This document shows, piece after piece, positions 1 to 53,138 of a stretch of DNA of 53,138 nt. The notes under the pieces are model-generated. The model was not told the DNA's origin. It saw nothing but the letters and a program-made list of their open reading frames with translations, and did not search any database. How positions within the stretch are numbered: position 1 is the first letter of the stretch; each line of letters opens with the position of its first letter. Made by a program: the position numbers and the translations under genes. The stretch is taken from positions 1 through 53,138 of IMG/VR virus record IMGVR_UViG_3300036792_000197; one strand, 5' to 3'. Source of the stretch: a virus.

Positions 1-127
1 GGTGCTCACCGAGCGCCAGCCGAACATCTGCCCGGTGCGGACCATGGCCGCGATGTGCGGGTGGCTCGCCGGGCAGGCCGAGTGGGTCATGTACCGGGAC
101 TGGGCGGGTGACATGGCCGGCGCGGTC
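1..127. repeat. Terminal direct repeat, left copy (contig overlap)
   Basis: Identical base for base to 53012-53138. The length of 127 nt equals a common maximum assembly k-mer, so this most likely reflects a circular assembly graph and not a biological terminal repeat. The reading frame crosses the junction intact, which supports closure. Confidence 0.95.
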
Positions 128-382
128 ACCTCCGCCACCGGCCGCGCCATCGCGGTCCTCGACCCGATGCCCCGCGCGGAGATCCCGATCCCCGCCGCCG
201 TCAACTGGTGCCCCGCCTGCGACCATGCGGGCGGCCTGTCCGCCGTCGTCAGCCAGGACCCCGCCGACCGGCGGCAGTCCATGGTCACCTGCGCCATGTG
301 CCTGCACGAGTGGGACGCCACGCAGTGGCTCCGGCTCGGCCAGGTCATCACCCGCCACCGCGACACCGGGAAGGCAGCATGA
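2..382 (+). CDS. Zinc-ribbon protein, C-terminal part of the junction-spanning gene
   Basis: This is the continuation of the gene that begins at 52749. The first codon here (GTG at 2) is internal, since 53013 is in frame with the ATG at 52749, giving about 214 aa in total. This part contains a CPAC...CAMC pair (near WCPACDHAGG and VTCAMCLHEW), a probable four-cysteine zinc site followed by a DATQW segment. Its stop overlaps the next start (ATGA at 379-382), as is usual in this operon. A nucleic-acid-binding role is inferred from the zinc ribbon; the family is not recognised. Confidence 0.8.
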   Translation: MLTERQPNICPVRTMAAMCGWLAGQAEWVMYRDWAGDMAGAVTSATGRAIAVLDPMPRAEIPIPAAVNWCPACDHAGGLSAVVSQDPADRRQSMVTCAMCLHEWDATQWLRLGQVITRHRDTGKAA

Positions 383-657
383 CCATGGACGATGACCCGC
401 AGGCACGCCAGAGGCAGAGCGAGGCCCGCTGGAGCGCCACCCCGGACACCATCATCCTGAACGGGGTAGAGACGCGGATCGTCAAGCCCCCGCCCCCGTC
501 GATCGTCGTAGCGGCTGACGACGGCACCGAGCTGCTGCGCATCGACTTGACGGAACACGGAACGCTCGACGTGACCGGCGCCGAGGACCGCTGGACTGAA
601 GGCGCGGCGCGGTTTGTCGCCGAGGTGCGCCGCATGCTCACGGAGGCAACACCATGA
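379..657 (+). CDS. Hypothetical phage protein
   Basis: A 92-aa protein starting at ATG 379, chosen because it overlaps the previous stop by 4 bases. It begins MTMDDDPQARQ. The middle, with IVVAADDGTELLRIDLTEHG, reads like a small beta-rich domain, and the end (RFVAEVRRMLTEA) like a helix. No signal peptide or catalytic motif is visible. It is coupled to the hydrolase gene downstream (ATGA at 654-657). Function unknown. Confidence 0.75.
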   Translation: MTMDDDPQARQRQSEARWSATPDTIILNGVETRIVKPPPPSIVVAADDGTELLRIDLTEHGTLDVTGAEDRWTEGAARFVAEVRRMLTEATP

Positions 658-1202
658 CCAGCTTGCAAGCGATCCTCCTACCCGGCGACGTGCTCGCCGT
701 CCGGGGCAACAGCACCCCAGACGAGATCATCCGCATCGGCCAGGAACTCAACGGCAAGCCCGGCCTCGACAACCACATCGCGATAATGCACCACTGGGAC
801 GGCGACGTGCCATGGGGGCTGGAGGGCAAGCCCGGCGGCGTCGGATGGGCTGACCTGCGCAGTTACATCGCCAGCCCGTACACCATGGACAACTGCGCGC
901 AGCCCGGCCGCGATGATGCGAGCCGCGCCATGGTCGCGGCGGAAGCGCAGAAGATGCTCGGCACCAGCTACGACTGGGCGGCCATCGCCGACGACACGCT
1001 CCGCGCGTTCCACATGGGCGACCTGTTCAGCCAGACCATCAACGGCACGGTGCCCGGCCACGTGGTGTGCTCGTCCTACGCCGCGTTCCTCTACGAGCGC
1101 GCCGGATGGGAACACCCCATGGTCGCCGACCGGGACTGCGAGCCCGCCGACTGGACGGAACTCGTCATGGCCAAGGGCTGGAACGTGCGACTGGAGGCGT
1201 GA
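654..1202 (+). CDS. Permuted NlpC/P60-like (YiiX-type) cysteine hydrolase
   Basis: A 182-aa protein with the permuted papain-like order: an early histidine motif (DNHIAIMHHW, about residue 41) and a later cysteine motif (GHVVCSSYAAF, about residue 138). In this superfamily Cys and His form the catalytic pair and members cleave amide or ester bonds in peptidoglycan peptides, lipids or proteins. No signal peptide is visible, so it may act in the cytoplasm or after lysis. It sits in the early operon away from the lysis cassette, so a role in host takeover or accessory lysis is only inference. Confidence 0.7.
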   Translation: MTSLQAILLPGDVLAVRGNSTPDEIIRIGQELNGKPGLDNHIAIMHHWDGDVPWGLEGKPGGVGWADLRSYIASPYTMDNCAQPGRDDASRAMVAAEAQKMLGTSYDWAAIADDTLRAFHMGDLFSQTINGTVPGHVVCSSYAAFLYERAGWEHPMVADRDCEPADWTELVMAKGWNVRLEA

Positions 1203-1204
1203 CC

Positions 1205-1537
1205 ATGGACGACCTGATCGCGTTCATCAAGGCGCGGCTCGACGAGGACGAGGCGAACGGCCGTCACGCCCTGGCGCTGTGGCCCAGCACTCACTTCACC
1301 ATCGACCCCGGCTCGCTGGTCATCGTCGAGTTCCACCGGCGCCATGACCCTGACCGCGACCTGCGCGAGATCGCGGCCAAGCGCGCGATCCTGGCCATGG
1401 ATGACGACAGTGAGGGATACGCCTACAGCGTCGCCGTGAGCCGCGCCATCGTCCACCTCGCCGCCGCATGGTCGGACCACCCGGACTACCGCGCCGAGTG
1501 GGCGCCTGATGCCAGCGCCTTACCTGACCATGGCTGA
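1205..1537 (+). CDS. DUF6221-family protein
   Basis: A 110-aa protein starting MDDLIAFIKARLDEDE, the N-terminal signature I associate with DUF6221, a family of unknown function frequent in Streptomyces and actinophages. ATG 1205 is preferred; a GTG at 1199 overlapping the upstream stop is possible. The rest is acidic and helical with an Ala-rich segment (SRAIVHLAAAWSDHP). The next gene starts inside its 3' end at 1509. Confidence 0.7.
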   Translation: MDDLIAFIKARLDEDEANGRHALALWPSTHFTIDPGSLVIVEFHRRHDPDRDLREIAAKRAILAMDDDSEGYAYSVAVSRAIVHLAAAWSDHPDYRAEWAPDASALPDHG

Positions 1538-1742
1538 CCTTGCGAAGCTCTACCGCGTCCACCTCCGCACCGCGCAGCGGTGGGCAGCCGAGGACAAGTG
1601 GCGGCGCACCATGGGTAAGCCCGTCAAGTACTCGGTGGCTGACGCGCAGCAGAGCTACGAGCAACGGCGCGACCATGGCCGGCAGCGGCGCGCGGCAAGA
1701 CCGGGTAACACGCGACTCGCCACTGCGCTTGAACATCCTTGA
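1509..1742 (+). CDS. Small helix-turn-helix protein
   Basis: A 77-aa protein whose segment TMADLAKLYRVHLRTAQRWAAEDKW looks like a MerR/excisionase-type or resolvase-type HTH, followed by a basic tail (RRDHGRQRRAARPG). ATG 1509 lies inside the upstream gene; ATG 1530 is an alternative. It stands just before a candidate promoter and the HNH/terminase genes, so it could be a small DNA-binding regulator or packaging factor. The role is inference. Confidence 0.6.
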   Translation: MPAPYLTMADLAKLYRVHLRTAQRWAAEDKWRRTMGKPVKYSVADAQQSYEQRRDHGRQRRAARPGNTRLATALEHP

Positions 1743-1771
1743 CATAACTGCCACCATGGCTGCCATACAGT
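1739..1771 (+). promoter_or_regulatory. Weak candidate promoter before the late region
   Basis: A TTGACA hexamer at 1739-1744 is followed by CATACA at 1764-1769 (19-bp spacer) or TACAGT at 1766-1771 (21-bp spacer). Spacing is longer than ideal, so this is a suggestion only. It would serve 1825 onward and possibly the packaging genes. Confidence 0.3.
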
Positions 1772-1788
1772 AGCCGGACGTGTCCCCA

Positions 1789-1813
1789 GGGAACGCCCGG
1801 CTTTCGCGTTCCC
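1789..1813. promoter_or_regulatory. Inverted repeat GGGAACGC-N9-GCGTTCCC
   Basis: Perfect 8-bp arms (1789-1796 and 1806-1813) in the gap before the gene at 1825. The arms contain the GGGAAC/GTTCCC element that is repeated at the immunity switch (38920-39052), so it may be a distant repressor site. As RNA it would form a hairpin just upstream of the GGAGG ribosome site. Confidence 0.5.
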
Positions 1814-1824
1814 GGAGGCCAGCC

Positions 1825-1998
1825 ATGGTTGACCGCGCGTTCCTCCGCTGGGCCTGCGTCATCGCCGCGCTGCTGTTCGCGCTGCTGTGGCTCGTGTCCG
1901 TCACCGTCACCGGCTTCGCCGCACCATCGTGGATACCGCCCGCCGGACTGCTCGCCATCGTCCTGGCCGTCGCGATACCGCCGTCGCCCGCGCCGTGA
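1825..1998 (+). CDS. Small two-helix membrane protein
   Basis: A 57-aa protein from ATG 1825, preceded by CGGAGG. It has two hydrophobic stretches (WACVIAALLFALLWLVSV and PAGLLAIVLAVAIP) and ends PPSPAP. No family recognised. It is coupled to the HNH gene, whose GTG lies in its last codons, and is the first gene after the 1739-1813 control region. Confidence 0.6.
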   Translation: MVDRAFLRWACVIAALLFALLWLVSVTVTGFAAPSWIPPAGLLAIVLAVAIPPSPAP

Positions 1999-2372
1999 GC
2001 CGCTACACCGGAACGACAGCGCAAAGAGGCTACGGCGCATCTCACCAGGCGCTGCGCAAGCAGCTGCTCGCACGCTGGCGGCCCGGCGACCCGTGCGCAC
2101 GCTGCGGCCAGCCGATGCTCTACCGCTGGATGACCGACGGCAGCGGGCGCCGAACCAGCGCGATCGACCTCGGCCACACCGACGACCGCACCGCCTACAC
2201 TGGCCTCGAGCACAGGTCATGCAACCGCCGCGACGGGCAGCGCAAGACCACCGCCGTACTACGCAGGCGCGGGCCCATGCCAGCACGGCAGCTGGCAGCC
2301 GTACGGATGCGGCAGTGGCAGGCGAGTGCGAAGGCAGTGGCAGGCGCGGCAAGGCAGGCACGGAACTGGTGA
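1995..2372 (+). CDS. HNH endonuclease next to the terminase genes
   Basis: A 125-aa protein with CARCG at about residue 34, then DLGHTDDR and LEHRSCNRRDGQRK, a compact zinc-stabilised HNH (His-Cys) fold with a basic C-terminus. GTG 1995 overlaps the upstream stop (GTGA). HNH proteins beside the terminase are needed for cohesive-end packaging in several HK97-type phages, so a packaging nickase role is likely. This matters because the terminase's own nuclease half looks degraded. A homing enzyme is the alternative. Confidence 0.8.
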   Translation: MSRYTGTTAQRGYGASHQALRKQLLARWRPGDPCARCGQPMLYRWMTDGSGRRTSAIDLGHTDDRTAYTGLEHRSCNRRDGQRKTTAVLRRRGPMPARQLAAVRMRQWQASAKAVAGAARQARNW

Positions 2373-2627
2373 CGACCACCCGCCGTGACCAGCCGCGAGG
2401 TCACAGGCAGTGACCACGGTCAGCGCCGACCACCCGCCCGGTCATCAGTGACCACCCGCCGGTTTACCATCCACCGGGCCTGATCGACCATCGCTAGGCC
2501 GCTGACCAGCGGAAATGCGGGGGCGGTCGAATCGCGCCCGGAATGTCCGATTCTGGGCCGACTCCGCAGCCAAACTTCATATGTTGACGGTTCAAGCGTA
2601 ACGTTTCCAGTGACGGAGGGTGACCGG
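2373..2627. other. Intergenic region before terminase: candidate packaging site
   Basis: About 255 bases without a gene. It holds three copies of GACCACCCGCC (2374-2384, 2428-2438, 2450-2460), then a somewhat less GC-rich stretch around 2560-2610 and the terminase ribosome site. Position, repeats and lack of coding suit a cos or pac site. Confidence 0.45.
2374..2460 (+). repeat. Three direct repeats GACCACCCGCC
   Basis: Exact 11-mers at 2374-2384, 2428-2438 and 2450-2460, with spacings of 54 and 22 bp. They could be binding sites for the small terminase or the neighbouring HNH protein. The repeats are seen directly; the role is inferred from location. Confidence 0.7.
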
Positions 2628-2960
2628 GTGGCTGATTCGGGCGCGCTGCGGGTGCGCCGGGCCCGCGCTCACGCGGCCGGCGATCACTCGCTGTGCAAGC
2701 GCTGCGCGGCTGTTCGCGTTGACGCGCCGCCACGCCTGACGGCCCTCCCGCCGGTGCCGCGTGACGCGAGCGCGGCCGAGGTTGACGCGGCGCTTGAGAT
2801 GCGCCGGCTGGCCCTCCGCCTGGTGACCGCGCACGAGAGCGAGCCGGCGAACACGCTCCTGGCGCGCGAGCTGCGGATGACGCTCGCCGAGCTGATGCCG
2901 AAGGGCAAGCAGGACGCTGATGCCGACCTCACGGGGCTCTTCAGCGCTTTGCAAGCCTAG
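2628..2960 (+). CDS. Probable terminase small subunit
   Basis: A 110-aa protein. GTG 2628 is chosen because GGAGGG ends 7 bases before it; the longer frame from 2610 would place that ribosome site inside the gene. It contains CKRC near the N-terminus and helical segments (EVDAALEMRRLALRLVTAHES, LARELRMTLAELM), and lies directly before and overlaps the large subunit. Identity rests on position, size and helical character; no HTH signature is certain. Confidence 0.6.
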   Translation: MADSGALRVRRARAHAAGDHSLCKRCAAVRVDAPPRLTALPPVPRDASAAEVDAALEMRRLALRLVTAHESEPANTLLARELRMTLAELMPKGKQDADADLTGLFSALQA

Positions 2961-3858
2961 GTTCGCGACCCCGGCGACGCCCGGGCGGGCGAACCTGGCG
3001 GACGGCATCGCGAAGACGGCGCAGGTGCTGAACTTCCGCACGCCGCTGGGCCCGGGCCTGATGCCGTGGCAGCACGAGATGAACCAGGTCGCGACGGAGC
3101 TGGACAGCCGCGGGCGGCTTGTCTACCGCCAGGTGGTCATCGAGGTGATGCGGCAGCAGGGCAAGTCGGTTGACCTGCTGTCGATGATGATCGCGCGGGG
3201 TTTGCGGCGGCCGGGGACGCAGATCTCGTACACGGCGCAGACGCGGCTGGACGCGCGGCACCGGATGATCGACGTGTGGTGGCCGCGTATCCAGGGCTCG
3301 AAGCTGGCGCGGTTCATTGACATCCGCAAGGGGTCGGGCTCGGAGGCGCTGGTGTTCGCGAACGGGTCGATGCTGGGCCTGGTGAGCAACACGCAGACCT
3401 CCGGTCACGGTGACAACCTGGACCTGGGCGTGATCGACGAGGCGTGGGCGCAGCATGATGATCACCTGGAGCAGGCGATGCGCCCGGCGATGATGACGCG
3501 GGACGCGCAGCTGTGGGTGGTGTCGGCGGCGGGTGACGAGCGGTCTGAGTACTTCCGCCGGAAGGTGGAGGACGGCCGGAGCCGCGCGCAGATGGGCGTG
3601 ACGGAGGGCGGCTGCTACGTCGGCTACTCGGCGCCGGATGACGCGGAGCCGGGGGACCCGGCGACGTGGCGGGCGTGCATGCCGGCGCTGGGGATCACGG
3701 TGACCGAGGAGACGGTGGCGACGGACTTCGGGCTGATGGAGCTCAGCGAGTTCCGCCGAGCGTACTTGTGCCAGTGGCCGGAGGTCGCGAAGCCGGGCTG
3801 GGGCGTGATCGGCCAGGACGCGTGGGGCGCGGCGGCCGCGCCGAGCGGGCTGCTGTGA
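2920..3858 (+). CDS. terL: Terminase large subunit, ATPase half (ORF stops at domain boundary)
   Basis: A 312-aa protein with the packaging ATPase: a Walker-A-like VMRQQGKSVDLL near residue 79, Walker B with catalytic Glu (LGVIDEAWA near residue 170) and motif III (WVVSAAGD). The frame ends with TGA at 3856-3858 after AWGAAAAPSGLL, exactly where related enzymes continue into the RNase H-like nuclease. The nuclease half is in the -1 frame and begins at GTG 3855 (GTGA overlap). ATG 2920 overlaps the small subunit by 41 bases. A sequencing indel would give the same picture. Confidence 0.85.
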   Translation: MPTSRGSSALCKPRFATPATPGRANLADGIAKTAQVLNFRTPLGPGLMPWQHEMNQVATELDSRGRLVYRQVVIEVMRQQGKSVDLLSMMIARGLRRPGTQISYTAQTRLDARHRMIDVWWPRIQGSKLARFIDIRKGSGSEALVFANGSMLGLVSNTQTSGHGDNLDLGVIDEAWAQHDDHLEQAMRPAMMTRDAQLWVVSAAGDERSEYFRRKVEDGRSRAQMGVTEGGCYVGYSAPDDAEPGDPATWRACMPALGITVTEETVATDFGLMELSEFRRAYLCQWPEVAKPGWGVIGQDAWGAAAAPSGLL

Positions 3859-4364
3859 GCGGCGAGGTCGCGTTCGGGGCGGCGATCAGCGAGGACCGGA
3901 AGCTGGCGTCGGTGGTCGCGGCAGGGCGCAGCGCGGCGTCGGGGAAGGTGCTGGTCGACCTGGCGCCGTACTACGGTCACCCGCGGGCTGTGGTGGCCCG
4001 GCTGGGGGAGCTGTACGAGAAGCATGACCCGGTCGCGGTGGTGGTGAACGCGAAGGCGCAGTCGGGGACGCTGGTGGAGCCGCTGAAGACGGCGGGGATC
4101 ATCGCGGTGCTGCCGTCGGCGGAGGACGTGGCGGTGGCGCACGGGCAGTTCCTGGACCTGGTGAACGACGGGGGCCTGGAGCACCTGGACCAGAAGCCGC
4201 TGACGGACGCGGTGCGGGCGGCGCAGCAGCGGCCGTTGTCGGGTGCGAAGGCGTGGGACCCGAAGGCGCCGGTGGACCAGTCGCCTCTTGTGGCGGCGAC
4301 TTTGGCGGTGTGGGCGTTCCTGCGGTGGGAGGAGCTGGCCGCGCCGGGCGTGTGGAATATCTAG
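3855..4364 (+). CDS. terL: Terminase large subunit, nuclease half as a separate ORF
   Basis: A 169-aa protein from GTG 3855. It aligns by eye with the C-terminal nuclease of HK97-type terminases, usually AFGVDVSPDR, then a VVLDPAG-type strand, then VDISPLVAA. Here these read AFGAAISEDR, VAVVVNAKAQSG and VDQSPLVAATLAVW, so the first two metal-binding Asp positions appear to be Ala and Asn and only the last is kept. Cutting may be lost, depend on other residues, or be supplied by the HNH protein at 1995. The consensus is from memory and should be checked by alignment. Confidence 0.75.
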   Translation: MSGEVAFGAAISEDRKLASVVAAGRSAASGKVLVDLAPYYGHPRAVVARLGELYEKHDPVAVVVNAKAQSGTLVEPLKTAGIIAVLPSAEDVAVAHGQFLDLVNDGGLEHLDQKPLTDAVRAAQQRPLSGAKAWDPKAPVDQSPLVAATLAVWAFLRWEELAAPGVWNI

Positions 4365-4374
4365 GGAGGTCACG

Positions 4375-4635
4375 ATGCCAACACCGGAAAACGATCCTGC
4401 GGTAGGCGATCCGGTTATCCTGCGTGGCCGTATCAAGGCCATCGACAGTGGCGTCGCGCTTGTCGAGGTGTACCGGACGTACCCGGTCGGCGGCACCGTC
4501 GCAGTCCAGTGCGGAGCGCTGGAACTCAACGAGACGCCAGATGGCCCGGACGAAGCCGAGGCTTCCGACGAGGACCGTATCCGCGAGGCGATGAACGAGG
4601 CGCAGGAGCACCCTGGCCGGACCGTGACGAGGTAA
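4375..4635 (+). CDS. Hypothetical phage protein
   Basis: An 86-aa protein from ATG 4375, with GGGAGG immediately before it. The middle (PVILRGRIKAIDSGVALVEVYRT) looks like a small beta-barrel and the C-terminus is acidic (PDEAEASDEDRIREA). It lies between terminase and portal, where accessory genes are common. No function recognised. Confidence 0.6.
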   Translation: MPTPENDPAVGDPVILRGRIKAIDSGVALVEVYRTYPVGGTVAVQCGALELNETPDGPDEAEASDEDRIREAMNEAQEHPGRTVTR

Positions 4636-4638
4636 GCC

Positions 4639-4854
4639 GTGCGCCTGTCCGTAATCCTGCTTGTCGTCGCCCTGGCGGGCGTCCTCGGCGGTGGCGCCCT
4701 GATTGGCCTGCCTGCGCTGGGCGGGTGCCTGATCTTCGACTCGCTGGCGGTGGGCGTGTGGGCTTTGTGGCGTGATGACGGGTCGCGGGCGGTGCCGGGC
4801 GTGCACGAGGTGCCGACGCTGGCGCAGGTGCTTGAGAGGGCCCGCGCGTCGTGA
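4639..4854 (+). CDS. Small membrane protein
   Basis: A 71-aa protein from GTG 4639. It has an N-terminal hydrophobic helix (LSVILLVVALAGVLGGGALIG) and a second one (LIFDSLAVGVWALW), then a polar tail. The GTGA overlap at 4851 couples it to the next gene. No family recognised. Confidence 0.6.
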   Translation: MRLSVILLVVALAGVLGGGALIGLPALGGCLIFDSLAVGVWALWRDDGSRAVPGVHEVPTLAQVLERARAS

Positions 4855-5186
4855 GCATCCCGCTGCGCATCGTCGACCGGCCGCCTGCGGGCGAGCCTGA
4901 GCCGGGCATGATGTGGCGCTACCCGGACGGCGACGAGGGCGGCCGCGAGTGCTGGTGGGTCGTGCTGCCGAATACCAAGCCGCAGGGGCCCGGCTATGCC
5001 TCGGAAATCACCTGGCGCACGACTGACCGGGCATCCTCGCCGCCTCACGAGATGTGGCAGGTGAGCGGCACGCCCCCGCTGATCACGGTCACTCCGTCGA
5101 TCGACGTCGAGTGCTGGCTGCCGGACGGCATCCGTGACGGCTCGTACTGGCACGGGTTCATCACCAACGGTGAGCTGGTCGGCTGA
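4851..5186 (+). CDS. Hypothetical protein, possibly DUF6527-like
   Basis: A 111-aa Trp- and Pro-rich protein. The segment PPLITVTPSIDVECW followed by YWHGFITNGELVG resembles the core of DUF6527 proteins, which have a SPSI motif and a C-terminal histidine followed by a nucleotide-like loop. The resemblance is from memory and weak. Its stop TGA overlaps the portal ATG at 5186. Confidence 0.5.
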   Translation: MSIPLRIVDRPPAGEPEPGMMWRYPDGDEGGRECWWVVLPNTKPQGPGYASEITWRTTDRASSPPHEMWQVSGTPPLITVTPSIDVECWLPDGIRDGSYWHGFITNGELVG

Positions 5187-6625
5187 TGAGGCTGGTTGAC
5201 CGGCTAATCCGCCGTGACGGCTACTGGGAGGGCATGGCGTCGGGCGCCGCGATCCTGACGACGTCCTACGGGTCGCCTGACCGTGAGCCGGTGATGCCGC
5301 AGCTGACAGGATGGGCGCAGCGGGCCAACGGGTCAAACGCCCCTGTGTTCGCCGCGATCCTGGTGCGGATGGCGCTGTTCAGCGAGATCACGTTCCAGTT
5401 CCAGGCCAAGGACGACAAGCACCTGTTCGGCAACCCGGCGCTCGCGAAGCTCGAGCAGCCGTTCGGGCCCGGCAGCACGACGCAGAACCTGCTCGCCCGC
5501 ATGGAGCAGGACGTGTCGCTGGCGGGGAACGCGTTCATCTGGGACGCGCCCGGCGACGGCCCGCTGGTGCGACTGCGGCCGGACTGGGTCACGATCATCT
5601 CCGAGGTCGTCCAGCTCGACGACGACCCTCGCGGCGGCTGGTACAGGCAGCCGGTCGGCTACTGGTTCGAGCCCCCGAAGGGCCTCGGCAACCAGCCGCC
5701 CGGGTTCTTCATCCCCGCGGAGGAAGTAGCGCACTGGGCGCCGGTCCCGGACCCGCAGGCGGACTTCCGCGGCATGTCGTGGCTGACCCCGGTGATGCGC
5801 GACATCCAGGGCGACGACGGGCTGAGCGTCTACAAGATCAAGTACTTGTCGAATAACGCGTCGCCGAACCTGCTGATCAAGTACGCGCAGAAGCTCCAGC
5901 CGGGCACGGTCGACAGCCTCCGGGAGCGGATGCAGGCCCGCTACGGCGGCCCAGACAACGCGTTCAAGACGCTGGTGCTCGACCAGGGCGCCGACGCGAC
6001 GGTGATCGGCAACAACCTCGCGCAGATGAACTTCGACGCGGTGCAGAGCGCCGGCGCCGAGCGGATCCTGGCGGCGGCGAACGTCCCGGCGGTCCTGGTC
6101 GGCCTGGAGCCGCTGCGCGGCGCGGGCCGCGGCTACCAGGAGTCGATGCAGAAGTTCGCCAACCTGTTCGCCCGGCCGCAGTGGCGCTCAGCGTGCGCGA
6201 CGCTGGAGAAGCTGGCGGACGCCCCCGCAGGGAACCGGCTGTGGTTCGACACCTCCGACGTTGCGGCGCTGCAGGACGGGGAGATGGAACGCGGGCAGAC
6301 GGTCCTGGTCAAGTCTCAGGCGGTGCTGGCGCTGAACCAGGCGGCCAGGTACGAGCCGGACTCGATTGTCACCGCGGTCAACTCCGGTGACCTGACGCAG
6401 CTGAAGCCGCTGCCCAATCCCCCGCCGCCGCTGCCCGCCGGCGGCCCGGCCGTGCAGCACATGCTCCCGCAGACGCCGCCGGGGGCGACGGCCGAGCCGC
6501 TGCCGTCGTCGATGCCGCGGTTGCCGGTGGGGTCGACCTCGCCGGGGGACGGCGGGAACGGCACACGGCCGGGTCCGCTGCCGACAAGCGCGCGGCGGGC
6601 ACTGAACGGAGCCAGTCATGACTGA
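5186..6625 (+). CDS. Portal protein, HK97 family
   Basis: A 479-aa protein forming the dodecameric DNA channel at one capsid vertex. Typical family features by eye: N-terminal NGSNAPVFAAILVRMALFSEITFQF, the LARMEQDVSLAGNAFIWD strand, EEVAHWAPVPDP, RGMSWLTPVMRDIQ, YLSNNASPNLLIKY and a clip/stem region with NVPAVLVGLEP. The last 90 residues are Pro/Gly-rich. Position between terminase and protease agrees. The start ATG overlaps the upstream TGA. Confidence 0.93.
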   Translation: MRLVDRLIRRDGYWEGMASGAAILTTSYGSPDREPVMPQLTGWAQRANGSNAPVFAAILVRMALFSEITFQFQAKDDKHLFGNPALAKLEQPFGPGSTTQNLLARMEQDVSLAGNAFIWDAPGDGPLVRLRPDWVTIISEVVQLDDDPRGGWYRQPVGYWFEPPKGLGNQPPGFFIPAEEVAHWAPVPDPQADFRGMSWLTPVMRDIQGDDGLSVYKIKYLSNNASPNLLIKYAQKLQPGTVDSLRERMQARYGGPDNAFKTLVLDQGADATVIGNNLAQMNFDAVQSAGAERILAAANVPAVLVGLEPLRGAGRGYQESMQKFANLFARPQWRSACATLEKLADAPAGNRLWFDTSDVAALQDGEMERGQTVLVKSQAVLALNQAARYEPDSIVTAVNSGDLTQLKPLPNPPPPLPAGGPAVQHMLPQTPPGATAEPLPSSMPRLPVGSTSPGDGGNGTRPGPLPTSARRALNGASHD

Positions 6626-7223
6626 CGGATGGGCGGCCCGGTGGGCTGGCGCGTGGGCAGGCGGCGCGCAGAGGTTCAACCACAGCCACGCCCCGGCAGG
6701 GTCACCGACGGGCGGCCAGTTCAGCACCAGCGGCGGCGGCAGCAGCTCGTCCGGGAGCGGCAGCGCCAAGGGCGGCGGCAAGGCCGCGGCGAGGCCGCTG
6801 GACGCGCACCAGAAGCACATGGCGCACCTCGCCCGCGTGCGGAACGTGGCCGCCCACCCGGCCTCGGCCACGGCGGCTGACCGGGCGCACGCGAAGGCCG
6901 CGCTGCTCACCCAGGCCAGAGCCGACCGGCTGAAGATCACGGCCCTGCAGGCGCAGCTGAAAAGCCTGACAGCCCAGGAAGCCAAGGCCGTCGCAACCGC
7001 CAAGCACACGGCAGCGAAGGCGGCGACCGCGAAAGCCGGGCCGAACCTGAAGAAATCCGTCGCGCACGCCGCGGCGGCCAAGAAGCCGGCAACGGCCAAG
7101 AAGACGACGACGACGACGGCTAAGAAGCAGACGCTGAAGCAGCAGATCGCCGCCGTGGAGGCGCAGATCGCCAACCTGACAGCGCAGGCGAAATCGGACG
7201 AGGCCGCGGCGGCGAAACTGTGA
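6618..7223 (+). CDS. Ala/Lys-rich protein, possible scaffold or histone-like capsid protein
   Basis: A 201-aa protein. The N-terminus FNHSHAPAGSPTGGQFS carries the GS-x-GGQF motif common in phage head-region proteins. A Gly/Ser linker follows, then long Ala/Lys coiled-coil helices with an H1-like stretch (AKKPATAKKTTTTTAKK, about residues 152-168) and a final heptad region. Its place between portal and protease suits a scaffold or internal DNA-binding protein. Composition alone cannot separate these options. Confidence 0.55.
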   Translation: MTDGWAARWAGAWAGGAQRFNHSHAPAGSPTGGQFSTSGGGSSSSGSGSAKGGGKAAARPLDAHQKHMAHLARVRNVAAHPASATAADRAHAKAALLTQARADRLKITALQAQLKSLTAQEAKAVATAKHTAAKAATAKAGPNLKKSVAHAAAAKKPATAKKTTTTTAKKQTLKQQIAAVEAQIANLTAQAKSDEAAAAKL

Positions 7224-8296
7224 CCGGCGACCACCTCGAGCAGCACGCAGCCACGGAAAAGCACGCAGGAAGGGCAGCGATGGCCGACACGAAGGCACCC
7301 GCCAGGCCTTACGGCGACGTGAAGTACGCCGACCCGAAGAACGGCAAGTACCCCATCGACACCGCGGAGCACGCCCGGGCGGCCTGGTCGTACATTAACC
7401 AGCAGAAGAACGCTGGCGAGTACCCGATGAACGGCGTCACCCTGTCCGAGGTGAAGGACGCGATCATGTCGGCGTGCAAGAAGTTCGGCATCGACGTGTC
7501 CAACGACAGCGGCCGCGCCGCCGCGCCGCCGGAGATCGTCCGCTGGTACGCGCTGGAGGACATGCACATCGTGACCCGCGGCGAAGGTGACGGCAGCGGC
7601 CGCGTCGTCGAGGCGTTCGCCGCCGTGTTTGACCAGCCGGCCGAGATCAAGGACTTCGAGGGCCACTACCTGGAGACCATCGACCGCACCGCGTTCAATA
7701 AGCGGCTGGCGGACCTCGAGCGGTCCAGGGGCGGCTTCGCGTCGGTGAAGGTGCTCTACAACCACGGGATGACCTTGCAGGGCACCCCGTCGGAGCGGTT
7801 CTCCATGCCGGTCGGCACGCCGCTGCGCGACGGCGGCATCGTGGCCACCGACCGCGGGCTGCTGACCCGCACCGAGTACAACCGGACGCCGCTGGCCGAG
7901 GAGGTACTGGAGCTGATCCGCTCCGGCTCGGTCACCTCCCAGTCGTTCACCGGCCGGATCGTCCGCTCTGACCCGCAGCTCGGCCGCGGCCGGCAGCACC
8001 GCCCCGCCGGCGGGGAGCTGCCGCACGTGCGCCGCACCGAGCTGGGCCTGCGCGAGTACGGGACTGTCGTGTGGCCCGCGTACGAGGGCGCCGAGATCTT
8101 CGGCGTCCGCATGTCCACTCCCGGTACCTGGGAGCCGGAACAGGTTGACGAGGCACTTCCGCCGGATGCAGAAGCCGCCGCCGGTGAGCCGCCCGCGCCC
8201 CTCGAGGGCGACGAGCACTCGGCCCGGTATCACCAGCACGCGCTCTACGCGCTCCGCTCTAAGGAGCTGCGCGAGAAGCACGGGCTGGCCTGGTAA
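7220..8296 (+). CDS. Prohead maturation protease with N-terminal DUF6582-like domain
   Basis: A 358-aa protein. Residues about 29-92 (YGDVKYADPKNGKYPID...SACKKFGI) resemble the short DUF6582 domain. The rest is an HK97-type U35 protease: RVVEAFAAVFD, then the catalytic His in VLYNHGMT (near 178) and Ser in SGSVTSQSFTGRI (near 238). It would cleave the capsid N-terminal delta domain during maturation. GTG 7220 overlaps the upstream stop. The C-terminal Pro/Glu-rich tail is likely non-catalytic. Confidence 0.88.
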   Translation: MTGDHLEQHAATEKHAGRAAMADTKAPARPYGDVKYADPKNGKYPIDTAEHARAAWSYINQQKNAGEYPMNGVTLSEVKDAIMSACKKFGIDVSNDSGRAAAPPEIVRWYALEDMHIVTRGEGDGSGRVVEAFAAVFDQPAEIKDFEGHYLETIDRTAFNKRLADLERSRGGFASVKVLYNHGMTLQGTPSERFSMPVGTPLRDGGIVATDRGLLTRTEYNRTPLAEEVLELIRSGSVTSQSFTGRIVRSDPQLGRGRQHRPAGGELPHVRRTELGLREYGTVVWPAYEGAEIFGVRMSTPGTWEPEQVDEALPPDAEAAAGEPPAPLEGDEHSARYHQHALYALRSKELREKHGLAW

Positions 8297-8319
8297 CCAG
8301 ACCGAAGGAGGCGCGGCAG

Positions 8320-9726
8320 ATGGCCACGCTGAAGGAAAAGTCCGAGGAGATGGCCCGCATCAAGGCCGAGCTCCAGCGGATGGAGACCTCCGAGGAGACC
8401 ACCGAGGAGAACGACGGCGACCTGCGCGACACCCTCATCGAGCGGTGGAAGCAGCTCGACGAGGAAACCAAGCCGATCATCGCGCGGATGGAGCAGATCC
8501 GCGCCATTACCCGCTCGTCGGCCGACCCGGCGAACCTTGAAGGCCCGGACGGCGGCAGCTCCGGGGGCTACTACGGCGGCGGCTCCCCGGATCTCGTGAT
8601 CCGCACGAACCGCAGCCCGTACGAGGACCTTGACGCGGTCAGGTCCAGGGTCGTGACCCGCGCCGACCTGCGCGCCCGGGCCCTGGACGCGGTGGAGCTG
8701 GAGGCCAGGCGCGGGAACCTGTCCCACGACTACGCCGAGGCCGCCACGGTCAAGGTGCAGGACAACCCGGGGATCGCCCGGCACCTGCTGCTGACCGGGT
8801 CGGAGGAGTACCAGGAGGCGTTCCGCGCCTACGTCGAGGACCCGCAGGGCATGGCCCAGCGCGCCGCGCTGTCGCTGACCCTGGCGAACGGCGGCTACCT
8901 GCTGCCGTTCGTACTCGACCCGACGATCGTGCTCACGAACACGGGCAGCGCGAACCCGTGGCGGCGCATCTCCAACGTGAAGCAGACCACGTCCAACACG
9001 TGGAACGGCGTCACGTCGGCGGGCGTCAACGCGGCCTGGCTCGCTGAGGGCACCGCCTCAACCGACGGCACCCCGACCGTCGGAAACATCCAGATCACGC
9101 CGGCGAAGGCCGCCGCCTGGGTGTTCGGCTCCTACGAAGTCCTCGAGGACACCGACTTCGGCCAGCAGCTCCCCATGCTGCTCGCCGACGCCAGGGACCG
9201 CCTGGAGGAGAACGCGTTCGCGATCGGCGCCGGCACCGGCGGCGTGCCGCAGGGCGTCATCACCGGCGCGACCACCGTCGTCACCACGGCGACCACCACC
9301 GTCGTCGCGGTCGGCGACGTGTACGGGCTCCAGGGCGCGCTGCCGCCCCGGTTCCGCAACGCGCCGGGCGCGGCCTGGGCGGCGAACGTGTCGATCATCA
9401 ACACGTTCCGGCAGCTCGACACCGCCGGCGGCGCGTCGTTCTGGACGAACCTCGGCAAGGGCGCCCCGGAGACACTGCTCGGCGCCCCGATCTACGAGTC
9501 CTCGTCGATGTCGGGCGCCAAGACGTCCGGGTCCCTTATGGCCGTTTTCGGCGATTTTGGGCAGTTCTACGTGATCGATCGCGTGGGAGTCAGCCTTATC
9601 TATGAGCCTTTGGTCAAGGACCAGTCCACGGCCCTACCGTCAGGGCAAGCTGGCTGGTTCATGTTCTGGCGCGTGGGCTCAAAAGTGGCCGTACCCAACG
9701 CATTTCGGGTCATGAAGGGCCTGTAA
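8320..9726 (+). CDS. Major capsid protein, HK97 fold
   Basis: A 468-aa protein after a good ribosome site (GAAGGAGG). Residues 1-120 form a charged coiled-coil delta/scaffold region (MATLKEKSEEMARIKAELQRME), cleaved by the protease in relatives. The body shows PFVLDPTIVLTNTGSANPWRRISN, a Thr-rich strand set, FGSYEVLEDTDFGQQLPMLLADARDRLEENAFAIG and the C-terminal P-domain. Codon use changes sharply in the last 63 codons (9535-9723), where 18 end in A/T against 1 of the preceding 98, right where the HNH gene follows. Confidence 0.93.
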   Translation: MATLKEKSEEMARIKAELQRMETSEETTEENDGDLRDTLIERWKQLDEETKPIIARMEQIRAITRSSADPANLEGPDGGSSGGYYGGGSPDLVIRTNRSPYEDLDAVRSRVVTRADLRARALDAVELEARRGNLSHDYAEAATVKVQDNPGIARHLLLTGSEEYQEAFRAYVEDPQGMAQRAALSLTLANGGYLLPFVLDPTIVLTNTGSANPWRRISNVKQTTSNTWNGVTSAGVNAAWLAEGTASTDGTPTVGNIQITPAKAAAWVFGSYEVLEDTDFGQQLPMLLADARDRLEENAFAIGAGTGGVPQGVITGATTVVTTATTTVVAVGDVYGLQGALPPRFRNAPGAAWAANVSIINTFRQLDTAGGASFWTNLGKGAPETLLGAPIYESSSMSGAKTSGSLMAVFGDFGQFYVIDRVGVSLIYEPLVKDQSTALPSGQAGWFMFWRVGSKVAVPNAFRVMKGL

Positions 9727-9735
9727 AACCTGATA

Positions 9736-9779
9736 GCATCCTTTCTGGCGGACAGGAAATCTGCCGCCAGAAAGGATGC
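9736..9779 (+). promoter_or_regulatory. 16-bp hairpin covering the ribosome site of the HNH gene
   Basis: Perfect arms GCATCCTTTCTGGCGG (9736-9751) and its complement (9764-9779) with a 12-nt loop. The right arm contains AAAGGA, the only Shine-Dalgarno for GTG 9783. There is no T-run, so a translation-blocking hairpin is more likely than a terminator. Confidence 0.7.
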
Positions 9780-9782
9780 CCA

Positions 9783-10319
9783 GTGAGACTGCAAGATCAG
9801 AAGTGCCTGGACTGCGACAAGCCGGTCGGCCCGAAGGGCAGCAAGGGCCGCTGCCTAGGCTGCAATCAGCGTCTTCGCCGTGCGGCAACCAAGGCGGCAC
9901 GGAAGCCCTGTACGCGACCTGGCTGTACCAGGTTCATCACGGCACCCAGCTCTCCGGTGTGCGACATGCACCGCAACCGCATGCGCCGCACCGGCGAGTA
10001 CGGGCCAGCGGACCAGCTCATCGCAACCGACGGCGAAGGGTCCATCGACCAGCACGGCTACCGCGTGCTCCGCTTCGGCGGCTACCCGAACCGCACAGAC
10101 ATCTACGAGCACCGCCTCGTGATGGAACAGCATCTCGGCCGTCCGCTGGAGGACTGGGAGCATGTCCACCACAAGAACGGCATGCGCGCGGACAACCGGC
10201 TTGAGAACCTCGAACTGTGGGCTCAGTGGCACCGTCAGCCGTTCGGCCAGCGCGTCGCTGACCTCGTGGCGTTCGTCGTGGGTCACTACCCGGATGAGGT
10301 CCGGGAGGCCCTGTCGTGA
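9783..10319 (+). CDS. Free-standing HNH homing-type endonuclease
   Basis: A 178-aa protein with two N-terminal zinc knuckles (CLDC...CLGC; CTRPGC...CDMHRNR), then an HNH_3-type core: RVLRFGGYPN, YEHRLVMEQHLGRPLEDWEHVHHKNGMRADNRLENLELW. The HH-N-N pattern is intact, so it is probably active. It sits between capsid and connector genes, a frequent insertion site for homing endonucleases, and is less G/C-biased than its neighbours. Expression is probably held down by the hairpin at 9736-9779. Confidence 0.88.
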   Translation: MRLQDQKCLDCDKPVGPKGSKGRCLGCNQRLRRAATKAARKPCTRPGCTRFITAPSSPVCDMHRNRMRRTGEYGPADQLIATDGEGSIDQHGYRVLRFGGYPNRTDIYEHRLVMEQHLGRPLEDWEHVHHKNGMRADNRLENLELWAQWHRQPFGQRVADLVAFVVGHYPDEVREALS

Positions 10320-10504
10320 GTGCTCTCAACGCGACTGAGCGCGAGGTCTGGCGCGTCTGGGGCCTGCTGTCGGATGACGAGCCGTCGCCGGTCAAGCGCA
10401 TCGCCCGCGCACTGAACATGACGCCGGCGGATGTGGCGTTCATCGTCTACCCGGCCGAGGAGTTCGGCCGGTGGGACGACAACCAGGAGCCTCCCCTCCG
10501 CTAG
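10316..10504 (+). CDS. Small HTH-like protein
   Basis: A 62-aa protein from GTG 10316 (GTGA overlap with the HNH gene). VKRIARALNMTPADVAFIVYP looks like an HTH with sigma-region-4-like spacing. It is translationally tied to the endonuclease and may have moved with it, possibly as a regulator. Function unproven. Confidence 0.5.
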   Translation: MSALNATEREVWRVWGLLSDDEPSPVKRIARALNMTPADVAFIVYPAEEFGRWDDNQEPPLR

Positions 10505-10519
10505 AAAGGCGGTCTGACG

Positions 10520-10927
10520 GTGGCGAACAAATACGCATTGCAGCCCTTCGTGATCCAGCTGGCGTCGGGTGCGATGCACTTCGTCGACCAGGGCGCGATG
10601 CGGGACAGCGCGAGCGCGGTGGTGACGGCGGCGCCGTCGATGTTCACGTCGGCGGTCACGCTGGCGGCGACCACGGTCGCGGCGCCGAACCCGAACCCGG
10701 TCCCGGTGTCGGTGACGGTGTCGAGCGGCACGGTGACCGCGATCGCGGTCAACGGGGTGAGCACCGGGCAGACGTCAGGCACGTTCACGGTGCCCGGCTA
10801 CGGGTCGATCACCGTGACGTACAGCGTCGCCCCGACGCTGACGACGGCGGACATCCCGCCGACGGCGTCGGCCGTGATGAGCCCGCTGCTGGCGGGTTAC
10901 CTGGCCGCCTACCCGGTGGGCCCGTGA
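10520..10927 (+). CDS. Probable structural protein (capsid decoration or head-associated)
   Basis: A 135-aa protein from GTG 10520. It is rich in Thr, Val, Ala and Ser with alternating beta strands (PVPVSVTVSSGTVTAIAVNG, GTFTVPGYGSITVTYSVAP) and lies directly after the capsid block. This composition and place suit an Ig-like decoration protein. No family is certain. Confidence 0.5.
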   Translation: MANKYALQPFVIQLASGAMHFVDQGAMRDSASAVVTAAPSMFTSAVTLAATTVAAPNPNPVPVSVTVSSGTVTAIAVNGVSTGQTSGTFTVPGYGSITVTYSVAPTLTTADIPPTASAVMSPLLAGYLAAYPVGP

Positions 10928-10941
10928 GGAGGAGAGGCGCG

Positions 10942-11178
10942 ATGGCGCAGCAGGCGCAGGACACGTTCGTGGCGTTGCTGGATGACGGCTCGGAGCGGCT
11001 GGTGGCGAAGGGCGAGGTGCTGCCCGATTCGCATGAGCTGGTGAAGCGCGACCAGAAGGGTTCCGGGACGCTGTTCCGGCCGCTGAACCTGGAGGGGGAC
11101 GACGCGCCCGCGAAGGCGCGTCCCACCGCCCAGGCTCCGGCTCCGAAGACGCCCCCGAAGGCGGCCGGCAATGGCTGA
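10942..11178 (+). CDS. Hypothetical head-region protein
   Basis: A 78-aa protein from ATG 10942 after GAGGAGAGG. The N-terminal half (FVALLDDGSERLVAKGEVLPDSHELVKRD) may fold; the C-terminal half is a Pro/Ala/Lys tail (KARPTAQAPAPKTPPKAAG). It overlaps the next gene by 8 bases. Role unknown. Confidence 0.55.
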   Translation: MAQQAQDTFVALLDDGSERLVAKGEVLPDSHELVKRDQKGSGTLFRPLNLEGDDAPAKARPTAQAPAPKTPPKAAGNG

Positions 11179-11425
11179 CACCTCGCCGGTCCAGTTCCCC
11201 GGTGACGCCGACGCGGGCGGCCGTGACACCGTCGCCGGTGACGTGGCCGGCGCGCAGGCGAACGCTGAGGCCCGCTACCGCGAGCACCAGTCCGACACCT
11301 ACGCGCAGGGCTCCACGATCGGCGACGTGCTGACACTGCCGCACTCGGACATGAACCCGGCGGTGGGCGTGCTGGACAATCCCCCGTTCGAGGGCCCGTT
11401 CTTCCCCGGTACGAACCAGGCGTGA
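11171..11425 (+). CDS. Hypothetical head-region protein
   Basis: An 84-aa acidic protein from ATG 11171. It is Gly/Asp-rich with ANAEARYREHQSDTY and ends VLDNPPFEGPFFPGTNQA. No domain recognised. It belongs to a run of three small genes between the capsid and the glycosyltransferase. Confidence 0.55.
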   Translation: MADTSPVQFPGDADAGGRDTVAGDVAGAQANAEARYREHQSDTYAQGSTIGDVLTLPHSDMNPAVGVLDNPPFEGPFFPGTNQA

Positions 11426-11435
11426 GGAGCTAGTG

Positions 11436-11678
11436 ATGGCCGACATTCACGGAATCCCCGACGCGTCGATGATGACCCCGGAGCAGTCGTTCGACTCGGT
11501 TCCGCTGCCGGACCTGACGGGGTCGCACCCGTTGCAGGTGAACATCGCGGCGGGGATGGACGACGACGGGGACCACGGGACGGCGATGAACCTCCCGGCG
11601 GAGCTGACCGACGGCGACGGCACGTCGCTGGGCCTGAACCTGGCCTCGTCGCTGACGGACGACGGCAGCCCCGGTTGA
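11436..11678 (+). CDS. Hypothetical acidic protein
   Basis: An 80-aa protein; ATG 11436 is preferred to GTG 11433 and GAGGAG lies upstream. It is very Asp- and Gly-rich (AAGMDDDGDHG, ELTDGDGTS). The stop overlaps the TTG start of the glycosyltransferase. It could be a head accessory or a modification substrate; nothing more can be said. Confidence 0.55.
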   Translation: MADIHGIPDASMMTPEQSFDSVPLPDLTGSHPLQVNIAAGMDDDGDHGTAMNLPAELTDGDGTSLGLNLASSLTDDGSPG

Positions 11679-12325
11679 CCGGCAGCGCCGTCATCGGCTA
11701 CGTCCACCCCGGCACGGTGCGCGCCGAGTTCTGCGCGTCGCTGCTGGCGGTGTGCATGGAAGGGCAGACGCCGGTCACGCAGGTGCTGGCGGTCGGGTCG
11801 GGCCCGAACATCTCCACGGCGCGGAACGTCGTGTGCCGCCAGTTCCTCGAGCAGGACGCCGCGGACTGGCTGTTCATGTGCGATACCGACATGTGGTTCG
11901 GCCGGGACATGATCGACCGGCTGGTCGCCGCGGCGGACCCTGTGGAGCGGCCGGTGGTCGGGGCGCTGTGCTACTCGCAGAACACCGACAACGGCGGCGG
12001 TGAGCCCTACCCGACGATGTACGAGCTCACCGAGGGACCTGGCGGCGAGCTGCTGTTCATCCGGTACAAGCAGTGGCCGGAGGACGCGGTGGTGCAGGTC
12101 GCGGGGACGGGGGCGGCGTGCCTGCTGATTCACCGCACGGCGCTGGAGCGGGTGGAGAAGGCGGCCGGGGACCGGGCGGCGCCGTGGTTCCGCGAGTCGA
12201 CTAACGGGGCTGCGCTGATCGGGGAAGACCTGACGTTCTGCCTGCGCTGCGCGGCAGCCGGGATCCCGGTGCACGTGGCGACCGGCGTGGCCGCGGGCCA
12301 CATGAAAACGACGATGCTGATCTGA
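11675..12325 (+). CDS. GT-A fold glycosyltransferase (GT2-like)
   Basis: A 216-aa protein from TTG 11675. GSGPNISTARNVVCRQFLEQDAADWLFMCDTDMWF contains the metal-binding DTD (DxD) motif after hydrophobic strands, and ALIGEDLTFCLRCAAAGIPVHV contains the ED pair usually near the catalytic base. It would transfer a sugar from a nucleotide-sugar donor. Placed within head genes and next to a methyltransferase, it probably decorates a virion protein; alteration of host surface glycans is the alternative. Confidence 0.8.
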   Translation: MTGSAVIGYVHPGTVRAEFCASLLAVCMEGQTPVTQVLAVGSGPNISTARNVVCRQFLEQDAADWLFMCDTDMWFGRDMIDRLVAAADPVERPVVGALCYSQNTDNGGGEPYPTMYELTEGPGGELLFIRYKQWPEDAVVQVAGTGAACLLIHRTALERVEKAAGDRAAPWFRESTNGAALIGEDLTFCLRCAAAGIPVHVATGVAAGHMKTTMLI

Positions 12326-12341
12326 GAGGGCGGGTGGCAGG

Positions 12342-12971
12342 TTGCATCCTTCGGCGATGGCGTTTGCCTGCTCGGCGCTGACCGAGGCTGACGTGCGCGG
12401 GCAGCACGTGCTCGAGGCGGGAGCATTTGACGTCAACGGGTCGGTGCGCGGCCACGTGGAGGGCCTTGGCCCTGCGTCGTACATGGGCACGGACATGCGG
12501 CTCGGGCCCGGCGTTGACGTCCTGTGCACGGCCGAGGAACTTCCGTCCTTGTTCAACGTGGCAATGGTCGGCCCGACAAAAGGCGTGGTCATCTCGACGG
12601 AGATGCTGGAGCACGCGGCGGACTGGCAGGCGGCGATGCACGGCATGATCACCGCACTGCGGCCGGGCGGCGTCCTGGTGCTGACGACCCGGTCGGCGGG
12701 GTTCCCGGTGCACGGCTACCCCGATGACCACTGGCGGTTCCCGGTGGAGTCGATGCGGACGATCCTGGGCGCGGCCGGCCTGACCGTGGAGCGGTGCGAG
12801 CCGGACCCGGACCCGGCATCGCCGGGCGTGTTCGCGAAGGCCCGCAAGCCGGACGGCTGGACGTGGCCGTATGGCCTAGAGGACGCGTGGGCGGCGGTTC
12901 ACGTCGACCCGGTGAATATCAGCGGCTCCGGCGGCCTGACGCTGCCGGCGCCTCAACCTGTGAGCGGGTGA
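12342..12971 (+). CDS. SAM-dependent methyltransferase (class I)
   Basis: A 209-aa protein; TTG 12342 chosen, ATG 12357 possible. HVLEAGAFDVNGS is a shortened motif I, VVISTEMLEHAADWQAAMHGMITALRPGGVLVLTTRS covers motifs II-III, and HGYPDDHWRFPVESMRTIL is typical of glycan- or small-molecule-type methyltransferases. Sitting beside a glycosyltransferase, it may methylate the added sugar. Its small size suggests a minimal fold. Confidence 0.75.
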   Translation: MHPSAMAFACSALTEADVRGQHVLEAGAFDVNGSVRGHVEGLGPASYMGTDMRLGPGVDVLCTAEELPSLFNVAMVGPTKGVVISTEMLEHAADWQAAMHGMITALRPGGVLVLTTRSAGFPVHGYPDDHWRFPVESMRTILGAAGLTVERCEPDPDPASPGVFAKARKPDGWTWPYGLEDAWAAVHVDPVNISGSGGLTLPAPQPVSG

Positions 12972-12975
12972 CGGG

Positions 12976-13401
12976 ATGACCGGCTACTTCAACACCGGCG
13001 CTGGCGGTGCCGTCCTGACGCAGCTGGACGCGCTGAAGGCGCTGCTCAACGGCGGCACGCTGAAGATCTACACCGACGCGTCGCCGAAGGATCCCGATGT
13101 GGCGTTCGCGGGGACGCTGCTCGCGACGTTCACGTTCTCGGCGACGGCGTTCGGCGCTGACTCGGTCACCGGCAGCTTCCCGAGCAAGAGCGCAACGGCG
13201 ACCGCGAGCTTCGCGGCCTCTACGGTGGCCGCGGCTGCCACTAACACCGCGGCGTCATTCGGGCTGTTCGACTCGTCGGGGAACCTGCGGGCGACCGGCA
13301 GCGTCGGCACCAGCGGCGCTGACCTCAACTTCAACTCGGTGGCGTTCAGCTCAGGCGCGAACATCACGATTTCCAGCTTCACGCTCAGCCTGCCCGAGTA
13401 A
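12976..13401 (+). CDS. Probable structural protein
   Basis: A 141-aa protein beginning MTGYFNTGAGGAVLTQLDALKALLNGGTLKIYTDASP, a start I associate with small beta-rich phage structural proteins (LLNGG-LKIY). The remainder is Ser/Thr/Ala-rich with repeated strands (ATFTFSATAFG, ISSFTLSLPE). It lies between the methyltransferase and the repeat protein, a possible target of the nearby modification enzymes. Confidence 0.6.
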   Translation: MTGYFNTGAGGAVLTQLDALKALLNGGTLKIYTDASPKDPDVAFAGTLLATFTFSATAFGADSVTGSFPSKSATATASFAASTVAAAATNTAASFGLFDSSGNLRATGSVGTSGADLNFNSVAFSSGANITISSFTLSLPE

Positions 13402-13430
13402 GCCGTGCCGCCCTGGCAGGGGGATGACAC

Positions 13431-14675
13431 GTGACCTTCGCCCCCGTCGGCTCGCCGATCAGCGCCTCCGCGTCGACGTTCTCGCTGACCCCGAACGGGG
13501 TCGGCAACATCATCGTCATCGTGGCCATCAGCCTCACCGGCGCGGACACCGTTACCGCGCTGTCGAGCAGCAACGTCACCTGGACGCAGGCGGTGGTCCC
13601 CCAGGTGGTCGGCGGCCCCGCCGCGACGGTCTTCCGCGGCAAGGTCACCAGCACCAGTACCGCGACGGTCACCGTGACCGTCAGCGCCGGGTCTCCCAGC
13701 CTCCGTATCCAGGGGCACGAGTACAGCACGACCGCCGGGTACTCCGCCGTCACGCTGGACACCAGCGGCACGATGAGCGGCACGACCGGCGGCGCGTACG
13801 CGTCACTGACCCCGGGTCACGGCGCCGGGGGGCTTTACTACGGCTACGCGTTCAACTCGGGCAGCGCGATCGCCGGGTCGACGAGCGGCTACAGCTACAA
13901 CGTCGACGGCAACGGCAACGGCGCGTGCTGGAACGCCGCCTGCACGTCCTCGGCGCAGCAGCCGACATGGGGCGACACCGGCGACAACGTCTACGGCGTC
14001 GCGGTCCTGCTCTACGAGGCGACGGGCGCCACCGGTTCAGGCGCCCTGGCGGCCAAGAAGGCCGTAACTGCCGGCGCCGGGTCGGAAACCTTCGCGGGCT
14101 CCGGGTCCGCGGCTCGCAGGAAGCCCGTCGCGGCCGGGACGGGCAGCGAGGCGTTCACCGGCAGCGGCTCGGCCTTGCGGCAGAAGCCGGCGGCCACGGG
14201 GACCGGCGTCCTCGGCGGCGCGGCCGGCGCGGGCGCCCTCGCCGCTAAGAAGCCAGCCGTAGCGGGCACCGGCGCGCAGGCGCTCGCCGGCGCGGGAACC
14301 CTGGCCGCCAAGAAGGTCACGGCCGCCGGCAGCGGGTCGGTTGCCGGGGTGGCCCCTACCGGCTCAGGCGGCATCACCCGCGCCAGGGCATCTGCAACTG
14401 GCAGCGGGTCGGAGACGTTCGCCGGCACAGGTTCAGTCGCCAGACGCAAGCCCGCGGTGGCCGGCGCGGGCGCTTACTCGGTAGCCGGGTCCGGCAGCGT
14501 CACCGCCAGTAAGGCGGCCCTGGCCGGCACGGGCACCGCGGGGACACCGCCGCCGTTCACCGTCGGCGTCCTGACCGCCTCGACGTACGCGCCGTCTGGC
14601 ACGTCCGCAACCGGATCCGGGATCAGCACCACGGCCACCAGTTCCGGCATCAACGCGTCATCGACCAGCCCGTGA
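13431..14675 (+). CDS. Repeat-bearing structural protein
   Basis: A 414-aa protein from GTG 13431. Residues 1-200 are a beta-rich, Thr/Ser/Gly-rich domain (NIIVIVAISLTGADTV). From about residue 202 there are eight degenerate repeats of about 21 residues of the type GSG-x-LAAKKxxxAGxGSETFA, then a Thr/Ser tail. The same repeat occurs twice at the N-terminus of the large tail protein at 25045. It may be a flexible fibrous spacer. Placement among head-tail genes suggests a virion component. Confidence 0.6.
   Translation: MTFAPVGSPISASASTFSLTPNGVGNIIVIVAISLTGADTVTALSSSNVTWTQAVVPQVVGGPAATVFRGKVTSTSTATVTVTVSAGSPSLRIQGHEYSTTAGYSAVTLDTSGTMSGTTGGAYASLTPGHGAGGLYYGYAFNSGSAIAGSTSGYSYNVDGNGNGACWNAACTSSAQQPTWGDTGDNVYGVAVLLYEATGATGSGALAAKKAVTAGAGSETFAGSGSAARRKPVAAGTGSEAFTGSGSALRQKPAATGTGVLGGAAGAGALAAKKPAVAGTGAQALAGAGTLAAKKVTAAGSGSVAGVAPTGSGGITRARASATGSGSETFAGTGSVARRKPAVAGAGAYSVAGSGSVTASKAALAGTGTAGTPPPFTVGVLTASTYAPSGTSATGSGISTTATSSGINASSTSP
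14034..14550 (+). repeat. Eight degenerate ~63-bp coding repeats
   Basis: They encode units such as GSGALAAKKAVTAGAG, GSGSAARRKPVAAGTG and GAGTLAAKKVTAAGSG. DNA copies are diverged, so duplication is old or the repeat is kept by selection on protein. Two more units lie near 25120-25250. Confidence 0.7.
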
Positions 14676-14688
14676 GGAGGCGAGCAGC

Positions 14689-15555
14689 ATTAGGTATCCG
14701 GCAGGACAACCGATCCGCGTGAGTACCACTGTCCGCGGCCTCGATGGCACCCTCGCCACCCCGGCAAGCCTGACCCTGACCGTCCAGAAGCCGGACGGCA
14801 CCCAGGAGTCCTACTCCAGCCCGGCGCTCGACTCGACGGGCAACTACCACCAGGACGTCCCCGCCGCCGACCTGAGCCAGAACGGCCACTACCAGTACGC
14901 GTGGACCGCGGCCGGCACCGGCGCGGGCGTCTCCGCCGGCGACTTCGACGTGTACGACCCGTTCGAGGTCCGCGTCCTGAGCCTGCAGGATGCCAAGCAG
15001 ATGCTGAACATCCCCGCGGCGAGCACCAGCAGCGACGCCGAGATCGACTCGTGGATCGCGTCGATCGAGTCGGGCCTGGAGCGGTTCACCGGCGGCCCGG
15101 TGATCAGCCGGACGGTGACCGAGCGAACCGAGATGCAGGCTGGTCAGACGGTGATCCCGGTGCGGCAGCGGCCCCTGGTGTCGGTTGCCTCCATCACGAG
15201 CGCGTCCGGCGGGGCGATCGACATCAGCGCCGGGCTGGACCTCGACGTGAACGCGGGCCTGATCCGACGCAAGCTCGGGCTGCCGTTCTACGGCCCGTTC
15301 TTCATGTGGCTGCCGCAGGTCACCGTCACCTACACCGCCGGGTGGGGCACCGCGGTCCCCGCGGCGTTCAACTCGTTTGCGCGGATCGTCATTCAGCACC
15401 TGTGGGAAACGAAGCGCGGGCCGATCGCGATGCCGATGGCGGGGGAGATGCCGGTCGCGGTGCCCGGTTTCGGGTTCGCGATCCCGAACCGCGCGGCTGA
15501 GCTGCTCAACGGCTCACAAGATGGCGTGCCCTACGCGATGGAAGCGTACGTCTAG
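14689..15555 (+). CDS. Head-tail connector (gp6/gp15-like) with N-terminal Ig-like domain; possible ATT start
   Basis: About 288 aa. LSLQDAKQMLNIPAASTSSDAEIDSWIASIESGLERFTG is the hallmark helical start of head-tail adaptor proteins; the N-terminal part (VRGLDGTLATPASLTLTVQKPDG) is Ig-like. The first canonical start, GTG 14719, has no ribosome site, but codons from ATT 14689 (RYPAGQPIR) continue the domain sensibly and GAGGAGG lies 8 bases before it, so ATT initiation is proposed. The next gene overlaps at 15555. Confidence 0.75.
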   Translation: MRYPAGQPIRVSTTVRGLDGTLATPASLTLTVQKPDGTQESYSSPALDSTGNYHQDVPAADLSQNGHYQYAWTAAGTGAGVSAGDFDVYDPFEVRVLSLQDAKQMLNIPAASTSSDAEIDSWIASIESGLERFTGGPVISRTVTERTEMQAGQTVIPVRQRPLVSVASITSASGGAIDISAGLDLDVNAGLIRRKLGLPFYGPFFMWLPQVTVTYTAGWGTAVPAAFNSFARIVIQHLWETKRGPIAMPMAGEMPVAVPGFGFAIPNRAAELLNGSQDGVPYAMEAYV

Positions 15556-16034
15556 TGAGCTTCACCCGGTTCTCCGACGCGGTGACGGCGCTGCTCGCCG
15601 CCTACTCCGCGGCCCCGGCGCTGGCGGGGATCCCGGTCTACGACGGGATCGTGCCGCAGTCGTTCTCGGACCCGGTGTGCGTGATCGTCGGGCACGACGG
15701 CACGATCGAGGCGGACGGCACCCTCGTCCCGGACGCGCTCGCCGGGAACTACACGCAGCAGTGGATCGAGATGGGCGCCCGGCAGGAAACCGGCTATGTC
15801 AACTGCGTGCTCGTCTGCCAGTCCGGCGACACCGCGCTGAGCGCCCTGCGCGCCCAGGCGGCGCCGCTGCTCGATGCGCTTGAGGACGCCACGGACGCCA
15901 GCGGCGGCTACGCGGGCGGCCTCACCGACATGACGTTCGACGGCACCGCTAACGGCCGGTGGATCTACCGGCAGTCCGTCGCCGGGGCGGCCGTCCTGGT
16001 CGCCTACCGCGTCTCCTACTCGACGGGCTGGTGA
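15555..16034 (+). CDS. Head-tail joining / tail terminator-like protein
   Basis: A 159-aa protein from GTG 15555. FSDAVTALLAAYSAAPALAGIPVYDGIVPQSFSDPVCVIVG and the later GGRWIYRQSVAGAAVLVAYRVSY-like strand resemble small tail-terminator or minor connector proteins. It follows the connector gene directly, with overlapping stop and start. Assignment is by context and general fold. Confidence 0.6.
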   Translation: MSFTRFSDAVTALLAAYSAAPALAGIPVYDGIVPQSFSDPVCVIVGHDGTIEADGTLVPDALAGNYTQQWIEMGARQETGYVNCVLVCQSGDTALSALRAQAAPLLDALEDATDASGGYAGGLTDMTFDGTANGRWIYRQSVAGAAVLVAYRVSYSTGW

Positions 16035-16038
16035 GCTG

Positions 16039-17082
16039 ATGCGCTGGCTGGTGATTCACCCGGGCCCCGGGTTCAGTGTGCACGACGTCTACGTCGGCTG
16101 GGTTGAGGCGCTGCGGGCGCTCGGCGAGGACGTGCTGGAGTACAACCTGGGCGACCGGCTGACGGCGTATGACGTGGCGCTGGTCGAGACCGGGAACGTG
16201 GATGCCGCCGGCCATCCCGAAGTGCGGAAGCTGTTTACCCGCGAGCAGGCGATACACCTGGCGGCCGACCGGATCTTCGCCGACTGCATGAAGTGGTGGC
16301 CGCACGTGGTCCTCGGCGTGTCCGCGTTCTTCATCCCGCCGTGGTACCTGGACGTGCTGCAAGACCGGGGAATGAAGACGGTCCTGCTGCACACCGAGTC
16401 GCCGTACCAGGACGACGAGCAGCTGAAGCGGGCGGCGCACGCCAACCTGAACCTGCTCAACGACCCGCAGAACATCGCCGCTTACCGCGACCTCGGCCCG
16501 GCCGAGTACGTGCCGCACGCCTGGCGGCCATCCGTTCATCATCCCGGCCCCGCGCTGCCTGAGCTGAAGTCGGACTTCGCGTTCGTCGGCACCGGCTTCA
16601 AGTCGCGGGTGGAGTTCTTCGAGCGGATGGACTTCTCCGGCCTGGACGTGCTGCTAGCCGGGACGTGGCCCGACCTCGCCGAGGACTCGCCGCTGCGCAA
16701 GCACATGCCGGGCGGCGAGGTGGTGCAGTGCACCGACAACGAGGAAACCGCGGCGATTTACCGCAGCTCGAAAGCCGGAATTAACTTCTACAGGCGCGAG
16801 TCTGAGCCGGGCCACGCGGGCGAGGGCTGGGCAATCGGCCCGCGCGAGATCGAGATGGCGGCTACTCAGCTGTTCTTCTTGAGGGACAAGCGCCCCGAAG
16901 GCGACGAGCTGTTCCCGATGCTGCCGACCTTCGACGGCCCGGAAGACGCGGGCGAAAAGCTCCGCTGGTGGCTGGCGCACGACAGCCAGCGGGAGAAGGC
17001 TGCCGCCGCGGCGAGGGCCGCCGTGGCTGACAGGACGTTCGAAAACCACGCGCGGCGGCTACTTCAGCTGCTCGACAAGTAA
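16039..17082 (+). CDS. Glycosyltransferase, GT-B/CgeB-like
   Basis: A 347-aa protein with the CgeB-type layout: MRWLVIHPGPGFSVHDVYVGWVEALRALG at the N-terminus, VLLHTESPYQDDEQL in the middle, then FAFVGTGFKSRVEFF and a donor-site region AAIYRSSKAGINFYRRES with GPREIEMAATQLFFL. It is the second sugar transferase among the virion genes, between a tail terminator and the tail tube, so a tail or capsid protein is the likely acceptor. Confidence 0.78.
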   Translation: MRWLVIHPGPGFSVHDVYVGWVEALRALGEDVLEYNLGDRLTAYDVALVETGNVDAAGHPEVRKLFTREQAIHLAADRIFADCMKWWPHVVLGVSAFFIPPWYLDVLQDRGMKTVLLHTESPYQDDEQLKRAAHANLNLLNDPQNIAAYRDLGPAEYVPHAWRPSVHHPGPALPELKSDFAFVGTGFKSRVEFFERMDFSGLDVLLAGTWPDLAEDSPLRKHMPGGEVVQCTDNEETAAIYRSSKAGINFYRRESEPGHAGEGWAIGPREIEMAATQLFFLRDKRPEGDELFPMLPTFDGPEDAGEKLRWWLAHDSQREKAAAAARAAVADRTFENHARRLLQLLDK

Positions 17083-17094
17083 GGGAGTGACCGC

Positions 17095-17514
17095 ATGCCA
17101 TCACAGAGAGAACACGGCCGGCAGGGCGTCGTATACCTCGGCATCACCCAGTCCGCCGGGGTGTCCGCCGTCGCGACGCCGGTCACGTTCCTGACCGACT
17201 GGACGATGAACAAGACCACCGCCAAGGTCGACGTCACCGCGTTCGGCGACACCAACCTGACGTACGTCGCGGGCCTGCCCGACGCGTCGGGCGATTTCAG
17301 CGGCTGGTATGACTTCTTCACGCCGCAGACCTACACCGCGGCGGGCGACGGAATTCCGCGGAATTTCTATTTGTACCCAAATTCGCTGAATGCTAGCGAC
17401 TATTTTTACGGCCAGATTCTTCCTGATTTTAGCGCGGCGGGCGGCGTAAGCGCCGCGGTGTCACTCAAGTGCACCTGGAATGCGGCGGGGCCGATCAACC
17501 GCGCAGGCATGTAA
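17095..17514 (+). CDS. Major tail (tube) protein
   Basis: A 139-aa protein beginning MPSQREHGRQGVVYLGIT with a beta-rich body (PVTFLTDWTMNKTTAKVDVTAFGDTNLTYVAGLPDASGDFSGWYDF), the pattern of siphovirus tube proteins; it precedes the tail chaperones and tape measure. From 17350 onward 19 of 54 codons end in A/T, against 7 of the first 85. The 3' end overlaps the antisense endonuclease gene by 20 bases. Confidence 0.8.
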   Translation: MPSQREHGRQGVVYLGITQSAGVSAVATPVTFLTDWTMNKTTAKVDVTAFGDTNLTYVAGLPDASGDFSGWYDFFTPQTYTAAGDGIPRNFYLYPNSLNASDYFYGQILPDFSAAGGVSAAVSLKCTWNAAGPINRAGM

Positions 17515-18184
17515 TTCGGCCGTCATTGGCTGAATTCACGAGGTATTCAATCGCGGTCTGAAGAACGGCGATATCGTCGCGGGCGTAGCCGAGCATGGGG
17601 TTGCAGCGGTCGCAGAGCAGTCCGCGTACGGTGCCCGTGGCGTGGTCGTGGTCGACGTTCATCGCGCGCTTGCCGTTGCGGTTCTTGCAGATGGCGCATA
17701 CGCCGCCCTGGGCGTCGAGCATCGCCAGGAACTCGTCGTGAGTGATGCCGTACTCGCGTTCGTACTTCCGGCGGACTATCTGTGCGTTCTCGCGCTGGGG
17801 CCCCTCAGAGCAGTGCTTTTCGCAGTATTTGTGTCCGCGTCCGCGCAGTTTCGGCTCGCCGCATTCCGGCATCTGGCAGGTATTCTTGCCACTGAGGCAG
17901 CGGGTGCAGGTCAGTTTGGTGCTGTGAAAAGTATGACCGCAGACAATGCACGGCCGGTCGGTTGCCTTGCACTCGTAGCATTCAATGTCGAGCCCGCGAA
18001 ATGTCTTACCGCAGGTCGGGCACTCGCGCTCAGTGGTGCGGCAGGGAGTACACCGGAGGCTGCTGTGATGACGGAACGAGCATCCGCAGTCCTTGCAGGT
18101 GCGATCGGTAGTGCGGCAGGCAGAACACGCGCCCGGGTTGCCGCGGAAGGTGCGCCCGCACTGGGTGCACGTAGTCTGATCCAT
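17495..18184 (-). CDS. Endonuclease VII-like HNH nuclease with tandem zinc knuckles, antisense
   Basis: A 229-aa protein starting at ATG 18184 on the minus strand (AGAGG 8 bases upstream). Residues 1-105 hold about four repeats of CxxC-N(9-10)-CxxC joined by TTDR/TTER-like linkers, then MPECGEPKLRGRGHKYCEKH, then a recombination endonuclease VII core: GGVCAICKNRNGKRAMNVDHDHATGTVRGLLCDRCNPMLG. Such enzymes cut branched or specific DNA. It lies against the tail operon, ends inside the tail-tube gene and has lower GC, so it is most likely a homing-type insertion. Confidence 0.85.
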   Translation of the reverse strand: MDQTTCTQCGRTFRGNPGACSACRTTDRTCKDCGCSFRHHSSLRCTPCRTTERECPTCGKTFRGLDIECYECKATDRPCIVCGHTFHSTKLTCTRCLSGKNTCQMPECGEPKLRGRGHKYCEKHCSEGPQRENAQIVRRKYEREYGITHDEFLAMLDAQGGVCAICKNRNGKRAMNVDHDHATGTVRGLLCDRCNPMLGYARDDIAVLQTAIEYLVNSANDGRITCLRG

Positions 18185-18213
18185 GTCGGACCTCTCGCAT
18201 AGGTTCGGCCACG

Positions 18214-18243
18214 CCCCGGGCCTGTTCACAGCAGGCGCCGGGG
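18214..18243. other. GC-rich hairpin between the endonuclease and tail gene
   Basis: CCCCGG-GCCTG (18214-18224) pairs with CAGGC-CCGGGG (18232-18243, one bulged G). It sits between the divergent starts of the endonuclease and the gene at 18279. There is no T-run; it may insulate or attenuate transcription. Function unproven. Confidence 0.4.
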
Positions 18244-18278
18244 TCTCGCATGTCAGTTTACTGGTGAGAGGTGACGTT

Positions 18279-18779
18279 TTGCCTGGTGTCGACGACCTCG
18301 CGTTCGACCTCAACGCCATCGCCGTGCGGCTGCGTGAGCTCGGCGAGACGGGCCTGGTGAGCGAGCTGCAGCGGGAGATCGGCGCCGCGGTAGCGCCGCT
18401 GCCCGCGCGGATCCGCGCGGGCCTGCCCGCTTACCTGCCCAACCGGTACGCCGACGTGCTCGACGCGGACCTGAGCGTCAGCCGCTACACGTTCCTCGGC
18501 GGCGCCGGCGGGGAGGCGCGCGTCAGCGTCTACGCCAGCGCGCGGGTGAAGAAGCGGAAGCTGCGGCAGTCCGACGCCGGGTTCCTGTGGCATCCGCTGT
18601 TCGGCCGGTTCCCGCGCAGCAGCCCCCGGAACCGCTGGTTCGTGAACGAGGCGCCGGGCGAAGGGATGGAGCGGGGCTGGTTCAGCCGGCCCGTGGAGGA
18701 TTCCGTGCCGCAGGTCCGCGACGCGGTGGAGCGGGCGCTGGACAACGTGGTGGAGAAGGCAGTCGGGAAAGGGCTCTGA
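18279..18779 (+). CDS. HK97 gp10-like tail or connector protein
   Basis: A 166-aa protein; TTG 18279 is chosen because GAGAGGTGA lies 5-13 bases upstream, whereas the longest frame starts inside the divergent endonuclease leader. DLNAIAVRLRELGETGLVSELQREIGAAVAPLPARIRAGLPAYLPNR matches the helical start of gp10-like tail completion proteins, and the end (VRDAVERALDNVVEKAVG) is helical. It abuts the tail chaperone gene. Confidence 0.6.
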   Translation: MPGVDDLAFDLNAIAVRLRELGETGLVSELQREIGAAVAPLPARIRAGLPAYLPNRYADVLDADLSVSRYTFLGGAGGEARVSVYASARVKKRKLRQSDAGFLWHPLFGRFPRSSPRNRWFVNEAPGEGMERGWFSRPVEDSVPQVRDAVERALDNVVEKAVGKGL

Positions 18780-19199
18780 GTGAAGATCACTATCAGTGGC
18801 GAGACGTTCGACTTCGACGAGGAGCGGCGGCCGCTGTCGGAGGCGCTGGCGATCGAGAAGGCGTGGGGCAGGCGCTACGCCGAGTGGGAGAGCGAGCTGA
18901 TGGCCGGGTCCGCCGAGGCGACCGCGGTCTTCGTGTGGACGGTGTGGCGCCGCGACGGGCGGGACGTGACGCTGGAGAGCATCCTCAACGGCCAGGTGGA
19001 CTTCGACTACGCGGAGGTCATGGCCAGCCTCGCCGCTGCGGGGGCCGAGCGGGCGAAGGCGGCCGAGGCTGCGGCGCAGGACCCTACGTCCGGGGCATCG
19101 CCCCTTACGGACCCGGATGGCACGGCTACGACGTCAGCCGCTACCTCGGAGCGTTCGCCGAGGTCTTCGGCATCCGCCCGTGGGAAGTCGAGCGGCTGA
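18780..19199 (+). CDS. Tail assembly chaperone, short (unshifted) form
   Basis: A 139-aa protein from GTG 18780 directly after the previous stop. MKITISGETFDFDEERRPLSEALAIEKAWGRRYAEWESELMAGSAEATAVFVWTVWRRDG is typical of the G-type chaperone that coats the tape measure. The last 35 residues (DPTSGASPLTDPDGTATTS) look like out-of-frame reading, while the -1 frame carries the T domain. It lies just before the tape-measure locus. Confidence 0.8.
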   Translation: MKITISGETFDFDEERRPLSEALAIEKAWGRRYAEWESELMAGSAEATAVFVWTVWRRDGRDVTLESILNGQVDFDYAEVMASLAAAGAERAKAAEAAAQDPTSGASPLTDPDGTATTSAATSERSPRSSASARGKSSG

Positions 19200-19252
19200 G
19201 CACGGACGAGTTCGACGCGCTGGCTGAGTACCTCGAGGCGAAGGGCGGCTAG
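18780..19252 (+). CDS. Tail assembly chaperone, -1 frameshift fusion (GT form)
   Basis: The -1 frame from about 19040 to 19252 encodes GPYVRGIAPYGPGWHGYDVSRYLGAFAEVFGIRPWEVERLSTDEFDALAEYLEAK, the usual T domain of siphovirus chaperones, and has no start of its own in a sensible place. A ribosomal -1 slip is therefore inferred. The best run near the junction is G-GGG-GCC at 19040-19046, which permits re-pairing in the P site but is not a classic heptamer. The exact slip point is undetermined. Confidence 0.75.
19040..19046 (+). promoter_or_regulatory. Candidate -1 ribosomal slip site
   Basis: The heptamer G GGG GCC in the chaperone frame (codons GCG GGG GCC). A Gly tRNA can re-pair on GGG after a -1 slip. 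Both frames are open from here through 19199. Confidence 0.35.
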
Positions 19253-19665
19253 CCGGCCGTGAGGCTGACCGGGCCGCTGGCGCTGGTCACCCAGCTAGTC
19301 CCGGTAACCCCGGCGACCTGGAGGCCGTAGCGCGGCTCGGCCGGGACGCCGGAGACGGTGAACGGCATGTCGCAGCGGTAGGCGGTGGTACCGGAGGCCT
19401 TCACGGTGTCGCGGTTCCACTGGCCGAGCGTCCCGGTGCCGATCACCTTCCCGGACGGGTCGGTGACGGTGACCTGCGTGCCGGGCCCCGGGCTGGCCGC
19501 CACGCAGGAGGCGTAGGCGGTGCCGTTGACGCCGGTGCCGAAGACGGACGAGGCGGCCGACGACGGGGTGAGGGTGCCGCGGATCGTGACCGGGGCCGGG
19601 CTTGAGCTGCACGCAGCGGCCAACGGCACGGCGAGCAGGACGGCGATGAACAGGAGCTTGCGCAC
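19249..19665 (-). CDS. Secreted lipoprotein, antisense between tail chaperone and tape measure (moron)
   Basis: A 138-aa protein from GTG 19665 on the minus strand. MRKLLFIAVLLAVPLAAACSSSP is a lipoprotein signal peptide with lipobox LAAAC, predicting lipidation at Cys19 and anchoring outside the membrane. The mature part is beta-rich with two more cysteines (YASCVAAS, YRCDMPF). It does not belong to the tail operon and has its own candidate leaderless promoter, as expected of a lysogen-expressed moron. Superinfection exclusion is a reasonable inference: streptococcal phage TP-J34 uses a lipoprotein that acts against the tape measure. Confidence 0.75.
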   Translation of the reverse strand: MRKLLFIAVLLAVPLAAACSSSPAPVTIRGTLTPSSAASSVFGTGVNGTAYASCVAASPGPGTQVTVTDPSGKVIGTGTLGQWNRDTVKASGTTAYRCDMPFTVSGVPAEPRYGLQVAGVTGTSWVTSASGPVSLTAG

Positions 19666-19671
19666 GGTCTC

Positions 19672-19700
19672 AGTGTGAACCGGGCGCGGCGCGACATCAA
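19672..19700 (-). promoter_or_regulatory. Candidate leaderless promoter for the lipoprotein
   Basis: On the minus strand TTGATG (19700-19695), 17 bp, CACACT (19677-19672), then 6 bases to the GTG at 19665. No Shine-Dalgarno precedes the GTG, consistent with transcription starting at or next to the start codon. Confidence 0.4.
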
Positions 19701-19712
19701 GGGGAGGGCCGG

Positions 19713-22700
19713 TTGGCCGGGTCGCAGACGCTCGCCTTTAATATCCTCGGAAACGCCTCCTCGGCTACCGGTGCCTTCAAGGACACCGCCGCCACGGCGG
19801 CGCTGGCCGCCAAGGGCGTCACCGCGGCGTCGGACGCCATGAAGCTGCAGGCGAAGTCGGCGGAGGTGTCGGCGGGGGCGACGCTGGCGCTGGCCAGGGC
19901 GGACAAGGTCCTGGCTGACGCGGAACTCGGCCTGGCCCGGGACATCGCGGTCGCGAACGCGGTGCTGGGCAAGCAGAACGTCGCGCTGCTCGGCAACGGC
20001 ACCGCGGGGGCGGTTGGCTCGATGCTGTCGGCCGCCGCGTCGGGGAAGGCCCCGTCGTCGGGCGGGGGCGGCGGCGGCGTCGCGCCGGGCCTGGCGATGG
20101 CGGCCGCGGCGATGGGCATCGCGAGCAAGAACTCGCGGCTGCTGAATGACTCGATCAGCTCGGGTACCCCGGTGTGGGACGGCGCCCGCAAGGGGATCTT
20201 CGGGCTGAACGGGGAGCTGCAGCTGTTCGGCGGGGCGCTGACGAGCGTCGGCATCCCGAAGGTGCTGTCGGCCGCGAGTACCGTTCACCTGCTGACCGAG
20301 GCCGTGATCGAGACGTCCGGGACGCTGATCCCGGCCGCCATCGCGTTCTCCGCCTTCGGCATCGCCGCCGTCCCGACGGCGCAGGCCATCTACACCCAGA
20401 TGAGCAACCTGCACACCGTGACGACGGCGCTCGGGACGCAGATGCCGGGGCTGTCCGGCGGGTTCTCCAAGATGGCCGCCGCCGTGCAGCCGCAGGTATA
20501 CACCCTGTTCGGCGAGGCCCTGGTCTTCGCGAACAGCGGCACGGGGCAGTTCCAGAAGCTGGCGACCGGGGCGGGGAAGGTGCTCGACGACCTGGGCGCC
20601 CGGTTCGTGTTCGCGACCACGCAGGGCAAGGGCTTTTCCACGTTCGCGGACAAGGCGACGTCTGACCTGTCGGCGTGGGGGACCGGGATCGGGAACGTCG
20701 GCGGGATCATCGGGAACCTGCTGAAGGTGCTGCCCGGCTACGCGGAGCAGCTCGCGTCGGTGTTCGACGGGGTCACCCACGCGATCGAGGTGGTGACCGG
20801 GTCGCCGCTGGGGTCCTGGGTCCTGGGGATCGGCCTGGCGGCGCACGGGGCGCTGTTCTACATCGGGCTGCTCGGCACCGGGCTGGCGGTGCTGGCCTCA
20901 CGGGGGCTGGCGCTGGTGGCGACGGGGTCGCTTTCCGCGGCGGGGGCCGTGGAGGGCCTCGGCGTGGCCGGGGAGGCGGCCTCCGGCGGCCTGCTGGCGT
21001 TCGGCGCGGCAGCTGAAGGGGCGGCGGCGCTGCCGTGGGGGTGGATCTCCATCGCCGCGGCCGGGCTCGTGTTCTTCGCCTACCAGATGTCCAAGGCGAA
21101 GGACGCCACGCAGCAGTTTTACGCCGCGACGCAGCAGGCCATAGCGAACTCCTCGCTGCAGAGCCTGCAGGCCACCATCAGCGCGGCGCAGGCGGCCAGC
21201 CTCGCCGAGGTCGCGAAGAACAGCGCCGCGGCCGCCTCCGCGAATAACGCGCTCAACGCCTCCCTCAAGGCCGGCACCCCGATCGTCAACGTGCACACCG
21301 GCGAGCTGAGCAAGCAGGAGCAGGCGCTGGCCGGCTCGGTGCAGCAGCAGCAGGAGGCGGTCGCCGGGAACAACCAGATCAACGCCACCTCGGCGCTCGT
21401 CGCCGGCCGCATGGCGGCCCTCGCCAAGGCGTACGGCGGCACCGGGGGGGCACTGGCGCTGCTGAACGAGGCCGGGATCACCAGCGCGCAGATCACCGAC
21501 ACCAACACGCAGCACTGGGCGCAGTCGCTGATCGAGATCAAGGCGCAGGCCGTCGCGCTGAACGAGATGTCGATCGGCGCGGGCCGCACCGCCGCCGGGA
21601 TGAACGCGCTGGGCAACGCCTTCCTCACCGGGCCGCTCCCGGCGATACAGAAGATGACTCAGGCCGAGGACAGCCTGCTCAGCGTGATCACCGGGGGCGA
21701 GCAGGGGTTCGTCAGCTTCCAGCAGTCGATCGGCCAGATCGGCAGCGACCTGAACTCGGCGGGCACCTCGCTCAAGGGGCTGAGCACGTCCAGCTCGTGG
21801 GACTCGCTCAACCAGGCGGCGGCGACGCTCGGCGTGAATATCAACGGGCTCGGCAAGAGCCAGGCCCTGACCGCGCTTAAAAACGCGGTGGACGCGACGC
21901 GGGGCAGCGTCGGCGGCCTGTCCACGGCGAGCCTCACCCTGTCGGGCGACTTCTACAACTCGGTCATCCCGGCCGCGCAGAAGATGTTCGACGCGCTCCA
22001 GTCCCAGAACATCTCGACGGGCAACCTGAACAAGGTCGTCGCCACCAGCGCCGAGCAGATGCTGACCTACGCGGGCAGCAACACCGCGGCCCGGTCAGTG
22101 ATCGTGGACCTGGTCAACAACGCGCTCGGCCCGGGGACGACCACCCTCAAGAGCCTGAACCAGTGGGTCGGCACCAACTCGGTGTCGCTGGACACGATGA
22201 ACGGCATCGTCGCCCAGTCGACCATCAACGCCGGCAAGCTGGCCGGGGTGCTGTCCAGCACCCTGCAGAGCATGGAAGCCATCGCGCTGTTCCAGGCGCA
22301 CGGCGGCCAGAAGGCGTGGAACGACTTCACGACCGACCTGACCACCGGCCAGACCAAGTCGGCCGACTTCAAGAAGGCCACCCAGGACGTCATCGCCCAG
22401 CTGCTCATCCAGACGAACGGGTCGCTGCCCAACGCCAAGAAGGCGTTCGAGGACTATGTCAAGAACGGGCTGCACCTGAGCCAGCAGGCGGCCGACACGC
22501 TGTGGAAGCAGACCCTCCCGTCGCTGGCGGGGAAGGTCAGCGGGACCGGCACGGCGGCGCTGGCCGCCGGCGCCCTGATTGACAAGCAGTTCACGGGCGC
22601 GCTGCGCGCCATCATCAACGTGTCGCCGGGGCTGAACAAGGACATCGGCACCTTCAGCAACTCCATCATCACCACCGGGGACAGCAGCACCCGGACCCAG

Positions 22701-23786
22701 GGCGCACGGGCGAAGCTCATCGCGGACCTGCGGCAGGCGGGGCTGGACGGGAAGACGGCCGCCGGGCTGGTCCAGGGCCTGCAGGACAAGATCGACGCGA
22801 TGCACGGCAAGACGGTGCCCGTGAATGTCACCATCGGCGGCGAGGGCGCGATCGTGGCGTCCGCCGTCGGGCTTCAGGCGAGGGTCTTCAGGCTGAGCCA
22901 CCTGGCGGAAGGCGGCCAGGTCACCGGGGGCACCCCGGGTAAGGACAGCGTGCCGGGCCTGCTCATGCCGGGCGAGGTCGTCGTGCCGACCGCGATGGTG
23001 AACGCCGGGGCAGTCGATCACCTGCGCGGCAAGCTCCCGGGTTTCGCAGCCGGCGGCCTGGTTGACGCGGCGCCGTTTGCGGGAAGCGCGGCGAGCGACG
23101 CGACCGGCGGCTGGGCCGGGACGTGGGTACAGGGCGAGGTAGCCGCGTTCATCAATGCGACCAAGGCCGCCGCTGCCGCCGCGGCGAAGGCGACAGCATC
23201 CGCGAACGCCTTTACCGCCACGCAGGGGGCATCCGGCGGCTTCATCCAGTCGCTGATGCGCAACATGACCATCGCCCGCGGGTGGGGCGCTTACTGGCCT
23301 CAGCAGGCGGCGCTGGAAACGCGCGAGGCCGGGTGGAGCCTGACCGCCCGCAACCCGACCAGCGGCGCGTACGGGCTCGCGCAGTTCATCAACGGGCCCA
23401 GCGAGTACGCCCAGTACGGCGGTAACTCCACCACCGCGATCGGCCAGATCACCGGGATGCTGAACTACGAGGCCCAGCGGTACGGGAACCCGGCCAACGC
23501 GTGGGCGCACGAGGTCGCGTTCGGCTGGTACGGGAACGGCCTCGACGCGGTGGTCAGCAAGCCGACGCTGATCGGCGTGGGGGAGCGCGGCCGCGAGCAC
23601 GTCCAGGTCACGCCGATGGTTCCCGGGCGCAGCACGGGCAGCGGCGATATCCACCTGCACCTCGACAACCACGGGGTGATCGGGTCGAAGGCCGAGCTGA
23701 ACAGCTGGCTTACGGGCAGCATCAACGACCTCGCCCGCGGCGGTTACCTCCGGTACGCGCTCACCCAGTCGCCGTCGGCGCGCTGA
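19713..23786 (+). CDS. Tape measure protein with C-terminal lytic-transglycosylase-like domain
   Basis: A 1357-aa protein from TTG 19713 (GGGGAGGG upstream), the longest gene, which sets tail length. Hydrophobic helices lie at about residues 350-460 (GSWVLGIGLAAHGALFYIGLLGTGLAVLA) and long Ala/Gln helices follow. HLAEGGQVTGGTPGKDSVPGLLMPGEVVVP is the usual tape-measure motif. Residues about 1190-1275 (WPQQAALETREAGWSLTARNPTSGAYGLAQFI...RYGNPANAWAHE) match a goose-lysozyme/SLT-like domain with the probable catalytic Glu in TREAGW. This domain would open peptidoglycan during DNA entry. Confidence 0.92.
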   Translation: MAGSQTLAFNILGNASSATGAFKDTAATAALAAKGVTAASDAMKLQAKSAEVSAGATLALARADKVLADAELGLARDIAVANAVLGKQNVALLGNGTAGAVGSMLSAAASGKAPSSGGGGGGVAPGLAMAAAAMGIASKNSRLLNDSISSGTPVWDGARKGIFGLNGELQLFGGALTSVGIPKVLSAASTVHLLTEAVIETSGTLIPAAIAFSAFGIAAVPTAQAIYTQMSNLHTVTTALGTQMPGLSGGFSKMAAAVQPQVYTLFGEALVFANSGTGQFQKLATGAGKVLDDLGARFVFATTQGKGFSTFADKATSDLSAWGTGIGNVGGIIGNLLKVLPGYAEQLASVFDGVTHAIEVVTGSPLGSWVLGIGLAAHGALFYIGLLGTGLAVLASRGLALVATGSLSAAGAVEGLGVAGEAASGGLLAFGAAAEGAAALPWGWISIAAAGLVFFAYQMSKAKDATQQFYAATQQAIANSSLQSLQATISAAQAASLAEVAKNSAAAASANNALNASLKAGTPIVNVHTGELSKQEQALAGSVQQQQEAVAGNNQINATSALVAGRMAALAKAYGGTGGALALLNEAGITSAQITDTNTQHWAQSLIEIKAQAVALNEMSIGAGRTAAGMNALGNAFLTGPLPAIQKMTQAEDSLLSVITGGEQGFVSFQQSIGQIGSDLNSAGTSLKGLSTSSSWDSLNQAAATLGVNINGLGKSQALTALKNAVDATRGSVGGLSTASLTLSGDFYNSVIPAAQKMFDALQSQNISTGNLNKVVATSAEQMLTYAGSNTAARSVIVDLVNNALGPGTTTLKSLNQWVGTNSVSLDTMNGIVAQSTINAGKLAGVLSSTLQSMEAIALFQAHGGQKAWNDFTTDLTTGQTKSADFKKATQDVIAQLLIQTNGSLPNAKKAFEDYVKNGLHLSQQAADTLWKQTLPSLAGKVSGTGTAALAAGALIDKQFTGALRAIINVSPGLNKDIGTFSNSIITTGDSSTRTQGARAKLIADLRQAGLDGKTAAGLVQGLQDKIDAMHGKTVPVNVTIGGEGAIVASAVGLQARVFRLSHLAEGGQVTGGTPGKDSVPGLLMPGEVVVPTAMVNAGAVDHLRGKLPGFAAGGLVDAAPFAGSAASDATGGWAGTWVQGEVAAFINATKAAAAAAAKATASANAFTATQGASGGFIQSLMRNMTIARGWGAYWPQQAALETREAGWSLTARNPTSGAYGLAQFINGPSEYAQYGGNSTTAIGQITGMLNYEAQRYGNPANAWAHEVAFGWYGNGLDAVVSKPTLIGVGERGREHVQVTPMVPGRSTGSGDIHLHLDNHGVIGSKAELNSWLTGSINDLARGGYLRYALTQSPSAR

Positions 23787-23804
23787 CCAGGATAAGGGGC
23801 GGTA

Positions 23805-25040
23805 ATGACCGACTACTCGATCGGCGGCAGCAGCGGCACGACGGGGCTGTCGAACTGGACGAGCCCGACGGCGGCCGGGAAGCTCGCCCTTGTCGACCCC
23901 TCGGACACGACCACGAATCCGCACGGCTCGGCCGGCGCGGACAAGTGGGCGTCGGTCGGGCAGCTGCTCGGCGTCGCCAACTACTACTTCCCGAGCGGCG
24001 ACACGTCGGGCGTCACCGATCCCGGTGCCATCAACACGATCCTGGCGGCAGGCGACCCGGTCGTCCTGCTGCCCAAGGCGGCCGGGAACAACTACTACGT
24101 CAAGACCAAGATCACGCCGGTCACCGGGTCGTTCCTCGGCAGCGAGCAGGCGTGGGCGGGCTCTGAGCACGACAACTACGGGGCTGGCACGGGCCAGCCT
24201 GGCGGCGCGGTCCTGTGGATGGTCAGCGGCTTCAGCGACCCGTACGCCATCGACATGTACAACACGACGACGACGCAGGCGTACGGGGCCGACATCGCCG
24301 GGCTGACGATCTACGGGGAAGCCGTCCCCAACGCCTCCGGGTCAGGCGGCATCCGCATCCACGGGGCGTGGGGCGCGGGCTACATCCGGCACGTGGCCGT
24401 GCTGGGGGTTGTCGGTGACTGCCTGCGCTGCGAGGGAGACGGCACCACCGGGAAGGTCGTGGACGAGTACCGCTTCGAGTGGCTCAAGCTGTCCGGATCC
24501 TACCTGGGCAACGGCTTCTGGGCGGACAACATCCCGGACTCCTCGCTGCTGCACGTCCACACCTCGAACAACCTGCTCGACGGCATCCGCATGGGCTGGT
24601 CGACGAACACGCGGCTGGACCACCCTAAGAGCGAGCAGAACGGGCAGGCGGGCTATCACTTCACCGGCACGGGCGGCACCGGCGACGTGGTGACGATCAC
24701 CGCCGCTACCAGCCACGTGAACAACCAGGACGGGATGCTGTTCGACCACACCACGCCGGGCGAGGGCGGCTCGGGCACCTACCAGCTCGTCAACTGCGCC
24801 ATGGTGAATGACGGCCAGTCTGGCGGCACCACCTACGCCGGGTACCGGAGCAACGGGTGCACCGACCGGATCATGGCGGTCGGCTGCTCATCCCAGCAGG
24901 CGTATTACGGCGCAGCAGAGATCGCCACCTCCTACGGGATGTGCTTCACCGCCTCGTGGCTGACCGGCACGGGCGCGGCCACCTTCGATGACGGCAGCAA
25001 CACGCACGCGCTGGTGAACCAGTCGCCGGTGCCGTGGTGA
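23805..25040 (+). CDS. Tail spike-like protein, right-handed beta-helix
   Basis: A 411-aa protein from ATG 23805. An N-terminal adaptor-like part (GLSNWTSPTAAGKLALVDPSDTTTN) leads to pectate-lyase-like coils: DIAGLTIYGEAVPNASGSGG, GYIRHVAVLGVVGDC, YRFEWLKLSG, SLLHVHTSNNLLDGIRMG, NQDGMLFD. The repeating strand-turn pattern suits a carbohydrate-binding or cleaving spike recognising the host wall. No catalytic acid pair can be assigned. It follows the tape measure, as baseplate proteins do. Confidence 0.65.
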   Translation: MTDYSIGGSSGTTGLSNWTSPTAAGKLALVDPSDTTTNPHGSAGADKWASVGQLLGVANYYFPSGDTSGVTDPGAINTILAAGDPVVLLPKAAGNNYYVKTKITPVTGSFLGSEQAWAGSEHDNYGAGTGQPGGAVLWMVSGFSDPYAIDMYNTTTTQAYGADIAGLTIYGEAVPNASGSGGIRIHGAWGAGYIRHVAVLGVVGDCLRCEGDGTTGKVVDEYRFEWLKLSGSYLGNGFWADNIPDSSLLHVHTSNNLLDGIRMGWSTNTRLDHPKSEQNGQAGYHFTGTGGTGDVVTITAATSHVNNQDGMLFDHTTPGEGGSGTYQLVNCAMVNDGQSGGTTYAGYRSNGCTDRIMAVGCSSQQAYYGAAEIATSYGMCFTASWLTGTGAATFDDGSNTHALVNQSPVPW

Positions 25041-25044
25041 GCCT

Positions 25045-28000
25045 GTGGGCGTAATCCGCACCGAGGCCGGCGGCTCGCTGCTGACCGAGGCCGGCGGCGA
25101 CCTGCTCACCGAGGCGACGGGCGGCAGCGCGACCGGCTCGGGCGGCGTGGCGGCCAAGAAGGCCACGCTGGCCGGCAGTGCCACCGGCGGCGGCAGCAGC
25201 GGGTCCGGCGGCCTCGCCGTCAAGAAGGCGGTTCCCGGCGGCAGCGGCACAGCGGCCAGCCTCCCGGGCGCGACCCACTTCCCGTACCACAAGCTCGGCC
25301 TCAAGGTCGAGCTGCTGCTTAACACGACGTGGACCGACGTCACCGCCTACCTCAGGGCCGCCGACCCGGTCACGATCTCGCCGTTCGGCCGGACCAACGA
25401 GTCGTCGAGCATGCAGGCCGCGCAGCTGGCCCTCACGCTCGACAACCGCAGCGGCCGGTTCACCCCGGGCAACGCCAGTGGCGCGTACTACCCGTACGTG
25501 CAGCTGAACACCCGCATCCGCGTCTCGGTCAATGACACCTCCGTCAACAACACGGGCTACAGCGGCTACCGCTTCTGGGGCGAGGTATCCTCCTGGCCCG
25601 CTACCTGGGACGAAAGCGGCCGGGACGTCTACGCCCAGGTCACCGCCTCAGGCATCTGGCGGCGGCTGAGCCAGTCGACGAAGACGCTCGGCTCGCCGTA
25701 CACCCGCTACAACAACATCTCGGTGCGGAACGCCTGGACGCTGGCGTCGTACTGGCCGATGGAAGACGGCCAGAACTCAAAGACCCTGGCTAACCTGGTG
25801 GCCGGGCAGGCGGCGATGACCGTCGTCACCACCCAGCAGCCCAACCTGGCGTCCTGCACCGCCTTCCCCGGCAGCGACGCCATCCCGGTGCTGAACGCCG
25901 CGGAACTGTCCGGGGTCATCTCCACCAGCGCGCACCCGACCAACGTGCTGTGGCGGTTCACCTTGTTCGTGCCGTCAGGCGGCGACACCGGGGTCGCGGC
26001 CGGCCCGGTCGCCCGGATGCACACCTCCGGCACCGTGGCCTCGGTGGACGTCAAGCTCGGCCCGGCGGGCGGCGGCCCGATCACGATCACCGGTGCCAGC
26101 TCGGGCGGCACCACGCTGTTCACCGGGTCCAGCTCGCTGTCCACCTACGGGATCCCGCTGGAGGTCCAGGTCAGCCTCGCCCAGGTGGGCAGCAGCATCA
26201 CCTGGGGCCTGCGCACCATGCTGCCCGGCGGGACAGTCGCCAACAGCACGGTAACCGGCAGCATCAGCGGCACCGTATCGGATTCCACGTCGGTCATCTT
26301 CAGCCCCGGGGCGACGTGGAAGGGCACCGCGGCCGGGCAGAGCGTCGTGATCTACGGCAACCCGAACGTCGTCGACTCGGCGCAGGCGCTGGCCGGGTGG
26401 AGCGGCGAGTACGCCGGGGCGCGGTTCCAGCGGGTATGCGCCGAGCAGGGCATCGCCGCCACGCTGGTCGGCTCGTCGACCTCCGGCACGATGATGGGGC
26501 CGCAGGTCGACGACACGCTGGCGAACGTGCTGGGCATGATCGAGGCGACCGACGGCGGCATCCTGTTCGAGACGCGCACCCAGTTCGGCCTCGGCTACCG
26601 GACCCGGGCGTCACTGACCGACCAGTCATCGGCGCTCACGCTGAACTACGCCGCGCAGCAGCTGTTCACGTCGCTGCAGCCGGTCAACGACGACGCCCTT
26701 GTCCGCAACGACGTCACCCTCACCAACTACGACGGCTACGCGGTGCGCGTCTACCTGGCGGCCGGGGCGCGCAGCATTCAGGACTCCCCGAACGGGGTGG
26801 GCAGCGGCTACGAGGGCACACGCCAGGTGTCGGCCACCAGCCACGCGCAGGTCGACGCGCTGGGCGAGCAGCTGCTCGGCCTCGGCACCGTCGCCGACAA
26901 CCGCTACCCGACGGTCACCGTCAACCTGGCGCGCACGACGACAGCCAGCCTGTTCAGCGTGGTCCCGTCGGCGGGCGCCGGCGACTACCTGACGATCACG
27001 AACCTGCCGGCCTACGGCGGGGCGGCCACGCAGAAGCAGCTCATCTGGGGCTGGACTGAGACGATCACCCTGGAGGCACCCGGGTGGACGTTCACGTTCA
27101 ACACGATCCCTGAGGCGCCGTGGGAGTCCGGGTTCGTTCCCGGGACGACGATGACCGGGCAGGTTCCCGGGTCGCCGACGACGGCCGCGACGGCGAGCTC
27201 TGTCAGCGGCGGGCAGATCGCCGAGAGCGCGATCAGCCTGTTCAACCTGGCGCAGGAAGTGCTGACCTTCAACTTCGGCGGCATCACCAGCACGATCAGC
27301 AGCGCCGCGCCGCCGACTCCTACTGACGGCGCCCTGTGGTTCGACGTCAGCAACGGCTACCAGATCAAGCGCTGGGACGCTGTCAGCACCTCCTGGGTGC
27401 CGGTTGTCTTCGACGGCGCGAACATCCTCGGCGCCGGCACGATCACCGCCGGGCTGATCGCCGCGAACGCGGTCGTCGCCGCGAACATCGCCGCCGGGGC
27501 GGTCACCGCCACCCAGCTCGCCGCCGGGATCGTCAAGGCCGGCATCGTCGACGGCACCCTGATCAGCGGCGCCCAGTTCGTCGCCTACGGGACTACGGGC
27601 GAGATCCTGGTTTACTCGGGCGTCCCCGCATCAGGCAACCTCCTGATGTCAGTGTCGGCCGCCGCGGGCACCGACGCTCACGGCAACGGCTACCTCGGCC
27701 CGGGCGTGTACGTCTACAACTCCAGCGGCGGGTCGATCGGGCTGACTCCCGCGGCTAACACCGCGCTGCAGCTGACGCCCGGTGTCACCCCGGCGGTGGT
27801 GGCGGGCACGGCGCAGGTGTTCGCCAGCACCCCGGGCCACGTCATCGTGCAGGACGGCGGCGACGGCCAGACCTACCAGACGCAGCGGCGCACGCTCTTC
27901 AACCCCACCGCGTCAGGCACGCTGACGACGCTGTCCACGATTTTCACCTCGAGGCTGGGCGCCGGCACCTACCGGGTTCACGCGCAGCTGTACATCAATG

Positions 28001-28293
28001 CGCTGAGCGCGGGATGGGACTTCCAGGCCGAGATAGCCGGGTCCGGCACCCTGACCGGGCAGCTCGGGTACACGGTTCTCCATGGCGGAGGCACTAACGC
28101 AGTCACCCAGAACGGCGGCCCCAACGGCGGGATCGCCGCGGGGGTCAGCCTCGGAGCGGGGAGCTGGGTCGTCATGCTCGACGGGCTGTTCACCCAGACG
28201 GTGGTCAACGGCATGGACCTCCGGGTCGGGTCGACGACCTCTACCGGGTTCATCGTCAACCCGTACAGCTTCTTCGAGGTAATGCCGGTGTGA
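25045..28293 (+). CDS. Large minor tail protein / host-specificity protein
   Basis: A 1082-aa protein from GTG 25045. The first 80 residues contain EAGG-type repeats (TEAGGSLLTEAGGDLLTEATGG) and two copies of the AAKK/AVKK repeat of the 13431 protein. Then a tail-hub-like region (YHKLGLKVELLLNTTWTDVTAYLRAADPVTISPFGRTNESSSMQAAQLALTLDNRSGRFTPGN), a LamG-like part (SYWPMEDGQNSKTLANLVAG), and a C-terminal segment (GTITAGLIAANAVVAANIAAGAVTATQLAAGIVKAG) with a terminal beta domain. Receptor binding or baseplate hub is inferred. Confidence 0.75.
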   Translation: MGVIRTEAGGSLLTEAGGDLLTEATGGSATGSGGVAAKKATLAGSATGGGSSGSGGLAVKKAVPGGSGTAASLPGATHFPYHKLGLKVELLLNTTWTDVTAYLRAADPVTISPFGRTNESSSMQAAQLALTLDNRSGRFTPGNASGAYYPYVQLNTRIRVSVNDTSVNNTGYSGYRFWGEVSSWPATWDESGRDVYAQVTASGIWRRLSQSTKTLGSPYTRYNNISVRNAWTLASYWPMEDGQNSKTLANLVAGQAAMTVVTTQQPNLASCTAFPGSDAIPVLNAAELSGVISTSAHPTNVLWRFTLFVPSGGDTGVAAGPVARMHTSGTVASVDVKLGPAGGGPITITGASSGGTTLFTGSSSLSTYGIPLEVQVSLAQVGSSITWGLRTMLPGGTVANSTVTGSISGTVSDSTSVIFSPGATWKGTAAGQSVVIYGNPNVVDSAQALAGWSGEYAGARFQRVCAEQGIAATLVGSSTSGTMMGPQVDDTLANVLGMIEATDGGILFETRTQFGLGYRTRASLTDQSSALTLNYAAQQLFTSLQPVNDDALVRNDVTLTNYDGYAVRVYLAAGARSIQDSPNGVGSGYEGTRQVSATSHAQVDALGEQLLGLGTVADNRYPTVTVNLARTTTASLFSVVPSAGAGDYLTITNLPAYGGAATQKQLIWGWTETITLEAPGWTFTFNTIPEAPWESGFVPGTTMTGQVPGSPTTAATASSVSGGQIAESAISLFNLAQEVLTFNFGGITSTISSAAPPTPTDGALWFDVSNGYQIKRWDAVSTSWVPVVFDGANILGAGTITAGLIAANAVVAANIAAGAVTATQLAAGIVKAGIVDGTLISGAQFVAYGTTGEILVYSGVPASGNLLMSVSAAAGTDAHGNGYLGPGVYVYNSSGGSIGLTPAANTALQLTPGVTPAVVAGTAQVFASTPGHVIVQDGGDGQTYQTQRRTLFNPTASGTLTTLSTIFTSRLGAGTYRVHAQLYINALSAGWDFQAEIAGSGTLTGQLGYTVLHGGGTNAVTQNGGPNGGIAAGVSLGAGSWVVMLDGLFTQTVVNGMDLRVGSTTSTGFIVNPYSFFEVMPV

Positions 28294-28312
28294 CAAAGGA
28301 AGGACGAAACGC

Positions 28313-28693
28313 GTGAGCAACAGCTTCTTCCCGGCACCGCCCGCCAACTGGGAGCTGGCGGCCGTCAGCTACTCGACGGTGCTGCCCACCCCGGTCATGC
28401 AGGCCGGCGCCGCGCTGGACTTCGGCGCGGGCGTCCACGGCCAGCTGACCTACAGCGTCCCGGTGCTGGGGGCGGTGTTCGCGTTCGACACGCCGGGCAG
28501 CTTCGGGGCCTACGACCAGGGCGCCGTCGAGGGCGCCCTGGCGCAGGCGGTTACCGCGGTGTGCCAGGTGCTGGCGTCCATGTCGGGCACGGCGCTGGCC
28601 GACTTGCAGGCGCAGGTCACGGTCACCCGCGCGTGGACCTGGGCGTCCGGCACCAGCAGCGTCGTCACGCAAGACGAGATGGCGTACCCGTGA
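28313..28693 (+). CDS. Hypothetical minor tail-region protein
   Basis: A 126-aa protein from GTG 28313 (AAGGAAGGA upstream). It has no TM segment or catalytic motif and alternates Ala/Val strands (ALDFGAGVHGQLTYSVPVLGAVFAFDTPG) with a helical middle (VEGALAQAVTAVCQVLASMSG). It lies between the tail protein and the endolysin, so a minor virion protein is the most likely role. Confidence 0.55.
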   Translation: MSNSFFPAPPANWELAAVSYSTVLPTPVMQAGAALDFGAGVHGQLTYSVPVLGAVFAFDTPGSFGAYDQGAVEGALAQAVTAVCQVLASMSGTALADLQAQVTVTRAWTWASGTSSVVTQDEMAYP

Positions 28694-28712
28694 GCTCAGC
28701 CAGGAGGCAAGC

Positions 28713-29690
28713 ATGACGACACTAGGGCGCCCCGTCCCGTTCCGCGCGGGCCGCGACGCGGCCGCACCTCAGGTGCTGCCGCACTTCACTGCGATGACCA
28801 GCCCGTTCGTGCTGCTCGCCGACATCAGCGAGTACGAGCCGAGTATCGCCGACGCCGTCTACCTCAACTGGTCGAAGGCGGTGGTCATCCGCGCCGCGTA
28901 CGGCGACCAGCACGACGACAAGGCGTGGTACGGCGGCCAGCGCCGCACGCTGCTGCACTCGGGCGGCGCTCGGTTCGTGGGTTTGTACCAGTACCTCGTC
29001 GCCGGGCAGGACGGCGGCGCTCAGGCCAATGCGCTGCACGGCCTCGTCGGCGCGCTCCGGCCCGGCGAGGTGCTGATCGCCGACTTCGAGGAAGGCCAGC
29101 ACGCGATGCTGAGCGCCTGGTACAACCGGATGCTCACCCTCGGCTACCCGCGCCAGTACCTGTGGACCTACTCGGGCCTGAACTTCGGGCAGGCTAACGG
29201 CGCGCTGCCGGTGGAGTGGCTCGCCGCCTACGGCCAGGTTGAGCCTAGCTCGCCCCACAAGCTGTGGCAGTTCACCTCGTCGTACAGCGTGCCCGGCGTC
29301 GGCCTCGCCGACTGCTCGATCTTCCACGGCTCGGTTGACCAGCTGGCCGCGCTCGCCTACCAAGGGGCGCAGCCGGCGCCCGCGCCGGTCACGTTCGGGC
29401 CACCGCGCAACCTCACTGTCCGCGCAGGGGGCGGCTCCGTCCTCGTCGAGCGGTGCGACCCGCCGGCGGCCGGCCCGGCCGACCACTACGAGATCTGGGT
29501 GTTCACCGGCTCGTTCCCGTCGGCGGAGACGATCGTCGCGTCCTACCCGCGGTTCATGCACGCCGCCCCGCAGCAGTTCGGCAGCTTGCAGACCGTCCCG
29601 TCCGGCACCCACATGACGCTCCGCGCGGTCGCGGTCGCGGCCGACGGAACCCGCAGCCAGTACGCCGACGCCCGCTTCGAGATGCCCTAG
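28713..29690 (+). CDS. Endolysin, GH25-type lysozyme with C-terminal beta domain
   Basis: A 325-aa protein from ATG 28713. FVLLADISEYEPSIADAVYLNWSKAVVIRAAYGDQHDD, LIADFEEG (D-x-E catalytic pair) and LWQFTSSYSVPGVGLADCSIFHGS match the GH25 TIM barrel, which cleaves the MurNAc-GlcNAc bond. Residues about 230-325 form an Ig/Fn3-like domain (PRNLTVRAGGGSVLVERCDPPAAGPADHYEIWVF), possibly wall-binding. It heads the lysis cassette. No signal peptide, so it depends on a holin. Confidence 0.85.
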   Translation: MTTLGRPVPFRAGRDAAAPQVLPHFTAMTSPFVLLADISEYEPSIADAVYLNWSKAVVIRAAYGDQHDDKAWYGGQRRTLLHSGGARFVGLYQYLVAGQDGGAQANALHGLVGALRPGEVLIADFEEGQHAMLSAWYNRMLTLGYPRQYLWTYSGLNFGQANGALPVEWLAAYGQVEPSSPHKLWQFTSSYSVPGVGLADCSIFHGSVDQLAALAYQGAQPAPAPVTFGPPRNLTVRAGGGSVLVERCDPPAAGPADHYEIWVFTGSFPSAETIVASYPRFMHAAPQQFGSLQTVPSGTHMTLRAVAVAADGTRSQYADARFEMP

Positions 29691-29884
29691 TGAGCCCGAT
29701 GACTGCCCTCCGGTACGCCGCCACCGCCGTGCTGGCCGGCCTGACGGCCGCCTACGAGTACTACCCGCACCAGCCGTGGATCCCGATCGCGATCGCCGTG
29801 CTCGGCACCCTCGGCATCCACGTGGTGCCCTCGGCGATCACGCCGAAGCCCCCGGCCGCGCCGCCCGGGGCGCCGCATGCCTGA
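29690..29884 (+). CDS. Putative holin (small two-helix membrane protein)
   Basis: A 64-aa protein; GTG 29690 overlaps the endolysin stop. Two hydrophobic stretches (YAATAVLAGLTAAYEYY and WIPIAIAVLGTLGIHVVP) and a Pro-rich end (PKPPAAPPGAPHA). Directly after the endolysin, it is the first holin candidate; the two membrane proteins downstream are rivals. Confidence 0.6.
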   Translation: MSPMTALRYAATAVLAGLTAAYEYYPHQPWIPIAIAVLGTLGIHVVPSAITPKPPAAPPGAPHA

Positions 29885-30158
29885 CCGTGATCCGCAAGCG
29901 ACATTACCGGGGGAAAGATTGTCGGCCGCTGACCTGCTGTCCCTGTTCGGCGGGTCCGCCGGGGGGACCGCACTTGCCTTCTGCATCCTGTTCCTCACCG
30001 GCATGATCGTCCCGAAGGGCACCTACGACGAGATGCGGCAGCAGCGCGACGAGTACAAGCGGATCGCCGAGCTGGAACGGGCCCGCGGCGACGCGGGGGT
30101 CGCGGCCGGGCAGATCGTCAAGGACGTCATGATCAGCCTCCGTAAGGAGCTGGAGTGA
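29877..30158 (+). CDS. Membrane protein with coiled-coil tail, lysis cassette
   Basis: A 93-aa protein from ATG 29877. One transmembrane helix (GGTALAFCILFLTGMIV) is followed by a charged coiled coil (YDEMRQQRDEYKRIAELERARGD). This single-TM plus coiled-coil layout fits holin-like or holin-antagonist proteins of actinophage lysis cassettes. Confidence 0.55.
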   Translation: MPDRDPQATLPGERLSAADLLSLFGGSAGGTALAFCILFLTGMIVPKGTYDEMRQQRDEYKRIAELERARGDAGVAAGQIVKDVMISLRKELE

Positions 30159-30365
30159 ATGAGGTTCCCAGGCAGGAGGCGCCGGAAAGTGAGGGGCGAA
30201 CTGGAACGCGTGCGCAGTGAGCGGCGGCAGTCGGAAGAGCAGCTGCGGCACGACGAGGAGCACGTCATCATCCCGCTGCGCCGGCTCCGCGAGCGGAACC
30301 ACATCGGCCCGCTGATCGACGAGCTGATCCGCCGCAAGGTGGAACGAGAGGGCGGGGGAAGTTGA
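30159..30365 (+). CDS. Small charged coiled-coil protein
   Basis: A 68-aa protein; ATG 30159 follows the previous stop directly. Very basic N-terminus (MRFPGRRRRKVRGELERVRSERRQSEEQL), acidic/basic helical middle, no TM segment. It overlaps the next TTG by 4 bases. Role in lysis timing is possible but unproven. Confidence 0.5.
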   Translation: MRFPGRRRRKVRGELERVRSERRQSEEQLRHDEEHVIIPLRRLRERNHIGPLIDELIRRKVEREGGGS

Positions 30366-30685
30366 CGCAACTGCAGCTGCTGACCGACTGGGCTAATGAC
30401 GCCGCGCCGGTCGCGTTCTGGGTGTGCGCCCTGTGGCCCGCCCTTACCTGCTGGTTCTGGCCGTGGTGGCAGCACCAGTGGGGGTGGAACATGGTCATCA
30501 AGACCGAGCTGATCGCGGTGGCGCTGCTGGCTTCCGTGCTGCGCCGGGAGTTCGGCGTGCACAACATGTACGTGCTGGGGTGGACGATCGTGTCGTCACT
30601 GACGCTCATCCCGATCGTCATCGCCTGGCGGACGGTGCTGATCTGGCGGGCCCAGCGGGACGGGGCGCTGCATGACCGGCAGTAA
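30362..30685 (+). CDS. Three-helix membrane protein, holin candidate
   Basis: A 107-aa protein from TTG 30362. Hydrophobic helices: APVAFWVCALWPALTCWFWPWW, IKTELIAVALLASVL and VLGWTIVSSLTLIPIVIAWRTVLIW. The basic/polar C-terminus and position suit a class I-like holin; with the protein at 29690 it could form a holin pair. The family name is not certain. Confidence 0.55.
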   Translation: MTQLQLLTDWANDAAPVAFWVCALWPALTCWFWPWWQHQWGWNMVIKTELIAVALLASVLRREFGVHNMYVLGWTIVSSLTLIPIVIAWRTVLIWRAQRDGALHDRQ

Positions 30686-30779
30686 GTCCGTGAACCGGGT
30701 TATCCGCTGGCTGCTGGCGCGGCACGACGCCCGCGCCTTGCGCCGGAACCGCAAGTGGGCGGCGAGGGGAAGGCCGTGA
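30672..30779 (+). CDS. Tiny basic protein
   Basis: A 35-aa ORF from ATG 30672 (overlapping the previous gene by 14 bases): MTGSKSVNRVIRWLLARHD then Arg-rich. It is coupled to the next ORF (GTGA at 30776). Amphipathic basic helix; no family recognised. Kept because of the coupling and the absence of another use for the gap. Confidence 0.4.
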   Translation: MTGSKSVNRVIRWLLARHDARALRRNRKWAARGRP

Positions 30780-30871
30780 GCCTGGCACGGCGGGCAGTCC
30801 GCGCCTACCGTGAGCTGTGGCGGGACATCCTGCACCTGTGCGCCACAGGCGAGCTGCGGCCCGGAAGATAG
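30776..30871 (+). CDS. Tiny protein at the end of the late operon
   Basis: A 31-aa ORF from GTG 30776, stop TAG at 30869, just before the terminator. Sequence begins MSLARRAVRAYRELWRDIL, an amphipathic basic helix. Coding status rests on the 4-base overlap with 30672-30779 and on position. Confidence 0.4.
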   Translation: MSLARRAVRAYRELWRDILHLCATGELRPGR

Positions 30872-30886
30872 CCCGTGCAGCACGAA

Positions 30887-30917
30887 GCCCCCGGAGGTTT
30901 TCTCCGGGGGCGTTTTT
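30887..30917 (+). terminator. Rho-independent terminator of the late operon
   Basis: Perfect 10-bp stem GCCCCCGGAG / CTCCGGGGGC (30887-30896, 30902-30911), loop GTTTT, followed by GTTTTT. It ends the rightward structural and lysis genes; the next genes face the other way, so transcription meets here. Confidence 0.92.
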
Positions 30918-30959
30918 GGCGTCTGGGGAGCTGCGGCGGACGGGCACGTGGAGCTAGGG

Positions 30960-31178
30960 CTATCGCTCCTGCCCCTCGGGGTTCCGGTGGTAGATCTGCT
31001 CCGGCCCGATCGGCTCCCCGTGGTCGGTGCAGCCCCCCACGAACATCCCCTTGCCCCCGCGCGACCGGAACCCCTCGTCGGTCATGTCGAGGTTCCACGC
31101 CACCGACCCGCCCCGCAGTATCCGCCAGCACGCCCGCAGGGCGAGGAACCGGGTGTGCTCGTTGTAACGTCGCCGCAT
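30960..31178 (-). CDS. Hypothetical protein, paralogue of the next upstream gene
   Basis: A 72-aa protein from ATG 31178 (AAGGA 7 bases before). MRRRYNEHTRFLALRACWRILRGGSVAWNLDM and the segment before the end resemble the protein of 31244-31483 (TRLSLTRAGLAWHVLRG). Both are preceded by an almost identical 41-base leader, so they arose by local duplication. It is the last gene of the leftward tiny-ORF operon. Confidence 0.6.
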   Translation of the reverse strand: MRRRYNEHTRFLALRACWRILRGGSVAWNLDMTDEGFRSRGGKGMFVGGCTDHGEPIGPEQIYHRNPEGQER

Positions 31179-31217
31179 GTCCTGATCCTTCCAGCACTTT
31201 GGCCAGCGCGTCGACCT
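31177..31217. repeat. 41-bp imperfect repeat, copy 1
   Basis: 39 of 41 bases match 31482-31522. It carries the ribosome site of the downstream gene and a decayed copy of the end of the 31476-31619 gene (VDALAKVLEGSG) with no proper stop, marking a tandem duplication. Confidence 0.75.
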
Positions 31218-31243
31218 CCGCTGCTGCGGACGGGCACGCGGGA

Positions 31244-31483
31244 CTAGAGGGTGAGGCCTACGCCGGCAGTGGGGCCCGGTTCGGTCGGCCCGATGAACGC
31301 GCTCTCCTTGGCGATCCCATGCGCGCCCTCGAAGTAGAGCAGGCACGGGCTGCCGTCCGGCATGCTTCCGAGTCGCGCCCGGTATACCAGCGGGCGCCCG
31401 CGCAGCACGTGCCACGCCAGGCCAGCCCGTGTCAGCGACAGCCGAGTTGGCAGGTCCCGGATCTTGCGTCGCAGCTCATCCAT
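31244..31483 (-). CDS. Hypothetical protein of the leftward tiny-ORF cluster
   Basis: A 79-aa protein from ATG 31483 with AAGGA upstream. Basic N-terminal helix (MDELRRKIRDLPTRLSLTRAGLAWHVLRG) and beta-like C-terminus (SPCLLYFEGAHGIAKESAFIG). Paralogue of 30960-31178. No function recognised. Confidence 0.6.
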   Translation of the reverse strand: MDELRRKIRDLPTRLSLTRAGLAWHVLRGRPLVYRARLGSMPDGSPCLLYFEGAHGIAKESAFIGPTEPGPTAGVGLTL

Positions 31484-31619
31484 GCCCTGATCCTTCCAGC
31501 ACCTTGGCCAGCGCGTCGACCTGCTCGCACGCGCCCTCGTCCCCGGCCGCGACCCGCTCACCCAGCCACAGCACGGCCGTCGTCACCCGCAGCAGCGCAG
31601 GCAGGCATGACGGGTCCAA
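31476..31619 (-). CDS. Tiny hypothetical protein
   Basis: A 47-aa protein from TTG 31619, chosen for the GGAGG just before it; the longer frame from 31748 would overlap the next gene by almost 100 bases. Helical: LLRVTTAVLWLGERVAAGDEGACEQVDALAKVLEG. Its last part is duplicated as a remnant at 31177-31217. Function unknown. Confidence 0.5.
   Translation of the reverse strand: MDPSCLPALLRVTTAVLWLGERVAAGDEGACEQVDALAKVLEGSGHG
31482..31522. repeat. 41-bp imperfect repeat, copy 2
   Basis: The intact copy: end of the 31476-31619 gene plus the ribosome site for 31244-31483. Two mismatches to 31177-31217. Confidence 0.75.
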
Positions 31620-31651
31620 CAGATCCTCCGGGGGCAGCGGCGAGAGCGCGG

Positions 31652-31867
31652 CTACAGCGTATCGCCCGGCCTCCTGCCGGTATGCACCCAGTCGAACCGC
31701 CCCGGCTGCGGCTTCTCGCGCCGCACCACTTCCCCGCAGATCACGCATATCGCCGTCACCGGGTAATGCCACGGCAGCCGCAGGTTCGCGCGCAGCCCCG
31801 TGTTCCGCCCGATCAGCGAGTACGCCGAGCCGGGCTTGATCAGCAGCTCATGAGGGTCAACCGGCAC
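31652..31867 (-). CDS. Small zinc-binding protein
   Basis: A 71-aa protein from GTG 31867 overlapping the upstream stop. AICVICGEVVRREKPQPGRFDWVHTGRRPGD has a CxxC and a Trp-Val-His site, a typical half zinc ribbon of small actinophage proteins. The N-terminal half is SAYSLIGRNTGLRANLRLPW. Likely nucleic-acid or protein binding; function unknown. Confidence 0.6.
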   Translation of the reverse strand: MPVDPHELLIKPGSAYSLIGRNTGLRANLRLPWHYPVTAICVICGEVVRREKPQPGRFDWVHTGRRPGDTL

Positions 31868-32069
31868 CGTCCGCCGCCTCGATCGCGTTCAGCAGCGCTT
31901 CCAGCGTTCGCGCCGTGTGCAGCTCCCGCGACGCCCTGTACTCCAGCCGGTCCGGGTCGAACCGGATCACCCACCCGGCCTGCATCGCCGCGTCGGCCCG
32001 CTGCTGCACGCGCTCCCGCTTCGCGTCGGGCTTCCGTGGCGGCACTTTCTTCGCGAAGTCCGGCCCCAT
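31857..32069 (-). CDS. Hypothetical basic protein
   Basis: A 70-aa protein from ATG 32069 (GGGAG upstream). MGPDFAKKVPPRKPDAKRERVQQRADAAMQ then FDPDRLEYRASRELHTARTLEALLNAIEAAD, mostly helical. Its ATG overlaps the previous stop (TGATG). Confidence 0.55.
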   Translation of the reverse strand: MGPDFAKKVPPRKPDAKRERVQQRADAAMQAGWVIRFDPDRLEYRASRELHTARTLEALLNAIEAADGAG

Positions 32070-32212
32070 CACCGCTCCCTCTCTTCCATGCACTCCAGCG
32101 CGCCCGGGTCGAACTCAACCCAGCCCAGCTCCACGGCATCGGCCGTCTCGTCCCAGCCCTTGGCCTGCAGGCACTCCGCCTGAGCCCTCAGCGCCTGCTC
32201 ATTCAGTCCCAT
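32069..32212 (-). CDS. Tiny acidic protein
   Basis: A 47-aa ORF from ATG 32212 to TGA at 32071-32069: MGLNEQALRAQAECLQAKGW, then an acidic end (GALECMEERER). Coupled on both sides and preceded by GGGAGCGGTG. No family recognised. Confidence 0.5.
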   Translation of the reverse strand: MGLNEQALRAQAECLQAKGWDETADAVELGWVEFDPGALECMEERER

Positions 32213-32333
32213 CACCGCTCCCCTCGTCCTCGTCGTCGAGCGCCTGCCGCCGCAGCTCCGCGCTTTTCGCGCACGGGTCGGGGAACGCCCGCTCCAGCAG
32301 CCTGCCGGGCGTCTTACTGCCGATCAGTCCCAT
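32199..32333 (-). CDS. Tiny hypothetical protein
   Basis: A 44-aa ORF from ATG 32333: MGLIGSKTPGRLLERAFPDP, then an acidic tail (DDEDEGSGDG). It overlaps both neighbours by a few bases. Function unknown. Confidence 0.5.
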   Translation of the reverse strand: MGLIGSKTPGRLLERAFPDPCAKSAELRRQALDDEDEGSGDGTE

Positions 32334-32437
32334 CAGCCCTGTCCCTTCGTGTGCGCCGGGTGCGGGTCGCACACCAGGCACTTGCCGCACAGCGTGCAGT
32401 GAGCGTGGCCCATGCTCTGGGGGTTGCTGCAGGCCAT
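32333..32437 (-). CDS. Micro zinc-knuckle protein
   Basis: A 34-aa ORF from ATG 32437 with GAGGTG upstream. HCTLCGKCLVCDPHPAH packs Cys and His for at least one zinc. One of about ten such micro zinc proteins in this genome. Confidence 0.5.
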   Translation of the reverse strand: MACSNPQSMGHAHCTLCGKCLVCDPHPAHTKGQG

Positions 32438-32442
32438 CGTGA

Positions 32443-32559
32443 TCACCTCGGCCCGTTCGCGCCCTTGTCGTGCTGGTGCGTATTCGCGTCGCTGGCCGGG
32501 ACGGTGCGCATGCACACGTGGCACCAGAAGGCAGCCGGGGCGCTGTCGATGCTGTCCAT
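32443..32559 (-). CDS. Micro zinc protein, first gene of the leftward tiny-ORF cluster
   Basis: A 38-aa ORF from ATG 32559 (GAGAGGA upstream). WCHVCMRTVPASDANTHQHD gives a CxxC...HxH site. It is the promoter-proximal gene of the nine-ORF cluster, downstream of the TTAG-motif region. Confidence 0.5.
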   Translation of the reverse strand: MDSIDSAPAAFWCHVCMRTVPASDANTHQHDKGANGPR

Positions 32560-32734
32560 TTCTCGTTTCCTCTCGGGTTAGTTGGACGATCGGTGGGTTA
32601 GGTTTCCAACCCGCTCCCGTAGCGGGCTAACCGTGGCCCTGACCTGCGTTTTGTTAGCTGAGTTAGGCGTCGGCATGGGGTTAGCCGCAGGCCTTGCGGA
32701 GGGTCCCTGGAGACGGTTCGCGATGGGGGCACGG
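32560..32734. other. Motif-rich intergenic region between the translocase and the tiny-ORF cluster
   Basis: No gene. Seven GTTAG/CTAAC elements lie on both strands, and there is a small hairpin CCCGCT-CCCGT-AGCGGG (32610-32626). It is less GC-rich than its surroundings. It may hold a transfer locus, operators or a promoter for the tiny ORFs. Confidence 0.6.
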
Positions 32735-32740
32735 CTAACT
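32575..32740. repeat. Seven GTTAG-type motifs on both strands
   Basis: GGGTTAGT 32575, GGGTTAGG 32595, GGCTAACC 32625 (minus), TGTTAGCT 32652, GAGTTAGG 32660, GGGTTAGCC 32678, GGCTAACT 32733 (minus). Such density in 166 bp at the 3' end of a TraB-like gene recalls the clt transfer loci of Streptomyces plasmids, which carry short repeats bound by TraB. The motif itself differs from the published TRS. Confidence 0.6.
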
Positions 32741-34783
32741 CACCTCCCGCTGCCTGATCACCCGGTGCAGGTCGTCCAGGTCGAGCGTCGGGACGTTGCC
32801 CGGGTTCGTCGTCGGCACGCCCGCGGCCATCAGCAGCTTGCGCAGCTGCACGCCCGTCAGCCCCCGGTACTCGCCCCATGACGGCGCGAGGTTGTGCAGC
32901 AGGTCCGGCAGCTCCGACACCCGTACCTTGCCGGTGCGGTGCGCCGTGACCGTGTCCAGGTCTGCCAGCAGGTCCCGCGACACGATCGCCAGCGGGTGCT
33001 CAGTGCCGGGCACCGGAAGGTCCCGTTCCGCCAGTGCCGTTATGGCACGCTGGACGATCGGCGGCACCTGCGGAGTGTCGACGCGGTACGCCTGGATCAT
33101 CTCCGACCGCGCCTCGCCGGCGAATCCCTTGCACAGCGCGATGCCCCGGTCGGTGCCAGGGATCAGCTCGGTTGCCCGGTGGCCGGCCGAGTGCGCGCCC
33201 GGGCCGAGAATCGCGTCATTGGCGTAGATGTCCGCCAGCGCGTACGCCACGCCGACCGTGCAGTTCGTGGTGACGTCCCGCGGCATCGACCCGCGAACCG
33301 GCGCCTGCGTGCTGACCTTGATGTGCACGCCGCGCTTGCGGTCCAGTTTGACGTTTTCGCCGAGCAACTGCGCGAAGTCCTTGCCGAACTTGCGGTGGGT
33401 GATCGGCACGTGTGCCTCTTCGACCAGCACGAACACCGGGTGCAGTCCCACGCCCGCGTGCGCGATCTCCCTGGTGACCTCCTGGACGCCGTAGTCGACG
33501 AGCAGCTGCCCGCGGCGCTGCAGCTCCTCCTTTAGCAGTTCCTGCTCTTCGAGCATCCGCTCGATGACCTCGTCCTCTGCGCCCATCAGGTAGCGCGAGC
33601 AGCGCGGCTTGAAGGCCTCGAAGTCGAAGTTGGTGTCCGGCACGTAGATTCGGACCTCGGTGACGATGTCGAGCGTGTAACCGCAGGCCACGACGCGCGC
33701 GCCGTTGCTCTTGCCCTGCTCGGGCATCCCGCCGTCGATTGAGTTCCGGCCGATGACCGGGATATAAGCCAGGTCGCCTTTCAGTGTGCGGCCGAACGGC
33801 AGCCCCTTGAAGACGTCGGTGAAGCCCTCGGTAAGTAGCGGGTACGGTCCCGCTCCCTCTTCGAGCGCGCCCTTGTCGGCGATCCAGGTCTTGAGGATCG
33901 CGGCCTCGCTGCCGACCGACGGCCACACTTCCTTGGCGGCCCGGTGGACGCCGGCGGCGTAGTCGGCGCGGCGGCGCACTACCTTCTCGGCCGCCAGGCC
34001 CGGCAGCCGGATCTCCGAGTAGGTGCCGCGCCCTTCCTGCCGGCAGGAGACGACGAACTGAAGCGGCGCGCCCGCCTTCAGGTAGTCGGTGATCTGCGGG
34101 AAACGCATGTTCTTCAGGGCGTTCGTCAGCAGCAGCTCGGTGATCTCGTGGTCGACGTCGGCGTCGGCCGCGGTGCGCGCCCACAGCGGCGCGAGGCTGC
34201 CGCCGCGGCGGCCAGCCGTATACAGCACGGCTACGACAATGAACGGCCCGGCGATGACGCCGATATGCGTGATGGTCCTCGCGTCGCGGATCAGCGCGGC
34301 GGCCAGGTCGAAGAGCGCCGCGGGGTTGCCGAGCGCCCAGCCGCCCAGCAGCATCAGGATCACCGCGGCGAACAGCAGCCAGTGAATGTTCCTGGCCACC
34401 TCGATCAGCATGCCGACCCGGCCGCGGGTCCGCTCATGGCGCCGGTGCCGCTCGTCGGCCGCGTTCTTCAGCAGCAAAGCGGCCTTGTCGGCCTCGCCCT
34501 GCGCGGCGTACTGGTGCGCCATCCGCTCGGCGAGGGTGCGCCCCTGGCGCCTGCTGCGGGCCAGCACGACCGCGCCCGCGGCAACGTAGCTGGCGTGGCG
34601 GGCGACCGCCTTCGTGTGCGGGTGCGTGACCACGACCGTGACCGTCTGGAAAACCTGGATGACGACGGGCCGCGGTGCCTCCTGCTCGTCGACGATCTCG
34701 CCGAGCGGCGGCAGCTCGGCGACCACGCCCGTGACCACCTCGGCCACCTCGGCGTCGTCCGGCACGGCGGGCAGCCTGCTCAT
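32735..34783 (-). CDS. TraB/FtsK/SpoIIIE-type DNA translocase
   Basis: A 682-aa protein; ATG 34783 is chosen because it overlaps the stop of the gene upstream. Order: N-terminal cytoplasmic part (about 1-150), two membrane helices (HWLLFAAVILMLLGGWALG and THIGVIAGPFIVVAVLYTAG, about 150-205), motor domain with Walker A GMPEQGKSNGARVV (near 350) and Walker B VFVLVEEAHVP (near 435), and a C-terminal winged-helix-like end (GVQLRKLLMAAGVPTTNPGNVPTLDLDDLHRVIRQ). This is the plan of mycelial-actinomycete conjugative translocases that move double-stranded DNA. Some actinophages carry FtsK-like genes, so a packaging or segregation role is also possible. Confidence 0.85.
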   Translation of the reverse strand: MSRLPAVPDDAEVAEVVTGVVAELPPLGEIVDEQEAPRPVVIQVFQTVTVVVTHPHTKAVARHASYVAAGAVVLARSRRQGRTLAERMAHQYAAQGEADKAALLLKNAADERHRRHERTRGRVGMLIEVARNIHWLLFAAVILMLLGGWALGNPAALFDLAAALIRDARTITHIGVIAGPFIVVAVLYTAGRRGGSLAPLWARTAADADVDHEITELLLTNALKNMRFPQITDYLKAGAPLQFVVSCRQEGRGTYSEIRLPGLAAEKVVRRRADYAAGVHRAAKEVWPSVGSEAAILKTWIADKGALEEGAGPYPLLTEGFTDVFKGLPFGRTLKGDLAYIPVIGRNSIDGGMPEQGKSNGARVVACGYTLDIVTEVRIYVPDTNFDFEAFKPRCSRYLMGAEDEVIERMLEEQELLKEELQRRGQLLVDYGVQEVTREIAHAGVGLHPVFVLVEEAHVPITHRKFGKDFAQLLGENVKLDRKRGVHIKVSTQAPVRGSMPRDVTTNCTVGVAYALADIYANDAILGPGAHSAGHRATELIPGTDRGIALCKGFAGEARSEMIQAYRVDTPQVPPIVQRAITALAERDLPVPGTEHPLAIVSRDLLADLDTVTAHRTGKVRVSELPDLLHNLAPSWGEYRGLTGVQLRKLLMAAGVPTTNPGNVPTLDLDDLHRVIRQREVS

Positions 34784-34941
34784 GTCCACGACAGGACCCC
34801 CTCGCGCTGCAGCCGCTGGCAGCGCTGGTAAACCGCCCCGGCTGCGGCGACGGTGACGACCGCGGCGGCCACCATGGCACCGTGGACGCCAAGCAGCGCC
34901 AGGGCGAAACCGAGGACGGCCAGGACAGTGCGGGCGCTCAT
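34780..34941 (-). CDS. Tiny membrane protein of the transfer module
   Basis: A 53-aa protein from ATG 34941: MSARTVLAVLGFALALLGVHGAMVAAAVVTVAAAGAVYQRCQ, two hydrophobic helices, then a charged end. It overlaps the translocase start by 4 bases (ATGA), so it is co-translated. Position resembles the small Spd membrane proteins of actinomycete plasmids. Confidence 0.6.
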   Translation of the reverse strand: MSARTVLAVLGFALALLGVHGAMVAAAVVTVAAAGAVYQRCQRLQREGVLSWT

Positions 34942-35114
34942 GATGCCGGCCCTCCTGGCGCGCAGGTCCACATGTAGTGCTGGTGGCTCGGCATGCGCTG
35001 CGCTGTCTGCCCGGTGGCGCATTTCGGCTTCGGCGTGCACGAGGTGTCAACCGGCAGGATGCCAAGGGCCGCCAGGACTGCCACGGTGAGCCAGCGGCTG
35101 GCGCGGGCGCTCAT
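34938..35114 (-). CDS. Tiny secreted or membrane-anchored Cys protein of the transfer module
   Basis: A 58-aa ORF from ATG 35114, stop TGA 34940-34938. Signal-like start MSARASRWLTVAVLAALGILPVD, then a short Cys-containing part (TSCTPKPKCATGQ ... MWTCAPG). It overlaps genes on both sides by 4 bases. A periplasmic-side or surface partner of the translocase is a guess. Confidence 0.55.
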   Translation of the reverse strand: MSARASRWLTVAVLAALGILPVDTSCTPKPKCATGQTAQRMPSHQHYMWTCAPGGPAS

Positions 35115-35800
35115 GCCGACGCCCCGTTCATCGACGCGTAGCGGATCGGCTCGGGCGTCTCGGGCTCGTCCTCGGCGCCATCGTCTGCCACGGCCATGAC
35201 GACCTGGCGGACGATCTCGTTGTGGACGCTGAGCACAAGACCGATTCCCCGGTAGGTTGGGTTACCGCCGAGGCAGTCCTTGGAGTGGAACCAGAGGTCG
35301 CGGATCCGGCCGTCGCGGTCCTCTGCCACCCCGTGCCCGCATCCGACGGTCACGGTGACGGTGTTCGCCACCCGCTCGCCAGCCCGCGCCTTCAGCCACC
35401 GCTCGAACAGGAAGCTCGAGCAGGCGAATACCTGTGCCGCGACCGCGGCTATGACTGCGTCCCTGCGGCCGTAGATGATCCCGGATTCCCAGTTCGCGTA
35501 CAGCGACTCGAGCACGCCGGGCACGACGCCGATCAGCCCGAGCCAGGACTGCCACCCGGTCGCGACCAGGAAGAACACTGAGCCGATGACGATCTGGCCG
35601 TCGATGGCCAGCGGGATGATGTGAGCGGTTTTCCACGACTGGTGCGCTTGCAGCAGCAGTGCGCTGATGTGCGTATAGGAGACGAACCCGGTGCCGCCGA
35701 CCACGACGGCGAAGGCGGCGCCGATCGCCAGCGTGGCGCCTATCCCGGGGTGACTCCGGGTGGCGCTAGCGATGCGGGTGGGGAAATCGGTAAGGTCCAC
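35111..35800 (-). CDS. DUF2637 (SpdB-like) membrane protein
   Basis: A 229-aa protein from ATG 35800. Four hydrophobic helices with the family signature IIPLAIDGQIVIGSVFFLVATGWQSWLGLIGVVPGVLESLYANW; the C-terminal 90 residues are cytoplasmic and acidic. DUF2637 proteins are found in actinomycete plasmids and integrative conjugative elements beside TraB, and related Spd proteins support intramycelial plasmid spread. It heads the leftward transfer operon, divergent from a GntR regulator. Confidence 0.8.
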   Translation of the reverse strand: MDLTDFPTRIASATRSHPGIGATLAIGAAFAVVVGGTGFVSYTHISALLLQAHQSWKTAHIIPLAIDGQIVIGSVFFLVATGWQSWLGLIGVVPGVLESLYANWESGIIYGRRDAVIAAVAAQVFACSSFLFERWLKARAGERVANTVTVTVGCGHGVAEDRDGRIRDLWFHSKDCLGGNPTYRGIGLVLSVHNEIVRQVVMAVADDGAEDEPETPEPIRYASMNGASA

Positions 35801-35991
35801 GTGGGCCTCTTCCTGGTTGAGTCAGGTTGTAGGTGAGGGCTCTGCCCCCGGGTCGTCAGGTTGGTTCGCTGCCACCTGGCGGCCCGCCGTCGTTTCTGGC
35901 GGTTCCTGGCACTACCATACGACGCTCTGCCGTGCGTTGCATAGCGGTGCACCGCTATGGGGATATTTGCTCTGCTGGGGGAAGTGGTTCA
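35801..35991. other. Divergent control region of the transfer operon and GntR gene
   Basis: No gene in 191 bases. It contains the 20-bp palindrome at 35940-35959, a TTGCAT at 35937-35942 partly inside it (possible rightward -35) and, leftward, TATGGT (35919-35914) as a weak -10. It ends with GGGGGAAG before GTG 35992. Confidence 0.55.
35940..35959. promoter_or_regulatory. Perfect 20-bp palindrome, likely GntR operator
   Basis: CATAGCGGTG followed by its exact reverse complement. It lies in the divergent promoter region 33 bases before the GntR start, the expected place for an autoregulatory KorSA-type operator controlling both directions. Confidence 0.75.
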
Positions 35992-36222
35992 GTGCTGCGC
36001 ATGGCAGAGATCGGCTACGAGTGGCAGCGCGTGGCGGGCGACATCCTGCGGCGCATCGACAGCGGCGAGCTGCCGCCCGGCTCGATGCTCCGCGGCGAGC
36101 GGGCCCTCGCGGAAGAGTACGGCGTGAGCGTCGACACGATCCGCCGCGCTACGAAGTACCTGCGTGAGGAAGGGCGCGTCGTCACCCTGCCGGCCAAGGG
36201 CACGTTCGTGGCCGAGGGCTAA
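35992..36222 (+). CDS. GntR-type winged-helix regulator (DNA-binding domain only)
   Basis: A 76-aa protein from GTG 35992 (GGGGGAAG upstream; ATG 36001 possible). WQRVAGDILRRIDSGELPPGSMLRGERALAEEYGVSVDTIRRATKYLREEGRVVTLPAKGTFVA is a complete GntR wHTH with no effector domain. In Streptomyces integrative elements a GntR-type repressor (KorSA) silences transfer and excision genes; the divergent location before the DUF2637/TraB operon suggests the same. Confidence 0.88.
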   Translation: MLRMAEIGYEWQRVAGDILRRIDSGELPPGSMLRGERALAEEYGVSVDTIRRATKYLREEGRVVTLPAKGTFVAEG

Positions 36223-36300
36223 CGACCGCTCCGGGGTGTACCCGGGCGTGCCCGTCACTGCACAGGGACCGCCGGGAGTGCCCGCGTAGCGTCACGCGCC
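36223..36300. promoter_or_regulatory. Spacer with shared element GGGGTGTACCCGGG
   Basis: The 14-mer at 36233-36246 occurs again at 38084-38097 upstream of the integrase. It is near-palindromic around GTAC and followed by CGTGCCCG. A common operator for the second GntR gene and int is inferred. Confidence 0.55.
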
Positions 36301-36564
36301 ATGGAGGACGACGACGAGGCACCGCGGGCCGTCAGCCGCGGCGCGGCCTACGCCTACCGTCAGGTCGCCGACGACATCGCGGCCCGGGTCCGCGCGGGCG
36401 AGTGGCCGTTCGACGCACGGCTGCCCGGCCGGGAGGAGCTGGCGGCCGAGTACGGCGTCGCCGAGCGGACGGTGCGGCGCGCGATGCAGGTGCTCGAGGC
36501 AGAGGGGATCGTCGTCGTCGTTCCGGCCAAGGGCGTCTATGTAACATGGGCAGTCCACAAGTAG
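36301..36564 (+). CDS. Second GntR-type winged-helix regulator
   Basis: An 87-aa protein from ATG 36301. YRQVADDIAARVRAGEWPFDARLPGREELAAEYGVAERTVRRAMQVLEAEGIVVVVPAKGVYV is again a stand-alone GntR wHTH, clearly diverged from the one at 35992. No good Shine-Dalgarno is seen. It lies tail to tail with the integrase and may control it. Confidence 0.85.
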   Translation: MEDDDEAPRAVSRGAAYAYRQVADDIAARVRAGEWPFDARLPGREELAAEYGVAERTVRRAMQVLEAEGIVVVVPAKGVYVTWAVHK

Positions 36565-36721
36565 TGCACATGAGCACCCCGCGAACCCCCGTATCAGCCC
36601 GTAGCTACCCGTAGTAAAGTGCGCAGGCCGAAGGCAGGAAACGAACGCGCATTCCTGCTGCCAGCACCCCCGCACTGACATGCCGAGACAGTACCATCCG
36701 GCCATCTAGCTGGCAGCACCG
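36565..36721. other. Intergenic region with 10-bp iterons; attP candidate
   Basis: No gene. Three copies of CCCGTA at exactly 10-bp steps (36588, 36598, 36608) and an inverted repeat GCAGGAA/TTCCTGC (36634-36640, 36652-36658). It lies at the 3' end of int. Helically phased sites beside int suggest arm sites for integrase or excisionase. Confidence 0.45.
36588..36613 (+). repeat. Three helically phased CCCGTA repeats
   Basis: Copies at 36588-36593, 36598-36603 and 36608-36613, each followed by four variable bases, one DNA turn apart. Protein binding is inferred. Confidence 0.65.
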
Positions 36722-38059
36722 CTAAACCGGGCCCGCCTGGTGCACATCGGGTGCACTCGCGGGCGCCCCGGAGAAGAACGAGTCGACCGCCGCGCGGCCG
36801 TCGTCGTCGCTTCCGCCCGGCATCATGTGCGCGTAGATACCGACCACCGTCTTGACGCTGTCGCCGATCCACGACGCTACCCGGACCACGTCCCGCCCGG
36901 CCCGCAGCTGCGTGCTCACGAACGTGTGCCGCAGCGCGTGGAGGCCGTCGTCGCGCGGCCGGCCATCCTCCGGCGTCACCCCGGCCCGTTTCGCCGCCCG
37001 CCGCCACAGGTTGTTCAGCGACGTCCCGCGCACCGGCCGCCCGCCCGGCGAGGTGACCAGCAGCCGCACCGTCAGCGGCTTGCCGTGCCGCTCCCGGTCG
37101 GCCGGGTCGTGCCATGGCAGCGTCACCGACGCGGCGGGGAACTCGCCGAGGTGCCGCTGAAGGCGGCGCTTCGTCTCCGGCGACAGCGGGGCACTGTGCG
37201 GCTTGCGGTTCTTCAGCGGGCCGAACCACAGCTTGCCGTCCACGTACTTGAGCTGGCGCACCACCCGTACCCGCGGGTCGTCGCGCTTCAGCCAGTCGAC
37301 GTCATCGATACCCAGGCCGAGCATCTCGCCCTGGCGCATGCCCGTGCCCGCGCCCAGGTCGAGCAGGACGCGGTATCGGTCGGGCAGCTGCCCGCGCATC
37401 GCCTCGAGCTGCTCGAGCGACCACGGGCGCGCGAGGTGCTCGCCGACCTTCGGCCACTCCACCGACGGGACGCGGGTGGGGTCGCGCATCACGATGCCGT
37501 CGCCGATCGCCATCCGGAAGACGTAGGACACGTCGCCCATCACGTGCCGGGCCCGGATCGCCGACAGGGGGATCGCCGTCGCCCACGCCGAGGTGATGCT
37601 CGGCTGCGCGGCGAGCAGGCTCATGGCGTGCTGGCCGATAGACGGCGCCCCCGTAGGCGTCCTCCCGCTGCCAGCCTCGCCCTCGTACACGTGCAGCCGC
37701 AGCCGCAGCTCCAGGTCGGCGGCGGTCTCCGGGTTGGGGATCTTCCGCGCCGCCCGCAGCTGCTCGGCGTACCGCTGCAGGGTGACCTCCCCGGCGCGCG
37801 GGTCGACGTAGGTCCGCGTCAGGATCGCCGCGGCGACGACCTTGTCGTATGCCTCGGCGTGGAGCTCCGGGTCGGCGCCGTCGCGCAGCGCGAAGTTCCG
37901 CGCCCGCTGCTTCCCGGTCGCCGGGTCGCGCCAGCGCACCTGCCAGCGGTCGCCCTTCAGGTGACGGGTGCCCGGGTAGAGCTTGTTCCGGCCGCGGCCG
38001 CACTTGCACGGCTGGTCGCCTGCGTCCGGGTCCTTGTGCCAGCGGTCGTAGACGCCCAT
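36722..38059 (-). CDS. int: Tyrosine-family site-specific integrase
   Basis: A 445-aa protein from ATG 38059 (AGGAG 5 bases upstream). The N-terminus has a Cys pair (PCKCGRGRNKLYPGTRHLKGDRWQVRWRD), then a core-binding domain and the catalytic domain with Arg in GTGMRQGEMLGL, HALRH (His-x-x-Arg) and the tyrosine in GIYAHMMP. In IGDSVKTVVGIYAH the usual GH is GD. It would join attP to a host attB, probably a tRNA gene. The longer open frame to 38797 is antisense to other genes and was not used. Confidence 0.92.
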   Translation of the reverse strand: MGVYDRWHKDPDAGDQPCKCGRGRNKLYPGTRHLKGDRWQVRWRDPATGKQRARNFALRDGADPELHAEAYDKVVAAAILTRTYVDPRAGEVTLQRYAEQLRAARKIPNPETAADLELRLRLHVYEGEAGSGRTPTGAPSIGQHAMSLLAAQPSITSAWATAIPLSAIRARHVMGDVSYVFRMAIGDGIVMRDPTRVPSVEWPKVGEHLARPWSLEQLEAMRGQLPDRYRVLLDLGAGTGMRQGEMLGLGIDDVDWLKRDDPRVRVVRQLKYVDGKLWFGPLKNRKPHSAPLSPETKRRLQRHLGEFPAASVTLPWHDPADRERHGKPLTVRLLVTSPGGRPVRGTSLNNLWRRAAKRAGVTPEDGRPRDDGLHALRHTFVSTQLRAGRDVVRVASWIGDSVKTVVGIYAHMMPGGSDDDGRAAVDSFFSGAPASAPDVHQAGPV

Positions 38060-38083
38060 GGTGCTCCTGAAGACGATGTGACT

Positions 38084-38108
38084 GGGGTGTACCCGGGTGC
38101 ACCCGGGA
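38084..38108. promoter_or_regulatory. Operator candidate upstream of int
   Basis: GGGGTGTACCCGGG, shared with 36233-36246, runs into the 16-bp palindrome at 38093-38108, 25 bases before the integrase start. Likely the binding site of a GntR-type protein or the phage repressor. Confidence 0.55.
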
Positions 38109-38114
38109 GCTGCG

Positions 38115-38197
38115 GAAAATCCCACAGGAGAACTATTGCAACAGGCAAGTAACGGGGAGTAGTTTAACGATTCCCGTATAAATCTGTGGGAATTTTC
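38115..38197. repeat. Long-spaced inverted repeat GAAAATCCCACAG / CTGTGGGAATTTTC
   Basis: Arms 38115-38127 and 38184-38197 match except for one extra A. The enclosed 56 bases are unusually AT-rich for this genome. Fits paired integrase sites around an attP core or looping operators. Confidence 0.6.
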
Positions 38198-38233
38198 GGT
38201 AAAACCGTAGTTGGACCGTAGGGGGGGCTTGTA

Positions 38234-38545
38234 ATGGCGCAAGTTAAAGTTGTTTCTGTTGTTTCGAGGATTGCTGCTGTTGTCTTCTGGTGTCTTGCAT
38301 TGGTCACCCTGTTTACCCCGTCGATGCAAGGCGGCGGCCGCATGGTCCTCGCCGCGGTCCTGGCGGGAACGGCCACCGTCGTCGCGGCGCTCGCCTGGCT
38401 GGAGCAGCAGCGCGACGACCGCGGCGGCGACACGCTGAAGCAGGTAACCGACGAGTACCGGCGGCGGGAGGCCGCGCTTATCAGGACGTTCGCCTATCTC
38501 GCCGAGGCTCCGGCACAGCCGCAACGTCACCTGCACCGCGCCTAG
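38234..38545 (+). CDS. Small membrane protein with cytoplasmic coiled tail
   Basis: A 103-aa protein from ATG 38234 (GGGGGGG upstream). Two helices: VSRIAAVVFWCLALVTLFTP and MVLAAVLAGTATVVAALAWL, then QQRDDRGGDTLKQVTDEYRRREAALIRTF. Divergent from int and convergent with the repressor, its 3' end overlaps the repressor gene by 65 bases. A lysogeny-expressed membrane protein (exclusion or signalling) is possible. Confidence 0.65.
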   Translation: MAQVKVVSVVSRIAAVVFWCLALVTLFTPSMQGGGRMVLAAVLAGTATVVAALAWLEQQRDDRGGDTLKQVTDEYRRREAALIRTFAYLAEAPAQPQRHLHRA

Positions 38546-38906
38546 GCGGCTCCGAAAGGGCCCGGTCCATCGCTTCCTCGAGAGCGCTGGACCGGCCCCG
38601 CAGCACTTCGCGCATATGGTCCTTGAGCCGTTCGAGCTCTTCGGGAGTCGGCATCTCCGGCTCTTCTTCGGGCACTTCTGACGCGATGCGTTCCATCTCG
38701 CCCGACGGCCAGCGGAGCGCCTCTTCGATCTTGGCGCGCGTGACCGCGATCGGCCAGCGGTGCCTGATCTCCAGGTTGTAGACGGTCTTCGGGTCAATCT
38801 TCGCCGCGGCGGCTAGTTCTGCGCGGTCCATGCCCAGTCCGCCGCGCCTCGCGGCTACCGCGAGGGCGGCGCGCTTCCGGCCGTCCGCGCGGCTGTCTGC
38901 TGCCAT
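38481..38906 (-). CDS. XRE-type immunity repressor
   Basis: A 141-aa protein from ATG 38906. GMDRAELAAAAKIDPKTVYNLEIRHRWPIAVTRAKIEEALRWPSGEMERI is a Cro/CI-type HTH; a Glu-rich helical region (VPEEEPEMPTPEELERLKDHMREVL) follows. Location opposite a Cro-like gene with shared operators marks it as the lysogeny repressor. It appears leaderless: a -10-like CAAACT ends 6 bases before the ATG and no Shine-Dalgarno is seen. Confidence 0.82.
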   Translation of the reverse strand: MAADSRADGRKRAALAVAARRGGLGMDRAELAAAAKIDPKTVYNLEIRHRWPIAVTRAKIEEALRWPSGEMERIASEVPEEEPEMPTPEELERLKDHMREVLRGRSSALEEAMDRALSEPPRRGAGDVAAVPEPRRDRRTS

Positions 38907-38912
38907 GCCAAC

Positions 38913-38941
38913 AGTTTGCGGGAATGTTAGGGCAATGGCAA
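38913..38941 (-). promoter_or_regulatory. Leftward repressor promoter, apparently leaderless
   Basis: On the minus strand TTGCCA (38941-38936), 17 bp, CAAACT (38918-38913), then 6 bases to ATG 38906. The spacer contains the GGGAAT operator-like element, suggesting autoregulation. Confidence 0.5.
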
Positions 38942-39018
38942 CGTTGCATAAAGTTCCCCTATGTTGCCTACTGGGACAGATGGATACCCGATTGTTCCCT
39001 GAGAAGGGAACGTTTCGC

Positions 39019-39048
39019 TTGACAGCGTTCCCTAACGTTCCCTAAAGT
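39019..39048 (+). promoter_or_regulatory. Rightward early promoter, apparently leaderless
   Basis: TTGACA (39019-39024), 18 bp, TAAAGT (39043-39048), then 7 bases to ATG 39056. No Shine-Dalgarno, so transcription probably begins at the start codon. Three GTTCCC sites overlap the promoter. Confidence 0.7.
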
Positions 39049-39055
39049 TCCCGGT

Positions 39056-39322
39056 ATGACCGAAGCACGGAACGGCGCGTCAGATCTCGCGGACCTTGTC
39101 CGCGCATCGCGGCTGCCGAGTGTCGCCGAGCGCAAGCGCATCCGCAAGGCGGCAGACGTCTCCCTCCAGCGGATGGCCGATGCCCTCGACGTCACCGCGC
39201 CGACCGTCCATCACTGGGAGAACGACCGCTACGGGCCGTCCCCGGAGAACGCGGTGAAGTACCGGAAGCTCCTCGAAGAGCTGGCCAAGGCTGCCGGGAC
39301 CGAGATCGCGGAGGCGTCCTGA
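39056..39322 (+). CDS. Cro-like XRE regulator
   Basis: An 88-aa protein from ATG 39056. RKRIRKAADVSLQRMADALDVTAPTVHHWENDRYGPSPENAVKYRKLLEELAKA is a clean XRE HTH. It is the first gene of the early rightward operon, divergent from the repressor, hence Cro-like. It abuts the excisionase-like gene (shared base at 39322). Confidence 0.82.
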   Translation: MTEARNGASDLADLVRASRLPSVAERKRIRKAADVSLQRMADALDVTAPTVHHWENDRYGPSPENAVKYRKLLEELAKAAGTEIAEAS

Positions 39323-39594
39323 TGGCCGCCGCCGGGACGTACCTGACGACGAAGGAACTGGCCGATCTCGCCGCCGAGGTGATCCGGCAGGCCCAGGTGC
39401 AGGCGCTTCCGACGAAGCACCTCACGCTGCAGCAGCTGGCCGACCGGCTCGGCATAAAGCTGCGCACCGCCGAGGACTGGCTGCTCGACGGCAAGCTGCC
39501 GCCGTCCATCCGCATCGGCCACACCCGCCGCTGGCGCCTGGTCGACATCGAGGAGTGGGAGGAATCCCACCTCGTCAGGCCGGCCGGAACTTAG
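39322..39594 (+). CDS. MerR/AlpA-type HTH protein, probable excisionase
   Basis: A 90-aa protein from ATG 39322. LTLQQLADRLGIKLRTAEDWLLDGKLPPSIRIGHTRRWRLVDIEEWEESH is the winged MerR/Xis-type domain that bends DNA at att sites. Second gene of the early operon, the usual place for a recombination directionality factor; a transcription factor is the alternative. Confidence 0.75.
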   Translation: MAAAGTYLTTKELADLAAEVIRQAQVQALPTKHLTLQQLADRLGIKLRTAEDWLLDGKLPPSIRIGHTRRWRLVDIEEWEESHLVRPAGT

Positions 39595-39597
39595 CCA

Positions 39598-39627
39598 GGC
39601 AGCCCCCGCATGCACGCAGGGGCTGCC
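39598..39627 (+). terminator. Hairpin after the Cro/excisionase pair
   Basis: Perfect 9-bp stem GGCAGCCCC / GGGGCTGCC (39598-39606, 39619-39627), 12-nt loop, no T-run. Probably an attenuator or antitermination-sensitive terminator. The rest of 39595-39702 holds only the ribosome site (GGAGAA) for 39703. Confidence 0.5.
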
Positions 39628-39702
39628 ACGCATGGCAGGCGCAGACCTGCCGCCCGGCGGGAGAACGCCACGCCGGTCACATCAAGGTAACAGGAGAACG
39701 CA

Positions 39703-40119
39703 ATGCGAATCACCCGGCCGAACCCGGAACCGCGCGAAGACGGCGACTACTGCAGCTTCACGAACGGCGTCGCCTACGGCAAGCCGTACGGCTCGATCAA
39801 GCTCGACGACGCCGGTCACCTCCGCCTCGACGACATCACCCTTGACGACGCCCGGCGGCTCGCCAAGGCCGCGATGCGGATCGAGCAGGAACTGACCGCC
39901 GCTCACGCCCGGATGAAGGCCCCGCACGGCGGCGAGCACTTCTACCAGGGCACCTGCCAGCTGTGCGGCAAGCCGGAGGACGACGAGCTGCACGCCGAGC
40001 CCGAGCCGCTCAAGATCAGCGACTCGACGATCGCGGCGGCCGCGTACTTCGCCCAGCCCGGCAACACCGTGGACGACGTGCTCGCTGCCCAGCGCGCGGA
40101 CAAGTCGGTGGCGTCATGA
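39703..40119 (+). CDS. Hypothetical early protein with a CxxC motif
   Basis: A 138-aa protein from ATG 39703. N-terminal beta part (DYCSFTNGVAYGKPYGSIKLDDAGHLRLDDITLDDARRLAKAAMRIEQEL), then GTCQLCGKPEDDELHAE, a CxxC-x-H type zinc half-site, and an Ala-rich end (TVDDVLAAQRADKSVAS). No family recognised. ATGA overlap to the next gene. Confidence 0.65.
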   Translation: MRITRPNPEPREDGDYCSFTNGVAYGKPYGSIKLDDAGHLRLDDITLDDARRLAKAAMRIEQELTAAHARMKAPHGGEHFYQGTCQLCGKPEDDELHAEPEPLKISDSTIAAAAYFAQPGNTVDDVLAAQRADKSVAS

Positions 40120-40280
40120 CCCGCCCCGCGCAGCTCCCGGTCACCGCGTGCCGCGAGCCGTGGCCGCAGGCCGCCGGCGTCTACTGCACCCGCCCGAAGG
40201 ACCACAGGGGCGGCCACAAGGACGAGAACCAGAACCAGTACTGGCCGGCCGAAGAGACGCTTCCGGCGGTGACCAAGTGA
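40116..40280 (+). CDS. Micro zinc protein
   Basis: A 54-aa ORF from ATG 40116. ACREPWPQAAGVYCTRPKDHRGGHKDE is a C-C-H-H zinc pattern (CTRPxxHxGGH) often met in small actinophage early proteins. Coupled on both sides by 4-base overlaps. Confidence 0.6.
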   Translation: MTRPAQLPVTACREPWPQAAGVYCTRPKDHRGGHKDENQNQYWPAEETLPAVTK

Positions 40281-40900
40281 CCGCCTATGCCCCGCGCCAC
40301 GCGTTCAGCGTGGCCCGCCAGCTCCCTGAGCTTGAGACCGAGCGTGAGCCGTCCCGCGTCGTCCTGTTCTTCCGCCGCGCGATTGCGGCCGTGCGGTGGA
40401 GGAAGGCCGCCCCTGCCCCTGCTGTCCGGTGTGAGGCAGGGGCGGCCACGGCCCTACTCGGTGACCCCGTGCTCGGCGACCGGATGCTGTCCGACGTCCG
40501 CCGCGACTACGACACCGGCCAGCTCGCCGCGCTCCACCCCGCCGCCCACGGCCCGGAACGGCCCACCGTGCTGGAGCGCCCCGACGGGCAGGTCATCGTC
40601 GACGAGCACCACCACGTGCAGCTCCGCCCCGTCAACGGCAGGTCGCTCGGCACGCAGCCGCGACGCCAGCTCGACCCGGCGTTCCGCGAGGAGGAAGCAG
40701 CCGAGGCGCAGCGCTCCGGCTACGTGCGCTCGCAGATGGCCGGAGCCGTGGCCACGAACGACCCGGCGGTACTCCGCCAGGTGATCGCTGCGCTGAAGCG
40801 GCCCGAGCGCACGCCGACCGAGCCCGTGCCCGTCTACGGCGAGACGTGCGTCGCCAACGTGCTCGAAGCCGAGCGGCTGTCCGGGGAGCTGATCACGTGA
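40277..40900 (+). CDS. Hypothetical early protein
   Basis: A 207-aa protein from GTG 40277 (GTGA overlap). Basic N-terminus with a hydrophobic-basic segment (RVVLFFRRAIAAVRWRKA), middle with DEHHHVQLRPVNGRS and a helical C-terminus (VATNDPAVLRQVIAALKRPER). No catalytic motif recognised. Confidence 0.6.
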   Translation: MTAYAPRHAFSVARQLPELETEREPSRVVLFFRRAIAAVRWRKAAPAPAVRCEAGAATALLGDPVLGDRMLSDVRRDYDTGQLAALHPAAHGPERPTVLERPDGQVIVDEHHHVQLRPVNGRSLGTQPRRQLDPAFREEEAAEAQRSGYVRSQMAGAVATNDPAVLRQVIAALKRPERTPTEPVPVYGETCVANVLEAERLSGELIT

Positions 40901-41160
40901 AGCTCAGCGACCGGCAGGCATTCGCCCTGCTCGCCCTCGACGGACTCCGTGCACCCGCAGGCGGCGCCGGCCTCGCCGCGCGGATGACGGCCATCGGCCG
41001 CGAGACCAGCGCCGCCGGAGCCCATCAGGCGGCTAACGGGCTCGTGAACAAGAAGCTGGCCATCAAGGGCTACCCGGCGGGCATCGAGTACATCCGCTAC
41101 GAGATCACCAACGAAGGCCGCAAGGTAGCTGCCGCGCTGCGCGAGGGGGCCGCCGAGTGA
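40897..41160 (+). CDS. Winged-helix-like small protein
   Basis: An 87-aa protein from GTG 40897. KLSDRQAFALLALDGLRAPAGGAGLAARMTAIGRE...ANGLVNKKLAIKGYPAGIEYIRYEITNEGRKVAAALRE follows the helix-helix-wing order of PadR/MarR-type domains. Probably DNA-binding. GTGA couplings at both ends. Confidence 0.6.
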   Translation: MKLSDRQAFALLALDGLRAPAGGAGLAARMTAIGRETSAAGAHQAANGLVNKKLAIKGYPAGIEYIRYEITNEGRKVAAALREGAAE

Positions 41161-41273
41161 ACGGATACAGCGCGATCGTGGCGCTCGCCCTGATCGAGGC
41201 CGCCGCCCGCACATACCAGGTCCACGCGGCCCGCAAGACGACAGAGGCACGCGCGAATGCGAGGCAGCAGTGA
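41157..41273 (+). CDS. Tiny Ala-rich protein
   Basis: A 38-aa ORF from GTG 41157 to TGA 41271-41273: starts MNGYSAIVALALIEAAAR, then basic. GTGA overlaps with both neighbours argue that it is translated. Function unknown. Confidence 0.5.
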   Translation: MNGYSAIVALALIEAAARTYQVHAARKTTEARANARQQ

Positions 41274-41548
41274 GCGCCGTCCACCTCGAGCACGACGGGC
41301 GGCCCGCGTGCCACACGCCCGCCCAAGTCACCCTCACCACCGACCGCGACGAGGCCACCTGCCGCAACTGCCTCAGCAGGTACCGGCCAGTCGGCTACCA
41401 GTGGCCCGACGTCAAGCCCTGCGGCACCACCGCCGCCTACCGGCGCCACCTCCGCCGCCACGGCGCACCGGTGCGCTGCGAGACGTGCCTCCAGGCCGAG
41501 CGGCGCCGGTGGGAAGACCGCAAGGCCAGATACGGGAAGGCAGCCTGA
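41270..41548 (+). CDS. Zinc protein with CGTxxAYRRHLRR motif
   Basis: A 92-aa protein from GTG 41270. TCRNCLSRY is followed by PCGTTAAYRRHLRRHGAPVRCETCLQAERRRWEDRKA, a Cys/His pattern recurring in actinophage early genes and in host proteins of unknown role. Likely zinc and nucleic-acid binding. Confidence 0.65.
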   Translation: MSAVHLEHDGRPACHTPAQVTLTTDRDEATCRNCLSRYRPVGYQWPDVKPCGTTAAYRRHLRRHGAPVRCETCLQAERRRWEDRKARYGKAA

Positions 41549-41874
41549 TGGGCACCGTAACCAGCGCGTCCGCCGTCGTCCTCACAGGCGCCTGGCACGC
41601 GTTCGCCGGCATCTTCTGGGGCGTCTGCAAGTGGACCGGCCTCGCCGTCATCGGCACCTGGTTTGGCCTCTTCGTCTGGGCCTACTTCTTCGGCAGCCGC
41701 AAGCCCGGTGGGCCGCTCCCCGTCCGCAAGCCGCAGGTCGGCGACGACACGCTCGCCATGCTCGCGCAGCGCCGCGAGGTGCGGCCGCGGCACGGGTGCG
41801 ACGAGGACACGTTCATCGGCGACGGGATGACCGAAGCGCTCGACCGGATGCTCAGGGGTGAGGGACGTGGCTAG
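41548..41874 (+). CDS. Membrane protein
   Basis: A 108-aa protein from ATG 41548. Hydrophobic region ASAVVLTGAWHAFAGIFWGVCKWTGLAVIGTWFGLFVWAYFFG forms two close helices; the C-terminal 60 residues are polar (DTLAMLAQRREVRPRHGCDEDTFIGDG). No family recognised. Confidence 0.6.
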   Translation: MGTVTSASAVVLTGAWHAFAGIFWGVCKWTGLAVIGTWFGLFVWAYFFGSRKPGGPLPVRKPQVGDDTLAMLAQRREVRPRHGCDEDTFIGDGMTEALDRMLRGEGRG

Positions 41875-42751
41875 GCCGGTCATCACCAAGCCAGGACTGT
41901 ACCCGGACATCGACGAGGACTGGTACCACGCGGACTGCGTTGAGGGCGGCTCGCTGTCGGTGTCGGGGGCTAAGCTTCTCCTTCCGCCGTCGTGCCCGGC
42001 CCTGTTCGACCACGCGCGCAGGCACGGCAAGCACAGCAAGTCGATGGACACCGGAACCCGCGTGCACGCCCTCGTGCTCGGCAAGGGCGAAGAGCACCTG
42101 GCCCTGCTGCCCTACGACGAGTACCGGACCGACGAGGCGAAAGCAGCCCGCGACGCGGCCATAGCAGCGGGGAAGATCCCGACGAAGCCGCGCGAGATGG
42201 CCGAGGCCGAGAAGATCGCCGCCGCCGTCTTCAACGACAAGGAAGCGCGACGGCTGCTCGACACCGTCACCGACACGGAGCTTTCCGGCTTCTGGTTCGA
42301 CACCGAGCACAAGATCTGGCTGCGCATGCGCCTCGACGCGCTCGGCTGGGGCGAGCGCCCCGAGATCGTGGACGTCAAGACGACCGCCGACTCATCGCCC
42401 GCCGCTTTCGCCAAGAGCATCGCCGACTGGCGTTATGACATGCAGGACCGCCATTACCGCGAGGGACTCGCCGCGATCCTGTCCGGCACCCCCGGCGAGC
42501 TGGAAGCCGACGACATCCGGTTCACCTTCCTGGTGGTCTGCACCGCCGCGCCCTACCTCGTCATGACCTACGAGCTCGGCAGCGACGACACGGAGCGGGC
42601 CGACGAGTCCAACCGGATCGCCCGCGGCATCTACGCCCGCTGCTCAGAACGGAACGAGTGGCCCAAGTGGTCAGACTCGCCCGTTGAGCTGAGCCTCCCT
42701 TACTACCGCGCCAAGCAGATCGAGAGAGACATCAATGACTACTACAACTGA
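41867..42751 (+). CDS. RecE-type exonuclease (PD-(D/E)XK, DUF3799-like)
   Basis: A 294-aa protein; GTG 41867 is preferred (AGGGG 8 bases upstream), GTG 41858 possible. Family signs: LYPDIDEDWYHAD at the start, SVSGAKLLLPPSCPALFDHARRHG, MDTGTRVHALVLG (active-site His), LRMRLDAL and EIVDVKTT (D-x-K of the PD-(D/E)XK core), then a YREGLAAIL helix. It degrades one strand of DNA ends so that the RecT partner encoded next can anneal. Confidence 0.88.
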   Translation: MARPVITKPGLYPDIDEDWYHADCVEGGSLSVSGAKLLLPPSCPALFDHARRHGKHSKSMDTGTRVHALVLGKGEEHLALLPYDEYRTDEAKAARDAAIAAGKIPTKPREMAEAEKIAAAVFNDKEARRLLDTVTDTELSGFWFDTEHKIWLRMRLDALGWGERPEIVDVKTTADSSPAAFAKSIADWRYDMQDRHYREGLAAILSGTPGELEADDIRFTFLVVCTAAPYLVMTYELGSDDTERADESNRIARGIYARCSERNEWPKWSDSPVELSLPYYRAKQIERDINDYYN

Positions 42752-43772
42752 CGTCGCCGTCCGCGAGGACGCGTCGCCCGCGCTGCACCTGCCCGCGCTG
42801 CCGAACCTGCCCGACACCGACTCGTGGATCCGGGCCATGGCGTCGATTGCCAAGCTGGCCGACCAGATCTGCAACACGTCGTTCGTCCCCAAGGGACTGC
42901 GCGGCGACCCGGCCTCCGTCACCGCCGCGATCCTCACCGGCCGCGAGCTGGACATGGGGCCGATGCAGTCGCTCCGCCACATCCACGTCGTGGAGGGCAC
43001 GCCGTCGCTCGACGCCGAGTACAAGCGCGCCAAGGTGCTGTCGCTCGGCCACGAGTTCCGCATCCTCGAATGGGACGACGACCGCTGCAAGGTGGCCGCG
43101 CGGCGCAAGGGCGACCCGAGCGCGCCGCTCATCGCCGAGTACACCATCCGCGACGCGCGACGCGCCGGGCTCGTCAAGGACCGCGGCAACTACATCACCC
43201 GCCCGAAGGTCATGATGCTCGCCCGCGTCACCACCCTCGTCTGCAACGCGATCTTCGCGGACGTCACCAACGGCCTGGCCACCACGGAGCTGCTCGAAGC
43301 GGGCGACGAGGACGCGGTAGCCGACGCCATCGGCGCATCCGTGGAAATGCCGCAACGCCGGGTGCCCGAGACGGCAGACCTGCGCCAGCGCGCCCGCGCC
43401 CAGACCGTGACCGCGACAGTGGTCACCCCAGAGCCCTCGCCCGCGGGCCCGGAGATCTCCCCCCACTCCGGTGATGCCGCTGCCCGACCCCAGGCGGACG
43501 TGCCGCCCGCGGGCGAGGCCCCAGACCCGGCGTGGCAGCGGGCGCTGAAGGCCGCGCAGGCGCAGTGCAAGAAGGTGCTCGGCGACGACAGCGAAGCGCG
43601 GCACGCCTACGCGGCGCGCATCCTGCGGGTCAGCGAGGTGCGGTCGTTCAACGACCTCAAGGTCGAGGAGCTGCGCGAGGTCGCGACGGTGATGAACAGC
43701 GTCGGCAGCCGCGACGAGCTTGAGGCGCTCCTGACCGCCGGCGAAGTGCGCGGCGAGGTGCCCAGTGCCTGA
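42735..43772 (+). CDS. recT: RecT-family single-strand annealing protein
   Basis: A 345-aa protein from ATG 42735, overlapping the exonuclease by 17 bases. The core (TSFVPKGLRGDPASVTAAILTGRELDMGPMQSLRHIHVVEGTPSLDAEYKRAKVLSLGHEFRI...RDARRAGLVKDRGNYITRPKVMMLARVTTLVCNAIFADVTNGLATTEL) is a clear RecT fold. The C-terminal third is a Pro-rich linker plus a helical domain (VEELREVATVMNSVGSRDELEALL). It mediates phage recombination and probably concatemer formation. Confidence 0.92.
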   Translation: MTTTTDVAVREDASPALHLPALPNLPDTDSWIRAMASIAKLADQICNTSFVPKGLRGDPASVTAAILTGRELDMGPMQSLRHIHVVEGTPSLDAEYKRAKVLSLGHEFRILEWDDDRCKVAARRKGDPSAPLIAEYTIRDARRAGLVKDRGNYITRPKVMMLARVTTLVCNAIFADVTNGLATTELLEAGDEDAVADAIGASVEMPQRRVPETADLRQRARAQTVTATVVTPEPSPAGPEISPHSGDAAARPQADVPPAGEAPDPAWQRALKAAQAQCKKVLGDDSEARHAYAARILRVSEVRSFNDLKVEELREVATVMNSVGSRDELEALLTAGEVRGEVPSA

Positions 43773-43980
43773 CGCACCTGTCCGCACCCTCGGCACCGTG
43801 GAGACCGTCCACGGCCAGGAGCTCGCCGTCGGCGTCGACCACGACGCGATCACGATCGACGGCAAGCAGCTCGGCCCGCAGGCGGCCGAGGACTTCGCCC
43901 GGCTGTACTTCGCCGCCGACGAGGCGGCGCACTGGTGGGCCGCCACGCAGCAGGACGACGAGACGGTGAGCGCCCCGTGA
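43765..43980 (+). CDS. Hypothetical early protein
   Basis: A 71-aa protein from GTG 43765. Small beta-strand start (LGTVETVHGQELAVGVDHDAITIDGKQLG) and helical end (AAEDFARLYFAADEAAHWWAATQ). Coupled both ways by short overlaps. Not recognised. Confidence 0.6.
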   Translation: MPDAPVRTLGTVETVHGQELAVGVDHDAITIDGKQLGPQAAEDFARLYFAADEAAHWWAATQQDDETVSAP

Positions 43981-44291
43981 ACGTCTCCGAGGGCCAGCTA
44001 GCCGACGCACTGGACGGCTTCTACAGCAACGTCAGCGTCTCCGGCGCCGTCGTCCAGGGGCAGATTGTCGAGCCCGACAAGATGGCCCGTGCGCTGTTCG
44101 CCGCGCTCAGCCGCATAGCCGCGCTCAGCGAGCCGGAGGGCGTGCCGGACACCGAGCCGGACGCCGCCCCGTTCAACGGCGACCACGAGCTGACCCTGCT
44201 CGCCATGGTCATCGAGGCATTCGACGAGATGGGCGAGTTCGCCGTCGCCAGGTGCATGAGCTACCTGTCCGACCGCTACCCGCCCGAGTAG
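43977..44291 (+). CDS. Hypothetical early protein
   Basis: A 104-aa protein from GTG 43977 (GTGA). Helical with DKMARALFAALSRIAALSEPEG and DHELTLLAMVIEAFDEMGEFAVARCMSYLSDRYPPE. No motif of known function; possibly an oligomeric helical factor. Confidence 0.55.
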   Translation: MNVSEGQLADALDGFYSNVSVSGAVVQGQIVEPDKMARALFAALSRIAALSEPEGVPDTEPDAAPFNGDHELTLLAMVIEAFDEMGEFAVARCMSYLSDRYPPE

Positions 44292-44306
44292 CACCCCCTA
44301 GAGCCG

Positions 44307-44336
44307 CCCGCCCGCGCACCCGTCCGCGCGGGCGGG
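44307..44336 (+). terminator. Strong hairpin between early operon segments
   Basis: CCCGCCCGCGC / GCGCGGGCGGG, 11 bp perfect with an 8-nt loop, no T-run. It divides the recombination genes from the downstream genes, likely an attenuator or RNA-stability element. Confidence 0.5.
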
Positions 44337-44352
44337 CTCAGATCGGAGAGAC

Positions 44353-44589
44353 ATGAGCAAGTACCTGCGGGTTACCCGCGACTCGGTCATGTGGGGCAGG
44401 CACCGGGAGAACGGCGTCTGGCTTGCCTTCACCCCGCGCCGTCGCCTGATGCTGCCGTGGTTGCCACCAGGGCACGACGCGGTGTTCATTGCGCTCGGCC
44501 GCCTGCGCGTCCGCATCATGACGCGCCACCTCGACTACCGCCAGTGCGAGCGCAACCGCCAGGACGAGCAGACGGTGCTCGGTGGTTAA
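44353..44589 (+). CDS. Hypothetical early protein
   Basis: A 78-aa basic protein from ATG 44353 (GGAGAG upstream). Contains RVTRDSVMWGRHRENGVWLAFTPRRRLMLPWLPPGHDAVFIALGRLRVRIM, beta-rich and Arg-rich. No family recognised. Confidence 0.55.
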   Translation: MSKYLRVTRDSVMWGRHRENGVWLAFTPRRRLMLPWLPPGHDAVFIALGRLRVRIMTRHLDYRQCERNRQDEQTVLGG

Positions 44590-44713
44590 GACCGTCACCA
44601 CCGCGCACTGCATGCGCTGCGACTGGGTGCCCGAGGGTGACCCGGACAAGGCGGCGGAGCGGCATACGAAGACCGCCGGGCACCCGACGGCGACCGTGAC
44701 GAGGCCGGTGTGA
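44582..44713 (+). CDS. Micro zinc-finger protein
   Basis: A 43-aa ORF from GTG 44582, stop TGA 44711-44713. HCMRCDWVPEGDPDKAAERHTKTAGHPT is a C2H2-like finger (CxxC...HxxxxxH). GTGA overlap with the next gene. Nucleic-acid binding is likely. Confidence 0.6.
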   Translation: MVKTVTTAHCMRCDWVPEGDPDKAAERHTKTAGHPTATVTRPV

Positions 44714-44886
44714 GCGTCGTCGTCGCCTGCGGGTACTGCTGGGCCGAAGCCGGATCGGCGAAGGCCCTCGTCCACGCCGACGACTGCTCGCGGAACGGCC
44801 GCCCGCAGCCCGCAGGGGACAAGCCGTGCCAGGCGGCGACGGTCGGGTTCTGCGACTGCCCACGGTGCACTACGGAGGCGCCGTGA
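44710..44886 (+). CDS. Cys-rich micro zinc protein
   Basis: A 58-aa ORF from GTG 44710. Eight cysteines: CGYC, CS, PC, CDCPRC, able to bind two zinc ions. Coupled by GTGA on both sides. Function unknown. Confidence 0.6.
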   Translation: MSVVVACGYCWAEAGSAKALVHADDCSRNGRPQPAGDKPCQAATVGFCDCPRCTTEAP

Positions 44887-45128
44887 GCCTGTACCAGCGG
44901 ATCATGGCGCGCGGCGAGTACCCCTACCGCCCCGCCGCGTCGCCGCCCGACCTGCTCGCCGAGAGTGAGCAGCGCGACGCCACGGGCCGCCTGACCGCGC
45001 GCGAGCAGCTCGGGCCCGTCCTCACCGGCGGCCTGTGGCGCGAGCTGCCCGGGACGTGGCACCTGCCCGACCCGTACGGGCCGGACCCGGTGGTCTTCGG
45101 GGACGTGCCGAGGGTGGGGGCCGGATGA
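44883..45128 (+). CDS. Hypothetical early protein
   Basis: An 81-aa protein from GTG 44883. YQRIMARGEYPYRPAASPPDLLAESEQRDATGRLTAREQLGPVLTGG, mostly polar with many Pro. It is the last gene before the antisense gene at 45134. Not recognised. Confidence 0.55.
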   Translation: MSLYQRIMARGEYPYRPAASPPDLLAESEQRDATGRLTAREQLGPVLTGGLWRELPGTWHLPDPYGPDPVVFGDVPRVGAG

Positions 45129-45133
45129 GCGGG

Positions 45134-45403
45134 CTACTCGGCGGCGTACAGGTCGGGGTTGGCTGCCTTGTCCTCGCGGACGAGCTTGGCCGTGAAGTCG
45201 TAGGTATGGGCGTAGCCGATCGCCCGTGCGATGTCCGCGGGCTTATTGCCCTTCCGGCCGGCGGCGACGATGGCGGCCTTGAGCCGGTCCGGGCCGTTCA
45301 CGTAGTTGTCGGCAGCCTGCTCGAGCTGCGCGCGCGTCTCAGGGTCCACCTGCGGAAGTGTCTCACGATCAATGTCGGTGGTCACGATCCAACTGTACGA
45401 CAT
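45134..45403 (-). CDS. Antisense HTH-like small protein
   Basis: An 89-aa protein from ATG 45403 on the minus strand, the only leftward gene in the early operon. DRLKAAIVAAGRKGNKPADIARAIGYAHTYDFTAKLVREDKAA has an HTH-like GNKPADIARAIGY-x-YDFTAKLV pattern; the N-terminus MSYSWIVTTDIDRETLPQVDPETRAQLEQAA is acidic. It is divergent from the nuclease gene at 45511, and 45404-45510 is a small control region. Regulator or accessory immunity gene. Confidence 0.65.
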   Translation of the reverse strand: MSYSWIVTTDIDRETLPQVDPETRAQLEQAADNYVNGPDRLKAAIVAAGRKGNKPADIARAIGYAHTYDFTAKLVREDKAANPDLYAAE

Positions 45404-45510
45404 ACCATCCTGGTCTGACACCTTGATCTGTGACAGTGTTTTGCGATAGTGATTAAGCGTCCAGAGAATGCACTCTGGGAACCATGTGACGTTTTGAGAG
45501 GCAGGCCGCA
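45404..45510. promoter_or_regulatory. Divergent intergenic control region
   Basis: AT-richer than its surroundings. TTGATC (45423-45428), 16 bp, GATAGT (45445-45450) could drive the nuclease gene at 45511; TGTGACAG at 45429-45436 may be part of an operator. Promoter strength is a guess. Confidence 0.4.
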
Positions 45511-46083
45511 TTGGCTCGCAGCGGGCTACCCGGCTCGTACGACGGGACGCTCTACAGGTCCCACCTAGAGGCCAGGTGGGCGATATTTTTCAAGCACCTT
45601 GACGTCAAGGCCCGGTATGAGCCGCAGGGCTTCGACCTGGGCGACGGCATGCTGTACCTGCCCGACTTCGCCGTCTTCGCCGCGGGCGGCACGCTGTGGG
45701 CCGAGGTCAAGCCCGAGTGGGACGCCGACCCGGAAGGCGTCGAGAAGTGGCGGCGGTTCGCCGCGACCCGCCCGCAGCCATCACGCGCCGTGCTGCTGAT
45801 CGGGCCGCCGTCAGAAGACGGCGAGCACGTCGTCATCGGCGGCGACGACACCGCGGACGACCCGCTGAAGGGACCGTGGGAGGACAACGGCCAGGTCTGG
45901 CGCCCGTGCACCGACGGCCGTCACTTCGACCTGGCATGGCCAGGCAAGAGCTGGACCAAGTTCGCCGCCGACGACTGCCCGGACCACTTCGGCGCCGACG
46001 GGGTTGAACGGATCAAGGCCGCGGTCGAGGCCGCGCTGTCGCACAGGTTCGGCAAGTTCGGCCCGACGCCAGGGCAGACGTAA
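45511..46083 (+). CDS. PD-(D/E)XK nuclease (resolvase/VSR-like)
   Basis: A 190-aa protein from TTG 45511 (GAGAGG upstream). YRSHLEARWAIFFKHLDVKARYEPQGFDLGDGMLYLPDFAVFAAGGTLWAEVKPEW carries the E...PDF...ExK layout of a compact PD-(D/E)XK nuclease common in phage replication modules. It may process replication intermediates or degrade host DNA. The C-terminal half (GKSWTKFAADDCPDHFGADGVERIKAAVEAALSHRFG) is unassigned. Confidence 0.78.
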   Translation: MARSGLPGSYDGTLYRSHLEARWAIFFKHLDVKARYEPQGFDLGDGMLYLPDFAVFAAGGTLWAEVKPEWDADPEGVEKWRRFAATRPQPSRAVLLIGPPSEDGEHVVIGGDDTADDPLKGPWEDNGQVWRPCTDGRHFDLAWPGKSWTKFAADDCPDHFGADGVERIKAAVEAALSHRFGKFGPTPGQT

Positions 46084-46929
46084 ATGCGCCGCAGCGAGAT
46101 CTTCGTACCGCTGACGACCGACTTCCCGGACAACCGGAAGGTGCGGGCGCTCAGCCGCTACGGCCGCGACGCCCGCCCGGCGCGCGACCTCTACGTGCAG
46201 ATGCTGCTCTACTGCAAGCGCACCAAGTCCGACGGGTTCGTGCCAGAGGAGCAGCTCGGCCTGCTCGCCTACCCGGACCCGGTCAAGTACGGCCGCCGCG
46301 ACGCCGACCACCTGGCCGACGTGGGACTGATCGAGCGCGGCACCGGGGGATGGCTGCTGCCGGGCTGGCTCGAGCGCAACCCGTCACGCGCGTCGATCGA
46401 CGCCAAGTCGGAGGCCAAGTCCCGCGGGGCGCGGCACGCCAATCACAAGCGGTGGCACTCCGAGACGGCAGACCCGGACTGTGAATGGTGTCGGACTACT
46501 GATCAGACCAGTGATCAGATATCTGATCAGACCACTGATGATGTTCCGAACATCCACCGATCACAGTCCGAATCCACAGAGACAGAGACAGAGACAGAGA
46601 CAGAAGTAAAGACACTTGCCCGGCAAGCCGGGCGACCGCCAGAGCCCGGCTCCGACGACGACCCCGACTGGGTCGCGTTCTGGGACGCCTACCCGCGGAA
46701 AGTCTCCAAGGCCGAAGCCCGCAAAGCCTGGAAATCCGCCGTCGCCAAGCGCAAGGCCGACCCCGCGGCCATCATCGCGGCCGCGGCACGCTACGACGCC
46801 GACCGCACCCGGACCGACGAGTTCACCGCGTACCCGGCGACCTGGCTCAACGGCGACCGCTGGCACGACTACGGGCCGCGGACGACAGAAACCGCCGGCG
46901 CACGCCAGGCGTTCCCGTGGGAGAACTGA
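46084..46929 (+). CDS. Replication initiator / helicase-loader-like protein with internal iterons
   Basis: A 281-aa protein from ATG 46084. N-terminal winged-helix region (MRRSEIFVPLTTDFPDNRKVRALSRYGRDARPARDLYVQMLLYCKR...GLIERGTGGWLLPGWLERN), a low-complexity linker (TDQTSDQISDQTTDD and TETETETE, about residues 139-180), then a DnaD-like C-terminal domain (WVAFWDAYPRKVSKAEARKAWKSAVAKRKADPAAII...YPATWLNGDRW). It precedes the primase-helicase. The linker DNA carries 12-bp iterons, as in lambda O, where ori lies inside the initiator gene. Confidence 0.75.
   Translation: MRRSEIFVPLTTDFPDNRKVRALSRYGRDARPARDLYVQMLLYCKRTKSDGFVPEEQLGLLAYPDPVKYGRRDADHLADVGLIERGTGGWLLPGWLERNPSRASIDAKSEAKSRGARHANHKRWHSETADPDCEWCRTTDQTSDQISDQTTDDVPNIHRSQSESTETETETETEVKTLARQAGRPPEPGSDDDPDWVAFWDAYPRKVSKAEARKAWKSAVAKRKADPAAIIAAAARYDADRTRTDEFTAYPATWLNGDRWHDYGPRTTETAGARQAFPWEN
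46500..46547 (+). repeat. 12-bp iterons, candidate replication origin
   Basis: TGATCAGA at 46500-46507, 46512-46519 and 46524-46531, with a weaker fourth (TGATGATG, 46536-46543), all exactly 12 bp apart, in the AT-richest part of the initiator gene. Each core is itself the palindrome TGATCA. Confidence 0.65.
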
Positions 46930-48521
46930 TGGACGTCCTCCGCGAGATCCTGCTGCCCAAGCTCGAGGGAATCCGGCCGTCCGCCGGCGCGTACATGGCC
47001 CAGTGCCCCGCCCACGAAGACGGTCGGGCCAGCCTGTCCATCGCCGAAGGCAAAGACCAGCCGGTCGTGATCAACTGCCACGCCGGGTGCGACCCCGTCG
47101 ACATCCTCGCCAAGCTCGGCCTCACCTGGGAAACCCTCTGCAGCCCACGCGAGCAGGACAGAACCGCGAAAGGCGAGTGGACCCCGTTCGGCGAGGCCGT
47201 CGCCGTCTACGACTACACCGACGAGCAGGGCACGCTCCTGTTCCAGGTGTGCCGCACCGCGGACAAGCAGTTCCCGCAGCGCGTACCCGACCGCGCCAAG
47301 AAATCCGGCTGGCGATGGAGCATCGGCGACACCCGCCGCGTCCCCTACCGGCTGCCCAAGGTCATCGCAGCCGTCGCCGACGGCGAGCCAGTCTGGATAT
47401 GCGAGGGCGAGAAAGACGTCCACGCCCTCGAGCTGGCCGGCGTCACCGCCACGTGCAACCCCGGCGGCGCCGGCAAGTGGCGGCCGGAGTACGCCGGGTT
47501 CTTCCGCGACGTCATCGTGCACGTCGTCGCCGACAAGGACAAGCCCGGTCAGGCCCACGCCCGCCAGGTCGCCGCGAGCCTCGAGGGCATCGCGTCCATC
47601 GTCGAGATCGTCGAGGCCGCGGGCACGCACAAGGACGCCGCCGCGCACCTCGCCGCGGGACTGGCCATCGGCGACTTCGAGACGACCTGGGAGGAAGGCG
47701 AGCCGGCCGCAGACCTCGCACCGGACCTTTACGAGTTCCTGTCCATCGAGGACGCCGGGCACGACTGGGTGATACCCGGACTGCTCGAGCGCGGCGACCG
47801 GCTGATCTGGACTGGCTTCGAGGGACTCGGCAAGTCGATGATCACGCGGCAGCTCGCCATCTGCGCGGCCGCCGGCATCCACCCGTTCGAAGACCGCCGC
47901 ATCGACCCGAAGCGCGTCCTGTTCATCGACTGCGAGAACCCCGACCGCAAGAACAGGCGCCACTTCCGCGACCTCGAGCGCAAGGCGCGCGCCAACGGCT
48001 TCCCGGTCCCGCCGGGCGCGTTCCGCATCCTCCAGCGACCCGAGGGCGTCGACCTCACCCGGGCGGAAGACGCCGCGTGGCTGCTCGAGCGCGTCACGGC
48101 CCACAAGCCCGACCTGCTTGTCGTCGGCCCGTTCTACCGGCTCCACGCCGCGGACGCCAACGAGGAACAGGCCGCCCGCACAGTCGTCGCCGCCCTGGAT
48201 GCCGCACGCCTCAAGGCCGACTGCGCGCTGATCACCGAGGCGCACGCTGGCCACGGCCAGGGCACCGGGCACGCCCGCAGCGTCCGCCCGATTGGCTCCA
48301 GCCTGCTCATGCGCTGGCCTGAGTTCGGCTACGGCATCGCACCGCACCCGGACGCCGAGAGAGACGACAGCGGCCGGTGCCGCCACGTCGAAGTCCTGGC
48401 ATGGCGCGGGCCGCGTGAAGAGCGGTATTGGCCGCGCGAGCTGATGTGGGGCACGCACGAAAACGACTGGCCGTGGGTGCCCGCCAACGCCTTCCACCGT
48501 CCCGCCGTGAGGTCCGCGTGA
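46929..48521 (+). CDS. Bifunctional DNA primase-helicase (CHC2 zinc, TOPRIM, RecA-like ATPase)
   Basis: A 530-aa protein; ATG 46929 overlaps the upstream TGA, GTG 46917 is possible. Domains in order: zinc finger CPAHEDGRASLSI...INCHAGCDPVDIL (about 24-60), TOPRIM with VWICEGEKDVHAL (near 155) and VVADKDKPGQAHAR (near 198), then a RepA/DnaB-like ATPase with Walker A GFEGLGKSMITRQLA (near 296) and RVLFIDCENP. It would unwind and prime at the phage origin. The initiator upstream probably loads it. Confidence 0.88.
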   Translation: MDVLREILLPKLEGIRPSAGAYMAQCPAHEDGRASLSIAEGKDQPVVINCHAGCDPVDILAKLGLTWETLCSPREQDRTAKGEWTPFGEAVAVYDYTDEQGTLLFQVCRTADKQFPQRVPDRAKKSGWRWSIGDTRRVPYRLPKVIAAVADGEPVWICEGEKDVHALELAGVTATCNPGGAGKWRPEYAGFFRDVIVHVVADKDKPGQAHARQVAASLEGIASIVEIVEAAGTHKDAAAHLAAGLAIGDFETTWEEGEPAADLAPDLYEFLSIEDAGHDWVIPGLLERGDRLIWTGFEGLGKSMITRQLAICAAAGIHPFEDRRIDPKRVLFIDCENPDRKNRRHFRDLERKARANGFPVPPGAFRILQRPEGVDLTRAEDAAWLLERVTAHKPDLLVVGPFYRLHAADANEEQAARTVVAALDAARLKADCALITEAHAGHGQGTGHARSVRPIGSSLLMRWPEFGYGIAPHPDAERDDSGRCRHVEVLAWRGPREERYWPRELMWGTHENDWPWVPANAFHRPAVRSA

Positions 48522-48781
48522 ACGTGCTAACCGACGCCTGCATGGCCTGCTTTCCCGGCGACGCACCCGCCGCGGTACCGGCGGAAGCACTGGCGAACGC
48601 GGACGGCACCGTGACCGCGGACTACTGCTGCCCGCTGTGCGGCCTGGCATGGCGAACCAAGTGGGAGATCGCGGCCGCGTGGCCCGCGGTGCGCGTCTAC
48701 CGCCAGCCGTTCCCGCTGCTCGACGAGGCGATCAGGCTGCTGTCCGACCTGCTCGACGGAGAGGAACTTGAGCCCGTATGA
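48518..48781 (+). CDS. Small zinc protein
   Basis: An 87-aa protein from GTG 48518. Two Cys pairs: CMACFPGD and YCCPLCGLAW, then a helical end (LLDEAIRLLSDLLDGEE). Probable zinc ribbon for nucleic-acid binding; coupled by GTGA and ATGA overlaps. Confidence 0.6.
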   Translation: MNVLTDACMACFPGDAPAAVPAEALANADGTVTADYCCPLCGLAWRTKWEIAAAWPAVRVYRQPFPLLDEAIRLLSDLLDGEELEPV

Positions 48782-48888
48782 AACCGCCGCAGCCCTGCCA
48801 CGTGCCCGGTTGCGGCAAGGAAGCGCAGCTCTACCCGGCCGGGTGGCTGTGCGAAGACCACAAACCGCGAAACGGAGAAGCCAAATGA
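48778..48888 (+). CDS. Micro zinc-finger protein
   Basis: A 36-aa ORF from ATG 48778 to TGA 48886-48888. PCHVPGCGKEAQLYPAGWLCEDHKP has a C-x-H-x-C...C-x-x-H site. Coupled to both neighbours. Confidence 0.55.
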   Translation: MKPPQPCHVPGCGKEAQLYPAGWLCEDHKPRNGEAK

Positions 48889-49019
48889 GCGAGCGATTCG
48901 CCGACCGCACCGCAGTGCGCGAAAAGGTTGAGTACGAGGGCGGCATCATGGAAGCCCTCGACTACGGCATCAGGTCCACCGACATGCCGCTCGGCGCCGA
49001 CGACGAGGCCAGCCAGTGA
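48885..49019 (+). CDS. Tiny acidic protein
   Basis: A 44-aa ORF from ATG 48885 (GGAGAAG upstream). FADRTAVREKVEYEGGIMEALDYG is probably helical. Coupled by ATGA and GTGA. Function unknown. Confidence 0.5.
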   Translation: MSERFADRTAVREKVEYEGGIMEALDYGIRSTDMPLGADDEASQ

Positions 49020-50038
49020 CCGCCCCCGGGACGCCCGCCAGCACCCTGGAGTGCACCGTCTGCGCCCCCGGCAGCCCGCACGGCGTGACCGCGCCCGGCG
49101 AGACGGCGGCCGCGACGCCAGGGCAGGCTCAGCTCGCTGCCCTCGTCGATGGTCACTTCTTCAGCGACGGGCCGAACCCGATGCAACTCGTCTGCATGAC
49201 CGAAGACGATTCCGACGTTGAGTGCGACACCTGGGTTTCGGATGTCGAGCCTGGCATCACGTGGAACGAGCTTGAGCGCCGGATGGCCGAGCACGCCCGA
49301 GAGCACCACTTCACGGCCGCTATCGTCGCAGCGCCAGCCGCGCCGCAGCCCGCACCCGACCTCGACGCCGCGTTTGCCGGCGGGATGCGCGTCCGCACCG
49401 CCCCGTGCACAGCCGACGCCCACGACGGCGAGCACTTCCAGGTCCGCACCAACGGGCACTGGCTGTGCGCCCACCTGCTCGCCAGCATGCTCATCGCCCA
49501 GGGCATCGTCGCCGACCCCGAGGCGCAGCCCGCGCCCGAGCTGGAGCCCATCATCGTCAGCCCCGGCGACGGCACCCCGATCGGCGGCCTGCTGGCTCAC
49601 GTCATGGGACCGCAGTCCGCGCCCGAGCCCGGCCCCGACGTCTGCGAGTGCGGCCACTACTGGGCGCACCACGCGTTCGGCGATGACGTCTGCGCGGTCG
49701 TCGACTGCCCGTGCACCCGGCCTCGTCCAGCGCAGCCCGCGCCCGAGCTGGCCGCCGCCATGCGCGAGACCCGCGAGCTGCGCCAGGAGATCGCCAGGGT
49801 CGCCGTCAGCCTCAGGGTCAGCGGATTCCTCTCGCCAGGCGACTGCGACAAGATCCGCAAGCGGCTCGAAGCGCTGGCAGGACCCGAACCGCACGTCCGC
49901 GCGGCCGGCCTCCGCGACGGCATCGAGCAGCTCGCCAACGACCTCGGCATCAGCGCCAACGCCACCCGGCCAAGCCGCAAGTCGAGCATCGAGGACGAGA
50001 TCGCCATCGCGCTCCGCAAGCTGCTGGAGACGCCGTGA
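49016..50038 (+). CDS. Multi-motif zinc protein of unknown function
   Basis: A 340-aa protein from GTG 49016. Several short modules: LECTVCAPGSPHG, LVCMTEDDSDVECDTWVSDVEPGITWNELERRMAEHAREHH, CTADAHDGEHFQVRTNGHWLCAHLLASM and CECGHYWAHHAFGDDVCAVVDCPCTRPRP, separated by Pro/Ala linkers (PAPEL). It ends in a helical region (RETRELRQEIARVAVSLRV). The CxCGHxxxxH..C..C.C pattern is a known small actinobacterial zinc motif. It looks like several micro zinc proteins joined by linkers. Confidence 0.6.
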   Translation: MTAPGTPASTLECTVCAPGSPHGVTAPGETAAATPGQAQLAALVDGHFFSDGPNPMQLVCMTEDDSDVECDTWVSDVEPGITWNELERRMAEHAREHHFTAAIVAAPAAPQPAPDLDAAFAGGMRVRTAPCTADAHDGEHFQVRTNGHWLCAHLLASMLIAQGIVADPEAQPAPELEPIIVSPGDGTPIGGLLAHVMGPQSAPEPGPDVCECGHYWAHHAFGDDVCAVVDCPCTRPRPAQPAPELAAAMRETRELRQEIARVAVSLRVSGFLSPGDCDKIRKRLEALAGPEPHVRAAGLRDGIEQLANDLGISANATRPSRKSSIEDEIAIALRKLLETP

Positions 50039-50295
50039 CCGACGGCCAGGTGTACGACGCGGCCGAACGCGAGATGGATCTCTACCGCGCCGAGGTCACC
50101 CGGATCACGGCCGAGCGCAACGACCTCGCCGAGCAGTACGACAAGCTCCGCGCCCAGCACAAGGAACTGCTCGACATGTTCCACGGCACCGACTCCGGCC
50201 AGACCCTGCGCCTGTCTGGCGTGCGCCTCACCCGCATGTACGCCTCCGCCGGCATGCCCGTACCTGACCGGCTCAGCCACCTGGCGGGACAGTGA
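50035..50295 (+). CDS. Coiled-coil protein
   Basis: An 86-aa protein from GTG 50035. VYDAAEREMDLYRAEVTRITAERNDLAEQYDKLRAQHKELLDMF is a clear heptad coiled coil, followed by TLRLSGVRLTRMYASAG. GTGA overlaps on both sides. Function unknown. Confidence 0.6.
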   Translation: MTDGQVYDAAEREMDLYRAEVTRITAERNDLAEQYDKLRAQHKELLDMFHGTDSGQTLRLSGVRLTRMYASAGMPVPDRLSHLAGQ

Positions 50296-50624
50296 CCGCC
50301 AAGACGCCGGCTCAGCTGGCCTGCGAGTCGTTCTGGGCAGCCGTCCGCCGCCAGAACGGCGGGCAGGACGCCGGCGACTGGCCGGGCAACGCCTGGGACT
50401 GGGCCCACGAGCGCAACAGCCGCGAAGCCTGGGCAGAAGCCGCGCAGGCCGTCCTCAACGACGCGTTCCCCGGCCTACGCGAGCAGGTGCGCCTCGCCCG
50501 CACCGACCGCGACCAGCTCCGCAAGCGAATGCTCGACCTCGCCGACGAGATCGACGAGTCAGCGCGCGGCGACGACGCGCTGACCGACGCTGCCGCCAAG
50601 ATCCGGAAGGGGCTCGACCTGTGA
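50292..50624 (+). CDS. Hypothetical helical protein
   Basis: A 110-aa protein from GTG 50292. N-terminal Trp-rich part (ACESFWAAVRRQNGGQDAGDWPGNAWDWAHERNSREAWAEAAQAVL) and a C-terminal coiled coil (LARTDRDQLRKRMLDLADEIDESA). No known domain. Confidence 0.55.
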   Translation: MTAKTPAQLACESFWAAVRRQNGGQDAGDWPGNAWDWAHERNSREAWAEAAQAVLNDAFPGLREQVRLARTDRDQLRKRMLDLADEIDESARGDDALTDAAAKIRKGLDL

Positions 50625-50701
50625 CCCGCATCCGCCGCGCCGTCGCCGCACTGAGGCGCCTGTTCCGCTGGCCAGAGCACATCACCCTGGAGGACTGGTG
50701 A
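50621..50701 (+). CDS. Tiny basic protein
   Basis: A 26-aa ORF from GTG 50621, stop TGA 50699-50701: MTRIRRAVAALRRLFRW then PEHITLEDW. Overlaps the neighbours by 4 bases each, the sole argument for translation. Confidence 0.4.
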   Translation: MTRIRRAVAALRRLFRWPEHITLEDW

Positions 50702-50787
50702 CCTGCGACATGTGCGGCCGTGCGACCAGCGGCACCCGCTGCGAGCAGTGCAAGAAGCTCGCCGAAGACCTGAAGGAGACCAAGTGA
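50698..50787 (+). CDS. Micro zinc-ribbon protein
   Basis: A 29-aa ORF from GTG 50698 to TGA 50785-50787. TCDMCGRATSGTRCEQCKK is a complete CxxC...CxxC ribbon. GTGA coupling to the DUF4406 gene. Confidence 0.55.
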   Translation: MTCDMCGRATSGTRCEQCKKLAEDLKETK

Positions 50788-51098
50788 CCCGGCCGCTGAA
50801 GCTGTACCTCGCCGGCCCCATGCGGGGATACCCGAACCTCAACTTTCCCGCATTCGCCGATGCTGCCGCGAAGCTCCGGGCAGACGGCCACCTGGTCTAC
50901 AACCCCGCCGAGAACGCCGCGCCGAACCTCCGCGCCAACCTCGCTTCGGACATGACCTGGATAAGCCTGGTCGCCGACGGGGTCGTGTTCCTACCCGGCT
51001 GGACTGAGTCGCTGGGCGCGACAGCGGAGAACGCCCTGCGCATCGCCATCGGACTGCCCGGCTGGGAGCTGGACTCGTTCCCCGCCGCCACGATCTGA
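50784..51098 (+). CDS. DUF4406 / nucleoside 2-deoxyribosyltransferase-like protein
   Basis: A 104-aa protein from GTG 50784. KLYLAGPMRGYPNLNFPAFADAAAKLRADGHLVYNPAE is the AGPM/PxF signature of DUF4406, a relative of nucleoside 2-deoxyribosyltransferases; SLVADGVVFLPGWTESLGATAEN fits the later part. It may act on nucleosides or nucleotides during phage DNA synthesis; the substrate is unknown. Confidence 0.78.
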   Translation: MTRPLKLYLAGPMRGYPNLNFPAFADAAAKLRADGHLVYNPAENAAPNLRANLASDMTWISLVADGVVFLPGWTESLGATAENALRIAIGLPGWELDSFPAATI

Positions 51099-51135
51099 CC
51101 TTCACCGAACCAACCACCATCACCGAGGAGAACGA

Positions 51136-51858
51136 ATGAAGATCACCCGCAAGCCCGCCGCCCTCGCCGCCATGACCGCCGCGGCGTGCCTCGCGCTCGC
51201 CGCCGGCAGCCTGGGCGTCGCGAACGCCGTCACCGCCACCTCGCCCGTGCACCACGCCGCCTTGTTCGGCTGCGTGAGCCACAACGGCAGCGGCACGTTC
51301 GGCCCGGAGACCGGCTACCCGGTCACCTGCCCGGCCGGCAGCATCCTCGCCGAGGTCGGGCCCGGCACCACGGGCCCGGCAGGGCCAGCGGGCGCGCAGG
51401 GCCCCGCAGGGCCGTCCGGCGTCACCGCCGTCACCACCGAGACCGGCACCGCGGTACTGCCCGCCATCGGCGGCTCCTGGACCGCAGGGCACGCCGCGGT
51501 GAAGTCGTTCACCGTCCCGGCGGGCACCTACCTGGTGACGGTCACCGGCGACTTCTACAAGGCGGTCACCACCACCGCAACGCCCGTGCTGCAGGTGCAG
51601 CTCAACGGCGCCAGCAGCCAGCTCACCGGGTACACCGGGGCGTTCCCGTACAACGCGGCCGAGGCCGTGGGCGCGACCGCTGGCGTGCCGAACGGGCTCG
51701 AGCAGACCGCTGTCGCTGAGGGGATCGTGACGGTGACGGCGGGCGCCACGCTCGAGGTCGACTCGTTCGGTTACAACCCCGACCGCAGCGGCACTGGTGG
51801 TGGCGACTTCGGCGTCAACGCGACGGTGAGCCTGGTGCGGGTTACGGCGGCATCGTGA
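51136..51858 (+). CDS. Secreted protein with short collagen-like segment
   Basis: A 240-aa protein from ATG 51136 (GAGGAGAA upstream, after a 37-base gap without coupling). Sec signal peptide: basic start MKITRKPAAL, hydrophobic AAMTAAACLALAAGSLGV, cleavage probably after ANA. A Cys-containing part (FGCVSHNGSG, VTCPAGS) leads to a GPAGPAGAQGPAGPSG collagen-like run (near residue 79) and a C1q/beta-sandwich-like domain (SWTAGHAAVKSFTVPAGTYLVTVTGDFYKA). An odd gene for an early phage operon; probably changes the lysogen surface. Confidence 0.7.
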   Translation: MKITRKPAALAAMTAAACLALAAGSLGVANAVTATSPVHHAALFGCVSHNGSGTFGPETGYPVTCPAGSILAEVGPGTTGPAGPAGAQGPAGPSGVTAVTTETGTAVLPAIGGSWTAGHAAVKSFTVPAGTYLVTVTGDFYKAVTTTATPVLQVQLNGASSQLTGYTGAFPYNAAEAVGATAGVPNGLEQTAVAEGIVTVTAGATLEVDSFGYNPDRSGTGGGDFGVNATVSLVRVTAAS

Positions 51859-52148
51859 GCAGGGCCGAGCCGATGGGCCACATGCGCCGGCGGCAGCTGT
51901 ACCGCTACCCGTTCATGACCGTTGGCCAGGGGCGCCGCTACCGCCACAAGCTCCGCCGCGAGCTGGGCACGTTCCTCGCCGGAGACGGCCACTACGCGGG
52001 CGACGCGGTGTCCCGGACGGAGCGCAACAAGGGCCATGCCACGCCTCGCCGCGCGGACGCGCTCCGGTTCCGGCTGGCCGGGCGGCGGTTCCTCGAGGCG
52101 CAGGCAGATCGTCGCAAGTCCGAGGCTGAGCTGCTGGAGGCATCATGA
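51855..52148 (+). CDS. Hypothetical basic protein
   Basis: A 97-aa protein from GTG 51855 (GTGA overlap). Arg-rich, with RRRQLYRYPFMTVGQGRRYRHKLRRELGTFLAGDGHYAGDAVSRTERNKGHATPRRADALRFRLAGRRFLEAQADRRKSEAEL. Its charge suggests nucleic-acid binding; no family recognised. Confidence 0.55.
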   Translation: MSRAEPMGHMRRRQLYRYPFMTVGQGRRYRHKLRRELGTFLAGDGHYAGDAVSRTERNKGHATPRRADALRFRLAGRRFLEAQADRRKSEAELLEAS

Positions 52149-52579
52149 CCGGCACCGGCTTCCGCGAGAAGCTCGACGACGAGTGGCACGAGTTCTGGTC
52201 CAGCCTGCCCGGCCGCCATGACGAGCCCGAGCCGCGCCCGCGCCTGCGGCCGCCGCAGCCGTCGTTCACGCCGCACGACGTGTCGACGCCCGCACCATCC
52301 GAACCGCCCGTACCATCCCAGCAAGGCCAGCCGGAACCCCCGGCGCAGCCGGAACCCACCCAGGAGGAACCCATGTCACAGCTGTCCGACGAGCTCAACG
52401 CCCTCGCCACCCGCCTCGCCCCCATCGACGACGACTCCGTCACCAAGCTGGAGCAGGTCAAGGCGGACCCGGACAAGTCCCGCGCGTTCGACGCCGTCGC
52501 CGCGCTGCCGGCGCCGCTGTCGCCCGCCGCGTCAGCCATGGTGATGGCGCTCGAAGCGCTCGCCCAGCAGCCGCAGTGA
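52145..52579 (+). CDS. Pro-rich linker protein with a nested in-frame start
   Basis: A 144-aa protein from ATG 52145. The N-terminal 76 residues are polar and Pro/Glu-rich (PEPRPRLRPPQPS, PPAQPEPTQEEP). At 52373 an internal ATG follows AGGAGG by 5 bases and begins MSQLSDELNALATRLAPIDDDSVTKLEQVKADPD, a helical 68-residue domain that may also be made alone. Function unknown. Confidence 0.6.
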   Translation: MTGTGFREKLDDEWHEFWSSLPGRHDEPEPRPRLRPPQPSFTPHDVSTPAPSEPPVPSQQGQPEPPAQPEPTQEEPMSQLSDELNALATRLAPIDDDSVTKLEQVKADPDKSRAFDAVAALPAPLSPAASAMVMALEALAQQPQ

Positions 52580-52752
52580 GCGCCCCGGTGCGAGAGCAGG
52601 CGGCGTACGGGCTGGCCGACGACGAGGCGAAGCTCCGCGAGCTCGTCGCCGAGATCCTCGGTCACTTCGGGCCGTCCGGCAGCGGCTGCACCGCCCGCGT
52701 CGGCCAGGTCCAGATCGCCAAGTGGCGCACCCGCGCAGGGCTGACGCGATGA
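52576..52752 (+). CDS. Small hypothetical early protein
   Basis: A 58-aa ORF from GTG 52576 to TGA 52750-52752. YGLADDEAKLRELVAEILGHFGPSGSGCTARVGQVQIAKWRTRAGL is helical with a possible HTH. Coupled by GTGA upstream and ATGA downstream (52749). Confidence 0.55.
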   Translation: MSAPVREQAAYGLADDEAKLRELVAEILGHFGPSGSGCTARVGQVQIAKWRTRAGLTR

Positions 52753-53138
52753 CCGCCGCCTGCCTCGCACCGCGGCACGACCGGCCGGAACCCGCCGCAC
52801 CTCATGCGTTTCTCTGTCGCCCGTGCACGTCGGGCCTGCGCCGCGACCTGCGCCGCCTCCCGCTGCTGCACGCCGGCCTCGCCGAGCTGCTGGACCCGCG
52901 CCGCGCCAGCGGCCCGGGAACCGGCAGCGGCGGCGGCGGCCTGCCCTACCATGAGCCCGCCGCCGAGGCCATGAGCCAGATCGCCCACGACGTCGAGCAC
53001 TGGACGCTGCGGGTGCTCACCGAGCGCCAGCCGAACATCTGCCCGGTGCGGACCATGGCCGCGATGTGCGGGTGGCTCGCCGGGCAGGCCGAGTGGGTCA
53101 TGTACCGGGACTGGGCGGGTGACATGGCCGGCGCGGTC
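52749..53138 (+). CDS. Zinc-ribbon protein, N-terminal part of the junction-spanning gene
   Basis: ATG 52749 opens a frame that stays open to the end and continues at position 2 (53013 equals position 2; 264 bases or 88 codons precede it). It includes FLCRPCTSGLRRDLRRLPLLHAGLAELLDPR, a CxxC beside a basic helix, a Gly-rich linker and PYHEPAAEAMSQIAHDVEHWTLRVL. The full protein is about 214 aa with two separated Cys-pair modules. Probably DNA-binding. Confidence 0.8.
   Translation, partial: MTAACLAPRHDRPEPAAPHAFLCRPCTSGLRRDLRRLPLLHAGLAELLDPRRASGPGTGSGGGGLPYHEPAAEAMSQIAHDVEHWTLRVLTERQPNICPVRTMAAMCGWLAGQAEWVMYRDWAGDMAGAV
53012..53138. repeat. Terminal direct repeat, right copy (contig overlap)
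   Basis: Exact copy of 1-127. Removing one copy gives a 53,011-bp circle. It lies inside the junction-spanning zinc-protein gene. Confidence 0.95.

Follow-up and report, generated by a model that had tools for sequence, protein, structure and literature searches.

The window, i.e. the whole stretch of DNA analysed here, is an IMG/VR virus record of 53,138 bp. The large terminase at bp 2920-4364 of this record is encoded by two ORFs and not by one. As the first-pass annotation had read it, the ATPase ORF ends at 3858 and the nuclease ORF starts at the GTG at 3855, in the -1 frame relative to the ATPase ORF, with the four bases GTGA common to both; reading of the ORFs bore this out. The features of the locus are as follows.

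About 1998-2372 (open frame from 1887), plus strand: HNH endonuclease gene (variant HNH), likely cos nuclease (phrog_1808, E 9e-15 and 1.1e-16).
2610-2960, plus strand: small conserved ORF of 116 aa directly 5' of the ATPase gene, in the small-terminase position (homologues in 79 loci).
2920-3858, plus strand: terminase large subunit (TerL), ATPase half, 312 aa (phrog_9, E 3.5e-38; PF03354, E 6e-5).
3151-3168, plus strand: Walker A motif RQQGKS (R78-S83) of the ATPase half (R78, Q79, G81 and K82 invariant in 29 relatives).
3436-3441, plus strand: Walker B Asp173-Glu174 of the ATPase half (invariant in 29 relatives; equivalents invariant in 27 cultured TerLs).
3790-3855, plus strand: C-terminal tail of the ATPase half ending VIGQDAWGAAAAPSGLL, a putative nuclease-docking element (homology breakpoint; low pLDDT).
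3855-3858, plus strand: GTGA stop/start overlap of the ATPase and nuclease genes (same junction spacing in 62 relatives).
3855-4364, plus strand: TerL, nuclease half, 169 aa, RNase H fold (phrog_9, E 6e-11; AF2; Foldseek).
3882-3884, plus strand: metal site 1, Ala10 in FGAAISED, where Asp or Glu is expected (alignment with relatives and cultured TerLs).
4047-4049, plus strand: metal site 2, Asn65 in VVVNAKAQ, where Asp is expected (alignment with relatives and cultured TerLs).
4257-4262, plus strand: Asp135-Pro136, Glu-Arg in all 54 Glu-type relatives, varying between types alongside sites 1 and 2.
4275-4277, plus strand: metal site 3, Asp141 retained in PVDQSP (Asp in 106 of 107 nuclease halves, Glu in one).

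On the phrog_9 (TerL) profile the ATPase half covers positions 249-473 and the nuclease half positions 481-668; the split therefore lies at the ATPase/nuclease domain boundary. The PF03354 match of the ATPase half falls just under the cut-off of that profile. Of the properties of a tailed-phage large terminase (phrog_9/PF03354), the P-loop ATPase with Walker A and B and the RNase H-fold nuclease domain are present; the single polypeptide with both domains is absent from the window and from all split-clade relatives with both halves, and the three acidic metal ligands are replaced by the set Ala10, Asn65 and Asp141. The AF2 model of the ATPase half (pLDDT 83.7) had HK97 TerL (6z6d, E 2.2e-11) as its top PDB match, and the tail (residues 289-312, pLDDT below 50 in the single-chain model) is the sole part without confident structure. 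Homologues of the 116-aa ORF were found upstream of the ATPase gene in every locus tabulated; Pfam and PHROG searches with this ORF gave no match, and from its position we infer a putative TerS. Elsewhere in the window, at 32735-38797, lie a large minus-strand protein that looks FtsK-like (no Pfam match), a weak DUF2637 match, a GntR regulator and a tyrosine integrase; inside a phage genome, this cluster is reminiscent of the one that controls integrative elements of actinomycetes.

Comparison of folds was needed for the nuclease half because a phmmer search of it against PDB chains gave no match. The AF2 model (pLDDT 86.7) has an RNase H fold, and Foldseek matched it to the TerL nuclease of G20c (5m1f, probability 1.00, TMq 0.66, E about 0.02) and to T4 gp17 (3ezk, probability 1.00, TMq 0.64, E about 0.02). 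In the model, Ala10 lies in the strand 6-11, Asn65 directly after the strand 61-64 and Asp141 before the last helix (143-162), so that the three residues are predicted to occupy the expected places of the RNase H ligands. The initial reading that two Asp positions of the nuclease half are replaced while the Asp of VDQSP is kept was borne out by this model and by the alignment with cultured TerLs, which place no intact Asp at sites 1 and 2. That Asp is the normal residue at site 1 holds for most cultured TerLs, but in the closest relatives that do not belong to the Ala clade this residue is Glu. At this site the Asp of Volt TerL pairs in the alignment with an Asp of HK97 TerL (6z6d) that, given an assumed 10-residue N-terminal tag, is taken to be the published D302. 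The absence of Arg136 is not claimed as the loss of a base like K463 of HK97, since a basic residue is retained at 137.

Scans of viral contigs yielded 107 distinct nuclease halves. At positions 10/65/141 these read Glu/Asp/Asp in 52 cases and Ala/Asn/Asp, the state of the window, in 49; six other states occurred once each. In a tree built without the metal-site columns, the Ala/His rows formed one group of 52 (SH-aLRT 89) amid the Glu rows, requiring one change at site 1 (E/A) and three at site 2. Four columns split the two types nearly perfectly, namely 10 (E/A), 65 (D/N), 135 (E/D) and 136 (R/P); the probability of finding two of the three ligands among four of about 160 columns is approximately 0.0014 (hypergeometric, by hand). 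Within the Ala clade Ala10 and Asn65 are conserved and do not drift. Median dN/dS was 0.39 for Ala-type and 0.42 for Glu-type nuclease halves, values that indicate purifying selection on both. One relative (L099) has Ala/Asp/Asp with Glu-Arg at 135-136 and may be an intermediate or a separate ligand loss; it sits on a long branch and its placement is unsure. Six relatives (L018, L020, L021, L027, L099 and L110) carry an insertion of about 8 residues containing CxCH directly after metal site 1, which might bind zinc beside the old active site.

These data bear on a nuclease half that is still active with changed metal binding, as the first-pass annotation had allowed, through a site rewired from Asp141, Asn65 and nearby acids (Glu13/Asp14 or Asp135). 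The near-invariance of Asp141, the conservation of Ala10 and Asn65 in the Ala clade as if newly constrained, and the CxCH insertion in some relatives are in its favour, and some metal binding could remain because Glu13 and Asp14 are conserved together with Asp141. Nevertheless, we consider a rewired site unlikely. Two-metal RNase H-like cleavage expects acidic ligands, yet at no alignment column has the Ala clade gained an acid in place of the lost ligands, and Glu13/Asp14 have counterparts in the Glu-type halves and in many fused TerLs, hence they are not a compensation.

Of the relatives, 36 have 3 kb or more of sequence upstream, and in every one of these 36 an HNH homologue precedes the nuclease half by 1.7-3.6 kb. 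As in the HNH-assisted cos packaging module of the HK97 type, the HNH gene adjoins the terminase genes. In vitro, cleavage at cos is promoted by gp74, the HNH protein of HK97 (PMC9410871); one proposal is that TerL cuts one strand and gp74 the other (PMC9410871, PMC11331095). A cut made by the HNH protein, which had been raised for the gene at 1995, is the best-supported mechanism on the basis of synteny and ligand loss. Against it, HK97 has an HNH protein together with an intact triad, the HNH of the window is a variant of putative activity, and an HNH gene close to a terminase may also be a homing gene (PMC10448857). The gene is equally present beside Ala-type and Glu-type nuclease halves, and HNH alone does not predict ligand loss because it also stands beside Glu/Asp-type halves. 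The correlation of ligand loss with HNH presence was uninformative: loci of either state have an HNH gene, and so, at the end of the genome, do nearly all cultured phages sampled. Within the HNH family (window 1998-2372 and relatives) the patterns CxxC...H..CN and CxxG...C..HN alternate, as if a zinc ligand had moved within the finger.

A dead RNase H half could also be combined with a cutter other than HNH, from phage or host, or with unit-length genomes that are left uncut as in phi29. In motors of the phi29 type the nuclease domain is vestigial and the packaged DNA is of unit length (PMC7672431), and the window encodes a PDDEXK-like DUF3799 protein. The gene for the latter is far away (41858-42751), whereas the HNH gene is a constant neighbour of the packaging module; a terminal-protein replication system was not noticed in the window, and we regard this alternative as improbable, somewhat more so than a rewired site.

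The split itself is conserved. With cultured references excluded, the two halves were separate genes in 161 of the 161 loci with both, and none was fused; among loci with both halves, fused TerLs were confined to the cultured reference phages. The ATPase/nuclease junction has the same overlap spacing in 62 loci, i.e. most junctions. In 23 loci 83-1036 nt lie between the halves, and in some of them the insert includes complete genes, which were read by their motifs:

L046 and L119: DNA-methyltransferase-like gene between the terminase halves.
L127: HNH-like gene between the terminase halves.
L131: helix-turn-helix-like gene between the terminase halves.

A scan of genome contigs added one relative, on a short contig of an Actinomycetota MAG. 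Sharing of both the split and the substitutions by relatives, which the first-pass annotation had named as a check, was found: the split is present in all with both halves and the Ala/Asn pair in 49 of the 107, which is far beyond chance.

The other DNA and genes between the halves mean that no indel is involved and make a frameshift product very unlikely. A programmed -1 frameshift fusing both frames into one chain would fit the position of the nuclease ORF, in the -1 frame of the ATPase ORF and overlapping its stop; however, no slippery heptamer is present within 3800-3900, a start codon lies exactly at the overlap, and the intervals in the 23 relatives speak against it. A sequencing or assembly indel, or a phage in decay, would look alike as a frame break of a usually single gene in one genome, but is refuted by the same split across many metagenomes and dozens of contigs, by whole genes between the halves, by the purifying selection (dN/dS about 0.39) and by the intact ATPase motifs. 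The split terminase is apparently a functional design, not damage or decay.

The halves have also been exchanged. The ATPases of 101 loci with both halves fell into four families; the three families other than that of the window have 25-45% identity to the window ATPase in the members checked, and their representatives match phrog_9. Each family occurs with nuclease halves of both types. The nuclease halves of L103 and L018 are about 91% identical with ATPases of about 28% identity, and L118 and L046 show the reverse (ATPase 82%, nuclease 44%). Overall, pairwise identities of ATPase and nuclease correlate at 0.22. In the swapped pairs compared, at uninterrupted junctions, the DNAs become homologous again 56-67 bp ahead of the nuclease start codon, and the breakpoint falls at the ATPase tail motif W.VI..D.W. 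That the tail is inherited together with the nuclease half shows clearly in the DNA of swapped pairs and weakly over all pairs (correlation 0.35). The exchanged unit would accordingly comprise the ATPase tail and the nuclease half, and by analogy with the linker strand of HK97 the tail probably docks on the nuclease half. Of the options left by the first-pass annotation, a two-chain terminase is the one that stands, given the split in every relative, the genes between the halves in some and the reassortment of the halves; decay does not.

What the sequences show is a conserved pair of genes, lost ligands, swapped halves and an HNH gene in synteny; on this basis we propose a permanent two-chain motor in which the nuclease subunit is a structural remnant, most likely catalytically dead, and the HNH protein cuts cos. 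We give this reading a probability of about 0.6. The RNase H-fold subunit, translated on its own, would dock on the motor ATPase, probably via the short C-terminal tail of the latter. The simplest mechanism would be that the HNH protein took part first, after which the Ala/Asn clade could do without the RNase H site. In the clade of the window the RNase H subunit, with two of its three metal ligands lost, most likely no longer cuts and would persist in the motor for structure and DNA binding. The concatemer would then be cut at cos, assuming cos-type packaging, by the HNH protein encoded just upstream.

For comparison, 27 one-piece TerLs of cultured actinophages, chosen by their similarity to the window protein, were aligned; the set was extended to 29 with Lactococcus phiLC3 and Propionibacterium PAS50. 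The ATPase Lys and the Walker B Asp/Glu were invariant (27/27; ranks 1, 3 and 4 of 460 columns), and the three nuclease positions ranked 130, 97 and 163. A full set of three acids at the nuclease site is confined to Volt (DDD) and Zucker (EDD) (2/27, and 2/29 after extension), leaving an incomplete triad in 27 of the 29 cultured phages sampled (cultured phages: L048-L062, L181-L195). Examples are PantheRoc (D/N/V), Giles (E/D/P), CactusJack (H/D/V), REQ2 (G/D/E) and Phrann (Y/D/D). On the tree of the 29, which has some long branches and gaps at site 2, at least 9, 6 and 4 changes are needed at sites 1, 2 and 3, pointing to several independent triad losses. A D/Q/D triad is present in 6 of the 27 and in the two-gene TerL of Baudelaire; this recurrent Gln at the second metal site is spread over several phage clusters (L051, L052, L058, L181, L182, L183 and L186). 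Most of the cultured phages sampled have an HNH match immediately ahead of TerS or at the end of the genome; Baudelaire, Gardann and Izel have none at these places. The triad pattern is a strong lead and not a census, given that these TerLs were picked for their similarity and that a one-residue misplacement is possible in distant alignments. It contrasts with the statement that the TerL nuclease is fully functional in all phages that are not phi29-like (PMC7672431). A tentative extension, which we hold at somewhat less than even odds, is that in HNH-bearing phages of this TerL superfamily, including cultured mycobacterium, gordonia and rhodococcus phages, the HNH protein and generally not the TerL nuclease is the genome cutter, the RNase H domain being a structural module that in one lineage is a separate, interchangeable gene.

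We found no published work on split terminases or inactive TerL nucleases in HNH phages, although an earlier mention in the literature on HNH packaging proteins is possible. A split TerL annotation (Baudelaire) and a vestigial nuclease (phi29) were already known; the interest lies in their combination and in the hint that nuclease loss is common in HNH phages. In this family the TerL nuclease is a separate gene with two ligands gone, and in the cultured sample the triad is usually incomplete and the ATPase site never. If the proposed reading is true, phages such as Giles allow a direct test of which enzyme cuts cos. In addition, evolution has swapped the halves of this naturally two-part motor, which makes the split family useful for studying communication between motor and nuclease domains.

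Among known systems, HK97 TerL (6z6d) with gp74 shares the fold of the ATPase half, the HNH gene beside the terminase and the RNase H-fold nuclease; it differs in being one chain with catalytic residues D302/D388/D471 (PMC9410871), whereas the window has two chains and two ligands lost. The phi29 family likewise keeps an RNase H-like domain without catalytic residues, proposed to serve in DNA binding and motor transitions (PMC7672431), and with two of three ligands gone the nuclease half of the window fits this description. The resemblance would be one of working principle and not of homology: in phi29 there is a pRNA, the DNA is of unit length and the reduced fold belongs to the same chain, in contrast to the separate gene, RNase H fold and HNH neighbour of the window. 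In Mycobacterium phage Baudelaire TerL is likewise encoded by two overlapping genes, annotated as ATPase-domain and nuclease-domain, but the nuclease-domain gene (285 aa) starts with sequence apparently of the ATPase part, i.e. TerL is cut elsewhere, its triad is D/Q/D and the genome end has no HNH. Terminase genes interrupted by introns or inteins also have their TerL coding sequence in pieces; these regain one chain by splicing, e.g. terL of ICP1 (PMC10448857), whereas in the split described here there is mostly no intervening element and both halves have a start and a stop of their own.
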